DNA from: Pseudomonadota bacterium
Lineage (GTDB): Bacteria; Pseudomonadota; Gammaproteobacteria; JAKAQQ01
Reading direction: 5' to 3'
Assembly (NCBI GenBank): GCA_027365475.1
Contig: DAHXNI010000039.1
Span: 1 to 64,000 of the forward strand
Length of the DNA stretch: 64,000 nt
Below, in pieces: positions 1 through 64,000 of the stretch (its first letter is position 1; each line of letters begins with the position of its first letter). A model generated the notes under the pieces. It saw only the letters and a program-made list of their open reading frames with translations. It was not told the origin of the DNA and did not search any database. Made by a program: the position numbers and the translations under genes.

Positions 1-288
1 CTCCCGGCCCGGCAGGCCATTGAGTTCGCGGATGAGGGTCTTTGCCTGGGAGGACCAGGTTTCGGCGTCGGCTACGATGTAGCAGCGTGCCAAGGTCGCC
101 GCATAGGCGTTGTGATCGTTCGCAATCACCTGATAGCCCGCGCGCTTGAGCGCGTGTCCCACGCGCGCCGTCCCGGAAAAAAGGTCGAGGACCGATCGCA
201 CGCCGCCCGGCGCGCTGGCGCTCTCGCGGCCGACGAGTGCGAGAATCTTGGGAACGAGCAGTCGCTTCGAGCCAAGATACTTGATCAC
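1..288 (-). CDS. D12-class adenine-N6 DNA methyltransferase (N-terminal part)
   Basis: Would methylate adenine in a short DNA site using S-adenosylmethionine. Only the first 96 codons lie in the window and the frame is still open at base 1. The chosen start is GTG at 288, behind an AGGGAG ribosome site. Residues 1-12 read VIKYLGSKRLLV, the usual opening of Dam-like D12 enzymes. Residues 35-44 read DLFSGTARVG, the AdoMet-binding motif, followed by YQVIANDHN (52-60), the acidic segment expected after it. The catalytic DPPY motif would lie beyond the edge. It is the last visible gene of the leftward operon that starts at 6025, 28 bp after its neighbour. On a plasmid such an enzyme could protect against host restriction; that role is an inference. 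Confidence 0.85.
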   Translation of the reverse strand, partial: MIKYLGSKRLLVPKILALVGRESASAPGGVRSVLDLFSGTARVGHALKRAGYQVIANDHNAYAATLARCYIVADAETWSSQAKTLIRELNGLPGRE

Positions 289-316
289 GGCCGCGCTCCC
301 TGGCGGGCGACCGGAT

Positions 317-895
317 TCAGTCTGGCTGCCCGAATCGCAGCGTAATGGACCAGCCGGACAATGCCCCCACGCGCATGAGCCGCGCGCGTATGAGCTGGGC
401 ACGATAGGCTCCATGCACCAGCCAGTCTGGTCGCATGTCGCCCCGGCGCAGTAACAGCACCACATGCCGTTTGCGCATCGTCCAATCGGTGATCTGTCGC
501 TCAAGGTCGCGCATCTTCCATGTTCGGATTCCGCCACAGTCGTAAGCGCGTCCCAAGATGCCGCTCGAGCGCGGCACCCCCGGTGGCAATACGATCACAT
601 GCGGGGCGGGTATCAGCGTCATGAGCGTGCGAGTCACGGCGGCTGGGATCGGCATTCCGGGATCGGTTTCGGCTATCACCTCAAGCCACACCGGGCCGCG
701 TGCGTGGCGAATGATCCGCTCCATCTCCTTTTTGCCGGTAAAGCTGACGCGGCGCTGCCTCTGGCCCGTGACAAAGGTGCGTACAAAATCCCTACTGGGA
801 TCGACCTTGCCCGGCTCGCGAAACTTATGTGTCAACAGATTTGACATTGCCTGTCCGACTGCCAACCGGTCCGCCTGAACATCAGGATCCGACAT
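317..895 (-). CDS. Protein of unknown function, 192 aa
   Basis: I do not recognise this protein. The start is ATG at 895, preceded by a strong GGAGGAGG ribosome site; an upstream in-frame ATG at 958 lies inside the likely promoter and has no such site. The product is basic, without membrane segments. Its middle part (about residues 75-120, around ETDPGMPIPAAVTRTL) and the Arg-rich C-terminal half show no motif I can name. It overlaps the end of the upstream gene by 14 bp and sits 28 bp before the methyltransferase, so the pair is probably co-expressed, both from the long operon and from the internal promoter at 931-958. Confidence 0.7.
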   Translation of the reverse strand: MSDPDVQADRLAVGQAMSNLLTHKFREPGKVDPSRDFVRTFVTGQRQRRVSFTGKKEMERIIRHARGPVWLEVIAETDPGMPIPAAVTRTLMTLIPAPHVIVLPPGVPRSSGILGRAYDCGGIRTWKMRDLERQITDWTMRKRHVVLLLRRGDMRPDWLVHGAYRAQLIRARLMRVGALSGWSITLRFGQPD

Positions 896-2192
896 GTTTA
901 GACCTCCTCCAGCCCGTATCCGATCTTTCCATACTAGCATGGGCAGATGCAAAATCAATAGTATTTGTGTGCGAGTCCGGAATCTGCCGTAACAGCCCGG
1001 AACCGGTTCTGGCAGATTCGATCTCGGCCCGCACTTCGCGCCGGATCAGCTGCCGCTCGACCCGGCGGGTCTCCCGCAAGAGGGTCCGGATCGCTTCCTG
1101 GATGCTCTCCCGGGTATTGATTTCGCGCTGCGCCAGTTCGGCTTGCCGCTCCGCGCCAAACGCGCGACGGATCAGACGCGCCCGTTCATGCTTGCGCGTG
1201 AATATCCCGCGCCCCCATGCGCGATTGACGATCTCCCTCCTCCGGTCCAGTTCCAGCTCCCCGGCAATCATCAGGCGTTCGGAACGCGTGCGCGCCAACC
1301 ATTCCCGCATGCGCCGGATATCGGCCGCTGCCGACTCGACGGTTTTGCGGTATGCGTCCCAGGACGCCGCCCACTTCGCATCGCGGCTGTCTACCTGCTC
1401 TGCCCGTACGTTGATTTCGCGTACCTCGGCACTCACCAGCCGGAGTTCGGCACCCACGTCATCCTCCTGCCCCCCACCACTCACCAGCCGGACCGTTTCT
1501 CCGGGTGGGGACGGCGCCGGGCCGGCGATCGCAATACCTGGCATCATCTGATCCGGCCCTGACTCGGCCGGTTCCAGCGTGATCGGTGCCGGCACGGGCA
1601 CCAGCTCGAGCTGGATCTCTGGTCGCTGCTCCTTGTTCCCGCCCTCCACACGCGACCGGCTGCGATTCGGCGAACGCAACCTGAACCACACCGCAATCGC
1701 GCCCAGCAGCACGGCACAGCCCAGCGCTATGCCGACCACGGCCACGAACGGCAACCCATCTCCCCCGCCCGTCTGGAGGACCCGCGTATGCGTGACCCCC
1801 ACATGCTGGGTCCCCACGCGTGGGGTCCCAATGTGTTGGGCGCTGGTGCGCGTACTGCCCGCGTGCGGGCGCATGGAGTCAGGCGTTGTGCGGATGGCCA
1901 GTACCGGCTGTCCCGGTGTTCGATGGGCGACGACCCTGCGGGCACCGACCCTGCGGGCGGGCACATGTACTTCAATCTGGGGATGCACCCAGACTTCCAT
2001 GAATTGCCCACCACGCCGGAGCACTATGAAACCGGGCGTCGGGATGGTTCCGGGCGGTGCCAGGGCGCGCCCGCCGCGGATCTTCCAGGCGGAGATGTTG
2101 CCGGGTGCGCGCAGATCCAACACCCGCCAGTCGCGCGCGGGGGCTATCTGGTATCCCGACGGTATCCAGCCCGCCTGCAGGCGCTTCAGCAT
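882..2192 (-). CDS. Single-pass membrane protein with long coiled coil, 436 aa
   Basis: Function unknown. The first 150 residues include a proline-, arginine- and threonine-rich part with an imperfect repeat (IGTPRVGTQHVGVTH, about 121-135). One clear membrane helix follows (about residues 148-171, around FVAVVGIALGCAVLLGAIAV). The C-terminal 200 residues are highly charged and predicted helical, suggesting a coiled coil. The gene starts 7 bp inside the end of the PilT-like ATPase gene, so the two are translationally coupled and may work together, for example as ATPase and membrane partner in a pilus or transfer machine. That partnership is inferred from gene order only. Confidence 0.7.
   Translation of the reverse strand: MLKRLQAGWIPSGYQIAPARDWRVLDLRAPGNISAWKIRGGRALAPPGTIPTPGFIVLRRGGQFMEVWVHPQIEVHVPARRVGARRVVAHRTPGQPVLAIRTTPDSMRPHAGSTRTSAQHIGTPRVGTQHVGVTHTRVLQTGGGDGLPFVAVVGIALGCAVLLGAIAVWFRLRSPNRSRSRVEGGNKEQRPEIQLELVPVPAPITLEPAESGPDQMMPGIAIAGPAPSPPGETVRLVSGGGQEDDVGAELRLVSAEVREINVRAEQVDSRDAKWAASWDAYRKTVESAAADIRRMREWLARTRSERLMIAGELELDRRREIVNRAWGRGIFTRKHERARLIRRAFGAERQAELAQREINTRESIQEAIRTLLRETRRVERQLIRREVRAEIESARTGSGLLRQIPDSHTNTIDFASAHASMERSDTGWRRSKHVGS
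931..958 (-). promoter_or_regulatory. Internal promoter of the shared TATTGA family
   Basis: Reading leftward, -35 is TTGATT (958-953), the spacer is 16 bp and -10 is TAGTAT (936-931). ACTATTGA around the -35 matches the motif found before many other genes here. It lies in the 3' end of the 882-2192 gene and would drive the 317-895 gene and the methyltransferase. Confidence 0.55.
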
Positions 2193-3238
2193 GGCGGGGG
2201 AAATCCGAGCATGCGGGCCTGGTGCTCCATTTCAGTGACGAGCAGCGCAAAGTTGCCGTCGCGGATCTGTGCACGCACCGCCTGCGACGCCCACGGCGGG
2301 GACACCAGGAGCGCGCTGGCACTCAGGCGCATCCGCCGCCCGGCGCGCGGGATCCCCAACCGGTGCTCCTTCGGCTCGCCAACCGGAAGCAGCTGCTGGT
2401 GCACCACCGCCGCAATGCTGCTGGCCATGAGATCATTGGCTTCGTGCCCGCTGTGCCCCCCTTCGATCGCAAAACCGCGAATCCGCTCGAGCGCCTCGGT
2501 CACGCCGGCCGCATGGAGCGTGGTCACGATCAGCTGCCCGTTCTGGCCCTCGCGCAGCGCCTGAGCCACCGCACACTCGTTGCGCAGCTCTCCGATCAGG
2601 ACGACGGACGGGAATCCATAGCGCACGCTGCGCTCAAGATCGTCCGACATACTGTTGCGCGTGGTCCCGATCTGGATACAGTATCCCTCCCCATGCTCTC
2701 CTTCCAGATTCTGTTCGGGTGGATCCTCGAGCGTGATCGCATGCCCACCCCGCGCGCGTAACCGCTCGCGCACCAACCCATGTGCTGCGGTGGTCTTGCC
2801 TGAAGCCGGCGCACCGGCAAAGATCACGAGCCCGTGGTCGAGCCGCTTGTCCAGCAGAATATCCACCAGCGCGGGTGCATACCCCAGCGTCCGGAAATCC
2901 AGGCTGTCGTCCGACATGTAGCGCAAAAAACGGTGCCAACCCCTGCGACCGCGCGCCAGGCTCACCCGCCAACTCAACCCCTCATGAGTCACCGCATACT
3001 CCCATTTCAGCGGTTCGGCCATATCCGCATCCTCCTGCTCACGGATTCCATCGTGCGCCGCCAGCGCAACGCGCAGACTGGCGAAATAACTGTCGAGCAC
3101 CTCCGCACCCTGTGGCATTTTCGTGACCAGCGACCCCGATCCCCCGCTCAGCGCCCAGCACCGCCCTCCCGGCACCAGCATCCAGTCCATGTGGAGCTCG
3201 AGCAGACGCCTGCGGTGATGGGTCACCAGGTCCGTCAC
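2186..3238 (-). CDS. PilT/VirB11-type secretion ATPase
   Basis: A hexameric traffic ATPase of the GspE/PilT/VirB11 superfamily, acting at the inner membrane to power pilus movement or substrate transfer. Seen in order: Walker A GAPASGKTT (about residues 142-150), Asp box ITLEDPPE, Walker B SVVLIGELRN and a His box around LIVTTLHAAG. At 350 aa it matches PilT-like retraction ATPases more than GspE, which is longer. It overlaps the helicase gene by 4 bp and the membrane-protein gene by 7 bp. A second and third ATPase of this superfamily are encoded in the transfer region (VirB11 at 46378, PilQ at 62420). A retraction motor for the thin pilus is one possibility; the sequence does not settle its partner. 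Confidence 0.85.
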   Translation of the reverse strand: MTDLVTHHRRRLLELHMDWMLVPGGRCWALSGGSGSLVTKMPQGAEVLDSYFASLRVALAAHDGIREQEDADMAEPLKWEYAVTHEGLSWRVSLARGRRGWHRFLRYMSDDSLDFRTLGYAPALVDILLDKRLDHGLVIFAGAPASGKTTAAHGLVRERLRARGGHAITLEDPPEQNLEGEHGEGYCIQIGTTRNSMSDDLERSVRYGFPSVVLIGELRNECAVAQALREGQNGQLIVTTLHAAGVTEALERIRGFAIEGGHSGHEANDLMASSIAAVVHQQLLPVGEPKEHRLGIPRAGRRMRLSASALLVSPPWASQAVRAQIRDGNFALLVTEMEHQARMLGFPPPC

Positions 3239-5064
3239 GAGTGGATCTCCGACAGAAAGACCGAGGCGGGACGCGCCATGTCGCGACTCATATACAGATG
3301 ATTCCGGGCGCGGGTCATGGCCACATAAAACAGCCTTCTCTCCTCTTCAATGATGGGGTTCTGCTTGTGGGGGGCCACTCCCTGGTTGCATTGCAGGATC
3401 CATACCCGGTCAAACTCCATACCCTTGGCGCCGTGCATGGTCACCAGCGCAAGCGTGCCCGGCGCCAGCCCTTTGGGGGCCTCGCGTTCGGACTCACGCA
3501 TCTGTCGGAGTCTCACCTCCAGCGGACGCCCGCCCAGCGCCAGCACCTGGTGACGGAGCGCCCAGAGAATCCGCTCGTCGCGCTGAGTGTATTCCCCCTG
3601 CGGGGAATCCTGGATCACGCTACACATCCAGCGCACGATCTGCCGGGTGACGCTACTCAGCACCTTCCCGTATTCTGCCCCCTGCGCCTCCCGTAGATTC
3701 TCAACCCAAATCGGATGCGCATTCGCCATCTGTACCATCTGCGTGTGGAGTGCCCCACGCACCTCTGCCGCCTTGAGATTCGATAACGCCTGGATCAGAT
3801 TGCCAAAACCGCGCCTGATCAGCGGATCCACAACCCCTGACGGATAACCCAGAAAATGGACCATCAGGGTCTCGATCCCGCGCTTCTCCTGGGCCCACAC
3901 CAGCGTGCGCAGCAGCGTCATGAGAACGGCCCCGATCGTATCGCTCTCGAGCCCCCCGACCGACAGGCTGACCAGGGGCGTGTTCCGCACACTTGCGGGC
4001 ACCCCCCACTCTTCTCCGGCCATCTCGTACTCGGCCTTTACCAAGTACAAATGCCGGTTCGTGCGCGCCAGAATGGCGCCCGTCCCCCCGGGATTCGCCT
4101 GCAGGTCGCCTACCATCGTGAGCAGCGCATCACGCGCTTCCTCGAGGACTGTCGGGTGCACGATTTCAGCGCAATCCTGGCCGGCGGGCCCCTCCCTTTG
4201 CTGCCGTACCGCATATATCGCCTTCGGCACCCGCTGCATGTTGCGCCGGATGAGACGGGATGAGGAGTCGACAATCTCCCTCGTGGATCTGTAGTTGCGC
4301 CCAAATACGAAGCGGCGCGCCCGGAATTCTTTCTCAAAACGCAGCATGCCCGCCGTCCCCATCGCATGCCGGAATCCATAAATCTCCTGGTCGTCGTCCC
4401 CCGCCACGGTCAGCTGCGAACGGGTCCGGTGCGAACGGATCAGCTCGTACTGGAGCGCGTCCGTATCCTGAAATTCATCGACCAGCATCAGGTCGGCGTC
4501 CCACGGGGCGATCGACCCGTCCGACATGCCTTCGACCGTTACCCGGATCAGGTCCGCAAAGTCCCAGTAGCGGTTCTTGTCGATCAGGTTCTTGTATACG
4601 CGGTAGACGACTGCCGCATCGGAGTTCGACTGGGGTATGGGCGAGGTCTTGATCGCTTCGATGATCTGGGTGACCTGCTCGATTTCGAGCCCACAGGCAT
4701 CGGCCGTCCGGCTGTAGTACAGCCTTTGCTCCCCGCCATCCATCAGATGCACTCCTTCCATCCTTCCCATCCGGTCCAGCGTCTGTTTGCACAACGCGTG
4801 AAACGTCGCGACCTCCAGGCGCTTGAGTTCGCTTTCCGAAACCAGCGCCCCCATCCGGCCACGTATTTCCTCGGCCGCCTCCCGCGTGAACGTGAGGAGC
4901 ACGACCGACCGGCCCGCGCGCAATGCGCGCAACGCCTTCGCCACCAGTGCACGGGTCTTCCCGGACCCGGGACAGGCTACGATCAGCGTGTGTTCGTCTG
5001 CCTCGATCGCGGCCTGCTGGGTCGGGTCCAGCGAGCGCAACAGGGCGTCGGCGGGATCAGGCAT
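3235..5064 (-). CDS. UvrD/Rep-type superfamily 1 DNA helicase
   Basis: A 3'-5' DNA helicase of the UvrD/Rep/PcrA family. Motifs seen in order: Walker A VACPGSGKT, motif II LVDEFQDTD, motif III VAGDDDQEIYGFRH, motif IV FGRNYRST, motif V VTMHGAKGMEFDRVWI and motif VI EERRLFYVAMTRAR. At 609 aa it is slightly shorter than chromosomal UvrD (about 720). I chose ATG at 5064, giving the usual N-terminus and an 8-bp overlap with the upstream gene; a longer frame opens at 5106 but has no ribosome site. Context is a plasmid operon with an AcaB-like protein and a secretion ATPase. A role in plasmid replication, repair or transfer is possible but not shown. Confidence 0.93.
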   Translation of the reverse strand: MPDPADALLRSLDPTQQAAIEADEHTLIVACPGSGKTRALVAKALRALRAGRSVVLLTFTREAAEEIRGRMGALVSESELKRLEVATFHALCKQTLDRMGRMEGVHLMDGGEQRLYYSRTADACGLEIEQVTQIIEAIKTSPIPQSNSDAAVVYRVYKNLIDKNRYWDFADLIRVTVEGMSDGSIAPWDADLMLVDEFQDTDALQYELIRSHRTRSQLTVAGDDDQEIYGFRHAMGTAGMLRFEKEFRARRFVFGRNYRSTREIVDSSSRLIRRNMQRVPKAIYAVRQQREGPAGQDCAEIVHPTVLEEARDALLTMVGDLQANPGGTGAILARTNRHLYLVKAEYEMAGEEWGVPASVRNTPLVSLSVGGLESDTIGAVLMTLLRTLVWAQEKRGIETLMVHFLGYPSGVVDPLIRRGFGNLIQALSNLKAAEVRGALHTQMVQMANAHPIWVENLREAQGAEYGKVLSSVTRQIVRWMCSVIQDSPQGEYTQRDERILWALRHQVLALGGRPLEVRLRQMRESEREAPKGLAPGTLALVTMHGAKGMEFDRVWILQCNQGVAPHKQNPIIEEERRLFYVAMTRARNHLYMSRDMARPASVFLSEIHS

Positions 5065-6025
5065 CCCGGGGTTCCCGTGCCGCACGGGGCGGCATGACAA
5101 TGCCACCGTGCTGACTGTTTATGCGCGTCTCGAGCTTTGCCACTTCGTCCAGCAGCTCCAGCGGCGGGTTCGCCAGGTCCGGGTGGATCCGCGGATCCTT
5201 TGTTTCATCCAGCAGGTTGCCGTAGATATCTTTCACCCGATAGGGCCAGCGCCGGCACAGATAACCGTGCAGGTCGCGCGTCAGGTGGAAAAACTTCATG
5301 AGTGGTTGCCGAACCTTGGCGTACATCTTCTTTTGATGCTCATCGAATGAGATGTAATCCATCATCCAGAGTGCATAGATCATTCCGGCCAGCCGGTCTG
5401 CCTGGATCACCACCTTGAGCAATCTGCGCGCCAGCGGCGTCGCCAGGTCGAAACGCACCGGTTGGCGTTCCGGATCCGGCGCTGGCTCGGCGATATCGGC
5501 TGCCCGAAGTGCCACTTCGGTCTGCGCCAGTGTCTCGGCAATCTCCCCCGCCGTCCGCTCGATCGCGGCCGCAATGGCCTGCTCGATCAACGCAATCATG
5601 CCCTCCACCCCCTGCAGCACCAGAGTGGTGTCCAGATCCAGCTCGCGTGCCAGACGCTCAATATCGTCCTGCTTGCGGGTGTCTTCCCACCAGACCGGCG
5701 GGTACCGGCGCAGCAGCGTCGCGGCAGAGGTCAGGATGAAATGTATGTGGCGGGCACTGATCGGGAACTGCTTTTTGCCCCACCGCGCGACTTCCGCATT
5801 GTTGATGGTCACGTAGTCCCTGAGCATGAACGGCACGGGCTTGCGTGCGCTGTTTGCAGTGTGGTCGGGCACCCCCCGGGTGACCGGCTCCGGCACAACC
5901 GGCTCCGGCGATCCGTTCCCGGAAAGCCCCAATGGCTCGTCATGCGTGCCGCCGGACGCAGTTTCGGACCGGGCCCCCGACGGGCCGGCCCTGCCGGCTG
6001 CCAAATCAGTTTCGTTCACGTCCAC
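5057..6025 (-). CDS. AcaB/DUF1845-like plasmid protein (copy 1)
   Basis: First gene of the leftward operon. It has a disordered, Gly/Pro/Ser-rich N-terminus of about 65 residues and then a mostly helical domain. The C-terminal third (around MDYISFDEHQKKMYAKVRQP, then FFHLTRDLHGYLCRRWPYRV) resembles the protein encoded at 26163-27389 in order and spacing of conserved residues. Both resemble the integrative-element family TIGR03761/DUF1845, which includes the IncC activator AcaB; this match is by eye and tentative. The start is GTG at 6025; a second GTG at 6019 is possible. The promoter at 6054-6082 lies just upstream. If AcaB-like, it would be a DNA-binding regulator of plasmid functions. Confidence 0.5.
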   Translation of the reverse strand: MDVNETDLAAGRAGPSGARSETASGGTHDEPLGLSGNGSPEPVVPEPVTRGVPDHTANSARKPVPFMLRDYVTINNAEVARWGKKQFPISARHIHFILTSAATLLRRYPPVWWEDTRKQDDIERLARELDLDTTLVLQGVEGMIALIEQAIAAAIERTAGEIAETLAQTEVALRAADIAEPAPDPERQPVRFDLATPLARRLLKVVIQADRLAGMIYALWMMDYISFDEHQKKMYAKVRQPLMKFFHLTRDLHGYLCRRWPYRVKDIYGNLLDETKDPRIHPDLANPPLELLDEVAKLETRINSQHGGIVMPPRAAREPRDA

Positions 6026-6053
6026 AGTGCCCCGCTCTGTTCGCGATGCGGAC

Positions 6054-6082
6054 AGACTAGTGTCGAACGGTCACCGTTTCAA
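6054..6082 (-). promoter_or_regulatory. Promoter of the leftward operon at 6025
   Basis: Reading leftward: TTGAAA (6082-6077), 17-bp spacer, TAGTCT (6059-6054). The spacer contains CGGTGACCG, a small palindrome. Confidence 0.45.
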
Positions 6083-6097
6083 GCGCTCTTTAGGCGC

Positions 6098-6112
6098 CTA
6101 TTGTGGCAATAG
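6098..6112. promoter_or_regulatory. Inverted repeat, possible operator
   Basis: CTATTG, 3 bp, CAATAG: a perfect 6-bp inverted repeat between the divergent promoters at 6054-6082 (leftward) and 6262-6289 (rightward). CAATAG also occurs in the two 33-bp boxes before the transfer operons. Confidence 0.35.
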
Positions 6113-6261
6113 TCCGCTTGTCCGCCGCGCAGGGTCCCGGAATCCAGGTCTCCGAATCCCCGCAAGCCCCCTCCCCGTCTCCCCGGTCCATTCGCAACGG
6201 CCACACTCGGGACCTGCCAGGTCGGGACCTGCCAGGCTGGACAAGGATAATCAAAAAACTA

Positions 6262-6289
6262 TTGATTCTACTTCTGGCGATGATATTCT
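6262..6289 (+). promoter_or_regulatory. Promoter of the shared TATTGA family
   Basis: TTGATT (6262-6267), 16-bp spacer, TATTCT (6284-6289), preceded by TCAAAAAACTA. Transcription would begin near 6296, which rules out starts for the next gene upstream of 6295. Confidence 0.6.
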
Positions 6290-6321
6290 GGAGCATGGCA
6301 CACAGAAGAACTGAACGGTCG

Positions 6322-7914
6322 ATGTCCAGATGCCCGGTAGCCGCAAGCATTTTTGCCAGCGCTCTGGCCGGCGCGCTCGTGTTCGGCCCTCTCGCCGCTC
6401 CCTGGGCCTTGCTCTTTATCCCTTGGATCCTGCTCCCGCCAAGCGGCCGGAAACCTATCGGCCAGGGCCGCTTCGGTTGGCTCGCCGCCGGGGCCACGCA
6501 CGGGTGGCTGATCCTCGCAGCCGCGTTTTGGGGCGGGAGTATCACTACTGCCTATGCGCTCTCCGGATATACCGGCTGGCCGGTCTGGATCGTCCTGTCC
6601 GCCTTCGCACCCCTGGCCCTCTTCATCACCGCCCCCTGGCTCATCCTCGCCTCGATCGGCCCGCGCTCGTCCCTAGCCGATGCGGCCCGACTACTAGTCA
6701 TGTTCGCGTTGGTCACCTTCCCCCCTCTCGGCATCTTCGCCATCCCGACCCCGCTGGACGCCGTCCTGGGCATTCCCGGGATTCTGCTCGCCCCGCTCCC
6801 ACCGGGGTGGCCCAAACTGCTCGCGGCCGCGATCGCCGCTTCCCTGGCCATGATCGCACCCCGCATCCTGATCCACCGCTACCTGTCCCCCGATCCGCGA
6901 TCGGATGCCCGCACCCGGCGGCCCTCTCGCGTGCGGTTCGCCGCGTTTGCTGGATACTCGATCATGTTCATGCTGCCGGTTCTGCTCGCGTCGCTGTTCG
7001 CGCTTGTGTCGCATTCTCCTCACCGGCCCCGGCCATCTGCCGCATTCTCCGTCACGCGCCTTGCCCGGGGGCGCCCCGCCCTGGGGCGTCCTACACATGG
7101 GCGGCTCCTCATCCTCGCGCTCCAAACCCGACAGTCCCTGCGGGCTGCCCGCGCCCTCGCGCGTTCCGGCGCGCTCGGCGCACTCATCCAGTCCGAAACC
7201 CTCTCTCATCACCTCCAGCGACTCTCAAGGCTCCACCCCGGACTCATCACGTCCCACACCTTTATCCTGACGCCCGAGTTCTCTGCCGGCAATCTCTGCC
7301 ACTTCCCCACCGCCGCGCAGCCGCTGGGACCGTTCCTCGATCGTTACCCGCATACCTGGATCCTGATTGGTGCGGAAATCCCCGTGCACCTCTCCGCAGG
7401 ATCCACCTCCGGATGTACCGATGGCGCCGCCCTGTTCCGGGGGCCCCACCTCCTCGAGCTCGTGTCGGCCAGCCAGCCGGCCCCCATCTCCGAATGGAAT
7501 CCACTCCAATCTGGGCCCGACTACCCCGCCCATTGGTTCAGGTCCGCCCTGGTTCGGCTGTCACGCGGCGGATCGCTGGCCGTGCTCGTGTGTTACGAGG
7601 GGACGGTCCCCTGGTTCCCGCTCCTCGCCGCATCCGCTGCACCCCGCGTGCTGCTTTCCATGGATTCCGATCTCTGGCCACACGGTCGGCAGGCGGCGGC
7701 CTTCGAAGACCGCATCGTTCGCGCCTGGGGACGATTCTATGGTGTCTCCGTGGCCATCGCGGACGCATTACCGCTCGAAACGCGCCGTCGGGAACGCGCA
7801 GTGAGAGCGGGGCGTGAGACTCAGATTTTCGGTCCCGGGGCAGGCGTCCATAACCCCCGCTTGCGCGGGGAATACTTCACGACATTGCCGCAGTCCTGCC
7901 CGCATAGCCTTTAA
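6322..7914 (+). CDS. Nitrilase-superfamily membrane protein, Lnt/TraB-like
   Basis: The N-terminal half has about six or seven hydrophobic segments and the C-terminal half is a nitrilase-type domain, as in apolipoprotein N-acyltransferase (Lnt) and the plasmid protein TraB of Agrobacterium. The catalytic Glu is visible in ILTPEFSAG and the Cys in VLVCYEG. The third catalytic residue, Lys, is not at the expected place before SEWNPL, so classic acyltransferase activity is doubtful. The start is ATG at 6322 because the promoter at 6262-6289 places transcript starts near 6296. The 3' end is odd: the last 22 codons are formed by the first CRISPR repeat and spacer, and the stop codon lies in the second repeat (see findings). 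Confidence 0.75.
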   Translation: MSRCPVAASIFASALAGALVFGPLAAPWALLFIPWILLPPSGRKPIGQGRFGWLAAGATHGWLILAAAFWGGSITTAYALSGYTGWPVWIVLSAFAPLALFITAPWLILASIGPRSSLADAARLLVMFALVTFPPLGIFAIPTPLDAVLGIPGILLAPLPPGWPKLLAAAIAASLAMIAPRILIHRYLSPDPRSDARTRRPSRVRFAAFAGYSIMFMLPVLLASLFALVSHSPHRPRPSAAFSVTRLARGRPALGRPTHGRLLILALQTRQSLRAARALARSGALGALIQSETLSHHLQRLSRLHPGLITSHTFILTPEFSAGNLCHFPTAAQPLGPFLDRYPHTWILIGAEIPVHLSAGSTSGCTDGAALFRGPHLLELVSASQPAPISEWNPLQSGPDYPAHWFRSALVRLSRGGSLAVLVCYEGTVPWFPLLAASAAPRVLLSMDSDLWPHGRQAAAFEDRIVRAWGRFYGVSVAIADALPLETRRRERAVRAGRETQIFGPGAGVHNPRLRGEYFTTLPQSCPHSL

Positions 7915-8729
7915 CCCCCGCTTGCGCGGGGAATACCGGTGGCCATGGTCAGAGCTACAAGGACAAGGACTTTAACCCCCGCTGGCGCGGGGAATACATT
8001 CCCCACACACTCCAGCTGCGCGCGTGTGCCCTTTAACCCCCGCTTGCGCGGGGAATACGCCAATGCCGGCCAACGCGCACGCGCACGCGGCCTTTAACCC
8101 CCGCTTGCGCGGGGAATACTGCCCTCGCCCGTGCGAGGATCTCCTGGCCCTCCTTTAACCCCCGCTTGCGCGGGGAATACTACTGGGTTGAACAAGAGTC
8201 GAAAGTGAAACTACTTTAACCCCCGCTTGCGCGGGGAATACATGGCTTTCCACCGTTCGTGCTCGGCCTCGCCCCTTTAACCCCCGCTTGCGCGGGGAAT
8301 ACTTATCACGCGGGGGGAAGTTCAAAGGATTATCTCTTTAACCCCCGCTTGCGCGGGGAATACCGCCGGCGAGCTTCACAACTACATTTCGGCAGCCTTT
8401 AACCCCCGCTTGCGCGGGGAATACTGAGCTGCCTGAGACACGATTGACCTATGCCCACTTTAACCCCCGCTTGCGCGGGGAATACTGGGATCGAGGTCGT
8501 CGAAGATCTCCATGACCCCTTTAACCCCCGCTTGCGCGGGGAATACCCTATCGCGCGTATTCCTGCTATTGACGGGCCCCTTTAACCCCCGCTTGCGCGG
8601 GGAATACAAAATAAAGTTGAGTGCAAGCCAAGGTTCGGCCCTTTAACCCCCGCTTGCGCGGGGAATACTGGCCGCCGAACGGGAGACCGCCCGGGCTTCC
8701 CCTTTAACCCCCGCTTGCGCGGGGAATAC
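7848..8729 (-). CRISPR. CRISPR array, 15 repeats of 28 bp, 14 spacers of 33 bp
   Basis: Repeat starts are at 7848, 7909, 7970, 8031, 8092, 8153, 8214, 8275, 8336, 8397, 8458, 8519, 8580, 8641 and 8702, a strict 61-bp period. The leftward strand starts with GTATTCCCCGCG and ends with GGGGTTAAAG, the layout of type I-E and IV-A repeats, so the array is probably transcribed leftward with the cas genes. Each repeat can fold a 6-bp stem (CCCCGC with GCGGGG). Two repeats vary: the one at 7970 has one changed loop base, and the one at 7848 differs at its outer three bases, which marks the left end as the old, trailer end. The newest spacers would be at the cas2 side. Ten of 14 spacers carry a C next to the repeat on the plus strand. 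Confidence 0.98.
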
Positions 8730-8745
8730 CCTTCGCTGAAAGTCG

Positions 8746-9066
8746 CTAGCTATCAGACTGTTGGCCGGATCCATTTTTTGTGCGGGCTGATTTCCTGGTC
8801 GAGATGAGCGGTAACCCGAAGTTGTCAACGATTTGATATCGATGCTGTCCAATTGTTTTGAAGTCGATTCCAAGCTCCGTCTTTGCCTGGTATACCGCCA
8901 GGGCGCTTTTTGCTCCGGAGATCTCCACCGCTTGCCAGATTTCCAGGAAACTGCGTCGTGACAGCGCGGCCACGAACACGCCGGGGCGGACCTCAAGCAT
9001 GCGCCTACTCAACTGCCCGTACAGTTTTGGCGGGGCGCACTCAAGGTCAATCACTACCATCGGCAC
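8746..9066 (-). CDS. cas2: Cas2, type I-E kind
   Basis: Structural partner of Cas1 in spacer integration. The N-terminal MVVIDLECAPPKLYGQLSRR and the following LEVRPGVFVAALSRR match the type I-E (CT1978) Cas2 subfamily, as does GIDFKTIGQHRYQIVDNFGLPL. At 106 aa it is about ten residues longer than usual, with a Lys/Ser-rich tail. The start is GTG at 9066 (AGGAT 8 bp upstream) or ATG at 9060. It overlaps the end of cas1 by 14-20 bp. Its stop codon is only 16 bp from the last CRISPR repeat, so any leader must lie within its coding sequence. Confidence 0.93.
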   Translation of the reverse strand: MPMVVIDLECAPPKLYGQLSRRMLEVRPGVFVAALSRRSFLEIWQAVEISGAKSALAVYQAKTELGIDFKTIGQHRYQIVDNFGLPLISTRKSARTKNGSGQQSDS

Positions 9067-9865
9067 GAGTCACATCCTGTACGATTCCAACAAGCGTTTC
9101 CGCCATCTTCTCCGCTACGAACAAATCACGGCAGCCGTGTCGTGTGCGCTTCTCAATCCCCACCGATGACTCCGCCGCCAGCCTGAACGCCAGTGGGACC
9201 ACCGTTTTGAATTTCACGGTATCGGCCACGTCAAACACAAAACTCCGCCGGTCTCCGTCATGGATAAACCCAATTGCCGGGCTGTACCCGAGTGCCAGGA
9301 TTACGGCTTCCGTCAGACCATACAATGCGGCCGTTGCCACGTTGATCGCCTGGTTGGGCGGGTCCATGGATTCGCCATCGCGCAGGATGTGCCGCACACC
9401 GTTCTGGTCCGCGAGCTGTTTATAGATGGCGCGAACGCGCACGCCTTCCAGCCCGCGCAGCTGTTCAATGCTGCGTGCAGCCGGCGCCTCCTCGCCGAAC
9501 ATGTGTCCCCATATCCTGCGTGCGACCTTGAGACGTATGGCGGGATCCAGGCGCAACGCGGCCTGAAACAGTAGGGCACGCCCATCCCCATGAGGTTGAC
9601 CGGCGGCATAAAGCCGTGTCCCGGCTTCGCCGGCCCAAAGGATGAGCGCGCCCTCCAATCCGCACAACGCGACAGCCGCATGAGTGATGGAGCATCCCGG
9701 GCCAAGGGCGAGAACCGCAGTCCGGCCGACCGGAATCTGCGTGGTCCCATCTGCGCCAACCGCGACCAGCGCATGCCCTTCCCGCTCGATGCGAGCGTGC
9801 TCCAGGAACACGAAACTGACGCGCTCGGACACGGGCACTGTATGTGACAGCGCGTCGCGCACCAT
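9047..9865 (-). CDS. cas1: Cas1 integrase, type I-E kind
   Basis: Metal-dependent integrase that inserts new spacers. It follows type I-E Cas1 closely along its length, for example PVGRTAVLALGPG, WAGEAGTRLYAAGQP, SIEQLRGLEGVRVRA and CRDLF. The catalytic residues are present: Glu186 in ALYGLTEA, His202 in GFIHDG, Asp212 and Asp215 in FVFDVAD. Length 272 aa, close to the 305 of E. coli Cas1 but shorter at the C-terminus. It lies 23 bp after csf3 in the same direction, so effector and adaptation genes form one operon. Most described type IV loci lack cas1 and cas2. Confidence 0.96.
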   Translation of the reverse strand: MVRDALSHTVPVSERVSFVFLEHARIEREGHALVAVGADGTTQIPVGRTAVLALGPGCSITHAAVALCGLEGALILWAGEAGTRLYAAGQPHGDGRALLFQAALRLDPAIRLKVARRIWGHMFGEEAPAARSIEQLRGLEGVRVRAIYKQLADQNGVRHILRDGESMDPPNQAINVATAALYGLTEAVILALGYSPAIGFIHDGDRRSFVFDVADTVKFKTVVPLAFRLAAESSVGIEKRTRHGCRDLFVAEKMAETLVGIVQDVTRADGSD

Positions 9866-9888
9866 GTTGTTAAAGAACTTCCGAACCG

Positions 9889-10632
9889 TTACCCGAACAG
9901 TGAAAGATCGATCCAGCCATCGCGCATGTTTTCCGCTGCCCAGTACGGATAGCGTACCGCAATCCGCATCTGCGTGGCCTCTTCATACGGCCAGGGCGAC
10001 GCCCGCCATTGCCAGCGTTCCCGCGCCCGTTCGTCACGCTCGATCGCAAACGAGGTGATCCGGCCGAGCGCCGCGCGGGCATGCGATCCCAGGTGGGTGA
10101 TCCACCCGATGGCCGGATCCAGGAGATTTTCCAGCTCTTCGCGATCCCCGATACACCAGGCCGACAGCTGCGCGGGGAGCCGCGTCGGAAGGTAGTTGTA
10201 GACCTGCTTCGTGTATCCGCGCGAGGGGTCGATTCCGGCATCGTTGCCCGGCTTCATCCCCACCCGCACTTGCACTCCGCCCCGCTTCTCCGTGATGTAG
10301 GCCTTGTCCGGAAGATCGACGAATCCATCCGCTACAGCTCCGGCCACTGCGTATGGATCGGGACTCCTCGAGTATGCGCGCATGCCGCTCCCCATCCATC
10401 CCCGGTCCGCGATCAGCGCGCTGGCCTTCCAGCACCATTCGCCCTGGCGCTCTTCCCGCTCGAACGGCAGCTCTGCGCGGTCCGACAGCGCGCGCTGGCT
10501 CTCGCCCGGCCTTGCGCGGCCATCGTGTTGCATGGCCCGTACTTGCGCGTGTGCTGTGAGCCCGTCCAGATGGAGCGGGTTCGGCGACTCCGCCATTTCA
10601 TCTACGCGCCAGGTGATTCGTAGTGGTTCCAT
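9889..10632 (-). CDS. csf3: Csf3, Cas5-like subunit of type IV-A effector
   Basis: Cas5-group RAMP protein expected to cap the 5' handle of the crRNA in the Csf complex. It starts with ATG at 10632, one base after the csf2 stop, and is 247 aa, a usual size for Csf3. Features seen are the N-terminal beta strand LRITWRVDE, a Gly-rich middle part (RGGVQVRVGMKPGNDAG) and a C-terminal segment ending WIDLSLFG. The assignment rests on position between csf2 and cas1, size and RAMP-like pattern more than on single catalytic residues. Cas5 in this type is not a nuclease. Confidence 0.82.
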   Translation of the reverse strand: MEPLRITWRVDEMAESPNPLHLDGLTAHAQVRAMQHDGRARPGESQRALSDRAELPFEREERQGEWCWKASALIADRGWMGSGMRAYSRSPDPYAVAGAVADGFVDLPDKAYITEKRGGVQVRVGMKPGNDAGIDPSRGYTKQVYNYLPTRLPAQLSAWCIGDREELENLLDPAIGWITHLGSHARAALGRITSFAIERDERARERWQWRASPWPYEEATQMRIAVRYPYWAAENMRDGWIDLSLFG

Positions 10633-10633
10633 G

Positions 10634-11764
10634 TCACCCCCCCTTGGCCGGACGGCCTCTTTTCCGGGGCTTGGACTCCACTTCCACTTCCACTTCCGCT
10701 GCGGCCGTATCCTTCGGCTTTTGGGGGGGCTTTACAAAATAGGTTAGGGTGTCCTCATAGGTGCACCGTGCCAGACCTTCCTGCGCAGCCGCCACATAGG
10801 ACGAAACGTCGGGATGCAGCTCCGCGTTTTCGGTGGCCGCGTCTTCGCTGAAGATGTGCAACGCCGCTCCGCCGCCATTCAGGAGGGTCACGCCCTTCGC
10901 CTGAAACCGCCCCCACCCGGCGCTGACTTTGCCGCCGAGAGCCTGTTCACGCACCAGTTCGCGCAGCGCCAGGATTGCGAGCCCCACATGCGCGTCCGTT
11001 GCGTCCGGCGCAAAATCGATGCGCAGATACATTGGCGTCCCCGGCTGGATCGCTTCGATGTCGTAAATCGATGCGACCTTATTTTTGAGTGTTTGCTGCT
11101 CCAGCTGATGCTGGGTGACGGTCACGGCCGGATCGTCGACACATTCCAGAATCTCGCGCGGCCGGCTCATGCGCACGGCATCGTCGACGCAATAGGAACG
11201 GTAGGTCTTGGTCAGGTGCCATCCATCCGTGGCTCTCTCCTCGCGTGTCTTCTGCCCGTCTTCCGCCGTGACGGGCTTCGACCAGCGGGGCAGGAACCCC
11301 TCTCCATTGGTCTCGGCATAGCTCGCGGGCACCAGTCCTGCGGCCACCGTCTCCGCCAGCACGGGCACCAGATCATTGACCCGGATCCTGGCCCGCAGCA
11401 TGCGACAGCCGCCGCCCAAGAGCCCCATATAGACGTGTGTGCGCGCGCGCTGGATTTCGTCGACCGTGGGATTGCTCCCGGCGATGCCGCCGATGCCGGT
11501 GCCAGAGTTGAGCCCGACATAGAAGCCGACAGACATCTTGCGCGTCGGCGTGACGATCTGTTCGATCACCATCCGCGCGGCTTTCCGCCGCAGCCGGCCT
11601 TTGAGATCGTTGCCCGGGAAGTACGGGATCTCCTTCTCCCCGTTCGGAGTCAGGATCGAATGGGTTACGGTCCCGGTGCGGATGTTGTGTCCCTCGGGTG
11701 TCTTTTCCTGCCCGGACGAGCAGTGCAGTGGGGAGGTGAGTTGGAAGATGCCTTCGATTCGCAT
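10634..11764 (-). CDS. csf2: Csf2, Cas7-like backbone subunit of type IV-A effector
   Basis: Forms the helical backbone along the crRNA. RAMP features: an N-terminal strand MRIEGIFQLTSPLHCSSG, the segment FPGNDLKGRLRRKAARM (a Cas7-type motif), and a Gly-rich C-terminal part GGKVSAGWGRFQAKGV. The start is ATG at 11764 behind AAGGAG. It is 376 aa; the last 30 or so residues form a tail rich in Glu and Lys/Arg that ends KPRKRGRPAKGG (365-376), an AT-hook-like RGRP motif that suggests added DNA contact. It follows csf1 by 25 bp and precedes csf3. Confidence 0.9.
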   Translation of the reverse strand: MRIEGIFQLTSPLHCSSGQEKTPEGHNIRTGTVTHSILTPNGEKEIPYFPGNDLKGRLRRKAARMVIEQIVTPTRKMSVGFYVGLNSGTGIGGIAGSNPTVDEIQRARTHVYMGLLGGGCRMLRARIRVNDLVPVLAETVAAGLVPASYAETNGEGFLPRWSKPVTAEDGQKTREERATDGWHLTKTYRSYCVDDAVRMSRPREILECVDDPAVTVTQHQLEQQTLKNKVASIYDIEAIQPGTPMYLRIDFAPDATDAHVGLAILALRELVREQALGGKVSAGWGRFQAKGVTLLNGGGAALHIFSEDAATENAELHPDVSSYVAAAQEGLARCTYEDTLTYFVKPPQKPKDTAAAEVEVEVESKPRKRGRPAKGG

Positions 11765-11789
11765 GAGATGTCTCCTTGGATGAAATGGG

Positions 11790-12596
11790 TCAGATGGATG
11801 ATCGGTGTCCCGGCACGGTCAGCGCCGGGGATGGACGGGGATCTTCAGCATAGAGAAGGGCGTACAGTGCCCACCGCTCGCCCCCGGTGAGCGCGCGCAC
11901 CGTCGCCACATCGGCCGCGACCCGGGGGTCTTGGGCGGCCAGCGCGTACAGCGGCAGCTTCAGCCGACCCTGGTCGGTCGCGTCGAGATCCGGCGACAAC
12001 GAAGCGAACGGGCCCCGGGAAGGCGCACCGCGCTTGCCCTCGGCGCGTTCGAACTCATTCAGTGCGCTGGTGAGCCGCTTGGCGGCGTCCCTGCCGTCGG
12101 CGAGCCGCTGGCGGCGGATCGTCATGACCACTTCGTTGTACCGCACCTGATAGATCTCCGTGCTCCGGTTTACCGGTGTGCGCCAGACCAGGTGCTGCAT
12201 TCTCTTGTCCCCCTGCACGAAGAGCCAGTCCCCCGCAGGCGGGTTGAGGAACCACCAAGCCAGGTGGTCCTTGCTCGCCGCCTGGAAGACGCCTTTTTCA
12301 CAGATGATGGTTTTCTGGAAGTTCTGCATGAAGAGCCGCCAGGATTGCCCCATCATGACCCCGGCGCACCAGATGCACGTGGTCCGGCTACCGGGATGGG
12401 CCATCGAAGCCCAGTCGGTGAAGGATTTGTCCCGCTCAAACGGCATCACCGGCTCGCCTTTGCCGTAGTGCACGCCGCATAGGGCGCAACGCCCGTCTGC
12501 GGATGCCGGATATCCGACCGGCGGCTTCTCCCGGACCGCCCGCAATGCGATCTCGGACGGGCTCGGTTCGCGATTGGCTGCCATCATCGCGCTCAT
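11790..12596 (-). CDS. csf1: Csf1, large-subunit-like protein of type IV-A effector
   Basis: Signature protein of type IV CRISPR systems. It has the expected zinc-finger pairs: Cys37 and Cys40 (CALC) and Cys74 and Cys77 (CIWC). The start is ATG at 12596, overlapping the csf5 stop as ATGA, so translation is coupled; the frame is open further upstream to 12719 but that part lies within csf5. Length 268 aa, normal for Csf1. The C-terminal half is helical (around QRLADGRDAAKRLTSALNEF). Order csf5-csf1-csf2-csf3 is the type IV-A order. Confidence 0.92.
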   Translation of the reverse strand: MSAMMAANREPSPSEIALRAVREKPPVGYPASADGRCALCGVHYGKGEPVMPFERDKSFTDWASMAHPGSRTTCIWCAGVMMGQSWRLFMQNFQKTIICEKGVFQAASKDHLAWWFLNPPAGDWLFVQGDKRMQHLVWRTPVNRSTEIYQVRYNEVVMTIRRQRLADGRDAAKRLTSALNEFERAEGKRGAPSRGPFASLSPDLDATDQGRLKLPLYALAAQDPRVAADVATVRALTGGERWALYALLYAEDPRPSPALTVPGHRSSI

Positions 12597-13321
12597 CCGA
12601 CAAACGCGCGACGCGCGTCCTCCCCACGAATTACCGGCCTGCCGGGATCGGCGAACATGCGCCCATATCCCCGCGAGGTCAGATTGCCCACCCACCAGTA
12701 TCCTTTGAAGTGTGCGCACGCGAGCACTCTCGCGTCGAGCAGGGTCACGTATTCCTCCGTCAGCCCTCCTGTCGTGGACAGGCGCAACCCGCGCGGGTTG
12801 ATCGTCTCCATTTCAAGGCTCAAGAGGGTCTTGACCCGGCCAGGATCTTCCGGCAGTGCATAAATTCCGAGATGCCGGTCGAAGTCGATGAGTCCCCGGA
12901 GCAGTCGCTCTTCGGCCAGTTTCGCGATCTCCGCCGACCGCGCCTGCGGACCCCGCCGCTTCAGGACCATTTCGCGTACCCAATACCCGCGCGGCTGCCC
13001 GTCGAAAACGAGCCCGGTCTGGACCCGCTCGACGCGGATCTCTGCCGGCTCCTGCCATTCTTGTGTTACCGCGCTCACGATCGCTCCCATGTGCTCGTCG
13101 AGTAGCCGCTCATATCCGGGGTCGAAAGACACCCCCAGCCAGCCCACCCCCCCACAAAATCGCACGTGTGGCAACTCGGGCTTCGGTTTGCCGGAAGCAT
13201 CCCGGTGAAAGAGCTCGGGCGCGGCGCCCATGCGGGCCGCCACCAACTCCCGAAATGCCGAAATGAACATCCGCTTGCCCGCCGGCTGCCGGATCCTCAG
13301 CAATGTGACTGTCTTCTGCAC
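12593..13321 (-). CDS. csf5: Csf5, Cas6-like crRNA endonuclease
   Basis: Processes the CRISPR transcript at the base of the repeat hairpin. It is a RAMP protein with the C-terminal Gly-rich loop GNLTSRGYGRMF (about 212-223) typical of Cas6. The start is GTG at 13321 behind AAGGTGG; the frame extends to 13375 but that stretch contains the -10 and part of the spacer of its promoter. 242 aa. First gene of the leftward csf-cas operon. Catalytic residues cannot be named with confidence from the sequence alone; His40 (LFHRD) is a candidate. Confidence 0.85.
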   Translation of the reverse strand: MQKTVTLLRIRQPAGKRMFISAFRELVAARMGAAPELFHRDASGKPKPELPHVRFCGGVGWLGVSFDPGYERLLDEHMGAIVSAVTQEWQEPAEIRVERVQTGLVFDGQPRGYWVREMVLKRRGPQARSAEIAKLAEERLLRGLIDFDRHLGIYALPEDPGRVKTLLSLEMETINPRGLRLSTTGGLTEEYVTLLDARVLACAHFKGYWWVGNLTSRGYGRMFADPGRPVIRGEDARRAFVG

Positions 13322-13332
13322 GGCGCACCACC

Positions 13333-13360
13333 TTGCTTGATTAAGATTAAGTGCTATCAT
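13333..13360 (+). promoter_or_regulatory. csf4p: Promoter of csf4 (dinG)
   Basis: TTGCTT (13333-13338), 16-bp spacer, TATCAT (13355-13360). Transcripts would begin near 13367, right at the first usable ATG. Confidence 0.6.
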
Positions 13361-13383
13361 ATCACGGAATGTCACTGAAGCAA
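13356..13383 (-). promoter_or_regulatory. csf5p: Promoter of the csf-cas operon
   Basis: Leftward TTGCTT (13383-13378), 16-bp spacer, TATGAT (13361-13356). Its -10 overlaps the -10 of the opposing csf4 promoter. Confidence 0.6.
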
Positions 13384-15897
13384 GTAATTATGCAAATCAC
13401 CACCTACGTCCCCGAAAACCTCCTGTCCACCTTGCTTTCTGGCCGCTGGGCCGCTACGCGCGGAGATCCGCAGGCCCTCCGGCGGGCTGTGCAGGAAATG
13501 ACCCAGGCCGCTCTCGCCAGCGGATGTGTGCCCGTTCCCTGCCCCCCACCTGACGACAGCGTGGAAAAGATCCGAGTCACTTTTTACCTCCCGCTCTCCC
13601 CGGAGTCCGCGGTCAACGCCTTCGCCACCGACTGGGGCTGCTCCCGCGCGGAGATCGTGCGTCGCCTGCTCGCCGCCCTCGCCGCCAGCGGCGAATATCT
13701 CCCGCCCGCCCCCTCCGAATCGCATCCGGTCATCCGGCTCTGCCGCGCCCTGGGACAGGAACCCCGCCGCGAACAGGCCCAGTTCTACGATGACATCATG
13801 GATGCCCTGCGGGACGGCGCGATCGGCCTGGTCGAAGCCGGTACCGGCATCGGCAAGACGCGCGCCGAACTGCTCGCGGCCGCGCACCACGCCCGCGCGA
13901 CCGGGGCGAAAGTTTGCCTGGCCGTACCCACCCTCGCGCTCATGCGCCAAGCCCTCACTGAATATGAAGGGCATCTCACGTGGGATCCCAGCCTGCCCCC
14001 GATCCGCCCCATCCGCGGGCGGTGTGAATTCTTCTCGGACGCGGCCGTGCTGGACGTCCTGGCCTATCCGCCACAACCCTTCGCCGACCGACCGGCGCTC
14101 GAGGCGTGGCTGTCACAGCCCCACTCCTGGCTCGCCGACGATCTGGCGATCGTCGCACCCGATTTCCCGATCGATGAGGTCCGTCTCGACCCCTTTGTCA
14201 GTCACGAGGATCGGGGGTACCTCGCCTACGCCAAACAATTCGGCGATCCCAAAACCCGCCGCACCGAAACGCCCGTCGAAATCGTCCTCTGCACCCACGC
14301 GATGCTCGCGCAAGACTCGCGCCAGAAAATGATCAAGACGGGCAATGACGCCGCATTCAGACAGATCCAGGCGGAAATGGGGCAGGCGATGGGAGCGGTG
14401 CGGGACGCCGACGACGACGCCAAGCCGGGCGCACGCGCGGAACTGAAAAGGATCAAGGAGGAACGCGCCAAAACCATGAGCGACCTCGCGGCCAAAGACG
14501 GTTTCGTTGGACTGCTGCCCGCTTACGTGGCGCTCATCGTCGACGAAGCGCATCTCCTTGAATCGACTTTTTCGTCAGCCCTCGGCGACTATGTCTCCCT
14601 GCGCAAAACGATCCATAACCTGCGCACCTTGCGCGAAGCCGGCGTGCACGGCATCAGCACAACATTTCTCAGAAAGGCAGATGCGCTGCTCAAGACACTG
14701 TCCGAGCATTCCTCCGACCAGACCTTCGAAGCGCTGGACCCCGGAGGTCGGGGTGACTCCCTGTCCGCGTGCGTGCGCGACCTCTGCGCACACCTGGCCT
14801 CCCTGCGGTGCGTTCCGAAACGGGCGACACCGAAATCCGGCAAGAACAAGGATATCCACCAGCGGCGCTGGGATGAACACCGGCGTGCACTGGCCGTCAT
14901 GCGGTGCGCGATCCACCCCGCCAAGGGATCCTCCGGAACCGCCGGCTATCTCGTTCGCTCTCCCACCCGCTCCTATCCGTCCATCTATCTCGGCCCACGG
15001 TCCGTCGAGACGGTTCTCTCGATGCTCTGGAACTCTGTCAAGTCCGGTGCCGTGGTCTCGGCCACCCTCTACACCGAAAGCGCCGCCGGCGGATACTCGT
15101 CCTCCTATCAGCGGAGCCTGCTCGGGATCGGTCTTTCCCGGGCGCGCGAATATCCCCCGCTCCATGTCGCCTGGACGCGTACGCCGGTCACCGTCCACAC
15201 GCACGCCGCCGGTTCCGGCTCCTCGTGGCTGCGCCGCCCCCCCGATGCGGACGATCCGGAGGCCAACCAGGCGTGGCTCCGGGACGTCGCCACCTGCCTC
15301 GAATCGATCTACGCTTCCGCCGCCGGCGGCGTGCTCGTACTGCTCACCAGCTACGACATTGCCGCCGGGCTCGCAGAGCAGCTGACCCCCGGGCTGGGCC
15401 ACGCGCTGATCGCGGCCCGCACCGGATACTCCCTGCATCGCCAGCAAGAGGCCTGCTACCGCTCCATGGACGCGGGTCACCGACCGCTCTGGCTCGCTCT
15501 CGGCGGTGCCTGGACCGGTATCGACGTGGGCGGACACAGCGATCAGTACCGGGAACTGCATTCCCAAACGACCCTGCCGGCCGCCGACGACAACCTCTTC
15601 ACCGATCTCGTCATCCCCGCGCTGCCCTACGGCGTCAACCAGTCCCTCACGTTCCGATGGCGGGTACACGCACGCCCCGCCTTTCCCTGGCGTACGCTCG
15701 ACGCCGCCTTTTTCTACCGCCAGGGGCTCGGGCGACTCATCCGGCGTCCCGGCATCCCGGAGAACCGGCATATCTGGGTGCTCGATGCCCGGCTCGGCGA
15801 CCCGACCGCCACCACCGAGCGGGCGCTTTTCCTGAATCCACTGCTGGCCTATCCCATGCTTTCGCCGCTCGTGCCCCCGGCACCCAGTGACCGTTGA
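13369..15897 (+). CDS. csf4: Csf4, DinG-family helicase of type IV-A CRISPR
   Basis: XPD/DinG-family superfamily 2 helicase that is needed for interference in type IV-A systems and marks that subtype. Walker A EAGTGIGKT (156-164) and the DEAH box VDEAH (391-395) are present; the C-terminal helicase part contains YRQGLGRLIRRPG, a motif VI-like segment. No four-cysteine iron-sulfur cluster is apparent. An N-terminal extension includes IRVTFYLPLSPES and CSRAEIVRRLLAAL (about 68-110), the pattern of a ribbon-helix-helix DNA-binding fold. At 842 aa it is long for the family. The start is ATG at 13369, which may be leaderless; ATG at 13390 is the alternative. It diverges from the rest of the csf genes. 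Confidence 0.93.
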   Translation: MSLKQVIMQITTYVPENLLSTLLSGRWAATRGDPQALRRAVQEMTQAALASGCVPVPCPPPDDSVEKIRVTFYLPLSPESAVNAFATDWGCSRAEIVRRLLAALAASGEYLPPAPSESHPVIRLCRALGQEPRREQAQFYDDIMDALRDGAIGLVEAGTGIGKTRAELLAAAHHARATGAKVCLAVPTLALMRQALTEYEGHLTWDPSLPPIRPIRGRCEFFSDAAVLDVLAYPPQPFADRPALEAWLSQPHSWLADDLAIVAPDFPIDEVRLDPFVSHEDRGYLAYAKQFGDPKTRRTETPVEIVLCTHAMLAQDSRQKMIKTGNDAAFRQIQAEMGQAMGAVRDADDDAKPGARAELKRIKEERAKTMSDLAAKDGFVGLLPAYVALIVDEAHLLESTFSSALGDYVSLRKTIHNLRTLREAGVHGISTTFLRKADALLKTLSEHSSDQTFEALDPGGRGDSLSACVRDLCAHLASLRCVPKRATPKSGKNKDIHQRRWDEHRRALAVMRCAIHPAKGSSGTAGYLVRSPTRSYPSIYLGPRSVETVLSMLWNSVKSGAVVSATLYTESAAGGYSSSYQRSLLGIGLSRAREYPPLHVAWTRTPVTVHTHAAGSGSSWLRRPPDADDPEANQAWLRDVATCLESIYASAAGGVLVLLTSYDIAAGLAEQLTPGLGHALIAARTGYSLHRQQEACYRSMDAGHRPLWLALGGAWTGIDVGGHSDQYRELHSQTTLPAADDNLFTDLVIPALPYGVNQSLTFRWRVHARPAFPWRTLDAAFFYRQGLGRLIRRPGIPENRHIWVLDARLGDPTATTERALFLNPLLAYPMLSPLVPPAPSDR

Positions 15898-15971
15898 CCC
15901 CGACATGACCGAGATTCAAGCTCCCCCGCCACCCAATGCGGGCCGCCCTTCGTTGACGGGGGGATGATTTG

Positions 15972-17012
15972 ATGGGCGACCGGACTGCCATCGAATGGAC
16001 TGCCACCCGGCATCCCGACGGGACGAGCACCCCCGGCGCAACCTGGAATCCGATTCGCGGGTGCTCGCGCGTCTCCAAAGGCTGCGAACATTGCTACGCG
16101 GAACGTGTTGCTGCCCGCGCCAGCGGATTTAGCCAGCCCTATCACGGCCTGCTGCACGCCAGCGGGGCCTGGAATGGAGTGATCCGGTCGGTCGCGTCTG
16201 CGCTGGAACTGCCGTTGCACTGGCGGCGTCCGCGCCGCGTCTTCGTGAACAGCATGAGCGATCTGTTCCACGAGGGGGTCGCCGATGAATGGCTCGACCG
16301 GATCTTTGCCGTGATGGCACTCGCTCCCCAACACACCTTCCAGGTTCTGACCAAGCGGCCGGAACGGATGAGACGCTATTTCGACCTCTCGCCCGATAAC
16401 CGGGAGGAAGCGATCGGCGCATCCATGCGTACCCTCACCCAGGGGAAGCATCCCGGGCTCATCGATCTGCCCCTGCCCCATGTCTGGCTTGGCACCAGCG
16501 TGGAAAACCAGGAGACCGCCGCCGCCCGCATCCCGGAACTGCTGGACACCCCCGCGCGGGTGAGATTCCTTTCCTGTGAGCCCCTGCTTGGCAGGATCGA
16601 TCTCTCGCTGGTCGACCCCCACCGGGGTGACCCCACCGGGGGCGCTCTCCTCCGAAACGGCATCCACTGGGTGATCGTCGGCGGCGAGTCCGGCCCCCGG
16701 GCACGCCCGATGGACCCCGACTGGGCGCGTACGCTTCGCGACCAGTGCACGGCCGCCGCGATCCCCTTCTTTTTCAAGCAATGGGGCGAGTTTCTGCCCG
16801 CAGCCGTATACGACGACGCCGACTATGCCGGTGGGCGCGCGTTCGAGGATCCGAATGGCGGTACCGCAGCTGCCGAGCCGGGCGATCATTACTTCTACCA
16901 CTGGCTTTCGCCCAGCCTGGTCGCGGCCCGGGTCGGCAAGAAACAGGCCGGAAGACTGCTCGACGGGCGCAGCTGGGATCAATATCCAGAAGATGGCCAG
17001 CAAAAGTATTGA
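15972..17012 (+). CDS. DUF5131 (phage Gp37/Gp68-like) protein
   Basis: Member of the DUF5131 family found in phages and mobile elements. The signature is clear: TAIEWTATRHP at the N-terminus, TWNPIRGCSRVSKGCEHCYAE with three cysteines (C-x7-C-x2-C, as in radical-SAM-like iron-sulfur proteins), VFVNSMSDLFHE, HTFQVLTKRPERM, WLGTSVENQ, FLSCEPLLG and VIVGGESGPRARPM, and FFFKQWGE. 346 aa, the usual size. The start is ATG at 15972 with GGGGGA upstream. Its biochemical role is not established. It follows csf4 by about 75 bp; its stop codon lies inside the -35 of the next promoter, so no space separates the two transcription units. Confidence 0.92.
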   Translation: MGDRTAIEWTATRHPDGTSTPGATWNPIRGCSRVSKGCEHCYAERVAARASGFSQPYHGLLHASGAWNGVIRSVASALELPLHWRRPRRVFVNSMSDLFHEGVADEWLDRIFAVMALAPQHTFQVLTKRPERMRRYFDLSPDNREEAIGASMRTLTQGKHPGLIDLPLPHVWLGTSVENQETAAARIPELLDTPARVRFLSCEPLLGRIDLSLVDPHRGDPTGGALLRNGIHWVIVGGESGPRARPMDPDWARTLRDQCTAAAIPFFFKQWGEFLPAAVYDDADYAGGRAFEDPNGGTAAAEPGDHYFYHWLSPSLVAARVGKKQAGRLLDGRSWDQYPEDGQQKY

Positions 17013-17036
17013 CTCGGTATCCCCGTGTAGTATCCT
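17009..17036 (+). promoter_or_regulatory. Promoter of the shared TATTGA family
   Basis: TTGACT (17009-17014), 16-bp spacer, TATCCT (17031-17036), preceded by CAAAAGTA. Confidence 0.65.
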
Positions 17037-17066
17037 GTTAGTTCAATCTGCACGGAGTGATCATCC

Positions 17067-17528
17067 ATGAATGAACCGGACGCGACAACCCTTCCGCGAG
17101 ACAGAGATGGAAACGGTGATGGGAGCGGCGTGAGCACCGAGCAATATCTCATCGAATATCCGACGGCCGGCCCCGACCTTGCGGCCCTGACCGCAGCGGC
17201 GCATGCGTGCCAGGTGGATCCTGCCGAGCTGGATGAATGGTCTGGGATCCAGCTATGCGCCGCAGCCCAGTTTTGCCGACTGGATTTCGTCACGGCCTCC
17301 GAGCATGGAGCGGTGTGGAAATATACCGTGGGCCTGTCTCGGGATGGCTTCAGACGGCACTTTCCGGCCTGGGCTGTGATCAATCCGGTTCCACCTGGAG
17401 ATGCACTGCCCGATAGCGCTGATACGGGGCTGGATCTTTGGGAGCGGTTGAGGGGGGCGGCTCCTGACGCGACCGGTGAGTTGAGCAGCGAGGAATTCGT
17501 GCGGAGGGCGCGCGATGAATGGGTCTAA
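17067..17528 (+). CDS. Unknown protein, 153 aa
   Basis: Not recognised. Starts with ATG at 17067, GGAG ten bases upstream, 30 bp after the predicted transcript start. Acidic, no membrane segment; two Cys in the middle (QLCAAAQFC). The C-terminus GELSSEEFVRRARDEWV resembles the C-terminal part of the next protein (DPLSGEEFVLDLLDRVRW), which suggests a shared short helical motif used by both. Overlaps the next gene by 14 bp. Confidence 0.65.
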   Translation: MNEPDATTLPRDRDGNGDGSGVSTEQYLIEYPTAGPDLAALTAAAHACQVDPAELDEWSGIQLCAAAQFCRLDFVTASEHGAVWKYTVGLSRDGFRRHFPAWAVINPVPPGDALPDSADTGLDLWERLRGAAPDATGELSSEEFVRRARDEWV

Positions 17529-17745
17529 GACTAAAACAGAAGTGCCTGCGCGTCCAGATGACATTCGCGAGACGGAAACCGAGTTCCGCGAGACGAAACT
17601 GGCGATAACCGATGTGCTTCGGCAGGATCATGATTCTGGGGAGCGATTCAGTGACCCCGCTACGGATCCGCTCAGCGGCGAGGAATTTGTCCTGGATCTG
17701 CTCGATCGAGTGAGATGGATCCGCTCCGCCATCCCTCCTGAGTAG
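17515..17745 (+). CDS. Unknown small acidic protein, 76 aa
   Basis: Not recognised. Starts with ATG at 17515 within the end of the previous gene (GGAG and GCGCG upstream). Rich in Glu, Asp and Arg. Shares the C-terminal motif LSxEEFV...R..W with the previous protein, which supports a real gene pair rather than a chance frame. Two-gene operon from the promoter at 17009. Confidence 0.55.
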   Translation: MNGSKTKTEVPARPDDIRETETEFRETKLAITDVLRQDHDSGERFSDPATDPLSGEEFVLDLLDRVRWIRSAIPPE

Positions 17746-17768
17746 CGGCCGGATAAAGACAAAAAGTA

Positions 17769-17796
17769 TTGATATTGCCAGAACCTGCGGTATCAT
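17769..17796 (+). promoter_or_regulatory. Promoter of nrdJ, shared TATTGA family
   Basis: TTGATA (17769-17774), 16-bp spacer, TATCAT (17791-17796), preceded by ACAAAAAGTA. The -10 covers the in-frame ATG at 17795, so that ATG cannot be the translation start. Confidence 0.68.
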
Positions 17797-17824
17797 GGAT
17801 GTCTCACAAACGAGATTCACTGAT

Positions 17825-19972
17825 ATGCCTCCGACCCTGATCCTCCTCCGACCCCGAACCCCGGAAACCGACGGGGCTCCGCTCCCGCTCCAGCCCGCAT
17901 CGCTCGATATCTGGGATCGCAAATACCGCCTGCGCGACCGGAATGGCAACGCCATCGATGCCGACTTGGATGGAACGCTCGAGCGGGTCGCCACTGCGCT
18001 GGCCCAGCCGGAAGATCCGCAGATCCGCGACCGGGTGCGCGACGAGTTTCTGTGGGCGCTCCGGAACGGGGCCGTGCCTGCCGGGCGCATCCTCTCCAAT
18101 GTCGGCGCGGGCTCCCACAAGCCCAACACCTCCACCATCAACTGCACGGTCTCGGCACCCATTGCGGATTCCATGGACGCCATCCTCGCGCGCGCCCATG
18201 AGGCCGGGCTCACCCTCAAGGCCGGGTGCGGGATCGGTTACTGCTTCTCCACCATCCGCCCGCGCGGCGCATTCGTCTCGGGTGCGGGATCTTATACCTC
18301 GGGCCCCCTCTCCTTCATGGATATCTACGACCGGGTTTGCGCGACCGTCTCCTCCGCCGGCGGCCGCCGCGGTGCCCAGATGGCCACCTTCGATGTCGGG
18401 CACCCAGACATTGCCGATTTCATCCGCGCCAAACGCGAGGACGGGCGACTGCGTCACTTCAACCTCTCGGTGCTCGTCACCCGGGCCTTTCTCGAGGCCG
18501 TTGAGCAGGATGCCCCATGGCCCCTCGCGTTCCCACTCGACCCGCGCGAGGCCCGCGACAATCCCGGCCATCTCCAGGATCCCAGCCAGGTGCTCTGGCG
18601 CGACTGGCCGATCCGCGAAGGATACGTCACCGACCCGGATGGACGGGTTGCGTGCAAGATCTACCGGACGCTCCCGGCGCGCCATCTCTGGGACGAGATC
18701 ATGCGGTCCACCTACGACTTTGCCGAACCCGGGTTCATTCTGGTCGACGAAATCAATGAAATGAACAATAACTGGTGGTGCGAAGAGATCAGCGCCACCA
18801 ACCCGTGCGGCGAACAACCGCTCCCGCCCAGCGGCTCCTGTCTCCTCGGATCCGTGAATCTCACCCGGTTCGTGCGTGAACCGTTCACCGAACGTGCATC
18901 GTTCGACTGGGATCTCTACCGCAGGGTGGTCCAGGTGTTCACCCGCATGCTCGACAACGTGGTCGAAATCAACGGATTGCCGCTCGATGACCAGCGACGG
19001 GAAATCCAGCGCAAACGCCGGCACGGGATGGGCTTTTTCGGCCTGGGCTCGGCACTCGCCCTTCTCGGCCTGCGTTATGGCTCCCCGGCGGCCACCCAGT
19101 TCGCCGAAACCGTCTCCCGTACGCTCGCCCTCACCGGCTGGCGAGAGGCCCTCGCACTGGCGCGCGAGAAGGGCCCCGCCCCCATCATGGACGAGACGTT
19201 CACGGTCACCGCGGCCATGCTGCGCAAACGCCCCGAAATGGCACACGACGGCTGGAAGGTCGGAGACCCGATCCGGGGACGCCAGCTGCACGCCCGCTAC
19301 AGCCGCTATATGCAACGCCTGGCCTCGCTGGACCCCGGCCTGATCGAATCCCTCACCGAAACCGGTGCCCGCTTCACCCACCACTCCTCGATCGCGCCCA
19401 CCGGTACCCTGGCGCTGTCCGTCGGGAACAATGCCTCGAATGGCATCGAACCGTCCTTCGATCACCACTACTACCGCAACGTCATCCGCCCGGACCGGAA
19501 GACCAAGGAACGGATGGACGTGTTTTCCTACGAGCTCCTGGCCTATCGCGCCCTGGTCGACCCGGACGCCGACCCTGCCGTCTCCCTGCCGCCCGCGTTC
19601 GTTTCCGCAGACACTGTTTCCCCGCGCGAACACATCGCCATGCAGGCCGCCGTCCAGACCTGGGTCGATTCGTCCATCTCCAAAACCATCAACGTCCCCA
19701 CCGACATGCCGTTCGGCGCATTCAAGGATATCTACCGGCTGGCCTCCGAGAGCGGACTCAAAGGGTGCACCACATTCCGGTTCAACCCCACAGCCTTCCA
19801 GGGCGTCCTGGTCCGGGAACAGGATCTCCGCAATACCCGGTACCGCTTCGTCCTGAACGACGGAACCGCAGTCGAGGCCAGGGGCGATGAGGAGATCGAA
19901 TATGACGGCGAAACGCATACCGCCGCCAATCTTTTCGACGCTCTCAAAGAAGGACAGTACGGCAAATGGTGA
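17825..19972 (+). CDS. nrdJ: Adenosylcobalamin-dependent (class II) ribonucleotide reductase
   Basis: Makes deoxyribonucleotides with vitamin B12 as radical source, without need for oxygen. Active-site residues are visible: Cys107 in STINCTVSAP, Cys328 and Glu330 in NPCGEQPLPPSGSC with Cys339 as the second redox cysteine. Typical stretches AGCGIGYCFSTIRPRG, GRRGAQMATFDVGHPDI and APTGTLALSVGNNASNG(I)EP are present. 715 aa; the C-terminal cysteine pair used for re-reduction in many class II enzymes is missing, so reduction must work otherwise. The start is ATG at 17825 because of the promoter position. It stands alone between two promoters. Plasmid carriage would boost precursor supply for replication. 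Confidence 0.94.
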   Translation: MPPTLILLRPRTPETDGAPLPLQPASLDIWDRKYRLRDRNGNAIDADLDGTLERVATALAQPEDPQIRDRVRDEFLWALRNGAVPAGRILSNVGAGSHKPNTSTINCTVSAPIADSMDAILARAHEAGLTLKAGCGIGYCFSTIRPRGAFVSGAGSYTSGPLSFMDIYDRVCATVSSAGGRRGAQMATFDVGHPDIADFIRAKREDGRLRHFNLSVLVTRAFLEAVEQDAPWPLAFPLDPREARDNPGHLQDPSQVLWRDWPIREGYVTDPDGRVACKIYRTLPARHLWDEIMRSTYDFAEPGFILVDEINEMNNNWWCEEISATNPCGEQPLPPSGSCLLGSVNLTRFVREPFTERASFDWDLYRRVVQVFTRMLDNVVEINGLPLDDQRREIQRKRRHGMGFFGLGSALALLGLRYGSPAATQFAETVSRTLALTGWREALALAREKGPAPIMDETFTVTAAMLRKRPEMAHDGWKVGDPIRGRQLHARYSRYMQRLASLDPGLIESLTETGARFTHHSSIAPTGTLALSVGNNASNGIEPSFDHHYYRNVIRPDRKTKERMDVFSYELLAYRALVDPDADPAVSLPPAFVSADTVSPREHIAMQAAVQTWVDSSISKTINVPTDMPFGAFKDIYRLASESGLKGCTTFRFNPTAFQGVLVREQDLRNTRYRFVLNDGTAVEARGDEEIEYDGETHTAANLFDALKEGQYGKW

Positions 19973-20006
19973 GCCATCCCCGTGCGGCCGCAGAACCACA
20001 AAAGTA

Positions 20007-20034
20007 TTGATCCGGAAGGGGCTTCCGGTATCAT
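20007..20034 (+). promoter_or_regulatory. Promoter of the shared TATTGA family with palindromic spacer
   Basis: TTGATC (20007-20012), 16-bp spacer, TATCAT (20029-20034), preceded by CACAAAAGTA. The spacer region holds a perfect inverted repeat CCGGAAG-GGG-CTTCCGG (20012-20028), a likely operator. Confidence 0.65.
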
Positions 20035-20081
20035 GGATGTATCACACGTATTGTGATGCGAAACGCTGAGGAGATACGAAG

Positions 20082-20168
20082 ATGGGCAAAATCGACACCA
20101 CTGCAATCAGTGTGATGGGGCGAATTGGCGCGGGCGGCCTGCTGGCGGGAGACCCGGCACATGAATGA
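20082..20168 (+). CDS. Short open reading frame, 28 aa
   Basis: ATG at 20082 has a strong GAGGAGAT ribosome site six bases upstream and the frame ends at 20168, overlapping the next start as ATGAATGA. The peptide begins MGKIDTTAISVMGRIGAGG and has no known match. The strong ribosome site and the coupling make translation likely; it may be a small protein or a leader peptide for the gene that follows. Confidence 0.5.
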   Translation: MGKIDTTAISVMGRIGAGGLLAGDPAHE

Positions 20169-20607
20169 CACCCTCCCGTCCTCCGGGGCTAACCCTCCCG
20201 GTCCCATCGATATTTCCTGCATTCAGTCGCTCCGGGGCATGCGCGCGCCGGTCTATCTCCACTTCCGGGGCCGGGCCGAACCCCAGCCGGCCTTCCTCTT
20301 TTTCACTGAGGACGGATCCCTCTACGCCTGCGCCGATCAGACCGACGGCGGTGATGCCCCCACCGGGTGGGCCCCGACGATCCGGTGGCGTATCCCGTCA
20401 CGCGCCACGGGCAGCTCGATCGCCGATTTTGTCATCAAACACCGGGATCTTTTCCAGCGCGCCTACGACGGACCCGATGGCGAGGCCCGAAAGGCTTGTG
20501 ATGAAATCGGGCTGCTCCTCTCACTTGGGGGCGCGATGATCGAGGATCCCGTCCCCTTCTCCGACGGGTCCATCGAGGAGACTCGCGCCGATGGGGCCTG
20601 CGCGTGA
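20161..20607 (+). CDS. Unknown protein, 148 aa
   Basis: Not recognised. Starts with ATG at 20161 (GGGAG ten bases upstream), overlapping the 28-aa frame. Soluble, with PAFLFFTEDGSLYACAD in the first half and an acidic C-terminus. Overlaps the next gene as TGATG. Member of a three-gene unit from the promoter at 20007. No function can be assigned. Confidence 0.65.
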   Translation: MNDTLPSSGANPPGPIDISCIQSLRGMRAPVYLHFRGRAEPQPAFLFFTEDGSLYACADQTDGGDAPTGWAPTIRWRIPSRATGSSIADFVIKHRDLFQRAYDGPDGEARKACDEIGLLLSLGGAMIEDPVPFSDGSIEETRADGACA

Positions 20608-21362
20608 TGCCTTCCGACGCGCGCGCTTTCCGGCACGCCCGGCTCTGCCGGTATGTCGATCCTGGTCTCACCCCGCAAGATCCCTGCATCGATCTTCTCG
20701 CTTCCCGCTGCATCACCCTGTCCGAAGTTGCCGTCGCCAGCGGCTGCCGGCCGACCGAGAAATGGCAACGCTGGCCCGCGCGTCTGCGCGCCGGCCTTCC
20801 CGGTCACCCCCGCGGCAATGGCCAAGCTCAGCAGTCCGCGACCCTGTCGCAACCGGATGTTGCCATTTGCCCCATGAGCGCCCTGATCCTCGATCGCCGA
20901 CTTCAGTCCTGCGGCCCCGAATCCATCGCGACCCGTCTCATTCTCGCCGCCATCGCCATCAAGATGATGTCGCCCAACCCCCATCCCCTCGTAGACTCGT
21001 TTGCCGTCGCTTTCCGGCGGACGTGCGGCGGAGAGTTCCCGATCCTGTCCCTCGATCACTTCGCTGATCTCCCACCCGTGGAGTTCCACTCCCCGGCGGC
21101 GGTGCGCCGGGCCGCCCGGGGCTTCATGTCCCGCAACGATCCCCACGGTCGCGTCCTGTTTCGCCTGGCCGAGCTCCTTTTGGTGCAATACGACACGTGC
21201 GTTTTGCGGCACTATCCGGACTCCAGCCCGTCTGCTATCGCCGTGTCCGTCCCGGAAGATGCGCGGGATGCGGCCATCGCCCGCGCTCGGCTCGAGGAAA
21301 TCTCTGCCAACCCCTCGTTGCTGATCCAGGGAGAGGCGCTTCAACACCAGGCGTTCAAATAA
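20607..21362 (+). CDS. Unknown protein, 251 aa
   Basis: Not recognised. ATG at 20607 overlaps the previous stop (TGATG). The region after residue 85 is mainly helical, with PESIATRLILAAIAIKMM and HGRVLFRLAELLLVQYD; no transmembrane helix is convincing. The C-terminus is acidic and then hydrophobic. No conserved motif is seen. Co-transcribed with the preceding two frames. Confidence 0.65.
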   Translation: MPSDARAFRHARLCRYVDPGLTPQDPCIDLLASRCITLSEVAVASGCRPTEKWQRWPARLRAGLPGHPRGNGQAQQSATLSQPDVAICPMSALILDRRLQSCGPESIATRLILAAIAIKMMSPNPHPLVDSFAVAFRRTCGGEFPILSLDHFADLPPVEFHSPAAVRRAARGFMSRNDPHGRVLFRLAELLLVQYDTCVLRHYPDSSPSAIAVSVPEDARDAAIARARLEEISANPSLLIQGEALQHQAFK

Positions 21363-21380
21363 ATCTGTTGAAGGTGAACT

Positions 21381-21638
21381 GTGGAACCGAAGCTAAAACA
21401 TCCAGAGCAGGTGCTGAAGCAGATCACCATGTTCCACGGGCCGCGCCGCTACGAGGAATCCGGGGTCAATGGGGCTATCAGTCACATCGAGCCTGGCGAT
21501 GGCGAAGATCCGACACAAGGTGGGATATGGTCTTGGTTTGTCGGCTCCGCAAGAGCATTTCGGTTCGGGTTCGTCCGTTCTAAGTCGTGGGCTGCGCGGA
21601 ACATGCGAACCGCTATGAGGCAAGAGCATGAGAATTAA
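21381..21638 (+). CDS. Unknown small protein, 85 aa
   Basis: Not recognised. GTG start at 21381 with AAGGTG six bases upstream, 18 bp after the previous gene, so it may share its transcript. Contains IWSWFVGSARAFRFGFVRSKS, with many aromatic and basic residues, and a basic C-terminus. Its base composition is somewhat lower in GC than its neighbours. Confidence 0.5.
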   Translation: MEPKLKHPEQVLKQITMFHGPRRYEESGVNGAISHIEPGDGEDPTQGGIWSWFVGSARAFRFGFVRSKSWAARNMRTAMRQEHEN

Positions 21639-21770
21639 CAGGTTAACTGAACGTCTAGGCTTCAACGCCGGCTTGACCCGCTTGCCGAGGATGCAGTGGT
21701 CGTGCCCTAGCCAAAGCCAGGCTACAGGGACCGTTAACGCTTTCGGTATACCTCAGAATCGCAAAAAGTA

Positions 21771-21798
21771 TTGACTTGGCACGGCCCGCCGGTACAAT
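21771..21798 (+). promoter_or_regulatory. Promoter of the rpoA-like gene, shared TATTGA family
   Basis: TTGACT (21771-21776), 16-bp spacer, TACAAT (21793-21798), preceded by GCAAAAAGTA. If the encoded protein acts on this promoter family, it would regulate itself. Confidence 0.68.
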
Positions 21799-21837
21799 TG
21801 ACTCATCATCAGCACAGACGCCTACCGGAGATCTGCC

Positions 21838-22815
21838 ATGGAAACACAACCCGCAGCTGCCGAAGCTGCCAACGAACCCCTGCCGCCCACGATCATGACG
21901 CCGGGCGTGTTCGTCGACCCGCTCGGTACCAGCGAATCCGATCGCGTGATCGTATATATCGGCCAGCGGGACAAGATCGGACTCATCGTCGATCTGGACC
22001 GGGACCAGGTAGCACCAGACCCGGCACCGCCGGTACCGGCACCGACAGCCCCGTCGCGGTCACCGAACGCTGCGGCCGGGATACTCGATCGGGTCCGGAT
22101 TTCGGCCTCGTTCAGCCCGGTTTGCGATCCCGACGACACCGGGAATGCGTCGCCTGATGACGATCTCGAGCTCGATTGCTTCGTGTTCGAAGCCGACGTC
22201 AACGGGTCGACCCCGACACGGGAGGCCCTTCTCCTGGCGGCCACCAGCCTCATTGGCCAGCTGAACCATTTCGCGTACTCGATCCTCGATCAGGCGCAAT
22301 TCGGCCCGCCACCCGCTCACCCGTTCGATCTCGCATTCCTTTCGCAACCTATCGACGCGCTCGGCCTCTCCACCCGGTCCCGGAATGCCCTCCGAGCGGA
22401 CGGCGTGCGCTCCGTGAGGGATCTCGTCCGGCTGTCTGAATGGCATCTCCTCCGGGCTCGCGGCATCGGCAAGAAGGGCGTGGCCGATATCAAGGATGCA
22501 CTGGCCCGCCACTCCCTCTCGCTCGGGATGAACTTCGAACCCGAACCACCGACCGCCGTCCAGTTCGACGCCCTGCTCTTCAAGCGCATCGACACGCTCG
22601 GCCTCTCCACCCGGTCCCGGAATGTCCTCCGGGACGAGGGCGTGCGCTTCGTGGGGGATCTCGTCCGGCTGTCCGTATTGGATCTGCTCCGGATACCTAC
22701 CCTCGGCGGAAAATCACTGGCCGATATCAAGGATGCACTGGCCCGCCACTCCCTCTCGCTCGGGATGAACATCGAAAATTGGCCGCCCGAAGTCCTCCCT
22801 CCTTCTGACCCATGA
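21838..22815 (+). CDS. RNA polymerase alpha-subunit derivative with two tandem alpha-CTDs
   Basis: A shortened RpoA. Residues 1-80 are an unrelated Pro-rich start. Residues 85-150 match the last part of the alpha N-terminal domain (DRVRISASFSPV, then FVFEADVNGSTPTREALLLA and LIGQL), which in RpoA forms part of the dimer interface. Two complete alpha C-terminal domains follow (about 168-231 and 247-317). Both keep the key DNA contacts: Arg180 and Arg259 equal R265 of E. coli, Asn183 and Asn262 equal N268, and the second copy keeps GKS. The end LSLGMNIENWPPE copies the RpoA C-terminus. The regions that bind beta and beta-prime are missing. The two CTD units share long identical DNA (237-bp spacing), so the duplication is fairly recent. 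Start ATG 21838 behind CGGAG. Likely a DNA-binding transcription factor or alpha decoy; no function is proven. Confidence 0.9.
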   Translation: METQPAAAEAANEPLPPTIMTPGVFVDPLGTSESDRVIVYIGQRDKIGLIVDLDRDQVAPDPAPPVPAPTAPSRSPNAAAGILDRVRISASFSPVCDPDDTGNASPDDDLELDCFVFEADVNGSTPTREALLLAATSLIGQLNHFAYSILDQAQFGPPPAHPFDLAFLSQPIDALGLSTRSRNALRADGVRSVRDLVRLSEWHLLRARGIGKKGVADIKDALARHSLSLGMNFEPEPPTAVQFDALLFKRIDTLGLSTRSRNVLRDEGVRFVGDLVRLSVLDLLRIPTLGGKSLADIKDALARHSLSLGMNIENWPPEVLPPSDP

Positions 22816-23717
22816 TCTACATCTACCCCGGCCCCGGCCCGCGCCCCGCCATCACCCTGTTCCAAAAGGCCAGCCGCTCGATCCGCCTCAACACCTACGA
22901 AATCACCGACCGCCGCGTCGAACGCGCGCTCGCCGACGCCCGCGCCAAGGGGGTCCGCGTCGAGATCCTGCTCAGCCGACGCGTCTATCGCTCCCCGGAC
23001 ATGGTCCGGCACGAGCTCGCCTGGTGCCGCCGCACACAGATTGCCTGCCGGCTCTCGCCCACGCGTTTCCGCTTCGATCACGCCAAATACTTCCTGGTGG
23101 ACGGTACAATCGCCTGGATCGGCTCGCTAAACATGACTTTCGATGGGTTCAGCCGGAATCGCGAAGCCGCCCTGGTCACCTCCGCCCCGTCCCTCGTCCG
23201 CGCCACACGCGCCGTCTTCCGCGCCGACTGGCACGACCAACCCGCCGGCCACGCCCCGCGACGCGCCCTCGTGCTCTCCCCACACTCGGGCTTCGCGTTC
23301 CGCTCCCTGCTCACCCTGCCCGGCCCGATCGCGATCGAGACCGAAGAGTTTTACCCGCCCCGCCGCCTGCAACACGCGATGGAACGCCTGGGACGCCAGC
23401 TCCGCCTGATCCTCCCCGCACGCGCGGTTTACGGCCGGGGCGAACGCAACCGACTCTGCCTGTTGGCCACCGCCGGCGTCAGGATCCGTCTTCTCCGCTC
23501 TCCCTACCCCCACATCAAGCTGATCCTGACCCCGCGTGCCACCTTCCTCGGATCCCAAAACTTCTCGCGAACCTCACTCGAATCCAACCGCGAAGCCGGC
23601 GTGCTGCTCGGCCCCGGCACCTCCTCCTCACATCTCCTGTACCGAACCTTCGAACGCGACTGGCACGCCGCCCGCCGCCTGTCCTGCTCCCCATCCGTCA
23701 CTCCTGGCGCCCCATAG
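22812..23717 (+). CDS. Phospholipase D-family (HKD) protein
   Basis: PLD-superfamily protein with two HKD-type motifs. The first is complete, DHAKYFLVDG with the downstream IGSLNMTFDGFSRNRE; the second reads PHIKLILTPR, where the Asp is replaced by Pro, followed by LGSQNFSRTSLESNRE. Family members include nucleases and phospholipases; small plasmid-borne ones are often nucleases (Nuc/BfiL-like). 301 aa, no signal peptide. It starts at ATG 22812, overlapping the rpoA-like stop as ATGA, so the two are co-translated. The functional link to the alpha-like protein is unclear. Confidence 0.87.
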   Translation: MIYIYPGPGPRPAITLFQKASRSIRLNTYEITDRRVERALADARAKGVRVEILLSRRVYRSPDMVRHELAWCRRTQIACRLSPTRFRFDHAKYFLVDGTIAWIGSLNMTFDGFSRNREAALVTSAPSLVRATRAVFRADWHDQPAGHAPRRALVLSPHSGFAFRSLLTLPGPIAIETEEFYPPRRLQHAMERLGRQLRLILPARAVYGRGERNRLCLLATAGVRIRLLRSPYPHIKLILTPRATFLGSQNFSRTSLESNREAGVLLGPGTSSSHLLYRTFERDWHAARRLSCSPSVTPGAP

Positions 23718-23931
23718 GAGACTGAACTTCATGTGTTCCCAGCCTTTGAAAAAAAGACTTGTACATTGAACAGCAACCACCCCTGCCAATTGAAGCGTTT
23801 TCGGATTGTTTTTTATCACATTGAAAAGAGCGCGGAAGATGTTGCGGGCAATCGCCGCCGGCAGGCCGCTTGGGAGCTGGGATACTGGGAATGCCTCTTT
23901 TTGACATTCAGTATCGCCAAGAAGCCCGTGT

Positions 23932-23960
23932 GTTTCCGCACACGGGCTTTCTTCGTTTCC
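23932..23960 (+). terminator. Rho-independent terminator after the PLD gene
   Basis: AAGCCCGTGTG (23932-23942), 6-base loop, CACACGGGCTT (23949-23959), then TCTTCGTTT. A perfect 11-bp stem with a short T-rich tail; it would end the rpoA-like/PLD transcript. The stretch 23718-23931 before it contains no convincing gene. Confidence 0.7.
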
Positions 23961-23977
23961 GGTCCCGGATCGTCAAG

Positions 23978-24256
23978 TCATCGGCCTGCTCCCATGGACA
24001 CTGTTTCTGTCAGCTGAGCTTCGAAATCATCCAGACACCGGGCAACCGCACGCGGTGTGGCATACCAGCCACGCCGATGCGGAAACCGCCCCAAGGGGAC
24101 CGGCAGCACGCCGCGCGAGCGCGCTTTCAGCACCGCTTCCCCGGACGGGTAATGGAGAACCTCGGCCAGATCCTCCGGCGTGAGCAACTCGCCGTAACGT
24201 GCGCGCAGGAGATTCTCGCGGCAGTTTTCCGTCACGCTGCTTTCCGAGTCGGCCAT
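23978..24256 (-). CDS. Small putative DNA-binding protein (MerR/excisionase-like HTH)
   Basis: A 92-aa protein whose middle part LLTPEDLAEVLHYPSGEAVL, followed by ARSRGVLPVPLGRFPHRRGW, has the look of a winged helix-turn-helix of the excisionase/MerR type: an N-terminal helix pair, then a wing with basic and aromatic residues. The start chosen is ATG at 24256 (GGGAA 6 bases upstream); ATG at 24286 is possible. It stands alone, facing leftward toward the terminator at 23932. Function is tentative. Confidence 0.6.
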   Translation of the reverse strand: MADSESSVTENCRENLLRARYGELLTPEDLAEVLHYPSGEAVLKARSRGVLPVPLGRFPHRRGWYATPRAVARCLDDFEAQLTETVSMGAGR

Positions 24257-24286
24257 GTTCAGTTCCCGTCGTCGAAGTTCCGCCAT

Positions 24287-24594
24287 TGACTGCGACCATA
24301 CCCCTTCTGCAAACTGCAGACTAGACTATCGTTGGCGCAAAAAGAACGAGGTTAACTTGACTCACCCAGTCGACATCATCAGATCCCTCTCGGATCCCCG
24401 GAAGCGCCAGAGTCCGCCGATGTAGGGAAGCCGACTGGACACCCCCAAAATCTGACAGCGCTTTTCCCACGCGGTGTCTCCTGCGTCAGCAGCCAGCCCG
24501 AAGCGTGCACCCGCGTGTCTTGCGAATACAGCCTTAATTCAGCACTTGATTTTATCACCCGCACTATGGAGCCCCAGTCCCACCATAAAAAGTG
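24287..24594. other. Intergenic stretch without recognisable gene
   Basis: About 300 bp with no frame that has both a ribosome site and a plausible product. It ends at the promoter of the 24631 gene. Confidence 0.5.
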
Positions 24595-24624
24595 TTGATC
24601 TGCCGCGCATGGCTGCGGTATGAT
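24595..24624 (+). promoter_or_regulatory. Promoter of the shared family, 18-bp spacer
   Basis: TTGATC (24595-24600), 18-bp spacer, TATGAT (24619-24624), preceded by CATAAAAAGTG. Transcripts would start at about 24631, the GTG codon itself. Confidence 0.6.
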
Positions 24625-24630
24625 GGCCGG

Positions 24631-24864
24631 GTGAAACGACGCGCACAGCACGTGCTTCCCTGGCTCGGAACCGTCACCGGTATCGGTGGCGCCCTCTGGG
24701 TCGCCGCGCACCTCCCTTCCTCCGGCTACGGCTACTTCCTATTCGCCCTGTCGTCTCTTTCGTGGTGCTGGGTCGCGTACGCCCGCAGCGACCGCGCGCT
24801 CTGGTCGCTTAACCTGGCCTGGCTCGCCATCAACCTCTTCGGCATCATCCGCTGGATGGGATGA
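24631..24864 (+). CDS. Small integral membrane protein, 77 aa
   Basis: Three hydrophobic segments (around WLGTVTGIGGALWVAAHL, GYFLFALSSLSWCWVAYA and ALWSLNLAWLAINLFGIIRW). The pattern resembles small PnuC/YgjV-like membrane proteins; the substrate is unknown. The GTG start at 24631 coincides with the predicted transcript start, so the mRNA may be leaderless. Its last 126 bp overlap, on the other strand, the 3' end of the EAL-like gene. Confidence 0.6.
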   Translation: MKRRAQHVLPWLGTVTGIGGALWVAAHLPSSGYGYFLFALSSLSWCWVAYARSDRALWSLNLAWLAINLFGIIRWMG

Positions 24865-25608
24865 ACCGGCACCGCCGAAGCCGGCACTGCCGGAACCTGC
24901 CTGCCACCCCTCCTGGATTTCCGCTCCCCACACCTGCACCCACGTCCCCATTCTGCGGGCGTCCTCCCACTGTCCCGCCCCCTCGACCACCGTCGGGCCG
25001 GCATGCGCCGAACCCAGATTGCGCATCTGCTCCAGCAAGTGCCGGTTGACACCATCCCGATTCTGAAAACTGAACTTCAGTACAATCCGATCCATTGCCA
25101 CACCCGCCGCACACAGGTGGGCCAGCCGCACATGCCCGGGAACACAGATCGACTGGCTGAAATAATCATCGATCGCCACATACCGCACGCGCCCGGACTG
25201 CACCAGGTCCGCCAGCCGCTGGGCCGCCTGACCGATCGCACGCCACTGCCCCTTCTGCCGAGTCTCGCCCCGCGCCCATCCCCCCATCAGCCGCTCCGTC
25301 CACTCGATCGTGAGCGGAGACGGCCCAGCCGCCCTCCCGCGCCTGATTTTCGCGGCTGCCGATGTCAGCTGATTCCACTTCCCATCCTCGACTATTTCAA
25401 TGGTGTCGAGGTTGAGCGAAACCCCATACCGCCTGTGCCAGGGCGATAGCGCCCATTCCCGTTCCAGACGGCCGCCAGTCGCCACCCACGCCTCGAGCAG
25501 ATCCGCATACCTCTGTCCCTCATCCACCGATTCGCCCGGCGGGGCCAAAAGCTCCACGCCAGCCAGACTGCCATTTGCCGGATCGACTATGCTCTCGCGT
25601 CGCACCAT
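24739..25608 (-). CDS. Compact EAL-domain-like protein
   Basis: Resembles a stand-alone cyclic-di-GMP phosphodiesterase (EAL) domain. In order: GVELLAP in place of the EAL motif, YGVSLNLD (the Asn), LTIEWTER (the Glu), YVAIDDYFSQS (the Asp pair), DRIVLKFSF (the Lys), VVEGAGQ (the Glu) and WVQVWGAEI (the Gln). Most metal-binding positions are kept, but the loop-6 motif DFGTG is lost (DYFSQ) and EGVE has become EGAG, so it may bind without cleaving. The last 45 residues are a Gly-rich, then charged tail encoded opposite the 24631 gene. The start is ATG at 25608 behind GGGAG. A leftward TTGCCT-N16-TAGACA around 25645-25672 is a possible promoter. Confidence 0.65.
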   Translation of the reverse strand: MVRRESIVDPANGSLAGVELLAPPGESVDEGQRYADLLEAWVATGGRLEREWALSPWHRRYGVSLNLDTIEIVEDGKWNQLTSAAAKIRRGRAAGPSPLTIEWTERLMGGWARGETRQKGQWRAIGQAAQRLADLVQSGRVRYVAIDDYFSQSICVPGHVRLAHLCAAGVAMDRIVLKFSFQNRDGVNRHLLEQMRNLGSAHAGPTVVEGAGQWEDARRMGTWVQVWGAEIQEGWQAGSGSAGFGGAGSSHPADDAEEVDGEPGQVKRPERAVAAGVRDPAPRKRRQGE

Positions 25609-25678
25609 GCGTCGCTCCCGTTTCAGAATGGTCTCATCCTAACAGCATGTCTATGGTTTTGGGAAGCGAAGGCAAGTA

Positions 25679-25706
25679 TTGACTTCGTCTTGCGCTGTGC
25701 TAATCT
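25679..25706 (+). promoter_or_regulatory. Promoter of a candidate small RNA, shared TATTGA family
   Basis: TTGACT (25679-25684), 16-bp spacer, TAATCT (25701-25706), preceded by GGCAAGTA. Confidence 0.6.
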
Positions 25707-25712
25707 GGGTTT

Positions 25713-25785
25713 GATCGTGCTGATCTCCCCATCACTCCAGTGGGGCCACTCCGCCGGTGCCGAAAACACCGGCGGTGTTTTATTG
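25713..25785 (+). ncRNA. Candidate small RNA of about 73 nt
   Basis: A promoter (25679-25706) is followed within about 50 bases by a strong terminator and no open reading frame with a ribosome site lies between. The transcript would fold a first hairpin CCCCA (25727-25731) with TGGGG (25741-25745) and then the terminator hairpin. Its target is unknown; plasmid control RNA or a regulator of the next operon are possible. Confidence 0.5.
25751..25784 (+). terminator. Rho-independent terminator
   Basis: Perfect 9-bp stem CCGCCGGTG (25751-25759) with CACCGGCGG (25767-25775), loop CCGAAAA, followed by TGTTTTATT. Confidence 0.8.
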
Positions 25786-25823
25786 CTCCCCTGCCCAGCG
25801 TGTCACCCGAAGCTCCAAAAGTC

Positions 25824-25851
25824 TTGATCTGGATGCCAAATGTGCTATATT
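25824..25851 (+). promoter_or_regulatory. Promoter of the acaB-like operon, shared family
   Basis: TTGATC (25824-25829), 16-bp spacer, TATATT (25846-25851), preceded by CCAAAAGTC. Confidence 0.62.
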
Positions 25852-25940
25852 TTGATCAACTGTGGCTCGGGATCTGACATGCCATCTGGAACCACTCGCC
25901 TGCACAACTGCAGGGTTGGGAGATTTACGATTTCCTCGAC

Positions 25941-26063
25941 ATGTGGATATTCGCGATCGGTCTGATCTGGCTCCTCTGGCTCCTTGTCTCGCAAGTAGCG
26001 TCCAGGATCGACCTGGTGCGAGAGTGGGCCCGAGAAGACACAGAGCGATCCCGTCACGGATGA
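25941..26063 (+). CDS. Possible small membrane protein, 40 aa
   Basis: ATG at 25941 opens MWIFAIGLIWLLWLLVSQVA, a clear membrane helix, followed by a charged tail (RIDLVREWAREDTERSRHG). The shape is typical of small membrane proteins, but the ribosome site is poor (GGGAG lies about 17 bases upstream). A short frame at 25879 in another register overlaps it. Located between the promoter and the AcaB-like gene. Confidence 0.35.
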   Translation: MWIFAIGLIWLLWLLVSQVASRIDLVREWAREDTERSRHG

Positions 26064-26162
26064 ATGTTCTGGCAGGGAACGTGCCATTAACAACCCGCCG
26101 CCCGATGGCGGTTGGGGTTCATGCCGCAGGACGTACAACGCCCTGCGCAGGAGATACACAAG

Positions 26163-27389
26163 ATGAGCGATACCAACAGTCTGTTCGGCTTTCTCAAACG
26201 CGGCTCACCTGATCCGTCCATCGTGCCCGATCCGATCGAACCGCCCGGCGATACACCGCCCGGTAAAACGGCGCGCGACGAGACTTCCGATCCTGCCCAG
26301 CCCTCCGGCGATACGCCACAAGTCGACACGGACGCGCCACCCGCGAAACGGCCTGCCGCGAAACGGCCTGCCGCGAAACGGACTGCGGAGCACCCCGAAC
26401 CGGCTGGCCGGGAACCGGCCCACCGGAAGCCGGGCAACCCGGGGCTGGCGGAAAATCGTCGCCCATCATCCAAACGGCAATACCGAAACCGGAACCAGAC
26501 GGACGGTCTACCTGAAACACATTTCACAGCCACCCGACCCAAATTCAACGCCCCACCACGCGGGATCGTCCAGAAGACCATCTCCCTCGACCATCCCGGC
26601 GCCATCAATTTCTATAAAGTCTACTATCCGGCCATCTCCGGATCGGCCCGCTTCGTGACCCACTTCTCGAGCAGCAGCAAGATCCTGAACGCCAAACCCT
26701 ACTGGCAGCCACTCGCCGGACCCGCCGACCGCGCGGATCGCGCATACGCACTTGACGCCCTGCTCTACACCGGCGGTACGCGCGCGCTCATCGACCGCCT
26801 GATCCGGGTCGCCGAAACCGCGATCGATACCGAACAGAAACTCGTGCTGGAGGCGATCGCACGCTATCGCGACACTCTCGCTGCCGATGGCGTCACCCTG
26901 TCGCCATCCGATCCCGACTCCGCATGGACGTTCGAAGTCGAGGTCTACTCCCCCCTGGATACCAAGGTGCTCAACCTGTTCACCCGGATCAACGAACTCC
27001 TGATCCTCCTCCAGGCGAACTGGATCGAGTCCAAAATCCCCACCCACGCCCGGCACCGCGAACTCGCCGCCGAGTGCGCCGAGAATCCACTCAAACGCAT
27101 CCGGAACACGGTCGGCGATCTCCACGCCTACCTCCACGACCGCTGGCCCCATATCGTCCGGAACCGGCACGGATATACGTTCCACAAGCTCCGATCGGAA
27201 TACCGCCAGCCCCCCGACTCCCTGCGTCACCCACCATCCGCCGGCCCCGTAACCACTGCGCAGGATGCCGCCGAACCCGCCCCCGCCGACGCGCCGGATA
27301 CCGGACTGGCCGGGATCCCATCCGCGGGCGCGGAATCCGGCGAAACCGAGTCCCACAGGACTGAGTCCCTCGGGACCGCGTCCCCGTGA
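26163..27389 (+). CDS. AcaB/DUF1845-like plasmid protein (copy 2)
   Basis: 408 aa. The first 150 residues are disordered, with a basic repeat AKRPAAKRPAAKRTAE made by three 15-bp DNA repeats near 26341-26385. The folded part (about 140-360) ends with TKVLNLFTRINELLILLQANW and NTVGDLHAYLHDRWPHIV, which parallels RLLKVVIQADRLAGMIYALW and HLTRDLHGYLCRRWPYRV in the protein at 5057-6025. Both may belong to the DUF1845/AcaB group of mobile-element regulators; this is tentative. Start ATG 26163 with AGGAG nine bases upstream. First large gene of an operon with small membrane proteins and an acyltransferase. Confidence 0.5.
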   Translation: MSDTNSLFGFLKRGSPDPSIVPDPIEPPGDTPPGKTARDETSDPAQPSGDTPQVDTDAPPAKRPAAKRPAAKRTAEHPEPAGREPAHRKPGNPGLAENRRPSSKRQYRNRNQTDGLPETHFTATRPKFNAPPRGIVQKTISLDHPGAINFYKVYYPAISGSARFVTHFSSSSKILNAKPYWQPLAGPADRADRAYALDALLYTGGTRALIDRLIRVAETAIDTEQKLVLEAIARYRDTLAADGVTLSPSDPDSAWTFEVEVYSPLDTKVLNLFTRINELLILLQANWIESKIPTHARHRELAAECAENPLKRIRNTVGDLHAYLHDRWPHIVRNRHGYTFHKLRSEYRQPPDSLRHPPSAGPVTTAQDAAEPAPADAPDTGLAGIPSAGAESGETESHRTESLGTASP

Positions 27390-27772
27390 GTCTCCCGATC
27401 CTGCTCGCGGCAGGGATCGGATTCGTCCTGTTCCTCGCCAGCATCCGGTTCGTCTTCCGTTTCCTGGTCATCCCGAGCGCTCTCGCGCTTGGGATCTTCT
27501 TTCTCCTGGGATCCGGGACCCACCTGGTCGGCCACCTCGCGTCCGCCCCCTATGTGCATTCGGGGGTCGCACCGACGACTGGTCGCCGTGTGCACGCTCC
27601 CGGATCCGCGCCCGCACAACCTTTGGTCTCGGCCTTCCTCGCCGGTCTGCGTTCGGCTACGGCCGGTATCCGTCATGCCATCCGTGTGTCCGCCACCAGC
27701 GCCCCGCACTCCGGCGGCGCCGGTACGCATAGAGCCACCCCGACCGGGGGCCACCCGGAGCGAGCTCCATGA
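27386..27772 (+). CDS. Membrane protein of unknown function, 128 aa
   Basis: GTG start at 27386 overlapping the previous stop (GTGA). The N-terminus has two membrane helices (LPILLAAGIGFVLFLASI and FLVIPSALALGIFFLLGSG). The rest is polar and Pro/Ala/His-rich, probably disordered. Overlaps the next gene as ATGA. No family is recognised. Confidence 0.65.
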   Translation: MSLPILLAAGIGFVLFLASIRFVFRFLVIPSALALGIFFLLGSGTHLVGHLASAPYVHSGVAPTTGRRVHAPGSAPAQPLVSAFLAGLRSATAGIRHAIRVSATSAPHSGGAGTHRATPTGGHPERAP

Positions 27773-27984
27773 TCAATCCCGCCTCGCTCCTCCCCTCCTC
27801 CATCAACCTGAATTCGCTGGCCAAGATCGCCCTGCCCCTGGGACTGCTTTTCGCGCTCTTTCTCATCCTGCGCCGATACTTCATCTGGGTGCTCGTCTTC
27901 ATCGGCCTCCTCCTCGGATCACAGGCCGGACGCTCCGTGATCCTCACCCCGATCATCCATGCCTTTCGCACCCTCTTCGCCTGA
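27769..27984 (+). CDS. Small membrane protein, 71 aa (paralogue A)
   Basis: ATG at 27769 behind GGAG. MINPASLLPSSINL, then one or two membrane helices (KIALPLGLLFALFLILRRYF and IWVLVFIGLLLGS), then GRSVILTPIIHAFRTLF. The same plan, MINPA..., hydrophobic core, GRxVxLxPxxHAxR, recurs in the protein at 28049, so the two are duplicates. Function unknown. Confidence 0.7.
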   Translation: MINPASLLPSSINLNSLAKIALPLGLLFALFLILRRYFIWVLVFIGLLLGSQAGRSVILTPIIHAFRTLFA

Positions 27985-28048
27985 TGTACCCGCAAGCCGG
28001 ATCTGAAGCCTCGGGCACCCGAATCAAAGTCAGGCCGGAATCCCCGCC

Positions 28049-28276
28049 GTGGCTGAACCAGCGCCCATGATCAATCCGGCCACTCTTAAAGTTATCTTGC
28101 GCGACATGATGTTGGGGGTGTTCCTGTACAGCCTGGGGCTTGCCCTGTACTCCATGAACCGGCTCATTCTCTGGATACTCTTCATCGCATTCATCATTCT
28201 GCTGTCGCCTTCCGGACGCGCGGTGTTCCTCTGCCCCCTCCTCCACGCGCTCCGAGCTCTCGTGGTCAGCATGTGA
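28049..28276 (+). CDS. Small membrane protein, 75 aa (paralogue B)
   Basis: Paralogue of the 27769 product: MINPATLKVILRDM, hydrophobic core (LILWILFIAFIILLSPS), GRAVFLCPLLHALRAL. GTG at 28049 has GGAA upstream; ATG at 28067 would give the start equal to paralogue A. It overlaps the acyltransferase gene as GTGA, so the pair is probably co-translated. Confidence 0.68.
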   Translation: MAEPAPMINPATLKVILRDMMLGVFLYSLGLALYSMNRLILWILFIAFIILLSPSGRAVFLCPLLHALRALVVSM

Positions 28277-28815
28277 ACGCCACAGGCGGGCTTGAAATTG
28301 CCAGCGGACGCGCGGTCCGTGCCGACCCCTCCCCGGCACTCATTCTGGCCAGGCCCCACGTCTCCCTCTGGGACGGCCCCGCCGTAGCTGCCTGGCTCGC
28401 CCGAAGACGGATCCGCGCTACCTTTGCACTCGATCCGGAATACGCTTCCCACCCGCTCCTCGGAAAACTGATCCGCTCCTATCTCCGGTGCACCGGCCAC
28501 CCCCCCTTCGTGCCACTGGATTCCTCCTGCCCATTCGCCATCCGCACGCTCCTTAACCAAGTCTCGGCAGGTCGCTCCATCGTCCTCTTCCCGCAGGGCA
28601 CCGGCCTCTGCCGCGCCGAGCGCCCCGACAACAACGGCTGGCAGTGGCTCGCCGATCGGCTTGCCGATCGCATGGGCCGGCCGCCCATCCTCGAGCTCAC
28701 CCTGTCACATGCCACTCCCTGGCCGCGTATCCAGATAAAAAAAAACCAGGCACCCCATGTGGGATGCCTGGTTCAGTTCCGCTCTCAGCCTACATCGTCC
28801 AGATCTGAACGATAG
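28273..28815 (+). CDS. PlsC-like acyltransferase
   Basis: Glycerolipid acyltransferase fold. The catalytic HxxxxD motif is seen as RPHVSLWD (about residues 27-34). FVPLDSSCPF and IVLFPQGTGLCRAE correspond to the third and FPEGTR blocks, with Glu changed to Gln in FPQGT. 180 aa, shorter than PlsC (about 240) and lacking membrane segments; the small membrane proteins upstream could supply an anchor. The last 25 residues run through the terminator of the convergent gene and are unlikely to be part of the domain. GTG start at 28273. Confidence 0.75.
   Translation: MNATGGLEIASGRAVRADPSPALILARPHVSLWDGPAVAAWLARRRIRATFALDPEYASHPLLGKLIRSYLRCTGHPPFVPLDSSCPFAIRTLLNQVSAGRSIVLFPQGTGLCRAERPDNNGWQWLADRLADRMGRPPILELTLSHATPWPRIQIKKNQAPHVGCLVQFRSQPTSSRSER
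28737..28773 (-). terminator. Terminator of the leftward gene at 28785-29477
   Basis: Leftward: AACCAGGCA (28773-28765), loop region with an inner stem, TGCCTGGTT (28752-28744), then a run of nine T. A strong intrinsic terminator placed inside the 3' end of the convergent acyltransferase frame. Confidence 0.85.
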
Positions 28816-29477
28816 ACGTCGTCACCGACGTCCGCGGCAACACCCGGACTCGCTCCAGCTGAATGACCGGCCCCGGCCCGCCGCGCGGCCTGCCGTGCCC
28901 TCTGTGCCCTCACCTTCTCGATCTCGAAGATCCTGGCGCCCGTCTGGCTCCACCCCGTGTGGAGAATCCGGACGTGATCTCCGGGTGTCAGCGCTGCCCT
29001 GCTGGCCTTCCTGGCCAGATCTGTTCCGGTAGCCACCACGACCTCGCCCGACTCCCCTCGCAGGAGCATTTCGGGCAGACCGTGCTGCCCCGTGGGCGAC
29101 AGCTTGAGGTACTTCCCCTCGACCGGCGGCGCGAGATTCGGTCCACCCGAAACCGCAGTCACAGACCGACCCTGGCGGGTGATCTGGTATCCCAGCGCTT
29201 CCAGGCTCAGGATCACCTGCACCATGCTCGCCGCGAAGCGCGAGATCCTGATCCCTTCTGCCGACGGTGAACCGTTGCCGGTTCCCGCCTTCACGATCTC
29301 ATATCCCTTCGCATGCAGCTCCTCGAAGGCTTTCTCGAGGCCCTTGCCCTCGTGGAGCGGGCGGGTGGTTGCCAGAACCCATGCCCTGACGACCACCCAA
29401 ACACACCCTCTCACGCAAGCTAATACCACGACCCAGATCCGCTGGACCGCAGCATGCTTCTTGCTCGTTTTTTTCAT
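28785..29477 (-). CDS. Unknown membrane-anchored protein, 230 aa
   Basis: Starts with ATG at 29477 behind AAGGAG. A basic N-terminus and one membrane helix (IWVVVLACVRGCVWVVVRAW) precede a soluble part with two similar alpha/beta segments (FEELHAKGYEIVKAGTG and ILSLEALGYQITRQGRS) and a beta-rich part (GDHVRILHTGWSQTG). The C-terminus is Arg/Ala-rich. No family recognised. Its terminator is at 28737-28773, so its end is well defined. Confidence 0.7.
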   Translation of the reverse strand: MKKTSKKHAAVQRIWVVVLACVRGCVWVVVRAWVLATTRPLHEGKGLEKAFEELHAKGYEIVKAGTGNGSPSAEGIRISRFAASMVQVILSLEALGYQITRQGRSVTAVSGGPNLAPPVEGKYLKLSPTGQHGLPEMLLRGESGEVVVATGTDLARKASRAALTPGDHVRILHTGWSQTGARIFEIEKVRAQRARQAARRAGAGHSAGASPGVAADVGDDVYRSDLDDVG

Positions 29478-29600
29478 ACGTCTCTCCTTCCGGAGTGATA
29501 CCCCGGAAACGTGCCGATTTCCCCCGCGTCACATAGACGGCGGGGCCCTTTCCCGGTGCCCAGGCACCGAAAATCATTGCACGTAAGAATGGCTCTCCCG

Positions 29601-30206
29601 CTAGGAGCGCTGCACGCGCCGAGAGCCAGGCTTCTGCTCACTGGTACACGGATCGCACAACGGCGCCGGACCCGCCACCACCGGCGTGAGCCAAGGCTGG
29701 CCACATCGCCCGCATGCGGCGATGCCAACTTCGCTGTTCGACATCGCGTGTACGAGACGATAAACCGTGTTGATCGACAAAGATCCCTCGGGCATCCCAT
29801 ACCCCGCCATGCGCCTGCTGACGTTGCGCCACACCCCAATCACCCTCTCCGCATGAGAGGGCACACAATCCGACAATCCCTCGTACTCCACCATCACCGC
29901 CAGGTACACGTACTTCCGGGCCGTCGGCCAGGTCATGATGCCGTCAGGATCCAGCTGTAACACAAATCCGCGCGGCACAACCCCGCGACCCGCGATGCGC
30001 CAGACCTGTCGCGCATGCGCTCTGCCGATACCGAGCAGCTCCGCAATGTAGGTCGGCCTGAGTCCCGCCTCCGCCAGCTGCACCGCCATTCCGATCGACC
30101 CGAGCGGTACCCGTGGCCGCTTCGGCCGCGTCTGCTCGATACGGCCTTCCGCTTCCTGCTCCGCTACCTGTACGATCTCCTGCTCCACCATCTGCTCCCT
30201 TTTCAT
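29601..30206 (-). CDS. FlhC/AcaC-like transcription activator
   Basis: Resembles FlhC, the DNA-binding partner in the FlhDC master activator, and its plasmid relative AcaC of IncC elements, which switches on transfer genes. Similar parts: AVQLAEAGLRPTYIAELLGI, RAHARQVWRIAGRGVVPRG, the middle YVYLAVMVEYEGLSDCV, VYRLVHAMSNSEVGIAACGRCGQPWLTP and CDPC. The four cysteines (CGRC and CDPC) match the FlhC zinc site. 201 aa from ATG at 30206 (GAGGTG 8 bases upstream). No FlhD-like partner gene was found in the window. It probably controls the transfer operons, two of which share an upstream box. Confidence 0.78.
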   Translation of the reverse strand: MKREQMVEQEIVQVAEQEAEGRIEQTRPKRPRVPLGSIGMAVQLAEAGLRPTYIAELLGIGRAHARQVWRIAGRGVVPRGFVLQLDPDGIMTWPTARKYVYLAVMVEYEGLSDCVPSHAERVIGVWRNVSRRMAGYGMPEGSLSINTVYRLVHAMSNSEVGIAACGRCGQPWLTPVVAGPAPLCDPCTSEQKPGSRRVQRS

Positions 30207-30247
30207 TGATGCGCACCTCAATACTAATTGTCACACCAGACATCCAA

Positions 30248-30275
30248 ATTATAACGCGTTTCTGTCTTCTACCAA
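30248..30275 (-). promoter_or_regulatory. Promoter of the FlhC-like gene
   Basis: Leftward TTGGTA (30275-30270), 16-bp spacer, TATAAT (30253-30248), a perfect consensus -10. Confidence 0.65.
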
Positions 30276-30289
30276 ACAGTTTTGCCTGC

Positions 30290-31339
30290 TCAGCCCACAC
30301 CCGATACCGGGTCGATCGGTCTGCCCATGTACTGATAGGTAATCGACGGCCGGGCATGCCCCAGCCTGGCAGATACTTCCAGTGCCACACCGTCCGCCAT
30401 GCGCGGCACGGCTGTCCCATGCACCATTTTGACCCCATCACCCACGCCAAACTCCCGCTCCAGACTGGCCACCAGCCTCTGCGCATACTCGTGCCGCAGA
30501 CCGTGTGAGGTCACCCCCAGGCCGCGCTGGGTGATCCCGAACCGCGCCAGCCGATAGTAGTACCCCGAGCGATACTTTGCCTCGGTCACCCTAGCCGGTA
30601 TCAGGCATCTATCGTGCCCCGTCCGCGTCAGCCAGCTCTCGTACCTGATCAAAAACTCGTCGTCCGCCGGCGTCAGCGGTATCGTGCGGGTACGCCCGTT
30701 CTTGGCTCCCCGAGTGACCGGCAAGTGGTCTGCCGCCCGCATCCTGGGATCCAATAGCATCGCCTCCCGCACCCTCAACCCCAGCCGCAGACACAACCAC
30801 AGCATCCAGCCCGTGTCGGGATCCTCCCGACAGAGCCTGCCGACGGCATCCTCCGCATCGACCCCCTTTGCGCTCCACGCACGCACCCGGGGGGCCCGCG
30901 CCTCTTTCCGTTCCTCCGCCGTGAGATGTCCGTCGGTCCGCCCGACCAGGCCCGGCTTGCCTATCCAGCCCCCAAGGATCCGTAACATCGACAGATTTAT
31001 CTCCATGGTTTTCGGGGCCAACCCGCGCTCACGCCAATGGTCGGCCAGCCGACCGACATGCCTGGGTTTGAGACTCGCCAGCGCACGCAGTTCCGGCAGC
31101 GCCACCTTCATGTCGTTGCAGATCGTATGCAACTGCGTTTTCCGGGTCCTCAGCGTCCGAAAGGAGATCTGCCCCGACCGTCCCGGCCGCTTGTCCGCAC
31201 GTTCCATTCCGTATCTCTTGAGCAGCATCGACGCCTGCCGGTGGAGATCCCCCGCCTGCGCGTAGTGGCCGGTCAAGGGATCCAGCAGTGCCACGTTTTT
31301 CTTCCCTTCCGGGAACCATAGCAATGCCTGGTCTTTCAT
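30290..31339 (-). CDS. Tyrosine recombinase (phage-integrase family)
   Basis: Site-specific recombinase. The catalytic set is complete: Arg in LGLRVREAM, Lys in RGAKNGRTRTIPL, His-x-x-Arg in SHGLRHEYA, His in ARLGHARPSIT and Tyr in YQYMG. The N-terminal 170 residues form the SAM-like core-binding domain (LASLKPRHVGRLADHWRERG). 349 aa from ATG at 31339 behind GAGGT; the frame extends to 31507 without a ribosome site. It might resolve plasmid multimers or integrate the element; the target site may lie in the adjacent noncoding region, but no clear core was found. Confidence 0.92.
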   Translation of the reverse strand: MKDQALLWFPEGKKNVALLDPLTGHYAQAGDLHRQASMLLKRYGMERADKRPGRSGQISFRTLRTRKTQLHTICNDMKVALPELRALASLKPRHVGRLADHWRERGLAPKTMEINLSMLRILGGWIGKPGLVGRTDGHLTAEERKEARAPRVRAWSAKGVDAEDAVGRLCREDPDTGWMLWLCLRLGLRVREAMLLDPRMRAADHLPVTRGAKNGRTRTIPLTPADDEFLIRYESWLTRTGHDRCLIPARVTEAKYRSGYYYRLARFGITQRGLGVTSHGLRHEYAQRLVASLEREFGVGDGVKMVHGTAVPRMADGVALEVSARLGHARPSITYQYMGRPIDPVSGVG

Positions 31340-32127
31340 GTGAAATACCTCAATGAGATGAATGTTGGATGTGCGGTTGAATCGATTGGAATGCGTCTGT
31401 TTCGGCGTAGCCCTAGCATCCAGCCAGCCAACGCGTGCGCATGCGGCGCACGCCAGGCAGGCGGATCCCAGCTTGCGAAAGCCAGGCACCGGCAATGCCG
31501 GTCGCAAACAACGTGGATGTTAAAAACGTCGCACGGTTACCAATCCACTGCACCGCTTATCGATTCGTCGAGCGATGTGGCCAAACTGCCAGCCATCCAC
31601 CATCCGCGTGGGCACAGGTGTGCCTCGCATAGCGATGATGAGTGGCGCGAGGAACCCCCGCTTGGGGTAACTGTGCCTTTCACAGGAAACCAGTGTTCCC
31701 TGCCCTTGGCCGCACTGGGCGGCATGACGGGATCAGATTAAATCGACCCCATCGGACTTGTCAAGCCCTGATTCTCCTTTCTGGCCGCTGGCCGCCGGTC
31801 CCGAGCTGGCCGGAAACCCGGTTGTAATGATGTCGGGATGGGGGCTGGTGCCGCGATCGCCAGGAGGTATCCGCGCGGGAAGATCCGAGCCTTACTCAAT
31901 GGGGTTCGCCCCGATCAGGTTTTTGTCTGTCTTTTGTCTGCACGCTTTCCTGGTAGTTAGGTTTCTGAGATTTCTCAAATGCTTGCGCTACGCGAATCCA
32001 CGTCTGTGTTTGTTTGCGTCGGGTTTGGGGCCCTTCTTTGCCTTGGATCGGTGCACCTGGTGCTCGCATTCGCCTGCCTCAGCCGGGTTTAGGCACCATA
32101 ATGCGAGGTTGCGGGAGTTGGCCCGCC
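31340..32127. other. Noncoding region between integrase and parC
   Basis: About 790 bp without a convincing gene. It contains a perfect palindrome TGAGATTTCTCA (31966-31977) and a direct repeat TTTTGTCTG (twice around 31921-31940). This is where a recombination site of the integrase could lie. Confidence 0.4.
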
Positions 32128-32265
32128 GCTGGGTTTGGCCGCTCCATCTCTTTCCATCTCTTTCCATCTCTCTCCATCTCTGGATCGTTCTGACATAAAG
32201 CTGGGTTTGGCCGCTCCATCTCTCTCCATCTCTCTCCATCTCGCTCCATCTCGCTCCATCTCTGG
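32128..32265 (+). repeat. parC: parC-like centromere: two clusters of 10-bp repeats
   Basis: Repeats of a 10-bp unit with core CCATCTC: four in 32141-32180 and five in 32213-32262, each cluster ending CTCTGGAT. Both clusters begin with GGGTTTGGCCGCTCC, and the two blocks start 72 bp apart (32128 and 32200). Phased repeats just before a parM-like gene are the layout of parC, the site bound by ParR. The unit is 10 bp, against 11 bp in plasmid R1. Confidence 0.7.
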
Positions 32266-32381
32266 ATGGGCGCGGTCGTTCTGCTGCGTTAGCGCGTCAT
32301 AAAAGTCTTTAACTAGCCATTGGATGCTCTGTTTCTGGCAATTTAGGCGGGTCTCTGACCGTTGGGTGCACGATAAAACTG

Positions 32382-32397
32382 GTTAAGCCTGCTTAAC
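32382..32397. promoter_or_regulatory. Inverted repeat, likely operator
   Basis: GTTAAGC-CT-GCTTAAC, a perfect 7-bp inverted repeat ending 12 bp before the -35 of the parM promoter. Confidence 0.5.
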
Positions 32398-32409
32398 ATG
32401 CGATAACTA

Positions 32410-32437
32410 TTGACTTGGTATAAAAGTATGCTCTAAT
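32410..32437 (+). promoter_or_regulatory. Promoter of the parM operon
   Basis: TTGACT (32410-32415), 16-bp spacer, TCTAAT (32432-32437), within ATAACTATTGACT, a member of the shared family. The ribosome site of parM is CAGGAG. Confidence 0.6.
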
Positions 32438-32480
32438 TGAGGCATGAAGATCCCTTCCATTCACAGTACAGGAGTCCCAA

Positions 32481-33476
32481 ATGATTGAGCGCAAGATCGC
32501 AGCTATTGATCTCGGCTATGGTGAGACCAAAATGGCCTGGTTTGCGCCCGAAGGTCAGGTGAACCGCTCTTTCCGCTCAATTGTCGAGTTGGCCCCCAGT
32601 CAGGATTTGGGACAGCAGATGAACCGGCGCCGCACTGTGCGGGTCAGGGTCGAGGGGGTGGAGTATGAGGTCGGAACGGACGCATATCTGGTTGCGTCGC
32701 GGCCCGATGAGGAGAAGGATCACGATGACAATGTTGGAACCCCGGAATGGATGGCGAAGGCCAAGGCGGCGCTGGCGACCATCGGCGCCGATAAAATCGC
32801 GCTCCTGGTCATGGGTCTCCCGGTAGAAAGGTTTTTCAAGAAGGGGATCAAGGATCTTGTGTGCGCCAAACTGACGGGGAGGCACCAGCACTGTGGGGAC
32901 CTGACAGTCGATGTGGAGCGGGTGTTAGTTATCCCCCAGCCGATGGGCGGGCTCATCGACGCCAAGGAACACGCATCAGGGAAGATCAGGAGCGATTTGT
33001 CCCGGCAGGGGGTGCTGGTTGTGGATCCGGGGTTTTATACCACGGACTACCTGCTGACCCTGGGCGGTCAGGGGGCTCCGAAACGAAGCGGCTCGACTGA
33101 GTATGGAGTCAAAAAGGTGATTGCGCTGGCCAAGGAAGCCATGGTGCGCGAACACGGGGGCGCGCCATCCATTTATGCGATCGCGGACGCCTCCAAGAAT
33201 GGTGTAGAAACCGTTTTTGCGGGGGGGGCGGAAGTCAGGCTGCGTCCGTATCTGGATCAGGCGCTGGCCGTTGTCGGCGACAGAATCTTGGACGCGATCC
33301 GCGCGACGGTCAAGTCGTTTGAGGATATTGATGTCATTATCATGGTAGGTGGCGGTGCCACCCTGTTCGGCCCGCTCATCGGCCGGAGGCTCCCGGTCAA
33401 GTCTGTGCGGGTAGCTCCATACCCTGAATTCGCCAATGTCCGTGGGTATCTGGAATACGGGAGGGCCAGGGCGTGA
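32481..33476 (+). CDS. parM: ParM/StbA-like actin-type partition ATPase
   Basis: Actin-fold ATPase that forms filaments to push plasmid copies apart. Phosphate-1 motif AIDLGYGETK (8-17), phosphate-2 motif VVDPGFYTTDYL (about 175-186) and adenosine motif IMVGGGATLFG (about 293-303) are present. 331 aa, the size of ParM, Alp7A and PRTRC protein D. The gene follows a parC-like repeat region and precedes a small basic gene in the parR position; stop and start overlap as GTGA. This is one of two partition systems in the window. Confidence 0.9.
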   Translation: MIERKIAAIDLGYGETKMAWFAPEGQVNRSFRSIVELAPSQDLGQQMNRRRTVRVRVEGVEYEVGTDAYLVASRPDEEKDHDDNVGTPEWMAKAKAALATIGADKIALLVMGLPVERFFKKGIKDLVCAKLTGRHQHCGDLTVDVERVLVIPQPMGGLIDAKEHASGKIRSDLSRQGVLVVDPGFYTTDYLLTLGGQGAPKRSGSTEYGVKKVIALAKEAMVREHGGAPSIYAIADASKNGVETVFAGGAEVRLRPYLDQALAVVGDRILDAIRATVKSFEDIDVIIMVGGGATLFGPLIGRRLPVKSVRVAPYPEFANVRGYLEYGRARA

Positions 33477-33790
33477 AGCGTAAGCATGACCCTGCAGGGA
33501 CGAAAGGCGGCGAACAGGCGCGGGCCCGGTATTTGAAGATCCTCGTGCCGATCAACAACAAGACGTTCCCGCAAGGATACGCCCTCCTGTCTCCGCTCCC
33601 GTCGCGCAGGCGGAAAGAAAAGGTTCTGTGGTTAATGGAGTTGGGGTTGCGCTATGAGCGCTTTATGATGTCTGAACCTGCCGCTCTGCCACGCTCCACA
33701 ACGTCTCCGCAGCCGCTGGGCCAGTCGGCAGGCGAAGCGGATCCGATGGACTGGGGGAAGCTGGCTGAAGATTTCGGAGGCGAATCGTGA
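33473..33790 (+). CDS. ParR-like adaptor protein
   Basis: 105-aa protein. Basic N-terminus (MKRKHDPAGTKGGEQARARY), then YLKILVPINNKTFPQGYALL and a helical stretch KEKVLWLMELGLRYERFM that could form a ribbon-helix-helix fold, and an acidic C-terminus expected to contact the ParM filament. GTG start at 33473 overlaps the parM stop. Position, size and charge pattern fit ParR, which binds parC; the sequence similarity itself is weak. Confidence 0.6.
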   Translation: MKRKHDPAGTKGGEQARARYLKILVPINNKTFPQGYALLSPLPSRRRKEKVLWLMELGLRYERFMMSEPAALPRSTTSPQPLGQSAGEADPMDWGKLAEDFGGES

Positions 33791-33975
33791 CCAATGACTT
33801 TTTCGACATCGAAATCCCGGCACGTTTGCGTGCACAGATCCGGGCTACCGCGATCCTGGTGACTTTGGCGGTCATCCTGTCCGCGGCAGCCTATGCCTAT
33901 GCCCAGATGCTGGGTACCCGGCAATCCGCCCCGCGCCCACAGGCAGGGCTTTACACCCGGAAGAGCCCGCAATGA
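33787..33975 (+). CDS. Small membrane protein, 62 aa
   Basis: One membrane helix (ATAILVTLAVILSAAAYAYA) with a short acidic N-terminus and a basic C-terminus. GTG start at 33787 overlaps the parR-like stop and its own end overlaps the AAA+ gene as ATGA. No family recognised; the context suggests it works with the membrane AAA+ ATPase. Confidence 0.6.
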   Translation: MTNDFFDIEIPARLRAQIRATAILVTLAVILSAAAYAYAQMLGTRQSAPRPQAGLYTRKSPQ

Positions 33976-36476
33976 ACGAAGATCCGGAACACATCCAGAA
34001 TCGTGCGCCGTACGCGCATCTGGCCGGGCCGGTCATCCAGAAGCTGGCGCTGACCCTGTTGGCACCGGCCCTGGCCGCTCTGATTCCGGTCACGCTGTTT
34101 GGAGCGCTCAGCGGAGACTGGACGCTGGATCCGGCCGGGCTCCACTCCCCCGCCGCCATGGGAGTCTTCCATACGACCGAACTGGCAATCGGAATCGGGA
34201 TTCTGTTTGGCCTTCTCGCCGAGGATGGGTTGGGCCTGCTCCCGCCGTGCCTGATTTCAGCCGGAATCTGTCTTGCCGGCGTAAGCGCCTATGGCGGCCC
34301 CGCCTGGACGCTTGAGAGCATGTGTGCACTGGCCCTGATCGCGGCTATCGGCCTGGTCCGGGCGGTCTTTGCCGCACTCCCGCGCCCTCCTGGCGAGGCC
34401 AGGAGGGGTGGACCGGCCACCATTGTCCACCCCTGGCTGTGGGCGCTTTGCGCCCCGCTATTCGTTTGGGGTGTCCTGCACGGCTTCCCCAACGCCATTG
34501 GGGATCTCTCCATTCTGTTTTTGTCGGCCCTGTACCTCATCGCCCGAACCGTCCAGCCGGTCAATCTTGTTCAGCCGAGGGAGCTCTCGCTCATGCCGTT
34601 TTTCAGCCCTAGCGAGACCGTCGCCCGGTACGACCTGCTGCGGGGAATCCGTCCCCAACCCCAACGCAAGGCACGCGCAAAGCCGGCCCGGCCGCCACGC
34701 ATCGATGCGCCACAGTCGGGCGCTCCGGTCCAGGGGCCCGCCCAGAAGCCTGTTGACGAAAGGCAGATCCAGCCTTTCCGCTCGATCCCGGCCGCTGATC
34801 AGCCGGCGGCCCTGCCGGCGGCGGATTCTCCTGTTGCGCCACGCCCCCCACGCAGCAATTTCTCCCGGGTGGTTGGCATGGACGAGCTCAAGAAACAGCT
34901 GCGCGAAGCGGCCGATGATATCCGCTCGGGCTGGGACGCGTCCGGCGGGGGCATGGAACGCAAAAACGGGATTCTCCTGCACGGCGAGCCGGGCAACGGC
35001 AAGAGCTTCATCGCTGAAGCGCTGGCCGGTGAGCTCGGCCTGGTCTTTTTCAAGCTTACGCTGGGGGATGTGAGCTCGCGCTGGATCAACCAGACGACCG
35101 AACAGCTCCAGGCCGTATTCCGCCAGGCCCGGGAAACACCCAACTCGATGCTGTTCATCGATGAAATTGATGCCCTGCTCCCGGATCGCAACGCTACGGG
35201 TGGGGGCGGCTACCTCGAGAACCGGAACCTGGTCAACAGCTTCCTGCTCCAGGCTGAGGAAATCCGCTATACCCAGACCATACTGGTCGGGGCTACCAAC
35301 TACATCGACCATCTCGACCCGGCTGCGATCCGGGAGGGGCGCTTCGACTACAAAATCATGATTCCGCCGCCGGATCTGGCCGCACGCCGTGCACTGATCG
35401 GCCGGACGGCCGCCTATGCCGGGCGGCCCGTGACCCTGCCCAGCGACGACCTCGATCTCCTCCTGGATGCGACCGAGGGCCTTTCGGCCACACGCCTGCT
35501 CGCGTTGTCGCGTGAAGTGGGCGACCAGATCCGCAAGGGTCGCATCGTGGGCACTCCGGTCTCCCCGCCCCCGCCGGAAGGAGCAGCCGGAGCGCTGATC
35601 CGGTTCTCCTGCCCCTCCGAACAGACCAACCCCTCGCTCGCTGGCGGAGCCGCTGGCGGAGCCGCCGCCTCTACCACCCAGCCGAAAACGGTGGCTACCA
35701 CTTATCGTGACTTTTCCAATGCGCTTAACCAGATCAGGGGGCAGATGGGTCTGGTTTTGCCCGAAAACACCCCTACCCTGTCCGGTGTCATGCTGGCAGA
35801 CAACCTTCGTGCCAGTCTCGAGAGCGTGGTCTGGCGCATGACACACGCACGGGAGGCTTTTTCAAGGGGCGGCACACTGCCGACCGGCATGGTCTTTTAC
35901 GGCCCGCCGGGAACCGGCAAGACGCTTGCCGCACGGGCCATCGCCAAGGAATGCGAGTGGAACTTCCTGCCTGTCAGCGGCTCTGAAATCGTCCGCGGCC
36001 AGGGAGGGGTCGCGGGATTCATCTCCAGGGTGCGCGCGGCCCGACCGGTGATTGCCTTCATCGACGAGGCCGACGACATCCTCGCGCGCCGGGACGCCTA
36101 TGGCAACCCCGCCTTGAACGAGCTCCTGCAGGCTTTGGACGGCAGCTCCGGGCATATCAAAAACGCGCTCTTTATCGCGGCCACCAACCGGATTGAGGCG
36201 ATCGATCCGGCCGCACTCCGGGGCGGGCGTTTCGCCGAGAAGTTCCTGTTCGATCTGCCCGACGCCAGGTTGATGGAGCAGTTCGCGAGACACTGGATGG
36301 GTCGCTCTCGTGCCCGGTTCGGGGTGGGTATCCCCGAAATCATCGCGGTGCTGGAGGGGCTGTCCTACGCCTCGGCCGAGTCGGTGCTCCAGAATGCTGC
36401 CAACCGGGCCGCCGTCCGGCCTGATGGGCTTCCGGTCGGGCTGGACGATCTGGTCCGCGCGCGCAAGGAAGTCTGA
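33972..36476 (+). CDS. Membrane-anchored tandem AAA+ ATPase
   Basis: 834 aa. Residues 1-200 have several membrane helices, then a Pro/Ala-rich linker. Two AAA+ modules follow: Walker A HGEPGNGKS and Walker B MLFIDEIDALLPDR in the first; Walker A YGPPGTGKT and Walker B VIAFIDEADDILARR in the second, each with sensor ATNxI (GATNYIDHLDPAAIREGRFD and AATNRIEAIDPAALRGGRF). The architecture resembles Cdc48/SpoVK-like proteins with a membrane domain; no protease domain is seen. It is translationally coupled to the ParMR-like genes. Its role, perhaps remodelling of partition or transfer complexes at the membrane, is unknown. Confidence 0.85.
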   Translation: MNEDPEHIQNRAPYAHLAGPVIQKLALTLLAPALAALIPVTLFGALSGDWTLDPAGLHSPAAMGVFHTTELAIGIGILFGLLAEDGLGLLPPCLISAGICLAGVSAYGGPAWTLESMCALALIAAIGLVRAVFAALPRPPGEARRGGPATIVHPWLWALCAPLFVWGVLHGFPNAIGDLSILFLSALYLIARTVQPVNLVQPRELSLMPFFSPSETVARYDLLRGIRPQPQRKARAKPARPPRIDAPQSGAPVQGPAQKPVDERQIQPFRSIPAADQPAALPAADSPVAPRPPRSNFSRVVGMDELKKQLREAADDIRSGWDASGGGMERKNGILLHGEPGNGKSFIAEALAGELGLVFFKLTLGDVSSRWINQTTEQLQAVFRQARETPNSMLFIDEIDALLPDRNATGGGGYLENRNLVNSFLLQAEEIRYTQTILVGATNYIDHLDPAAIREGRFDYKIMIPPPDLAARRALIGRTAAYAGRPVTLPSDDLDLLLDATEGLSATRLLALSREVGDQIRKGRIVGTPVSPPPPEGAAGALIRFSCPSEQTNPSLAGGAAGGAAASTTQPKTVATTYRDFSNALNQIRGQMGLVLPENTPTLSGVMLADNLRASLESVVWRMTHAREAFSRGGTLPTGMVFYGPPGTGKTLAARAIAKECEWNFLPVSGSEIVRGQGGVAGFISRVRAARPVIAFIDEADDILARRDAYGNPALNELLQALDGSSGHIKNALFIAATNRIEAIDPAALRGGRFAEKFLFDLPDARLMEQFARHWMGRSRARFGVGIPEIIAVLEGLSYASAESVLQNAANRAAVRPDGLPVGLDDLVRARKEV

Positions 36477-36515
36477 GCGCGCATTCTGGCTAGATGGGAT
36501 GTTGGGTTCGGTGTC

Positions 36516-36523
36516 TTCTAAAA
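36516..36523 (-). repeat. Distant inverted copy of the origin iteron
   Basis: Leftward, GGTGACCGGTTTTAGAAG around TTTTAGAA matches the iteron context at 39186. It lies 2.6 kb from the main iterons, in the 190-bp gap after the AAA+ gene, where no gene is seen. Confidence 0.4.
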
Positions 36524-36652
36524 CCGGTCACCCGGGCGGATTCCGAACGGGAGATCAAGCTCCATTTCATGACGGGCACCCCCAATACTCAGAGCGGGGC
36601 TTATTTACCATCGCCTAATAGGCTATATATTCTTTATTATCATATAGTTACA

Positions 36653-36679
36653 GGTAACCTTTCCTCAGGAAAGGTTACC
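36653..36679. repeat. Perfect 12-bp inverted repeat at the end of parB: parS candidate or terminator
   Basis: GGTAACCTTTCC (36653-36664), TCA, GGAAAGGTTACC (36668-36679). It includes the parB stop codon (36665) and separates convergent genes. No T-run follows on either side, which weakens the terminator reading and leaves a ParB-binding site as an option. Confidence 0.5.
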
Positions 36680-37612
36680 CAGGGCCTCGCTGATCAGGCG
36701 CGCCAGTTGCGCTAGGCCTATCCGGTCTTTGGGGATTTTCACGATCACTTCGCGCGAACGTTTTTCTAGGGTGAATGCCACCGCACCATCCGGCCCCTTG
36801 ATCTCCACTCGCTTCCCCCCACTGCCTGGCTTTCTCCCCTTCGTCGCCAAAATGGCCCGGGCGATGGCTTCGGCTTCAGTGGGCTCATGCTTCCTGGCGA
36901 TTTCCGAAGCCACCGCCAGAATCCGCTTGTCCGCACCGGGCGAATTCATGGCCGCACGGATCTGCGCCGCGAGTTTGAGGGTGATCTTCCGCGGATCCGG
37001 AAAGGCTTCGACAATCGGCTTGGGCAACTCGGCCAGCGCGAGGAAACGGGATAGATGTCCTGCCGAGATATTCACTCTGGCCGCCATCCGCGCCTGGTTG
37101 CCGCCGAAAATCGCTCCGAGTACGCGCCGATACTCGATCGCCCGCTCATATTGCGTAATATCCTCGTACCGGTTCGAATCTTCTGAAACGACGAAGGCTT
37201 CCTCATCCGTCAGGACCCGAAGGTCGACCTTGATGCGGATTTTAAGAAATCGCGCCACCCATAGCCTGCGCGCGCCACTTACGATCTCAATATCGGCTCG
37301 TCCCTCCGTTTTGTGGCGGCGGCCGATGGCCGGAACCAGTTGGCCATGCGTTCGAATGGATTCGATGAGGTCACTGCATTCCGTTTCGGTCAGAAGTTCA
37401 TAGAGCCGGTTGTGAAATGGCCACGGCACACACCGCTCCGTATCCATTTCGAACACGTCCTGGGTATCGATGCTCTGATCCATCGCATCCAAATATCGGA
37501 TCGGTTGCTGCCGGTTTGCGCGTGGCGCGCTCCCCTCTCCGCCCGATGGGCTCAGGCTCCCGAGACCGGCAATGGCCCTCCCGAGCGTACTCTTGAGTTT
37601 TTTATCAGCCAT
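36665..37612 (-). CDS. parB: ParB-family partition protein
   Basis: Centromere-binding partner of ParA. The ParB/Srx nuclease-like domain is seen with LIESIRTHGQLVPAIGRR and the IVSGARRLWVARFL segment (ParB form GxRRxxA), followed by DSNRYEDITQYERAIEY and an HTH part ARMAARVNISAGHLSRFLAL. The C-terminal domain ends ALGNLS. 315 aa from ATG at 37612 behind GGAGGAG; it overlaps parA by 8 bp. Possible site: the palindrome at 36653-36679. Confidence 0.92.
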   Translation of the reverse strand: MADKKLKSTLGRAIAGLGSLSPSGGEGSAPRANRQQPIRYLDAMDQSIDTQDVFEMDTERCVPWPFHNRLYELLTETECSDLIESIRTHGQLVPAIGRRHKTEGRADIEIVSGARRLWVARFLKIRIKVDLRVLTDEEAFVVSEDSNRYEDITQYERAIEYRRVLGAIFGGNQARMAARVNISAGHLSRFLALAELPKPIVEAFPDPRKITLKLAAQIRAAMNSPGADKRILAVASEIARKHEPTEAEAIARAILATKGRKPGSGGKRVEIKGPDGAVAFTLEKRSREVIVKIPKDRIGLAQLARLISEALGNLS

Positions 37613-38855
37613 GTTCCGCTCCTCCGATTTGCGATTGGCGCACATTACGGCGTTGGTGCCCGGGCCAGCCATCCAGAATCAGTCGCATGACCTCGGTGCC
37701 AATCTCGTCGATATTGTGCACGGCACGCGCGTGTGTCGAACGCGAAGATACGGGCTGGTCCACCTCGAGAACGGTGCGCCCGACGGCCGCCGCCGCTGTG
37801 ATTTCTTCCGATTCATAGAGTATGGATTCCATCATGTAATCTTCGTAAAACTTTTTGGCCATCGCCACGATCAGGTCCTCCGAGCGCTCGTCTTCGCGCT
37901 GTCTCCGTTGACGCTTGCGCGTCACCATGACCTTGATGAACTGGTAACTCTTGGCTTCCGCGTCAACAGATTCCGGTGCCCGATCTCCCGTTTCGGCCTG
38001 GCGAATCGTCGTCAGCACTTCCTCCAGCATGGCATAGAACTGGAGCGTACTGTAGAAATCGACCATGTTGGGCGGCATGGGTACGATGATGGAGTTTGCC
38101 GCGTGCAACACATTGAGCGAAATCATCCCCAGCGCCGGCGGCGGATCCAGCACAATCACGTCATAATCGTCGCCAATCTCAGTCAGGCCGCGCTCCAGGA
38201 GCTTCCAGCCCTGGTGCATGCGGCCGCGGATCATCCGGTTCTCGAGCGTGTATTCGGCGGCATAAAGGAGAAGATTCGATGGTATGAGCTTGAGATTCGC
38301 CCAGTGGGTTTTCCGGACCGCATACGCCAGGTTTCTCTGTTCGCCGCTGAAAAAAGGCAGTAGCGTATCCGACTCCTCGAGATCCTCATCTGGCGAATAG
38401 CCACCCACCAGACGGGTCGTGCTCGCCTGTGGATCACAGTCAACCAGGAGTACGCGCAATCCATGCATTGCCAGATACTCGGCCACCGTTGAGGACAGGA
38501 TCGATTTTGCGACTCCACCTTTGAAGTTCTGGAAGGTCAGCACGCAGAGCGGATCCTGGAACGGCACGCGCTTCGGAGTGGTCCGGAACGCCTCATACAT
38601 GTTGATGATTTCCTCGAGCCGGTAGCCCATCCGGCGATTTTTATCCGGATGGATTTCGGGCGAGGGCAGGGTACCGCGTTCTTCAGCGTGTCTAATGGAA
38701 ACCGTCTTGCGACCGACCAGCTTTGCAACCTCGCCGATGGACCAGCGCCGCTCCAGTATCTTCCCTTCTCCATGGGGGTCTTCCACCACTTTTTTGAGCT
38801 GAAGTTTGAGCTGCTCCGAGCGTTTGATGATTTCCTGTATTTGATCGATGTTCAT
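37605..38855 (-). CDS. parA: ParA-family partition ATPase with N-terminal HTH
   Basis: Walker-type partition ATPase of the P1/P7 (type Ia) kind. The N-terminus has a MerR-like HTH (RWSIGEVAKLVGRKTVSIRH) expected to repress its own operon. The deviant Walker A is FKGGVAKSI (Ser where Thr is usual), the A' box VLLVDCDPQAS and Walker B VIVLDPPPAL. 416 aa. The start is ATG at 38855. It overlaps parB and is read away from the replication origin. Confidence 0.94.
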   Translation of the reverse strand: MNIDQIQEIIKRSEQLKLQLKKVVEDPHGEGKILERRWSIGEVAKLVGRKTVSIRHAEERGTLPSPEIHPDKNRRMGYRLEEIINMYEAFRTTPKRVPFQDPLCVLTFQNFKGGVAKSILSSTVAEYLAMHGLRVLLVDCDPQASTTRLVGGYSPDEDLEESDTLLPFFSGEQRNLAYAVRKTHWANLKLIPSNLLLYAAEYTLENRMIRGRMHQGWKLLERGLTEIGDDYDVIVLDPPPALGMISLNVLHAANSIIVPMPPNMVDFYSTLQFYAMLEEVLTTIRQAETGDRAPESVDAEAKSYQFIKVMVTRKRQRRQREDERSEDLIVAMAKKFYEDYMMESILYESEEITAAAAVGRTVLEVDQPVSSRSTHARAVHNIDEIGTEVMRLILDGWPGHQRRNVRQSQIGGAEHG

Positions 38856-38887
38856 GTTGGCTCATTCGCCTCGAGTTGATGGGTCTA

Positions 38888-38916
38888 TTGACAAATAGGT
38901 ATTCACGGTTTATCTA
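38888..38916 (+). promoter_or_regulatory. Possible rightward promoter toward the origin
   Basis: TTGACA (38888-38893), 17-bp spacer, TATCTA (38911-38916), within CTATTGACA. It abuts the parAB promoter and points into the AT-rich origin region, where it may drive rep or an RNA. Confidence 0.4.
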
Positions 38917-38944
38917 TATTGGATGATACAGTATGCTAATGCAA
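38916..38944 (-). promoter_or_regulatory. Probable parAB promoter
   Basis: Leftward TTGCAT (38944-38939), 17-bp spacer, CAATAT (38921-38916). An inverted repeat CTATT-GACA-AATAG (38885-38898) lies just downstream and may be the ParA operator. Confidence 0.45.
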
Positions 38945-39143
38945 CGGTTGGAACCCAGATGAAGCGCTACATGTGGATCCCTAAATCCGCAACACATGCT
39001 TACCATTGCGATGATTTAAGATCGCTTGGTGCTTATTGTCGTTATAATCTCTGTAATTACAACAATAACAGGCGTTCTAAATCAGGTCTCCTAGAGATTA
39101 TATGCTTACTTATCAATATGTTAGATCATGTGCGCAGCGCCGC

Positions 39144-39257
39144 TTTTAGAACGGTGGGCCCTTTTTTAGAAATGCCCCGACCCGGTTTTAGAAATCCGGT
39201 GACCGAATTTAGATGATGGATACCACTTTTAGAATCCCACGGATACCACTTTTAGAA
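39144..39257 (+). repeat. oriV: Replication origin with six iterons
   Basis: Copies of TTTTAGAA start at 39144, 39164, 39186, 39207 (ATTTAGAT, degenerate), 39227 and 39250, spaced 20-23 bp, about two helical turns. The last two are part of a 17-bp direct repeat GGATACCACTTTTAGAA. An inverted partial copy (GTTCTAAAT) is near 39073. The preceding 38940-39140 stretch is AT-rich, as expected for the melting region. This is the layout of an iteron-controlled origin next to its initiator. Confidence 0.85.
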
Positions 39258-39270
39258 GAGGGTAGGGGAC

Positions 39271-40494
39271 ATGTCGACGATAGCGGATAATTTCCAGATT
39301 GCCATAGGCACCGAGGACGATTTTGCGGTTTCGAAGCACGCTTCTGCCATCCGTATTGCGAACAAGATGAGCTTGGCCGAACGGCGTATCTGGAACGTCC
39401 TCTTGTTCCGCTGTTACGATAAGTTACTTGAGCAGGAAATCCACGCACTGCCCATCCGCGAACTCGCCTTTGATGTCGGCTGCACACCCAATAACATCAA
39501 ATGGCTCTCGGACAGTTTCCGGGCGCTCAACCGGCTCGAGATCGAATGGGATGTGATCCAGGCCGGTAAACGACGCTGGGGAGTCACCACAGCCCTGGCC
39601 CACGCCGAGATTATCGATGGCCGCAATTGCGAATGGTCCTACCCGGCGCCGCTGCGCCGTGCGCTCTACAAACCTGATATTTACGGCCGACTCAATCTCC
39701 ACGTCCAGAAAAACTTCAGGCGCGCGCACGCCCTCGCCCTGTGGGAGTTTTTCCATCTTCAGCTGGGCGGACGCACCCAGGCAACCTTCCGCCTGACGGT
39801 CGCGGAGTACTGCTCGCTGCTCTCGGTCAGCGATCACTATCGCGACACGTTCAAGCTGCTGTCGCGAAAAGCGATCAAGCCCGTGCTCGCCGAAATTGCC
39901 TCAAAATCCGACATTGCGGCCCAGGTCCAATACATCCGCGATGGCAGGGGAGGGGTGCAGGCTCTGGAATTTGACATTTCCATGAGAACGATTGATCCTC
40001 CGCTCGGGAACCATATCGACGCCGACCCGCTCATACGGCGCATGGTCGACTGTTTCGGTCTCGGACCGGATGACGCCTGCTCTTTCAAGACGAAATACCA
40101 GAATGACGAACCTTGGCTCCTGGAGCTCCTGGATGACGTGCAACGCCGTTTTGCCGCGGGCAAAATCCCACGGAGCCGGATTCCTGCCTATACCCGCGCC
40201 ACGCTCGACCGTGCGTCCGCCCGCCCCCCCCAGATTGATTCCATCGCACACACGCGCGAACCGGAGCGACTGAGACCCGTTGAGCCGCCACCGAAAGATG
40301 CAGCTCACGAACGAGGCCTGGCGCGTTTCGAACAGATGACCGAGGTCGAACGGGTTGGGGCACTCGAGGCCTGGATCGGTACCCCCGGTGCGAGACCTTT
40401 CGTCGAAATCTATAATCAGCATGGGCTCCGATCTCCTTTGGCCAAGGCCGCCTTCCATCAGTGGTTAGGCAGCGCGTCCGATTCGATTGTGTAA
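39271..40494 (+). CDS. rep: Rep_3-family plasmid replication initiator
   Basis: Initiator with two winged-helix domains that binds the iterons just upstream. Typical features: SKHASAIRIANKMSLAERRIWNVL near the N-terminus, IRELAFDVGCTPNNIKWLSDS, and the second domain RRAHALALWEFFHLQLGG and FRLTVAEYCSLLSVSDHY. 407 aa, longer than RepB/RepE (about 250-320) because of a C-terminal part rich in Pro and Arg (about 250-407) of unknown role. Start ATG 39271 with GGGGAC upstream, 13 bp after the last iteron. Confidence 0.92.
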   Translation: MSTIADNFQIAIGTEDDFAVSKHASAIRIANKMSLAERRIWNVLLFRCYDKLLEQEIHALPIRELAFDVGCTPNNIKWLSDSFRALNRLEIEWDVIQAGKRRWGVTTALAHAEIIDGRNCEWSYPAPLRRALYKPDIYGRLNLHVQKNFRRAHALALWEFFHLQLGGRTQATFRLTVAEYCSLLSVSDHYRDTFKLLSRKAIKPVLAEIASKSDIAAQVQYIRDGRGGVQALEFDISMRTIDPPLGNHIDADPLIRRMVDCFGLGPDDACSFKTKYQNDEPWLLELLDDVQRRFAAGKIPRSRIPAYTRATLDRASARPPQIDSIAHTREPERLRPVEPPPKDAAHERGLARFEQMTEVERVGALEAWIGTPGARPFVEIYNQHGLRSPLAKAAFHQWLGSASDSIV

Positions 40495-40518
40495 GATAGC
40501 GGAAGGGGAGGGGACCGG

Positions 40519-41274
40519 ATGGGGAGAAGGCGCAAACCAGACACAATCGGGACCCAGCTCAACGAGCAGGCGGCGCAAGTATTGCCATTTAGAAGTCTGG
40601 CCCGGGCAGACTGGGCTGATACCAGTCACACACTCAACGAAGGGGATGACGGAGGGATCATGATGAATTCGCAAGACCAGCCGGTCGCCGACCAGTCGGA
40701 CCAGCCTGATTATGCCGCACGCACCTGGAAGACCATGCTGGCGAATGAACGGTTTTCCCATGTCCGGTGCCTGTCTGAACACTGGATCATCCTTTTGGAA
40801 TACTCACGCGATCCCGCCCAGCCGATGTTCAGTGGCTGTTCGCTGACACCTGGGGGATTTGCCGATCTCATGGTCGCCGATGCCGCCCTCTGGGAAATCC
40901 CGCCGCTCATGCAGATCCGTCTCATTCAGCGGATGAACCGCATGGAGAATACCGGTTTCGACGCGTCGATCGGTCCCAGCCTGCCAGTGACGCAGCAGTT
41001 TCTCTATTCGAGTTTTGCGACCCGCATGATCCACGCCCCTAGGGATCACCGCACCTGGTACAGGTGGGCCAGCGGCCAACTGGTCGCCCAAGTGACCCAA
41101 TCTGGCGAGTTCGTGTTTTTGTGCGCAGCCGCGCAGTGTGCCAGCGAAAATGACCATACCGTCTTCTGGCGTCTCCGCCCGGAGCTCCTGCGCTATCAAG
41201 CCGTCATTCGCCCCCTGCACGGGCTGGTACAGCAGCGCACCTTGGACAACCTCCTGATGGGCGGCGAACACTGA
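40519..41274 (+). CDS. Unknown protein, 251 aa
   Basis: Not recognised. Starts with ATG at 40519 behind GGGGAGGGG, 24 bp after rep, so probably in the rep operon. Soluble, alpha/beta; contains HWIILLEYSRDPAQPMFSG and FLYSSFATRMIHAPRDHRTW. Four or five Trp residues. Its place suggests a role in replication control, which is an inference. Confidence 0.7.
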   Translation: MGRRRKPDTIGTQLNEQAAQVLPFRSLARADWADTSHTLNEGDDGGIMMNSQDQPVADQSDQPDYAARTWKTMLANERFSHVRCLSEHWIILLEYSRDPAQPMFSGCSLTPGGFADLMVADAALWEIPPLMQIRLIQRMNRMENTGFDASIGPSLPVTQQFLYSSFATRMIHAPRDHRTWYRWASGQLVAQVTQSGEFVFLCAAAQCASENDHTVFWRLRPELLRYQAVIRPLHGLVQQRTLDNLLMGGEH

Positions 41275-41388
41275 CGATCCCGCCGGCTTCAGAATCAAAT
41301 CGGAGCATCGCGCGGCCAGCAGCGTCCCACTCGACTGCGCCGGGATGGACCGGCGCGGTGAGTGGAGGGGGGAGACTCCGACCAAAGT

Positions 41389-41421
41389 CCCACTATCGGA
41401 CGGATAACGCTCAATAGAGAC
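41389..41421 (+). promoter_or_regulatory. Transfer-operon box A
   Basis: CCCACTAT, 15 bp, CAATAGAGAC, in a 33-bp stretch shared (25 of 33 bases) with box B at 46306-46338. Four to five bases downstream lies TTGCCG, and TAAGAT 18 bp further, a possible -35/-10 pair ending at the next start codon. A candidate site for the FlhC-like activator. Confidence 0.5.
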
Positions 41422-41450
41422 ATTGCCGCTACATTTGGGCGGCGTTTAAG

Positions 41451-43052
41451 ATGCCCTCTATGTTTTTCACGCGCCGTCACCCCGTCCCGGCTCCGGACCC
41501 TCCGGCCCGGCCTGTTGTGCGACGGTCTCCGTCAGAGATTCAGCACGGAATGATCGTCCCCGTCCAGATGGGAGCGCTACGGGAACGGCTGGGAATGGAT
41601 GAGCTGTTGCGGCACTGGAGCCTGGTGTGCGGGGATCCAGAAGCCGTGCAAACGATATCAGTCGTCGTCGACGCACTTATCGACTATCTCGGCGACCTGC
41701 CGTTCCACCCCGCGCGTTACGCCTCAAGCGGCGGCGCATTGCTGGCGGTCGCACGCTCCGGCCGGCATGCGGCGAATCTGGCCCAGCACATGGTATTTGG
41801 GGATCCGCTTTCCGCAGCCTGGCGCAAGGCTGCACCCTTCTGGCGTGCGGCCGCCATCATTGCCGCCCTCCTGCCGTGGGCTCCGGTGGCAGCCGCGTCC
41901 GTCGGCGTGTGGAGTGAGGGAGGGGCCCAGTGGGATGGCGCGGTCGAGGGGATTGGACCCTGGCTGGAGCGGAACGGGGAAGGGCATGTCTACTGGCTGA
42001 GCCCGCCCAACGCATCGAACACCGATGTCAGTTTTACTGCCGCGCTGGATATGGTCCCCCTGATCGGTCACCTGCTGCTCCCGCCAGAGGTTCGAACCCG
42101 GATGGAGGGATTGGAGGGCAACCCGCTCCGCACCATCTGTTCGACCTGGCTCAACCTGCATAGCCACGCAGGCAGCCACTCGCAGGATTTGTTGCGGGTC
42201 GTGGAGGCGACCCGGAGTCATGTGCTGCAGGCTGCGATCCACGGGGATCGCGAGTCCGCCACGCAGGCTGCCCCATTGCCGTTGATGCCGATTCTGGTGG
42301 GCGCTATCCGCGATGCAGTGGATGACCCCAACAGGTGCGTTTCCGTCCGCGAGGGAGTGGCCCGCATCGGTTTCCCGCACGGGCTCGACTTTATCGCGGC
42401 CGCACTGGCCCGCCACGGCGTGGTCTATCACAGCCACCATGCCTTGCTGCAACTTTTGTTCGACTACAATCTCATCATCTCGGTCGATCCCGAAACCGCG
42501 CCGGACGGGACCCGGGCACTGGTTCTGGCCTCCACTCTGGTGGCCTACCCTGACGCCGGCCCCGCACTTTTCCCACGCGTCAGCGACACGCGACCCAACG
42601 ACCCGCCGGCTGTCGGAAAGCCCCTTGGGGCCGAACCCCTTGGGGCCGGTCACACTGGGACGTCGGGCACCTCTCTGCCGCCTTCTCCCCAGCGCACCGC
42701 GGAACAGCCCGTCCCGACGCAACGCAACGGGGAATCCGCCTACATGGCGGAAGAGTTTGTGACGATCGCCAGGGCCATCGCGAGAACCTATGCCCGTCTG
42801 CCTGGTGCCATCGATCCAGAGGGATGGGTTTGGGTGCGCGTCAACGATATCCGCAAGCATTACGCGCTGATCGAGCCTTTGGAAATATGGATGGCGACCG
42901 AGGGACTGATCACACCCTGCAAAGGAGGAGGGCGCACCTTCCACTGCAAACGTGCGATCGACGGCCAGCCGGATGCGCAGTGCTACCGGTTCTCGCAGGA
43001 CAAACTGCGCGCCTATTTGCGACAGAACGCCCGAACCGGAAATCCGTCATGA
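41451..43052 (+). CDS. MobH/TraI_2-like protein without catalytic residues
   Basis: The N-terminal domain can be aligned by eye with MobH-family relaxases (SXT/IncC TraI): LPFHPARYASSGGALLAV corresponds to the segment with the HHH motif, FWRAAAIIAALLPWAP to the segment ending in the HD motif, and VYWLSPPNASNTDVS to the following His-rich segment. In each the His and Asp are replaced, so metal-dependent nicking is not expected. A second part (about 300-345, LDFIAAALARHGVVYHSHHA) may match the TraI_2 C-terminal domain. 533 aa. ATG at 41451 or 41460. It overlaps the coupling-protein gene as ATGA. A true relaxase may lie outside the window. Confidence 0.6.
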   Translation: MPSMFFTRRHPVPAPDPPARPVVRRSPSEIQHGMIVPVQMGALRERLGMDELLRHWSLVCGDPEAVQTISVVVDALIDYLGDLPFHPARYASSGGALLAVARSGRHAANLAQHMVFGDPLSAAWRKAAPFWRAAAIIAALLPWAPVAAASVGVWSEGGAQWDGAVEGIGPWLERNGEGHVYWLSPPNASNTDVSFTAALDMVPLIGHLLLPPEVRTRMEGLEGNPLRTICSTWLNLHSHAGSHSQDLLRVVEATRSHVLQAAIHGDRESATQAAPLPLMPILVGAIRDAVDDPNRCVSVREGVARIGFPHGLDFIAAALARHGVVYHSHHALLQLLFDYNLIISVDPETAPDGTRALVLASTLVAYPDAGPALFPRVSDTRPNDPPAVGKPLGAEPLGAGHTGTSGTSLPPSPQRTAEQPVPTQRNGESAYMAEEFVTIARAIARTYARLPGAIDPEGWVWVRVNDIRKHYALIEPLEIWMATEGLITPCKGGGRTFHCKRAIDGQPDAQCYRFSQDKLRAYLRQNARTGNPS

Positions 43053-44980
43053 GCTTGTTGAGCTACCAGCAGAATGATGGCGACCTCATCCGGCAGCCCT
43101 TCGAACTCGCGGCCGTGCTGGCTTGGGCCGGCGCGGCGCTCGGTCTGGGTAGCCTCTGGCTGTTCGGGTCGTATCCGTTCCTCTTTGTCGCGCCGGCTGC
43201 GTGCGGTTGCGTCCTGCTGGCCATCTGGCGGGGGATTCAGTGTGGCCGGATCCTGTCCACCCAGGCGGCGCTGTTCGATGACGATCATAGCGCCGTGACG
43301 GCGGAAAGCCTCCGCGCAATGGCCCGGGGGTCGCCACGCGTCTGGCTGGGCTGGGCCTTTGAGTGGGATGCCCGGGTGCGTCAACGCGCGCACCTTTTAC
43401 TCAATCATGGCGTCGAGAACGTCCTGGTCCCAAACTGGGTGTTGCGGCTCCGCGCGCAATGGAGGAAACGGAAAGACCCCGAGCAGGCCGACGACCGGGG
43501 GACGGAGAAGACGGGGCTCAGCTGGATACACAATATCGGCCAGGAGAAAGTGTTCTGGTTCGAACCCGCGCAGCGGGCCGGGCACACGCTCATCTTCGGT
43601 GTGCCGGGATCCGGCAAGACCAAAATGGCCGAACTGATCGCCACCCAGGCGATCGCACGCGGCGATGTGGTGCTCGTGATCGATCCCAAAGGCGACAAAG
43701 AACTGCAGGAGCGGTTGCGCATGGAAAGCCGCATCGCCAACCGTCCTTATGTCTATTTTCATCTGGCTCACCCGGAAGAGAGTGTCCGCTGGCAACCCAT
43801 CGCGCAGTGGACCCGTCCGACCGAGATCGCGTCACGCATTGCCGCGCTCATCCCCGGGGAGATGGGAGGGGATGTGTTCCAGGCGTTTTCCTGGATGACC
43901 CTCGCAACGGCCGCGCTGGCCGAGGTCCAGGTGCTGCACGAACAACCGACCATTGCCGATCTCAAGGCGGTGATCGAGGGCGATATGGATGTCACGCTCG
44001 AGCGGATCATCACGCACTGGCTGGGGCTCCATGTCCCGGACTGGCAGGTGAGTTTCAGCGCCATCAAGGCGCTCGAAACCGTCGGTACGGGAGTCGAGTC
44101 CGGACGCCGGGAACGGGCGGGACAACGTCCCATCGACAAGCTGGTCGCCTTTTACCGGAAAACAGGCACTCCGAGCGAGGATATCGACAACCTGATCTCC
44201 ATGGCCGCGCACAACAAGGATCACTACGGGAAGATGATCGCGACACTGAAGCCGCTGCTCCAGATTCTGACGTCCGGCAAGCTGCGCGAAATGCTGTCTC
44301 CGGATCCATCCCGTGATCCCGACGATCCGGCACGCCCCATCTGGGACATGCGACGCGTGCATGAACAAAAAGCCATCTGCTATGTCGGGCTCGATACCCT
44401 GTCCGACGCGACCGTCGGCGGGTCGGTCGGGTCGCTCATGATCGCGGAATGCGCCAGCGTGGCCGGCTATGTGTACAGCCACGGAGATCCGAGCCAGGTG
44501 CCGCGAACAACCCTCATCGTCGACGAGAGCGGGGAAGTGCTGAATGGCCCCCTCATCCAGATGGCCAACAAGTCCCGGGGAGCGGGCTTCGAGATTTACG
44601 CATTCGCCCAGACCTACAGCGAGTTTGCCGCCAAGCTGGAATCGGAGGCGAAGGGGCGCATGTTTGCGGGCAACTTCAACAATCTCATCGCCTTGCGGAC
44701 GCGCGATTCCGGGACCCAGAAGTACGTTATGGAACAGGTGGGCAAACGGCTGGTCAGCGATCCGACGCAATCCAGCAGCGTGTCGATGATGAATCTGACC
44801 GACGAAAGCCCCCTGGGATTCTCCGGATCGGTGTCCCAAAACATGCAGACCCGCGAGACCGAGACGTTTCCGGCTTCGCTTTTGGCCGTTCTGCCCAACT
44901 TCCATTATCTCGCCCTGATCGGGGGGCGCGTCATCAAGGGGCGCGCGCCCATCATCAAGAGGAGACCCCCCCTTGTCTGA
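43049..44980 (+). CDS. traD: Type IV coupling protein (TraD/VirD4)
   Basis: Inner-membrane ATPase that brings the relaxosome to the T4SS channel. Two membrane helices near the N-terminus (AAVLAWAGAALGLGSLWLFG and YPFLFVAPAACGCVLLAIW), Walker A GVPGSGKTKMAE, Walker B TTLIVDESGEVL, and the TraM-recognition part around FEIYAFAQTYSEFAAKL and GNFNNLIALRTRD. 643 aa. Start ATG 43049 overlaps the previous stop; a longer frame from 42824 lies inside the previous gene. Its pairing with a MobH-like protein and a DUF4400 protein matches SXT-type elements. Confidence 0.93.
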   Translation: MSLLSYQQNDGDLIRQPFELAAVLAWAGAALGLGSLWLFGSYPFLFVAPAACGCVLLAIWRGIQCGRILSTQAALFDDDHSAVTAESLRAMARGSPRVWLGWAFEWDARVRQRAHLLLNHGVENVLVPNWVLRLRAQWRKRKDPEQADDRGTEKTGLSWIHNIGQEKVFWFEPAQRAGHTLIFGVPGSGKTKMAELIATQAIARGDVVLVIDPKGDKELQERLRMESRIANRPYVYFHLAHPEESVRWQPIAQWTRPTEIASRIAALIPGEMGGDVFQAFSWMTLATAALAEVQVLHEQPTIADLKAVIEGDMDVTLERIITHWLGLHVPDWQVSFSAIKALETVGTGVESGRRERAGQRPIDKLVAFYRKTGTPSEDIDNLISMAAHNKDHYGKMIATLKPLLQILTSGKLREMLSPDPSRDPDDPARPIWDMRRVHEQKAICYVGLDTLSDATVGGSVGSLMIAECASVAGYVYSHGDPSQVPRTTLIVDESGEVLNGPLIQMANKSRGAGFEIYAFAQTYSEFAAKLESEAKGRMFAGNFNNLIALRTRDSGTQKYVMEQVGKRLVSDPTQSSSVSMMNLTDESPLGFSGSVSQNMQTRETETFPASLLAVLPNFHYLALIGGRVIKGRAPIIKRRPPLV

Positions 44981-45665
44981 CACGAACGGGCGACGATTGC
45001 GGGTCGTGCGCGACCTGGATGCGGAGGAGGTGATTCCGACCGGACCGGACATTTCCCGCGCCGAAATGCTGCATGCCGAGTATTTGCTGAACGGGGCGAT
45101 TGCCAGGCTGTCCCCGTCCGACCGGCAAGATCTCGGCCACTTCTTTGGGCTGGCGCCCCCCCTGCGCATCATCTGCATGCGCCTCGCGTTTTTCGTCTCG
45201 GACTGGCTGCCTGATCCGGAACGGAGGGGGCATGAATACGCACGCGACTCCGGACTCCTGGTGCGCTGTCTCAAAGACGGTGTGGCCCGGCTGCGCGGCC
45301 ACCCCGACTACATGGGTCGCCCGGCCAAGCAGGCCTTTCTCTATGGGCTGTTCAGCGCCGCGGTGAAAATGACGGAATGGCGGGTGTGGTCTCCCAAGGC
45401 CGGCGTCCCGGACGATCTTCCGCCGCCACCCTGCTACCGGCGCGAACCCCAGGGGCTCACGATCGAGGTCTGGGAGCCGCTGATCGTCCCGCTGTCCCGC
45501 TGGGTCGACCGGCGCGCCGGGCGCGCGCCCTATCTCAACCCCGTGGATCCGTATACCTCGCTCTCGCCGAAACGGATCGCCGATCACATCTCTTCGCGCA
45601 TCCTTGGTCTCCGCGTGGAGGCTCAGCTGGATTGGGAGTCCATCATCTCCCGTCTCGGAGACTAG
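44973..45665 (+). CDS. Unknown transfer-region protein, 230 aa
   Basis: Not recognised. TTG start at 44973 behind AGGAG, overlapping the coupling-protein stop. Soluble and mainly helical, with LSPSDRQDLGHFFGLAPPLR and KQAFLYGLFSAAVKMTEWRVW. The position between traD and the DUF4400 gene suggests a transfer role. Confidence 0.7.
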   Translation: MSDTNGRRLRVVRDLDAEEVIPTGPDISRAEMLHAEYLLNGAIARLSPSDRQDLGHFFGLAPPLRIICMRLAFFVSDWLPDPERRGHEYARDSGLLVRCLKDGVARLRGHPDYMGRPAKQAFLYGLFSAAVKMTEWRVWSPKAGVPDDLPPPPCYRREPQGLTIEVWEPLIVPLSRWVDRRAGRAPYLNPVDPYTSLSPKRIADHISSRILGLRVEAQLDWESIISRLGD

Positions 45666-45670
45666 ACCCG

Positions 45671-46303
45671 ATGTCAGGCCACCTGAAAGTCTGGGTCTTT
45701 GGAATCGTCCTGATCTTTGTGGTGGTGTCGGTGCTGACCTCCCAGAAGAAGCTGATTGCCATGACCAAAAACGAGATCCACCTGACCCGCGCCATCATGG
45801 GGGAGTCCTTCAACTCGCCGCTGGTGGGGGATGCCAATCGCGCTGATGCGGGCTTGCTGCGCATGGCCCGTGCATCCAGATCCCAGGAATACCTGATGAC
45901 ACACCGCAGCCAGGCGTATCCCGTCCTGGGCCATCTCGCGGGACATCTCTCCGCTCTGGCCGAGCGCAAGGGCGCCGTCCTCTTCTACGGCATCTGCTAC
46001 CGGTCGGCGCTGCTGTGGGAATACTGGGTGGTGCCCGGCCTGATCCTGTTCGGGGCCACCCTGACCGACGCTCTGGCGAGGCGCCGGATCTTTGCGGCCC
46101 GCTCCGTACCACCCCAGATTGTCGGCTTCGATATCTCCCGCCACGGAGGGATCGCGGGCCTCGGGATGCTCCTGGTGTATATCATCCTGCCCTGGCCCGT
46201 GTATGGCGTCCTGCCCTTTTTCGTGCCGCCCGCAGCGGCTCTGGCCCTGTGTGCGGCCGCGTATGGCGCGATCGTGACTCTCCCGGCCCGCCCGGTCAAA
46301 TAA
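45671..46303 (+). CDS. DUF4400-like conjugative-element membrane protein
   Basis: Resembles the DUF4400 family (integrating conjugative element membrane protein), which usually lies next to traD. One helix at the N-terminus (VWVFGIVLIFVVVSVLTS), a soluble part with HRSQAYPVLGHLAG, then helices YWVVPGLILFGATLTDAL, GLGMLLVYIILPWPVYGVL and a last one; the segment RRIFAARSVPPQIVGFDISRH lies between. 210 aa. ATG at 45671; the frame extends far upstream inside the previous gene without support. Confidence 0.7.
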   Translation: MSGHLKVWVFGIVLIFVVVSVLTSQKKLIAMTKNEIHLTRAIMGESFNSPLVGDANRADAGLLRMARASRSQEYLMTHRSQAYPVLGHLAGHLSALAERKGAVLFYGICYRSALLWEYWVVPGLILFGATLTDALARRRIFAARSVPPQIVGFDISRHGGIAGLGMLLVYIILPWPVYGVLPFFVPPAAALALCAAAYGAIVTLPARPVK

Positions 46304-46305
46304 TG

Positions 46306-46338
46306 CCCACTATAGAGCGGTTTGAGCGCAATAGAGAC
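46306..46338 (+). promoter_or_regulatory. Transfer-operon box B
   Basis: CCCACTAT, 15 bp, CAATAGAGAC; same motif and same spacing as box A. TTGATC follows at about the same distance as TTGCCG after box A, and GATAAT lies 18 bp beyond it, just before the virB11 start. Confidence 0.55.
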
Positions 46339-46377
46339 CTTGATCTACGCGCGCGCGGTTACGGATAATGCCGATCC

Positions 46378-47436
46378 ATGGGCATGCCGGATTTTTTACG
46401 CGCGTTTCTGGTGCCGATTCAGGATCTGATATCGGATCCGTCAGTATCTGAAATCGCCTACAACGGTGACCAGAGTGCCCACCCGCTTTGGATCGAGCGG
46501 GGCGGACGCATGGTGGAAGATGCGCGCCCTCTGGCGGCGGATACGGTCGTGAACCTGATTTCGGTTCTGGCCCGCTCGGTCGGCCGCGAGGTCAAATCCG
46601 CAGCCGGGCCGGAAGCCCTGCTCGATGCCCGGATGGAGGGCTTCCGTGTGGCGGCCGTGCTCACCCCAGTGGCACTCCACGGTCCCGTGTTTTCCGTCCG
46701 CCGCCACGCGGAGCGGCGTATCCCGCTCGCATCCTACTTCCCGGAAGATGATCCCGGCCGGCCCGCGCCTATCTTCGCCGACCCGTCGGACGCAGTGTCT
46801 CTCGCCACGCGCACGGACATACTGGACTGGACGGGATCGCTCCTGACACGGCCCGTCAATGTCATCGTGAGCGGCGGAACCTCGACCGGCAAAACATCGT
46901 TCATCAATAGCCTGATCGGCGGTATTCCGGCCGACGAACGGGTGCTCACGCTGGAAGATACGGCCGAACTCAGGGTCGAAGTCCCGAACTGGGTTGCGCT
47001 CGAGGCCCACCCGGACAACGGACTCACGCTGCGCCATCTCGTGCGCATGGCGCTCCGCCTCCGCCCGGACCGGATTCTGGTCGGAGAGGTCCGTGGTGCC
47101 GAGGCCTTCGATCTCATGCAGGCCCTCAATACCGGTCACTCCGGGGCTGCCACGCTGCATGCCAACAGCGCCACGGAAGCGCTGCACCGTCTCGAAACCC
47201 TGGTCCTCACAGCCAATGTCGGCTGGCCGCCTCTGGCCATCCGGAAGCAAATTTCCCGTACCATCGATTACGTCGTCCAGCTGACCCGCAGCAAGGGCCG
47301 CCGGGAAGTATCGGAAGTGATCGCCCTGCGCGGGGCCGACGACGAGGGGTCCTATCTTTTCGATCGCCTGTGGCCACCGGATCGTTCGCGGCGAGCCACC
47401 TCTGTTTCTCCAACCATTGTGAGGTCTGCGCCATGA
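46378..47436 (+). CDS. virB11: VirB11/TrbB-type T4SS ATPase
   Basis: Hexameric ATPase at the base of the T4SS. Walker A SGGTSTGKTSF, Asp box LTLEDTAELR, Walker B DRILVGEVRG, His box GHSGAATLHANS. 352 aa, standard for VirB11. First gene of the main T4SS operon behind box B; overlaps virB2 as ATGA. A start at 46384 is also possible. Confidence 0.95.
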   Translation: MGMPDFLRAFLVPIQDLISDPSVSEIAYNGDQSAHPLWIERGGRMVEDARPLAADTVVNLISVLARSVGREVKSAAGPEALLDARMEGFRVAAVLTPVALHGPVFSVRRHAERRIPLASYFPEDDPGRPAPIFADPSDAVSLATRTDILDWTGSLLTRPVNVIVSGGTSTGKTSFINSLIGGIPADERVLTLEDTAELRVEVPNWVALEAHPDNGLTLRHLVRMALRLRPDRILVGEVRGAEAFDLMQALNTGHSGAATLHANSATEALHRLETLVLTANVGWPPLAIRKQISRTIDYVVQLTRSKGRREVSEVIALRGADDEGSYLFDRLWPPDRSRRATSVSPTIVRSAP

Positions 47437-47774
47437 TGAAGCATCTGCATCGCCTTTTCCGCCCCCGGTTCACGATCAATCTCGACAGCCCCTGGATCGC
47501 CTCCCCGATCGTGGCCCTCGGCGCACTCGCGCTCCCCGCTCTCGCAAAGGCTCAGGGCAGCATGCCGTGGATGGGGGCGCTCACGGAAGTCGAAACCGCG
47601 CTCGGCGGACCGGTTGCGCGCGCCATCGCCACGATCCTGGTCATCATTCTCGGCTTCCTCATCGCCTTCGGTGAAGTGCGCGGGTTTCTGGGACTGTTCC
47701 TGCGGGTGACCTTCGGGCTCACTTTGGTCTTCGCCGCCGCCACCTGGCTCAACATGCTGATCCCGGGCTTCTGA
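47433..47774 (+). CDS. virB2: VirB2/TrbC-type pilin
   Basis: Major pilus subunit. 113 aa with a signal peptide ending near ALAKA (about residue 40), then two hydrophobic helices (ARAIATILVIILGFLIAFGE and LFLRVTFGLTLVFAAATWL) joined by a short loop with EVRG, the pattern of TrbC/VirB2. Start ATG 47433 overlaps the virB11 stop, with GAGGT nine bases upstream. Confidence 0.88.
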   Translation: MMKHLHRLFRPRFTINLDSPWIASPIVALGALALPALAKAQGSMPWMGALTEVETALGGPVARAIATILVIILGFLIAFGEVRGFLGLFLRVTFGLTLVFAAATWLNMLIPGF

Positions 47775-47786
47775 CCCGCCCGGTCC

Positions 47787-48110
47787 ATGCGCCGCAACCC
47801 GGTCTACCGCGTCTTGATCGAACCCATCCTGTTCATGGGCGTGAACAAACGTATTGGCATCTTCAATCTGCTGATCACGTTCGCGTTCGTGATGATCCAG
47901 CGATGGGTCTGGTATCTGCCCATCGGCATTCTCATCCACGTGGTGCTGCGCCACTACCACAAGAAGGAACCCCTCCTGCTCGAGGTCAACCAGCGCTTCC
48001 GGCGGCAGGGGACCTACTATGATCCCTGGTGGCACCCCTTCGACCGGCGCTATTCCACGGCCGACAAAAACGCTTATCGGCCCCCCACGCTGGGACGCGA
48101 CCTGCCGTGA
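47787..48110 (+). CDS. virB3: VirB3/TrbD-type protein
   Basis: Short inner-membrane T4SS protein: NPVYRVLIEPILFMGV at the N-terminus, then one or two helices (IFNLLITFAFVMIQRWVWYL and PIGILIHVVLRHY). 107 aa, usual for VirB3. Its stop overlaps the virB4 start as TGATG. Confidence 0.88.
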   Translation: MRRNPVYRVLIEPILFMGVNKRIGIFNLLITFAFVMIQRWVWYLPIGILIHVVLRHYHKKEPLLLEVNQRFRRQGTYYDPWWHPFDRRYSTADKNAYRPPTLGRDLP

Positions 48111-50638
48111 TGAACCTGGCAGCCAAGCGGCGTGAGTTTCTGTCCGCCGAACGCCCGTTCTCGGAACTGGTGCCGTGGTCCGTGCGACTCGGATCCGCCG
48201 CCATCCTGCTCAAGGACGGCAGCGTCATGGTGTGCTACCGGATCCGCGGCATGGACCCGGACCAGATGGACGCCGCCGGCTACGAGCGGATCACCGAACT
48301 CATGGATCAGGCCTGGAAACTGATGGATGACCGTGGATCGCTCTGGGTGAACCTGACCCGGACGCGTCTCAAGGACGGGGATTTCAGATGGTGGCCGCCC
48401 GAAGACGCGCCCGCGCAGCCGAAGCTGGATCACGCCTTCCGCAAGGCGTGGCGCACATCGATCCTGGGTTCGCGCTGGTACGAAAACCGGGTGGTCCTGT
48501 CCATTCTCCTCGCCCCCGAACGCAGCCTGAGCGGGCGCTATCTCGACCGGGTGGGACGGCTGGCCCACGAGGAGGGTTTGTCCCTGCCCCAGGCGCTACT
48601 CCGTGCGGCCCGGACGTCTTTGGGTTCGGCCGCGCAACTCGAGTCGGAAGCGTCCGGCCTCCTGACGCTCCTTTCCGAGCTCGAGTCGACGGCCGCCCAG
48701 ATTGCCGATGTGCTGTCCCCGCTGGCGCCGACCCGGCTTTCCGGGGATACCCTCGTCTCGACCCTGCATGATCTGGTTTCGCCGGCCAATGCCGGTCAGC
48801 CGGTCCGCCTGCCGGAAACCGAATATCTCGACACCGGCCTGCCGGACTGTTTTCTGGATGCCCACGGCAAAACGCTCCGTTTCGATGGTGCCGGCGGCGA
48901 GCGGCACTTGGCGCTGCTCACCCTGCGCGCCTGGCCGGAAGCAACCCTGCCCGGTTTGCTCGACGGACTCGCGCGCATCGATGGTTCCATCACCTACGCG
49001 CTGTCCTTCCGGTTCTGCCCGCAGGCGCAGGCCGAATCAGCCATCCGCCAGGCGCGGTCCTATCATCTCGCCCTCCAGGTCTCCTTCAAAAACTATATCA
49101 AGCAGGCCGCCGGGCGCACAGCCGAACCCGTTGCCGACCGTCCGCAGCATGTGCGCTACGTGGAGGAGGCCGACGAGGCCCTGTCCAATCTGTCCCGTGA
49201 CCGATTCGGATATCTGGGGCTCGCCATCTCATGCTTTGGCGACACCGCAGAACAGGCCGAAGCGCTGGCGCAGCAGGTGACCCAGATGATCCAGCAGCTC
49301 GGATTTCTCGTGATCCGCGAAGGCCAGTACGCGCTCGGCACGTTCGCGTCGACCCTGCCCGGACAGTGGGCCGAAAGCGTGCGCTGGCACATCATGACCA
49401 CCGCCAATTTCAGCGATCTGTTCCCAGCCCGCCTGGTCCAACCGGGCGGTGTCGAAGATGCCGAGTTCTCGAAAAATACCGGCAGCCGGATTGGCCCGCT
49501 CGCAGTGTTCCCGACCAGCGAACGGAGCCTGTACCGGCATCTGCCCACCATCGGCGGGGTCGGTCACACCATCGTGGTGGGCCCCACGGGAGCAGGCAAA
49601 TCGACGCTCATGAACTTTCTGATCAGCCACTGGCTGGGCTATCCGCGCGCACGGGTCTATGTGTTCGACCAGAAGTATTCGTGCCGGATCCCGATCGTGC
49701 TCCAGGGCGGCACCTATATCGATCTGGCCCTGAATGACGATTTCAAGATGAACCCGCTCGCCCTGCTCGAAGACGAACGCGAAGTGGGCTGGGTGGCCGA
49801 ATGGGTCCAGGCACTCATGGAAAGCCGCGACCGGCGGCTGGACGCGCGGGAATCACTGGCCCTGACCGAAGCGGTGAAGCGCGTGCGGGCGGCCGGCGCG
49901 GGTCTCAGAACCCTGTCCAATCTGGTGTCGATCCTGCCCGACGATCTCCAACCCCTGCTCGGCGAGTGGGTGCGCGGAGGCGGACCGGGCACCGTGCGCC
50001 AGGAGGGGCGGTACGGCCGCTTCTTTGACAATGTGCGCGACGACTTCAATACGGAGCCCTTCATCGGGGTCGAGCTCGGCCTGCTCGCGCGCCAGTCGCC
50101 CCGGGTCGCGGTTGCCGCCCTGGAATACATGGATCGTAAGATCCGCCGCTCCCTCGACGGATCGCCGACCTTCATCTATGTCGAGGAGGCTTGGTTCGCA
50201 CTTTCGGATCCCCACTTTTCGGTCCAGATCGACATCTGGCTCAGAACCCTGCGCAGCTTGAACGGCGTGGTCTATCTGGCCACCCAATCCCTCACGGAAA
50301 TTGCCGAGTCACCCTCTTTTGGGCTGCTGCTCGACTCGATTCCGAACCGCATTTTTCTGCCGAATGCAAATGCCGCGAACCAGCATCGCGACCTGTACGT
50401 GCAGAAGTTCGGGCTCAACGCCCGCCAGGTCGAGATCGTTTCCAAAGCCCGGCCGCGTCACGACTACTACCTGTCCAGCGAAGGCGGGGGGCGGCTGGTC
50501 GGTTGCGGGCTCACCGGCTGGATGCGCGACATGGTCCGCTCCGACCGCGAGGCGCTCCAGCTGCTCGAAACCGTCAGCGGCTCGGCCCATCCTGCCCAAA
50601 CTTATTTCAACCAGATCCACAAGGGAGAAACACCATGA
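48110..50638 (+). CDS. virB4: VirB4/TrbE-type T4SS ATPase
   Basis: Largest ATPase of the T4SS, needed for pilus assembly. Walker A VVGPTGAGKSTLMNF, Walker B FIYVEEAWFAL, and motif RSLNGVVYLATQSLTEI with the conserved Gln. The N-terminal part carries the CagE/TrbE/VirB domain. 842 aa, the TrbE size. Start ATG 48110; the frame opens upstream at 48029 inside virB3. Confidence 0.95.
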   Translation: MNLAAKRREFLSAERPFSELVPWSVRLGSAAILLKDGSVMVCYRIRGMDPDQMDAAGYERITELMDQAWKLMDDRGSLWVNLTRTRLKDGDFRWWPPEDAPAQPKLDHAFRKAWRTSILGSRWYENRVVLSILLAPERSLSGRYLDRVGRLAHEEGLSLPQALLRAARTSLGSAAQLESEASGLLTLLSELESTAAQIADVLSPLAPTRLSGDTLVSTLHDLVSPANAGQPVRLPETEYLDTGLPDCFLDAHGKTLRFDGAGGERHLALLTLRAWPEATLPGLLDGLARIDGSITYALSFRFCPQAQAESAIRQARSYHLALQVSFKNYIKQAAGRTAEPVADRPQHVRYVEEADEALSNLSRDRFGYLGLAISCFGDTAEQAEALAQQVTQMIQQLGFLVIREGQYALGTFASTLPGQWAESVRWHIMTTANFSDLFPARLVQPGGVEDAEFSKNTGSRIGPLAVFPTSERSLYRHLPTIGGVGHTIVVGPTGAGKSTLMNFLISHWLGYPRARVYVFDQKYSCRIPIVLQGGTYIDLALNDDFKMNPLALLEDEREVGWVAEWVQALMESRDRRLDARESLALTEAVKRVRAAGAGLRTLSNLVSILPDDLQPLLGEWVRGGGPGTVRQEGRYGRFFDNVRDDFNTEPFIGVELGLLARQSPRVAVAALEYMDRKIRRSLDGSPTFIYVEEAWFALSDPHFSVQIDIWLRTLRSLNGVVYLATQSLTEIAESPSFGLLLDSIPNRIFLPNANAANQHRDLYVQKFGLNARQVEIVSKARPRHDYYLSSEGGGRLVGCGLTGWMRDMVRSDREALQLLETVSGSAHPAQTYFNQIHKGETP

Positions 50639-51519
50639 CTCACACGACCTTTGCCACCCGGCTGTCCATTTTCGCGCTCAGTCTCTTTCTGGTACCCGGG
50701 ATTTTCCCCCGAGCATGGGCGGGCGGGGCCATTACGTTCGACCCCATGACCTATGTGGAGGACCTGTCGCGCGCGTTGAGCGGTGTCCAGGAAGAGGCGA
50801 ATAGCGTTGAAAGCGATCTCTATGAGGGTGAGATGCTGCGCTATCAGATCGCGCAGCTCAAAAACCTGAATCCGAACGCGGTCTCGGGCATGCTCGCGAA
50901 CGGGGGGCTCAGCCAGCAGGTCCAGGCCTACCAGAACATGCTGTACGGCCTCGACAACGTCTACGGCAGCGTGAGGCAACTGAAGAGCATGGTGAATGGC
51001 CAGAACCAGATGATCGAGTCGACCGGGCTCGGCGGCGGGACGCAGAACTGGTCGGCTCATCTCGCGGCCGCAGTGAATATGGGCAAAAAACAGGGCACCA
51101 GTACGGTCGGCGCGATGAAGGCGTCGTACGCCGCGCTTCAGACCGCGAACAGCAACATCCGCGCGCTCAAGCAGGATGAGCAGCAGGTCAGCGCGGCCAA
51201 TCCCACCACGCGCGGACAGATGACGGTCATGAATGCCCAGCTCAGCCTGGTCGCACGCCAGAACCAGTCCCTGATCGGCGTCCTCGGGCCCGATATCGTC
51301 GCGCAGGAAAGCCACTTGAACGCCCAGGCGGCCGAGAAGGTTTACAAAAACCGGGCGCGTCTTCTGGCGGCGAAGAAACAGGCGCAGGAAAACGCGAACT
51401 TCAAGAAAAATAACGCCGCCAGCGGGCAGGCGCTCATCTGCGCCGGGATCCGGGCGATCAACAAGAATCCGGTGGCACGGAAAGAGGCCGGCAACGTGAA
51501 TACGGGCTGTCATCCGTGA
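50635..51519 (+). CDS. virB5: VirB5/TrbJ-type protein
   Basis: Minor pilus component exported to the periplasm. Signal peptide LSIFALSLFLVPGIFPRAWA, then a helical body with FDPMTYVEDLSR and many coiled Gln/Asn-rich helices (TANSNIRALKQDEQQVSAAN). 294 aa. The FDP...Y start of the mature protein is typical of TrbJ. It overlaps its neighbours by 4 bp on each side. Confidence 0.85.
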   Translation: MTHTTFATRLSIFALSLFLVPGIFPRAWAGGAITFDPMTYVEDLSRALSGVQEEANSVESDLYEGEMLRYQIAQLKNLNPNAVSGMLANGGLSQQVQAYQNMLYGLDNVYGSVRQLKSMVNGQNQMIESTGLGGGTQNWSAHLAAAVNMGKKQGTSTVGAMKASYAALQTANSNIRALKQDEQQVSAANPTTRGQMTVMNAQLSLVARQNQSLIGVLGPDIVAQESHLNAQAAEKVYKNRARLLAAKKQAQENANFKKNNAASGQALICAGIRAINKNPVARKEAGNVNTGCHP

Positions 51520-53012
51520 AATATCCGGTCGGTCGCCTGGCGATCGGATTGATCTGTTCGGCCCTGCTGTTTGGGGGAACCGTGGTCAGCGCCCATGCGG
51601 GCACCGGGTCGACCCAGGCCTGCATCGCGGTGTACGAACACGACACTCCGCCGGTTCCGGCCGCTCAGGCGACCGCACTGTGCCAGGTGACGCCAACCGT
51701 ACTTAGTATGGTCACGCAGGCGCTGGACAGCGTCACCAGCGCCGGATATCAGGTCGCGCGGAATGTCCGGAGCGCCATATACGGCGGGAGGCTCCCCGGC
51801 CCGCAGGGATACCTGATCGATGCGGTGCTCGTCTTCCTCTTTTTCTGGTACGGATACGAGATCCTCATGACCGCCGGCGACGGCGATTTCGGGTTCACCC
51901 TGGCGTCGGTGCTTCGCTCGCTGTTCATCGCCTCCCTGCTCGGCTGGGTCATGTACGACTACATCCCACTGATGAAAGACATCGACGCCGGATTCAACTG
52001 GATGGCCGGTGTGTTCATGATGATGAAACCCCCGCCCACCCACGGGGGGCTGGGAATCATTGTGAGGGAGGCCGACGTAGCCGTTATCGGGTTTCTCCAG
52101 GCCATGATCAGTCATGCCCCGACGGTCTCCGCCGGGGTACTGAGCCCCGGTTTGGCCATTGAACAGGGCCTTTTCGCAACGCTCTGGTTCGTCATGAGCT
52201 TTCTGTCGCTGGGCCTGCTCCTCGTTGTTTTTGTGGGGTACGCCGTGCTGGCGGAAACGCTCTTCGCCCTCGCCACTGTATTTGGCCCGCTCATGCTGGT
52301 TTTGGCCCTTTTGCCGTTCACGCGCCGTCTCGCGTCGTCCTGGATGTATTTCACGCTCTCGGCCGGTTTTTTCAAGCTGGTGCTGGCCGCTGTGATGGGG
52401 ATCACCATGTTCATCATTACGCAAAGCGCGTCCCTGCTGAACCTTTTGAACCTGACCTCGCTTTCCAGCCTGGGGGCCATGGACCACCTGTACATTTCGT
52501 TCCTGGTTCTCCTGTGCACGTTTTTACTGATGGTCGGCATGACGATGGCCATTGTTTTTGCGCAACGCATCACCAATCATCTCCTGACCGGATTCGGGAT
52601 CTTCGATATCGGCCTGAGCCCCCTGTCGCGCGGATCGCGCATAGGTGGCGGACAGGGTGACCGGGGGCGGAAAGACAAAGATGGCGGCGGCGGTGATGGC
52701 GGCGCCCAGACCTGGAAGGAGACGCGCACGACGACCGCTCAGGACGGTACCACCCGCACACAAACCACCACGATCTCCCGTGAGCCGGTGCCGGCGTCGC
52801 AGGTGCCATCGGGCAGCCAGGCACCCGGGGTTCCGGCAGGTGCGGGATCCGGCGACGAACACCACATCCCACCGCCGGGACCCGTCACTACGCCAAGCGG
52901 CGGATCCGGCCATCCGCCCGGCGACGAACACCACATTCCCCCGCCGGGGCCAATCACCCCACCTGGCGGCGGGTCCGGTGACGATGGGGGAGGGGGCTTC
53001 GGTGGACTTTGA
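51516..53012 (+). CDS. virB6: VirB6/TrbL-type polytopic membrane protein
   Basis: Channel component of the inner membrane. Signal-like N-terminus, then at least five to six helices (YLIDAVLVFLFFWYGYEILM, LFIASLLGWVMYDYIPLM, LFATLWFVMSFLSLGLLLVV, TLFALATVFGPLMLVLALLP, LYISFLVLLCTFLLMVGMTM). 498 aa. The C-terminal 140 residues are a hydrophilic, Gly/Pro-rich tail with two copies of GDEHHIPPPGP. GTG start at 51516. Confidence 0.88.
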   Translation: MKYPVGRLAIGLICSALLFGGTVVSAHAGTGSTQACIAVYEHDTPPVPAAQATALCQVTPTVLSMVTQALDSVTSAGYQVARNVRSAIYGGRLPGPQGYLIDAVLVFLFFWYGYEILMTAGDGDFGFTLASVLRSLFIASLLGWVMYDYIPLMKDIDAGFNWMAGVFMMMKPPPTHGGLGIIVREADVAVIGFLQAMISHAPTVSAGVLSPGLAIEQGLFATLWFVMSFLSLGLLLVVFVGYAVLAETLFALATVFGPLMLVLALLPFTRRLASSWMYFTLSAGFFKLVLAAVMGITMFIITQSASLLNLLNLTSLSSLGAMDHLYISFLVLLCTFLLMVGMTMAIVFAQRITNHLLTGFGIFDIGLSPLSRGSRIGGGQGDRGRKDKDGGGGDGGAQTWKETRTTTAQDGTTRTQTTTISREPVPASQVPSGSQAPGVPAGAGSGDEHHIPPPGPVTTPSGGSGHPPGDEHHIPPPGPITPPGGGSGDDGGGGFGGL

Positions 53013-53027
53013 TATCAGGACCAGACC

Positions 53028-53279
53028 ATGCACCTGATTGATCGCGTGTTCGAGATCTGGGATCAACTCACGCCTTATATGGCGGAGCGAAAACGCCGGC
53101 CGCGCACGGCCCGCGACAACCAGTCCTACCCGGACTTTTGTCTCGGAGACAAGCTCGCCATGACGGTGTATGTCGTTCGGCGTGAAGTGACCGACTATCC
53201 GCTGCACGCCGCAGCCGCAGTGCTGTTCGGCGGATCCTTCGTCATCTACTGGATCATTCAACTGGTTCTCCACACATGA
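53028..53279 (+). CDS. Small membrane protein between virB6 and virB8
   Basis: 83 aa with one membrane helix near the C-terminus (AAAAVLFGGSFVIYWIIQLVL) and a basic N-terminal half (AERKRRPRTARDNQSYPD). It occupies the place of the VirB7/TrbH or TrbK-type small proteins but has no lipobox. It overlaps virB8 as ATGA. Confidence 0.7.
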   Translation: MHLIDRVFEIWDQLTPYMAERKRRPRTARDNQSYPDFCLGDKLAMTVYVVRREVTDYPLHAAAAVLFGGSFVIYWIIQLVLHT

Positions 53280-53989
53280 CCCGTAAAACCAAACTCAACG
53301 CGGATCCCGCCGCAGCGCTTTCCGAACGGGCACCGCCCGCGGTCGCCACTGTGGTTCCGGGAAATCTCTGGTATGAGCGCTATGCCAAACCCATGCTCGA
53401 CAGGAACCGCCTGTTTGTGGTGGCCGTGATCCTGGGGTGCGTCTCGCTCGTGCTCGGCATCGCGGTGCTGCGGCTCATCCCACTGACCGAGAACCGTGTG
53501 CTTCCGGTGCTGGTCTCGCAGCGTGCGAGCGGAGCCGTGTCCACCGTCATCATCCATCCGAGTGCCACCTTCAGTCCCAGGCAGGCCACCATCCACTATT
53601 TTGCGGCGCGCTGGGTGCGCGAGCTCCTCGGGATTGAAGGCGCGTTGACCCAGACCGATCTGATCCGCGCCTACCGAAGCACCGTCGGCAATGCGACCGC
53701 CCAGTTCAAGCGCTTCATCCGTATCCGGAACCCGTTGGGGCGCGAGAACCTGCATCCGAACGAGACACGCTCGGTGCGTCTGCGCAGTATCGCCTGGGTC
53801 AAACCCGACATCCTGATCGTCCGGGTGGTCACCCGCACCGAAGATGTGGAGCGGTCGGTCAATCGGCGCAAACGCCTGATTGTGACCCTGACCTACCGGA
53901 TTGTCCCGCCGCATTCGCTCACCGGCATCTACCGGAACCCGATCGGCTTTTACATTTCCGATTTTGAGATTGAGGGAGGCAGCAAGTGA
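53276..53989 (+). CDS. virB8: VirB8/TrbF-type protein
   Basis: Bitopic inner-membrane assembly factor. Cytoplasmic N-terminus with WYERYAKPMLDRNRLF, one helix (VVAVILGCVSLVLGIAVLRL), and the NTF2-like periplasmic domain (ATIHYFAARWVRELLGIEG to FYISDFEIEGGSK). 237 aa. Order and size fit TrbF. It overlaps virB9 by 4 bp. Confidence 0.92.
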   Translation: MTRKTKLNADPAAALSERAPPAVATVVPGNLWYERYAKPMLDRNRLFVVAVILGCVSLVLGIAVLRLIPLTENRVLPVLVSQRASGAVSTVIIHPSATFSPRQATIHYFAARWVRELLGIEGALTQTDLIRAYRSTVGNATAQFKRFIRIRNPLGRENLHPNETRSVRLRSIAWVKPDILIVRVVTRTEDVERSVNRRKRLIVTLTYRIVPPHSLTGIYRNPIGFYISDFEIEGGSK

Positions 53990-54957
53990 CGCGACCGATT
54001 GATCTGCTGTCGGTTCTCGCGATCGTCGCCTGTTGCGGCGTCGCCTGCGGGACCGCCGCTGCGGCCCCCAGCCAGGGCCGATACCATCTGCCCACGCTCC
54101 TCGAGGGATCCTCGCCGGAGAATCGCCTGCCGCAATCCGCAGGCAGTGCCGACTCCTGGCGTCCACCCCCACTGCCCGCTACCGGCGTGAATCTGGACCG
54201 CCAGTCCGATCGCGGCCTGTACAGCATCGGGCGGCAGGTCGTGTTCATGTTTGCTCCCGATCGGACCTATACCGTCTTGGCCCGACCGGGAGCGGTCACC
54301 GATCTGGAGCTCGCCCCCGGTGAAAAAGCCGAAGCCATGGCGATCGGCGACAGTGTGCGCTGGCTGGTTCAGCGCACCCCCTCTGACATTTTTATCAAGC
54401 CGGTCGAAAGCGGGCTGTACACTTCCGCCACTCTCGTCACCAACTATCACCGTTACCAGCTCCTGTTGGTCTCCGTCCCGCCCGGCTCGCCCTGGTACCA
54501 GTCGATCCGCTGGGACGGACGCGTGTTTGAGGCCGGGTCAACTTCACTCCTGGCGTTTGGCGGACACACCGACCCTATGCCTTCTGCCCGCGCCCCCGCG
54601 TCATCCGGTGGATCCGGAGGATCGAGGTTCCGGAACCGCGCCGGATCCGCAACCCCCCACATCCTGCAACTGCTTGGAAAGACCAACATGAACTATCTGA
54701 TCGAGGGCGATGCCCCCTGGAAACCCCTCCGGGTGTACTCGCTGGACGGACGTACGTACATCGATTTCCCGCCGTACATCCTGTCCGAGGATTTGCCCGC
54801 GCTGTTCGTTCGCGGCACCCGGGACGAACCCTTTGCAACCGTGAATTATGCGGTCAAGGCTCGCACGATAGTTTATCCGCATCTTTTCACCGAAGCGAAA
54901 CTCGAGCTGGGCGAGCAGGTGGTCATCATCCGCACGGGTGGCCCGAAACATGGCTGA
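53986..54957 (+). CDS. virB9: VirB9/TrbG-type protein
   Basis: Outer-membrane core component. Signal peptide (LSVLAIVACCGVACGTAAAA), then the VirB9 N-domain (GLYSIGRQVVFMFAPDRTYT) and the C-terminal beta domain (MNYLIEGDAPWKPLRVYSLD and GRTYIDFPPYILSEDLPALF). 323 aa. GTG start at 53986, within the virB8 stop. Confidence 0.93.
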   Translation: MTRPIDLLSVLAIVACCGVACGTAAAAPSQGRYHLPTLLEGSSPENRLPQSAGSADSWRPPPLPATGVNLDRQSDRGLYSIGRQVVFMFAPDRTYTVLARPGAVTDLELAPGEKAEAMAIGDSVRWLVQRTPSDIFIKPVESGLYTSATLVTNYHRYQLLLVSVPPGSPWYQSIRWDGRVFEAGSTSLLAFGGHTDPMPSARAPASSGGSGGSRFRNRAGSATPHILQLLGKTNMNYLIEGDAPWKPLRVYSLDGRTYIDFPPYILSEDLPALFVRGTRDEPFATVNYAVKARTIVYPHLFTEAKLELGEQVVIIRTGGPKHG

Positions 54958-56263
54958 ACGCGTGGTCGACGCTCCCAGCGTCAAGCCTCCCCCGGCGCGG
55001 AAAACCGACCCGCGCAAGAAGGTGCTCCTGATCTTCATGATGATCATCGCCTGCGTCTTCGCGATTGCGCTGCTGGCGAGCTCGCTCATCCAGCACAAGC
55101 AGAAGCAGGCCCACCAATCAACGGCCAGCCTGAACCAGAAATACGCCACGGTGACGCATCCGCCGAGCCTGACGGAGGCCCGGCATGTGGTTCGCCCACA
55201 GCCCGTGCGGACGGGCGCTCCGTTCTCTCCCACCGGGTCCGCTCCCGCACTGGGTGCTTCCGCACCGGGCGCTCCCGCACGAAGCTCTTCTGCCAGCCGG
55301 CGCGCGGCGGGCGCACTCGAAACCAAGATCGCCGCAAGCCCGATCCTGGCGTTTCATACTTCCGGTCATGGTCCCGTCATGAATGCGCAGGCCCAGTATG
55401 ACGCGAATCTGGCGCTCAAGATCCGTCTCGCGCGCAAACTCCTCGCGACGCGGCAGAAAGAAGCGGCCCAGGCGGCCCAGGTCGCGCAACCACCCGGCCT
55501 GGCCCAGCTGCTCGCACACGCTCTGCCCGCACAGACGGGCGGTCCGCCGGCCGCCGGCGCAACCACCGTCGCCCGTACCCACGAGGCCGCACAGTTCCTG
55601 CACCACCCGGGCAGTACCACCCAAAGCGCGAAAGGGGTTTCGATCAGCCCGCCGCCAGACGGCCCCACGCTCATGCCTGGTTCGGTGATCCCGGCGGTTC
55701 TGACCAGTGCCATCGACAGCGACCTGCCCGGCATGATCACGGCACGCACCGTGAGCCCCGTCTTCGACAGCATCCACGAACGGACCGTCGTGATCCCGCG
55801 CGGATCCATGATCACCGGGTTCTACTCCACCGACGTCAATGCCGGACAGACCCGCATATTGGCCTCGTTCACGTCCATCATTTTCCCGGACGGATGGACC
55901 GTCCATCTCGGCGGCATGACGGCCGCCGACGCGTACGGACGCGCGGGCATGCCGGCACACGTGAACACCCACTTTTGGACCCAGTTCGGCTCCAGTTTCC
56001 TGATCGCCGCGCTGACTACGCTCCTCCCGACCACCACGGGCGTCACTCTCGTCGGGACCGGACAAAGTACCGCACAGGGTGTGTACGGAGCAGGGGGACA
56101 GGCTCTGCTCAACGTCCAGCAGTCGATGCTGTCCCAGTACCAGAACCTGCCACCGACGCTGATCGTCCACCGCGGATTCCGTTTCAACATCATGGTCTCG
56201 CGGCCGATCACGTTGCCCTTCCGTAACGCCGCAGGGGACACCCCCGCAGGGGGCGGCTCGTGA
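54950..56263 (+). CDS. virB10: VirB10/TrbI-type protein
   Basis: Spans both membranes and senses ATP use by the motors. One N-terminal helix (VLLIFMMIIACVFAIALLAS), a long Pro/Ala/Gln linker, and the TrbI domain: IPAVLTSAIDSDLPGMITAR, VFDSIHERTVVIPRGSMITG and the C-terminal helix part FLIAALTTLLPTT. 437 aa. ATG at 54950 preferred to GTG at 54938. Confidence 0.95.
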   Translation: MAERVVDAPSVKPPPARKTDPRKKVLLIFMMIIACVFAIALLASSLIQHKQKQAHQSTASLNQKYATVTHPPSLTEARHVVRPQPVRTGAPFSPTGSAPALGASAPGAPARSSSASRRAAGALETKIAASPILAFHTSGHGPVMNAQAQYDANLALKIRLARKLLATRQKEAAQAAQVAQPPGLAQLLAHALPAQTGGPPAAGATTVARTHEAAQFLHHPGSTTQSAKGVSISPPPDGPTLMPGSVIPAVLTSAIDSDLPGMITARTVSPVFDSIHERTVVIPRGSMITGFYSTDVNAGQTRILASFTSIIFPDGWTVHLGGMTAADAYGRAGMPAHVNTHFWTQFGSSFLIAALTTLLPTTTGVTLVGTGQSTAQGVYGAGGQALLNVQQSMLSQYQNLPPTLIVHRGFRFNIMVSRPITLPFRNAAGDTPAGGGS

Positions 56264-56703
56264 AACGGCTGTCCGCCGCGCTTTCCGGCGTCGGCCGCAC
56301 CGGCCACCCGTCGCTCCTCGCGCACTGCGTACTCGCGGCCGCGCTCCATTACGCCATGCCCGTTCATGTGCTCTGGGCCATCCGCCTGACCGAGGGGGGG
56401 GCACTCGGCATGGTCCAGCACAACCCGAACGGCAGTTACGATTATGGCCCGTTCCAAATCAACTCCATCTGGCTGCCCACGCTCCGACGTTACGGCATCG
56501 GTCGGCGCGCGCTGGCTGATTCCCCCTGCGCCAATGCGTTTGCGGCGGCTTATATTCTCAGGCTGAACTGGGTCGAGAGCGGTGGGAAAGGGCTCTGGCA
56601 GGCGGTCGCACGCTACCATTCGGATGACCCCGCGCTCGGCACCCCGTATGTCTGGCAGGTCTATCACACCTGGCTCCGTATCGGCGGGGGGAGGGGACAG
56701 TGA
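56260..56703 (+). CDS. virB1: Lytic transglycosylase (VirB1-like)
   Basis: Peptidoglycan-cutting enzyme that opens the wall for the T4SS. The catalytic Glu is in LWAIRLTEGG, followed by SYDYGPFQINSIWLPTL and YHSDDPALGTPYVWQVYHTW, the SLT-domain pattern. 147 aa, domain only; the signal sequence is weak. GTG start at 56260 overlaps virB10. Confidence 0.88.
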   Translation: MKRLSAALSGVGRTGHPSLLAHCVLAAALHYAMPVHVLWAIRLTEGGALGMVQHNPNGSYDYGPFQINSIWLPTLRRYGIGRRALADSPCANAFAAAYILRLNWVESGGKGLWQAVARYHSDDPALGTPYVWQVYHTWLRIGGGRGQ

Positions 56704-56774
56704 GGCCGACTATTGACCTCTTGGCGTCGCAAAGAGCGCTTGGCATCCCCCCTCATTCGTGCTGGAATCCCCGC

Positions 56775-57641
56775 ATGCAGAAATCTCAATCCTTGGGAAT
56801 CCCGATCATCCTCCTGTTTCTGGCCCTGGCCGGCTGCGCCAGTGTGCACCCGCCGTCGATCGTTCCGGGCTACCACTTCGGTTACCGGCTCCACTGGTTC
56901 GGCAGCCCGCTGGCCAGGCCGGTCCAGATCTTCGATAACGGGTCGGACACCTACTTCGAACTCCGCCCGGGCAGCCCGTCACCCGTGCTCTTCGCCATCC
57001 GCGGCCATACCATGGCGCCCGTGGTCGCCAGGCGTCACGGCCTCTACCTGGTCGCGCCTGGCGTGGCCACCTGGTGGCGACTGGTCGGGCCCGGCGGGAG
57101 AGGGGTGGCACACCAGACCGGTACCCGGCGGAGTACGCCGGTCGAATACCTGCCGGTCCACGCGGCCGCATCCGTCGGCGATGGTGCCGGCAACCTGCCG
57201 GCCACGCTGAACGGATCCATCGGCCAGCTCATCGGTCGGATCCAGACGCTCCGCGCCCACATCCAGGCGGAACAGGCCCACGCCGCCGTGCACGCACGGC
57301 CCGAACCGGAGGTCCGGCGTTATGCCGTTTCGATCCCGTTTCCGGTCGGCGTAGACACGATCGCGCTGCGCCGCAAACTCCAGATTTTAAGGCTTGCGCG
57401 TCTGCTCGCGCATGCCTTCGTCGTCCGTATCCGCGCCGACAACACCCCGGGCGGCACACCGGGCGCGAATCGCGCACTGGCCGCCGAACGTGTAACGGCC
57501 GTGATCTCACTGCTCCACGCGGCCGGCATTCCCCACCGGGTCTTCCGGATCGGGCCGCCCGGTTTCCGGGCCGCCTATCCCCATGTGAGCGTCCGCTTCG
57601 ACTTGCCCGTCCACCACCCGATCGGTGATTCCCATGATTGA
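56775..57641 (+). CDS. Lipoprotein with OmpA-like C-terminus
   Basis: Start chosen at ATG 56775 because it gives a clean lipoprotein signal, LLFLALAGC (lipobox LAGC, Cys about residue 21); the frame opens at 56700. The N-terminal half (PVQIFDNGSDTYFELRP) resembles the VirB9/TcpQ-type beta domain. The C-terminal 100 residues (IPFPVGVDTIALRRKL, VVRIRADNTPGG, NRALAAERVTAVISLL) have the OmpA-family peptidoglycan-binding pattern. In R64 a PilL-type lipoprotein occupies this place; it may tie the pilus secretin to the cell wall. Confidence 0.65.
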   Translation: MQKSQSLGIPIILLFLALAGCASVHPPSIVPGYHFGYRLHWFGSPLARPVQIFDNGSDTYFELRPGSPSPVLFAIRGHTMAPVVARRHGLYLVAPGVATWWRLVGPGGRGVAHQTGTRRSTPVEYLPVHAAASVGDGAGNLPATLNGSIGQLIGRIQTLRAHIQAEQAHAAVHARPEPEVRRYAVSIPFPVGVDTIALRRKLQILRLARLLAHAFVVRIRADNTPGGTPGANRALAAERVTAVISLLHAAGIPHRVFRIGPPGFRAAYPHVSVRFDLPVHHPIGDSHD

Positions 57642-58641
57642 CCGTGAAAGATCGCCCTTCCTGTTACTCGCGCTCCTGGCGTTCGCGGTCCCGCTCGCGG
57701 TCCCGTTCGCGGCGGGCGCACGCGGCGTGCCCTACCGGTTCGACTATCATGCCTACGGGCCGGTGCTGCCGGTACTCACCTGGAACACGGGCGCACAGAC
57801 CTACGTCGAGATGCCGCACGGCATTCCCGTGACCGGCGCTTTTGTGGGCGATCGCGCGGCCCGGCGTTTTGTCCCCGTGCGCCGGAGCGGACGCTTCTAT
57901 GTGATTCCCGCCGTGGCGCGGCGCACCCTGCTGGTCACTCCCGGCTTCAACGTCGCCCTGAGCTATCGGGGACCGATCCCGCACCCCCTGGAACGGGCCA
58001 ACCAGCGGAGACTGGGTTCCGATCTCGCCCGGCTCAAGTCGGCTACCGGTACCCTCTCGGTTCTCCTGGCCCGCCGGTCCACACCGTCCGCTTCTGCAAC
58101 GTCTTCCGGAATCGCTGGCACCGCCCGCCGCCGGGCGAGCTGGACCCGGTTCCCCAACCATCCGGTTCCGTCCGGCCGCGGCACGCTCATGCTGTTCGCA
58201 AACGCCTACCTCCCGTCCGGATGGTCGCTCCACTACGACGCCCCGGTCTCCCCCCTGACCCCGGTGCACTGGTCGGCGGCCCGCAACTGGCAGGCCGCCC
58301 TCGGTGATCTCGCGATCAAACACGGCTGGCGGCTCACCTGCCGACACGAACGCTGCACGATCGAACCCTCCTGGACCGTACGGGCCGGATCCACTCTGCG
58401 CATGACCCTTCTGGGATGGGCCCACACGGCCGACTGGACGCTCATCTGGAAACCACACTGGGACTGGCGCATGGCTGGAGAGGCCGTCTACTACGGCTCA
58501 TTCCGGTCTGCCACCACCCGCTATGTGCGGGACTTGACCCGCGAGCGGGTACCCCTGCGGGCGGTCTTCTGGCACGGCAACCGCACCATCGAAATCCTTC
58601 CGACCGGGCGCCTCTCGGCCCGCAGCCGCACACACGGGTGA
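57634..58641 (+). CDS. TcpQ-domain pilus protein (PilL-like)
   Basis: 335 aa with a signal peptide (LALLAFAVPLAVPFAAGARG). The N-terminal part again has a VirB9-like strand pair (LTWNTGAQTYVEMPHGIPV). The C-terminal 80 residues (SWTVRAGSTLRMTLLGWAHT, DWTLIWKPHWDWRMAG, YYGSFRSATTRYVRDL) match the TcpQ/PilL C-terminal domain, which helps the secretin assemble. Overlaps the previous gene by 8 bp; next is pilN. Confidence 0.75.
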   Translation: MIDRERSPFLLLALLAFAVPLAVPFAAGARGVPYRFDYHAYGPVLPVLTWNTGAQTYVEMPHGIPVTGAFVGDRAARRFVPVRRSGRFYVIPAVARRTLLVTPGFNVALSYRGPIPHPLERANQRRLGSDLARLKSATGTLSVLLARRSTPSASATSSGIAGTARRRASWTRFPNHPVPSGRGTLMLFANAYLPSGWSLHYDAPVSPLTPVHWSAARNWQAALGDLAIKHGWRLTCRHERCTIEPSWTVRAGSTLRMTLLGWAHTADWTLIWKPHWDWRMAGEAVYYGSFRSATTRYVRDLTRERVPLRAVFWHGNRTIEILPTGRLSARSRTHG

Positions 58642-58648
58642 TCCCACC

Positions 58649-60334
58649 ATGATGCACAGACTTTCGCTTTCCCGCCGTTTTCCCGCCACTCGGGTGCCTG
58701 GTTACCTCGCGGCCGCTCTTCTGGCCGCCGGCCTCGTTTGCCTCGGCGGGTGTTCCACGATGCAAACGAACCGGGTCGCCTACCGCCGTATACACGCCCG
58801 GATCGCGGTCCTCCCGCGACCCACGCCGCCACCCATCATCGCGAGCCGCCGTGTACCCTACCTTGCCGGCCCCTCCATCCATCTGGGACACGTCCTGCCG
58901 GCCTTCTTTCACCAGCGGATCATCCTGGTCATGGCACCGTCCTCGCTCCTGTCGATCGCGGCCCGGATCTCGTCCGTGACCGGGATCCCGGTCTATGTTT
59001 CCAGCAGCGCTCTGGCCAAGCTCTACCAGTCGATCGAATTCGCCCAGCAGAGCCAGTCGATTCTGGCGGGCGCGGCACCCGCACCCGGCGGGACTCCCGG
59101 CGCGAGCGGATCTTCTGGCAGCACCGCGATGAGCGGCAGCGGCTTCCGCATTTCCGTGAACTGGTCGGGCTCGCTCGCACGCCTCTTGAATTATCTGTCA
59201 TCGCGCGCGGGCGTGTTCTGGTCCTACCAGCGCCGTACCGGCAGCATCCGATTCTTTCTCACCGAAACCCGCGTGTTCCGCATCAACGCCCTGCCCGGCA
59301 CCATGGCCGTCCAGAACTCGATCTCGGACGCCGGTACTGGCGGGGGCGCGATGAGCTCCGGCGGGAGCAGCGGTATCGCGAATGCGACGAGCCAAACCGT
59401 GACCGCATCCTCTTCGGTCGATCTCTACAAGAGCGTGAAGGCCGATGTCGCAACCATCCTCCAGCAACTGGCCACCACGAGCGGCGGCGGACAGACCACC
59501 ACTTCCGTTACCGCTGACCCGGCCGCCGGAACCGTGACCGTCACCGCAACCCCGCCTGTCCTGCACGATGTGGCCGCATACGTTCGCGCGCTCAACCGCG
59601 GGCTGACGCGGCAAGCCTTTATCACGGTCTATGTCTATGAGGTTCAGCTCAACCGCGAGGATAACTACGGACTCGATCTGGCGCTCGCATTCAAGAGCGC
59701 GGGACTCGATTCCGGCTTCAGCGCCCAGGGTCCGGGCATCCCCCCCGAAACCGGAACCACCACACCGGGCGGACTCGGCATGAGCGTGGTGTCCGGCCCC
59801 TTTGCCAAGAGCGCGGCCCTCCTGCAGGCGCTGTCGACCCAGGGCAAGACCTCTCTGGTCACGTCCGCGTCGGTGCTCGCCCTGAACGGACAGCCGGCCC
59901 CGCTCCAGGTGGCCACCACGACCGGATACCTGTACTCGTCCACGGTCAGCCAGGCAGCCAACGTCGGGACCAGCGTGTCCCTCACGCCGGGGACCGTCAC
60001 TACCGGGTTTGCAGCCAATTTTCTCCCGATGATCATGTCGCACCGGAGCCTCCTCCTCGAATACGCGGTCAATCTGTCCGATCTCCTCTCGCTCGATACC
60101 GTCTCCTCCGGCGGCAACGAGATCCAGACACCGGATGTGTCCACCCAGGCGTTCTCCCAGCGCGCCCTGCTCAGGAGCGGCCAGATGCTGGTCCTGTCGG
60201 GTTATGAGTCCACCTCCTCCAGTACCAACCGGTCCGGGGTCGGGAGTGCCTATAACCCCGTCCTGGGCGGCGGATATGACGCCACCCACGACCGGACCGT
60301 TCTCGTGGTAGCGATCAAGGTCTCCATTCTCTGA
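58649..60334 (+). CDS. pilN: PilN-type secretin lipoprotein of thin pilus
   Basis: Outer-membrane channel of the R64-like type IVb pilus. Lipoprotein signal with LGGC (Cys about residue 35). N-domain repeats in the first 200 residues, then the secretin core (SLVTSASVLALNGQPAPLQV, FLPMIMSHRSLLLEYAVNLS, RALLRSGQMLVLSGYES). 561 aa, the PilN size. The start may be 58649 or 58652. It overlaps pilO as TGATG. Confidence 0.92.
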   Translation: MMHRLSLSRRFPATRVPGYLAAALLAAGLVCLGGCSTMQTNRVAYRRIHARIAVLPRPTPPPIIASRRVPYLAGPSIHLGHVLPAFFHQRIILVMAPSSLLSIAARISSVTGIPVYVSSSALAKLYQSIEFAQQSQSILAGAAPAPGGTPGASGSSGSTAMSGSGFRISVNWSGSLARLLNYLSSRAGVFWSYQRRTGSIRFFLTETRVFRINALPGTMAVQNSISDAGTGGGAMSSGGSSGIANATSQTVTASSSVDLYKSVKADVATILQQLATTSGGGQTTTSVTADPAAGTVTVTATPPVLHDVAAYVRALNRGLTRQAFITVYVYEVQLNREDNYGLDLALAFKSAGLDSGFSAQGPGIPPETGTTTPGGLGMSVVSGPFAKSAALLQALSTQGKTSLVTSASVLALNGQPAPLQVATTTGYLYSSTVSQAANVGTSVSLTPGTVTTGFAANFLPMIMSHRSLLLEYAVNLSDLLSLDTVSSGGNEIQTPDVSTQAFSQRALLRSGQMLVLSGYESTSSSTNRSGVGSAYNPVLGGGYDATHDRTVLVVAIKVSIL

Positions 60335-61638
60335 TGCGCATCCTGACCCGCGGGAAGTATGCGTTTGCCATCGGGCTGTTCTGGCAGCTCGTTGACTCTG
60401 CACGCGTGGTGCGGGAAAGCGCCGAGAGTCTCAAGATGGACGCCTTCGCGCTCATCGCCCCGCCACGAGCCGCGCGCAGGGGAAAGAAAGATGGCGGGCC
60501 GGAAACTTTCAACGCGCGCCACCAGGCCGGCTTCGGGCTCTCGCGCGAACTGATCCGCGTTCGCCAGCCGTTGTCGCTGGCGGCCCTGCTCGTGTTGCGG
60601 GATCGCGGGCTCACGCAATTTGTGAGCTATCCGATCGCCGGAAACCTGTACTGGCACGTCGCGATCCGGGATGGCATCATCCTGCCCGAGGGCGACCATG
60701 TCTGCGACGCCGAAGGGTGCGAGGCGCTGGTCGCCCAGCAGCACGACACGTTCGGCACCGGGGTGCAGCACCGTTACGCCACGCCGACAGACCTCGAAGC
60801 GCTCCTGTCCGGGATCGATCTCGAACGTCGGGTCGGCGACCGGCGGGCCGCGCGCGTGACCACGCTCCGCCCCCGGGGCGCCCGTCTGCTCCGCTACGCG
60901 CTGGCCGGATTGGCGGCGACTCTGGTGATTGCGGGCGGGATCATCTCCCTGACTGCCTATGAGCATGCCAGCCAATCGGCGCGGGCCTCATTCCTGGCCA
61001 TGCGGCAACGGATGGAAGCCTTGGGCGCGCAGCGCCGGAAAGAACTGAAACTGGCTCAGGCGGCCGCGCGTGCGCGGCCCTGGCGATCGCTCCCCGCGCC
61101 GGCTGCGTTCGCCGGGATCTGTCTCCGGGAATTGCGGACCACGCCCTATGCCGTCCGGGGCTGGCGGCTCTCGCTTTTCGTCTGCTCCTCCCGGGGCGCT
61201 TCCGTCAGTGACGAGACGATCTACCATAATCATGGGTCCGTCCCTCACGCGGGCTTCCCGCCGGGCTACACTCTGACGTCGACGCGAACACTGGACGGAC
61301 CCGCCAAATCGGTTGCAATCACTCTCCGGCAGACGCCGGCACGCGTCCTGCTCGCGTCCGCTCTGGCTTGGCGGCTCTACGATGGCGCACGTCCGTTCGG
61401 ATGGATTTTCCGGTTCACCAGAGGCGCACCCGCGATGCAATACTACGCGGTCGGAAAACACAAATTCCCCTATCCCTGGAAGCGCTGGAAGTTTGAGATC
61501 AGCGGCACAGGCTTCCCGTTCACATTCGCCAAGACCCTCCAACAATTCCCCGGAGTCCGGATCCAGCGTCTGGGCGCTGAGTTCGATCGCCGGGGCTCCC
61601 CCAACTGGACTATCCAAGGTGAAGTCTATGTACACTAA
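60334..61638 (+). CDS. pilO: PilO-type pilin accessory protein
   Basis: Inner-membrane assembly protein of the thin pilus. The N-terminal cytoplasmic domain begins ILTRGKYAFAIGLFWQLVD, as in PilO of R64. One helix (YALAGLAATLVIAGGIISLT) near residue 200 and a periplasmic part with PFGWIFRFTRG follow. 434 aa. It overlaps pilP by 11 bp. Confidence 0.88.
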   Translation: MRILTRGKYAFAIGLFWQLVDSARVVRESAESLKMDAFALIAPPRAARRGKKDGGPETFNARHQAGFGLSRELIRVRQPLSLAALLVLRDRGLTQFVSYPIAGNLYWHVAIRDGIILPEGDHVCDAEGCEALVAQQHDTFGTGVQHRYATPTDLEALLSGIDLERRVGDRRAARVTTLRPRGARLLRYALAGLAATLVIAGGIISLTAYEHASQSARASFLAMRQRMEALGAQRRKELKLAQAAARARPWRSLPAPAAFAGICLRELRTTPYAVRGWRLSLFVCSSRGASVSDETIYHNHGSVPHAGFPPGYTLTSTRTLDGPAKSVAITLRQTPARVLLASALAWRLYDGARPFGWIFRFTRGAPAMQYYAVGKHKFPYPWKRWKFEISGTGFPFTFAKTLQQFPGVRIQRLGAEFDRRGSPNWTIQGEVYVH

Positions 61639-62404
61639 ATCCGGATTGTTTGCGGGAGCGCTCGCCATCGCGTTAATGCTCCCGATGACCGCTTGGGCAG
61701 CCGCCTCCACCGGCCAAACGGGGAGCGGCCAACCGCACAGCGGCCAGCCGCACAGCGCAGGACCAGACGCCAGGATCCCGTCTTTCCTGTCCCGCCGCCA
61801 CGACCGGCCGCACAGCGGCCAGCCGCACCAAGGATCCCAGGCTCCGCCACTGGCGCTGCCGACCCACGTCACCCCCGTCGCGGATGCCGCGGCCGGTTCC
61901 ACCTCCCGCCCGGGTGTGCCGAATGACGACCTGTCGCGAGGCAACAGGTCGCGGGGCGACACGCTGGGTCGAGGTACGATCCGCCAACTCACGCTCTATC
62001 GTGACCAGGAAGCCCTGCTCCAGGCCCGGATCAAGATCGCCGAACTGGAGAGCAAACTCGGATCGGCATCGGCTGGCAACTCGGGCGCGACCAAGCTGGG
62101 CCTTCCCAGGGTCAAAATGATTTATGGCCGACCGAACCGGCTTTCGGCATTCCTGGTCTATCGCAACCGGTCCACCGTCAACGTGCGTGTCGGCAGCCGA
62201 CTGCCGGACGGCGGCCGGGTGGTCCGGATCGCGCCGGACGGCGTGTCGATCCGGATCAACGGGACGGTTGTCCCGCTCCTCATCGAAGGGGGCGCGAGAC
62301 AAACGCTCACCTTCCCGGTGGTCGGTCAGGCACGGGCCTATTCGTTTACGCCGCCGGCCCTGCCACATCCCGGGAACAATGCTCCCGCACACCCGCACTC
62401 CTGA
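61628..62404 (+). CDS. pilP: PilP-type pilus assembly protein
   Basis: Start ATG 61628 behind AAGGTG. Signal peptide (LAIALMLPMTAWA), then a low-complexity part with a repeated SGQPHSGQPHS, a coiled coil (LYRDQEALLQARIKIAELES) and a PilP-like beta domain (VNVRVGSRLPDGGRVVRIAP). 258 aa. It lies between pilO and pilQ as in R64. The SGQPH repeat also shows up as a repeat in the DNA. Confidence 0.85.
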   Translation: MYTKSGLFAGALAIALMLPMTAWAAASTGQTGSGQPHSGQPHSAGPDARIPSFLSRRHDRPHSGQPHQGSQAPPLALPTHVTPVADAAAGSTSRPGVPNDDLSRGNRSRGDTLGRGTIRQLTLYRDQEALLQARIKIAELESKLGSASAGNSGATKLGLPRVKMIYGRPNRLSAFLVYRNRSTVNVRVGSRLPDGGRVVRIAPDGVSIRINGTVVPLLIEGGARQTLTFPVVGQARAYSFTPPALPHPGNNAPAHPHS

Positions 62405-62419
62405 GACCTGGAATCCCGA

Positions 62420-64000
62420 ATGGCCAACGAGCCGCCACGCGCCGATCCGCGACTTCCCGGGCAAGCTACCTGGATGACCCCCCCCCAGGAACTGTCCGGA
62501 CAGGTTGTAGTGCAACCCAGCCAGTCGCGCGTGTACGCCGCCCGCGATCTCGCCAAGCATCCGCTCTGGATCTCGTGGCTCGGCCAGCACCGGAAAGTGT
62601 CGGAACAGCATGAGGCCACCCCGTTCGAGGTCGTCTACTGCTCGCTGCCCGAACTCGCCGAGGTGCGCCGGGCGGCCGCCAACCGGGTCGACCCGCAGAC
62701 CCGGATGCAGGGCGTGGCCCGCGCGATCTGGACCGATGCGGCCCAGAACGGCGTCTCCGACGTTCATATCAAGCTGACCGGGCGCTATACCCAGATCCTC
62801 TGGCGAAGGTATGGGGAATACCGCGACCATCACACCCTGACCGATCACGAAGGGAAGCTCCTGCTCCGCACCATCTACGCCTCGATGGCCGATTCCGGCG
62901 CGTCGGAGACGACCCTGATCGAGGGTCGCGCCCAGGACGCGCGCATCTCGCGCCCCGAAATGATCGGGACCGACCTGATCCAGAGCATCCGGGTGGCCAC
63001 GACCCCGACGGTGGATGGCATGCTCATGGTGCTGCGTCTTTTGGGGGCGCGGCTCAAAGACGAGTCCGCCCCGGACCCGCTCGCCGCGCTCGGATACGAA
63101 CCGTTCCAGATCTCGATCATTCACCGGCTCCTCGAGATTCCGAAGGGGATCATTATCCTGTCCGGTGTGACCAACTCCGGGAAGTCCACCGCACTGTTCG
63201 AGATTCTCCGCTTGCGCGACCGCGTCCGCCCCTATCGGCATACGGTCACGATCGAAAACCCTCCGGAATATATCATCGAGGGGGCGACCCAGATCCCGAT
63301 TGTCAACAACACGGATGACGGGGAAGACGACGACCAGTTCAAAAGCGGGGTCAAGCGGACCATGCGGCTCGACCCGAACGCGATCATGATCGGCGAGATC
63401 CGGAGTTATGGAACCCTCAAGGCCGCCATCGATGCCGCCGATACCGGTCACCCGACCTTCTCTACGGTCCATGCCGACGGCATCTTCGGCACGCTGAGAC
63501 GCCTGCACCTGTTCGAAAACCCGGTCACCAGCATCCCCGTCGATTCCAATGTGCTGTTCAACGCCGATCTCCTCCTCGGGATCATCAGCCAGCGGCTGGT
63601 CGCGACCCTCTGCCCCCACTGCTCCCTCCCGTTCACCTCGCGGGTCGCCGACGCACTCGACCCAAGGCTCCTTTTGCGGGTCCGGCACCTGCTGAACATC
63701 TCCGGCGCCGACCCGGCAGAGATCCGGTTCCGCGGGCCCGGCTGCGCCCACCCGGGCTGCAAGTATGGGCTGGCCGGTCGCACCGTCGTGGCCGAGGTGG
63801 AACGCATGAGCCAGGAAGAAATGGATCTGTTCCGCGAACATGGCCAGGCGCGCGCCAGCGCATACTGGCTGGAACACGATGGGTTCAGCCGCATGGCCCA
63901 TGCGGCCGCCAAGGTGCTCCGCGGGCTGGTCGATATCCGCGACGCCGAAGGGGAAGTGGGCCCCCTGGAAGGGGCCCCGCTGGCCAATCTCCGCCTGGCC
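62420..64000 (+). CDS. pilQ: PilQ-type pilus assembly ATPase (truncated at window edge)
   Basis: GspE/PilB-like motor of the thin pilus. The start is ATG at 62420; all 527 codons to base 64000 are open, and the end lies beyond the window. Walker A LSGVTNSGKSTAL, Asp box TIENPPEYI, Walker B DPNAIMIGEIRS, His box DTGHPTFSTVHADG, and a zinc site of two Cys pairs, CPHC and GCAHPGC. Long antisense frames over this gene (up to 742 aa) show no motifs. The next genes expected to the right are pilR, pilS and pilT. Confidence 0.93.
   Translation, partial: MANEPPRADPRLPGQATWMTPPQELSGQVVVQPSQSRVYAARDLAKHPLWISWLGQHRKVSEQHEATPFEVVYCSLPELAEVRRAAANRVDPQTRMQGVARAIWTDAAQNGVSDVHIKLTGRYTQILWRRYGEYRDHHTLTDHEGKLLLRTIYASMADSGASETTLIEGRAQDARISRPEMIGTDLIQSIRVATTPTVDGMLMVLRLLGARLKDESAPDPLAALGYEPFQISIIHRLLEIPKGIIILSGVTNSGKSTALFEILRLRDRVRPYRHTVTIENPPEYIIEGATQIPIVNNTDDGEDDDQFKSGVKRTMRLDPNAIMIGEIRSYGTLKAAIDAADTGHPTFSTVHADGIFGTLRRLHLFENPVTSIPVDSNVLFNADLLLGIISQRLVATLCPHCSLPFTSRVADALDPRLLLRVRHLLNISGADPAEIRFRGPGCAHPGCKYGLAGRTVVAEVERMSQEEMDLFREHGQARASAYWLEHDGFSRMAHAAAKVLRGLVDIRDAEGEVGPLEGAPLANLRLA

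Follow-up and report, generated by a model that had tools for sequence, protein, structure and literature searches.

A plasmid gene with two α C-terminal domains

Does a plasmid gene related to rpoA still encode a subunit of RNA polymerase (RNAP), or has its product become something else? This question is raised by an open reading frame (ORF) of 325 codons in the stretch of DNA analyzed here (the window), which comprises the first 64 kb of a 72.9-kb contig (C30) from a genome of 2.48 Mb (105 contigs, 94% complete). A preliminary description held that the gene was plasmid borne, and this is backed by genes for ParA, a SopB-type ParB, Rep3, and an actin-like protein on the same contig, together with coupling-protein, VirB11, VirB2, VirB4, VirB8, VirB9, and VirB10-type genes. 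Given these genes, the contig is very probably a conjugative plasmid; no terminal overlap was found between the ends of the 72.9-kb contig. Comparison with known plasmids gave no nucleotide match over 20.1 to 27.9 kb, and a single 47-bp piece of the replication region matched. The host chromosome carries an ordinary rpoA gene of 338 codons (contig C4), the neighbors of which we take from their translations to be rpsD and rplQ.

Other loci of note lie upstream in the window. Positions 7847 to 15897 hold a type IV-A1 CRISPR-Cas locus (csf3, csf2, csf1, and cas6 [−]; dinG/csf4 [+]) accompanied by cas1, a CT1978-type cas2, and an array in which 15 repeats recur every 61 bp; a locus of this type thus has adaptation genes of its own, a combination that may merit a look. 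It is followed by a gene for a DUF5131 protein (15969 to 17012; E value, 2e−95), which also matches the PADLOC candidate-defense models PDC-M30B/M41B, and by a plasmid-borne ribonucleotide reductase large-subunit gene (17795 to 19972; barrel plus all-alpha domains).

The ORF was confirmed, with its ATG at 21838 and a GGAG ribosome site 7 nt 5′ of it. The product, P0001, is organized as follows (RpoA residues in E. coli numbering).

21838 to 22815, plus strand: gene for the tandem αCTD protein P0001, 325 amino acids (ORF and Pfam)
21919 to 22287, plus strand: degraded remnant of the α N-terminal domain (αNTD), residues 28 to 150, equivalent to RpoA ∼118 to 235 (BLAST matches from residue 28 and alignment)
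22327 to 22536, plus strand: first α C-terminal domain (αCTD1), residues 164 to 233, with R265, N268, G296, and K298 kept and N294G, S299G, E302D, D259A, and E261G changed (Pfam, alignment, and model)
22564 to 22788, plus strand: second domain (αCTD2), residues 243 to 317, with R265, N268, G296, K298, and S299 kept and N294T, E302D, D259T, and E261G changed, followed by EVLPPSDP (Pfam, alignment, and model)

Pfam identified RNA_pol_A_CTD (PF03118) in two stretches of P0001 (score, 109.5 bits; cut-off, 23.8; E value, 6.5e−32), and the αCTD also matched HHH_5, in line with a helix-hairpin-helix-type fold. A phmmer search of PDB returned RpoA chains only. Chance likeness to RpoA is ruled out by the E values, and the relation between the two proteins, on which the preliminary description depended, was recovered by Pfam, by phmmer, and by the tree presented below. 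Both the score above the gathering cut-off and the αCTD fold place P0001 in the PF03118 family. As a whole protein it scored below the cut-offs of both NCBIfam RpoA equivalogs (148.7 versus 302 and 111.7 versus 227.8), and it does not have the αNTD dimerization and β/β′ contact regions of an RpoA. BLAST alignments with RpoA of the host family begin at P0001 residue 28 (∼RpoA 118); RpoA 1 to ∼115, which contains the first dimerization helix and β contacts, is missing. The architecture described earlier, a piece of αNTD joined to two complete αCTDs without the β/β′ assembly region, therefore holds, with the qualification that the αNTD part is degraded. The two αCTDs are separated by a linker of about a dozen residues. 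The C-terminal end had been described as identical to that of RpoA; P0001 ends in IENWPPEVLPPSDP and the host RpoA in IENWPPESLRREAIQTEPL.

Structure prediction against RpoA had been proposed as a check, and the models of both CTDs superpose on αCTD-DNA structures. In the fragment alignment used for folding, P0001 was the sole sequence over CTD1, and this domain was therefore folded separately; the resulting AlphaFold model (mean pLDDT, 84.8) fits the E. coli αCTD of the CAP-DNA complex (1lb2_B) with an rmsd of 0.7 Å over 68 columns. In the whole-protein model αCTD2 (pLDDT, ∼80) superposes on the same αCTD-DNA structures. A full-length P0001/RpoA alignment, in which the duplication caused the αNTD to be placed wrongly, was left out of folding. 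The αNTD region was modeled poorly (pLDDT, <50), and no conclusion was drawn from it; a helix predicted at residues 128 to 150 corresponds to the region of αNTD helix H3.

Descent from the host rpoA and selection on the parts

In a tree built from 149 columns, both parts of P0001 fall inside the RpoA proteins of the host genus and family (89/87 for the family side), in agreement with common descent with RpoA. Since the stem leading to P0001 is long (1.55 changes per column), its precise placement within the host-family RpoA is uncertain. The two CTDs are sisters (99/93), and the duplication is therefore later than the capture. Among 369 genomes of the class, the best match to P0001 was the host RpoA. 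In the tree, RpoAs of this class include the E. coli type, and the host, which belongs to a small order within the class, is therefore probably a gammaproteobacterium.

Identity to the host RpoA is 60% for CTD2, 54% (40/74) for CTD1, and 40% over the aligned part of the αNTD piece. The corresponding pN/pS values are 0.226/0.488 (∼0.46), 0.269/0.411 (∼0.65), and 0.405/0.434 (∼0.93), the last being near neutral. In neutral simulations at equal nucleotide divergence, the observed amino acid identity to the host was reached in 0 of 400 runs for CTD2, 1 of 400 for CTD1, and 12 of 400 for the αNTD piece, although the simulation is crude (base frequencies are fixed and local alignment favors identity) and its divergence includes the host's own branch. 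The order of conservation, CTD2 before CTD1 before αNTD, is clear and points to the CTDs as what is kept.

These figures bear on whether P0001 could be a decaying fragment of a captured rpoA, with no present function and a frame open by chance. The near-neutral αNTD piece and long stem branch would suit such a fragment, as would the lack of relatives and the loss of several invariant residues. Decay is nevertheless quite unlikely: the frame is open across 325 codons, and the simulated chances of meeting no stop codon in the three aligned segments (0.33, 0.26, and 0.27) multiply by hand to ∼0.02; both CTDs are conserved beyond the neutral expectation, and the promoter, the ribosome site, and the duplication argue for use.

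The duplication was examined at the DNA level.

22351 to 22539, plus strand: repeat unit, copy 1 (mosaic identity with copy 2, 237 nt apart)
22588 to 22776, plus strand: repeat unit, copy 2 (mosaic identity with copy 1)

The two CTD-coding units are identical at 168 of 219 nt, with dS of 0.33 and dN of 0.24 between the copies. The report of a duplicated 237-bp unit with long identical DNA is correct for two exact stretches, one of 30 nt and one of 53 nt, and not throughout, as identity is mosaic and falls to 41% in a 27-nt middle stretch. This diverged patch encodes the DNA-contacting hairpin, RGIGKKG in CTD1 and PTLGGKS in CTD2. Duplication followed by patchy homogenization or uneven divergence would explain the pattern. 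Misassembly as the source of the repeat was ruled out, given the mosaic differences between the copies.

DNA, σ, and activator surfaces

In the closed complex at rrnB P1, two αCTDs lie side by side, with R265 and N294 inserted in the minor groove and K291 and K298 on phosphates (PMC7822876); R265 and N268 are critical in DNA binding (PMC11434276). Of the contact set R265/N268/N294/G296/K298/S299/E302, CTD2 keeps five of seven and CTD1 four. The minor-groove Arg and Asn had been described as kept in both CTDs, with their loss in an alignment named as grounds for rejection: R265 and N268 are indeed present in both, as are G296 and K298, but N294 is gone from both. Position 291 is Arg in each CTD, the same as in the host RpoA. 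Counted from the alignment, CTD2 keeps 14 and CTD1 keeps 13 of the 19 CTD positions that are invariant in RpoA, and the retained contact residues are not clearly better conserved than the CTD overall. Both CTDs have gained R267, R276, R283, and R309 and carry Arg for K271, and their net charges are +3 and +2 versus −2 in the host. At 5 µM, αCTD on its own binds promoter DNA (PMC2801614). The DNA affinity of P0001 could be low, because neither CTD retains N294 or E302 and CTD1 has also lost S299.

The σ-facing surface fared differently. R603 of σ70 interacts with αCTD residues D259 and E261 (PMC5511352), and since these are replaced by A or T and by G in P0001, action through σ is not supported. 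Judged by its residues, P0001 retains most of the DNA side and has lost the σ side. Residues 283 to 288 and 317 of the activator face are also altered, which leaves the activator binding claimed earlier doubtful.

The same surfaces would be needed if P0001 served as a decoy for activators, for phage proteins acting on α by cleavage or modification, or for other factors that attack or bind the host αCTD, and thereby protected or rewired host transcription. Phages do target this domain, as Rac of φKMV-like phages brings about a cut in the α linker by which the CTD is lost (PMC7552054), and the plasmid carries the type IV-A1 CRISPR-Cas locus. With the activator and σ faces changed (283 to 288, 317, 259, and 261), however, the bait surfaces of a decoy would be lost, the linker differs, and phage factors of this kind are not known for this host, making a decoy very unlikely.

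Redirection of the host polymerase by P0001 as a subunit, as originally suggested, is unlikely because RpoA 1 to ∼115 is missing, what remains of the αNTD evolves almost neutrally, and the σ contact is lost. An alternative subunit that paired with the host α and steered RNAP to plasmid promoters could make use of the retained αNTD helix H3 region and two αCTDs, and heterodimeric α occurs in Francisella (PMC3294249). The αNTD remnant is, however, poorly modeled besides being near neutral, and the plasmid-borne RpoAs that were found are full length. Such pairing is held to be highly improbable.

Transcription unit shared with a PLD-family gene

P0001 is followed by a gene for a PLD-family protein, P0002, and the two are bracketed by putative transcription signals.

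21760 to 21770: A-tract CGCAAAAAGTA directly upstream of the promoter, like a proximal UP subsite (read from the sequence)
21771 to 21798, plus strand: putative σ70-like promoter TTGACT-16-TACAAT, 10 of 12 consensus matches
22812 to 23717, plus strand: gene for P0002, 301 amino acids with two PLDc_2 stretches, its start overlapping the P0001 stop (ATGA)
23921 to 23950, plus strand: intrinsic-terminator-like stem of 13 pairs after the two-gene unit (consensus match only)

The promoter-like sequence ends 39 bases 5′ of the P0001 start codon; two σ70-like sites were seen in 4.1 kb against 0.8 expected, and the adjoining A-tract is short. P0001 and P0002 probably form an operon. Among curated families, P0002 is closest to DISARM DrmC, at a score well under the cut-off (55.6 versus 133), and it also shows likeness to DpdK. 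A second PLD-family homologue of the host (contig C105, 24844 to 25659) is 44% identical to P0002 and lies behind a 200-amino-acid ORF.

This arrangement raises the prospect that P0001 serves the PLD-family nuclease encoded next to it, as its DNA-binding subunit or its antidote, in a module for plasmid maintenance or for defense against plasmids or phages, a reading drawn from operon structure only. The ATGA overlap and the single promoter-terminator unit around both genes are consistent with it, as are the resemblance of P0002 to DrmC and DpdK, the helix-hairpin-helix-type fold of the αCTD, and the αCTD-like domain of the defense protein PglW (PMC12839542), to which P0001 has weak matches. 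The pairing is not conserved, however, as none of the PLD homologues inspected, whether from other genomes of the class or from Sulfobacillus plasmids, has an αCTD gene next to it; moreover, homologues of both genes occur on chromosomes of the host family, and the two may have been captured side by side. A nuclease partner is therefore considered unlikely.

Proposed function of P0001

The favored reading, to which we give somewhat less than an even chance, is that P0001 works on its own, binding the minor groove with its two heads, and competes with the αCTDs of RNAP or represses, its own operon included. Under this proposal the plasmid captured rpoA from its own host family, the captured copy lost the part used for dimerizing and for binding β and β′, the remaining αNTD drifted, and the αCTD was duplicated. 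The product would no longer be a polymerase subunit and would be free-standing. Its two linked αCTDs would grip A/T-rich minor grooves side by side, much as the αCTD pair of a polymerase does, though with no polymerase attached and no σ contact, and should bind adjacent sites more tightly than one domain could. At A-tract DNA upstream of promoters, P0001 would compete with the αCTDs of RNAP or repress locally, and the nearest candidate target is its own promoter, driving P0001 and the PLD-family gene.

The ancestry, the architecture, the loss of the assembly and σ surfaces, the core of the DNA surface, the conservation of the CTDs, and the operon layout are all read from sequence. It is from these that we infer DNA binding, competition or repression, and autoregulation. 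Of the activities put forward initially, competition with the host α, or binding of DNA at two sites, is plausible for P0001. The fuller proposal, that the plasmid turned the host α into a free, single-chain, two-headed αCTD regulator which rivals polymerase for UP-element-like DNA and shares an operon with a PLD nuclease, is offered tentatively and is rather doubtful as a whole. Mechanisms beyond the five readings considered here are given very little weight indeed.

If true, the fuller proposal would mean that a mobile element had domesticated a core subunit of polymerase. Core RNAP subunits are rarely reused outside the enzyme, and here a plasmid appears to have retained and doubled only the DNA-gripping domain of the host α. 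Should P0001 bind DNA as predicted, it would be a natural protein that separates αCTD DNA binding from polymerase recruitment and a ready two-headed competitor for UP elements, giving the plasmid a simple route to influence transcription of its own genes or of the host's. As only one example is known, over-reading should be avoided.

Searches for relatives

No described protein with this architecture was found in the literature searched, in keeping with the earlier statement that none was known. A search for the same architecture in other mobile elements had also been advised; no second RpoA-derived tandem αCTD was found in the order, in ∼700 sampled proteobacterial genomes, in 72,556 plasmids, in 50,697 phage records, or in IMG/VR, and the other eight genomes of the order contained no second αCTD gene. 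With a tandem-CTD query, P0001 was the sole match in 399 genomes of the phylum (E value, ≤1e−25), and a second, partly overlapping draw of 349 genomes yielded two ordinary RpoAs only (1e−21), in searches that would miss a strongly diverged tandem. Scans of GTDB genomes gave three ordinary RpoAs only with the whole of P0001 and nothing with its first 239 amino acids. P0001 had no relatives in IMG/VR, and IMG/VR scans with the αCTD-tailed proteins described below, the host RpoA, and P0002 found nothing. The phage records contained bacterial-type RpoA only, and tblastn of plasmids with P0001 returned RpoAs. Odd plasmid matches (Yoonia, Methylobacterium, Streptomyces, and Sphingomonas) were rejected as relatives, those examined being full-length RpoA. 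P0001 is known from one example, with no relatives found in these searches.

A survey of PF03118 in 110 genomes recovered extra full-length RpoAs, single-αCTD proteins of 157 to 204 amino acids (some of them in mobile elements), PglW-sized giants, and a 335-amino-acid αCTD-like protein.

Comparison with known systems

The closest relative of P0001, and by the tree its likely ancestor, is the host RpoA (338 amino acids). Compared with it, P0001 is without RpoA 1 to ∼115, has a doubled αCTD, has lost N294 and the acidic residues that contact σ, and has its gene on a plasmid, away from the ribosomal-protein operon.

Francisella α2 and the plasmid RpoAs of Streptomyces linear plasmids and Yoonia pBS5-3-2 are, like P0001, products of extra RpoA-derived genes, and those of Streptomyces and Yoonia likewise sit on mobile replicons. 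Unlike P0001, all of them keep the assembly half of the αNTD and one αCTD. Plasmid pBS5-3-2 of Yoonia sp. BS5-3 (16.5 kb, with a relaxase) encodes a full-length RpoA-like protein of 389 amino acids with a C-terminal extension (locus L049, 2419 to 3588), a gene absent from the PLSDB gene table. Many Streptomyces plasmids carry RpoA copies; the one examined (L048, 2548 to 3555) is full length, annotated at 335 amino acids, and strongly diverged (end branch of 2.4 in the tree).

An αCTD outside RNAP is also found in PRK07758 (NCBIfam) and in mobile-element proteins of 157 to 182 amino acids (L058, L059, and L062, from genomes G450, G463, and G456). These have one αCTD behind an unrelated N terminus and, unlike P0001, are not recognizably from a host rpoA; P0001 itself scored 43.2 bits against the PRK07758 family cut-off of 115. 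The three αCTD-tailed proteins have DUF3987/Toprim primase, ParB-like, recombinase, or AAA genes as neighbors and come from a proteobacterial family in which some genomes have several rpoA copies, and the L059 contig also carries an extra full-length RpoA.

A 335-amino-acid protein from a 319-kb contig (L063; G115, contig C2) probably has two αCTD-like helix-hairpin-helix modules, as P0001 does. They match NF003519 at residues 61 to 137 and, weakly, NF003516 at 155 to 222, with one above the Pfam cut-off. In contrast to P0001 it has no αNTD remnant, and at ∼23% identity its origin is likely independent. Its gene (L063, 2665 to 3672) is near what we take from the translations to be a Phd/VapC-type toxin-antitoxin-like pair.

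PglW of type 2 BREX shares with P0001 an αCTD-like domain outside RNAP, which in PglW follows a kinase (PMC12839542). It differs in being a kinase of ∼1,400 amino acids with winged-helix modules and no RpoA remnant; P0001 scored 26.3 bits against the PglW cut-off of 990 and had no kinase match in Pfam. Reuse of the αCTD outside RNAP is thus already known, and what is new in P0001, as its sequence is placed by the tree, is a tandem derived from the host family's own rpoA.
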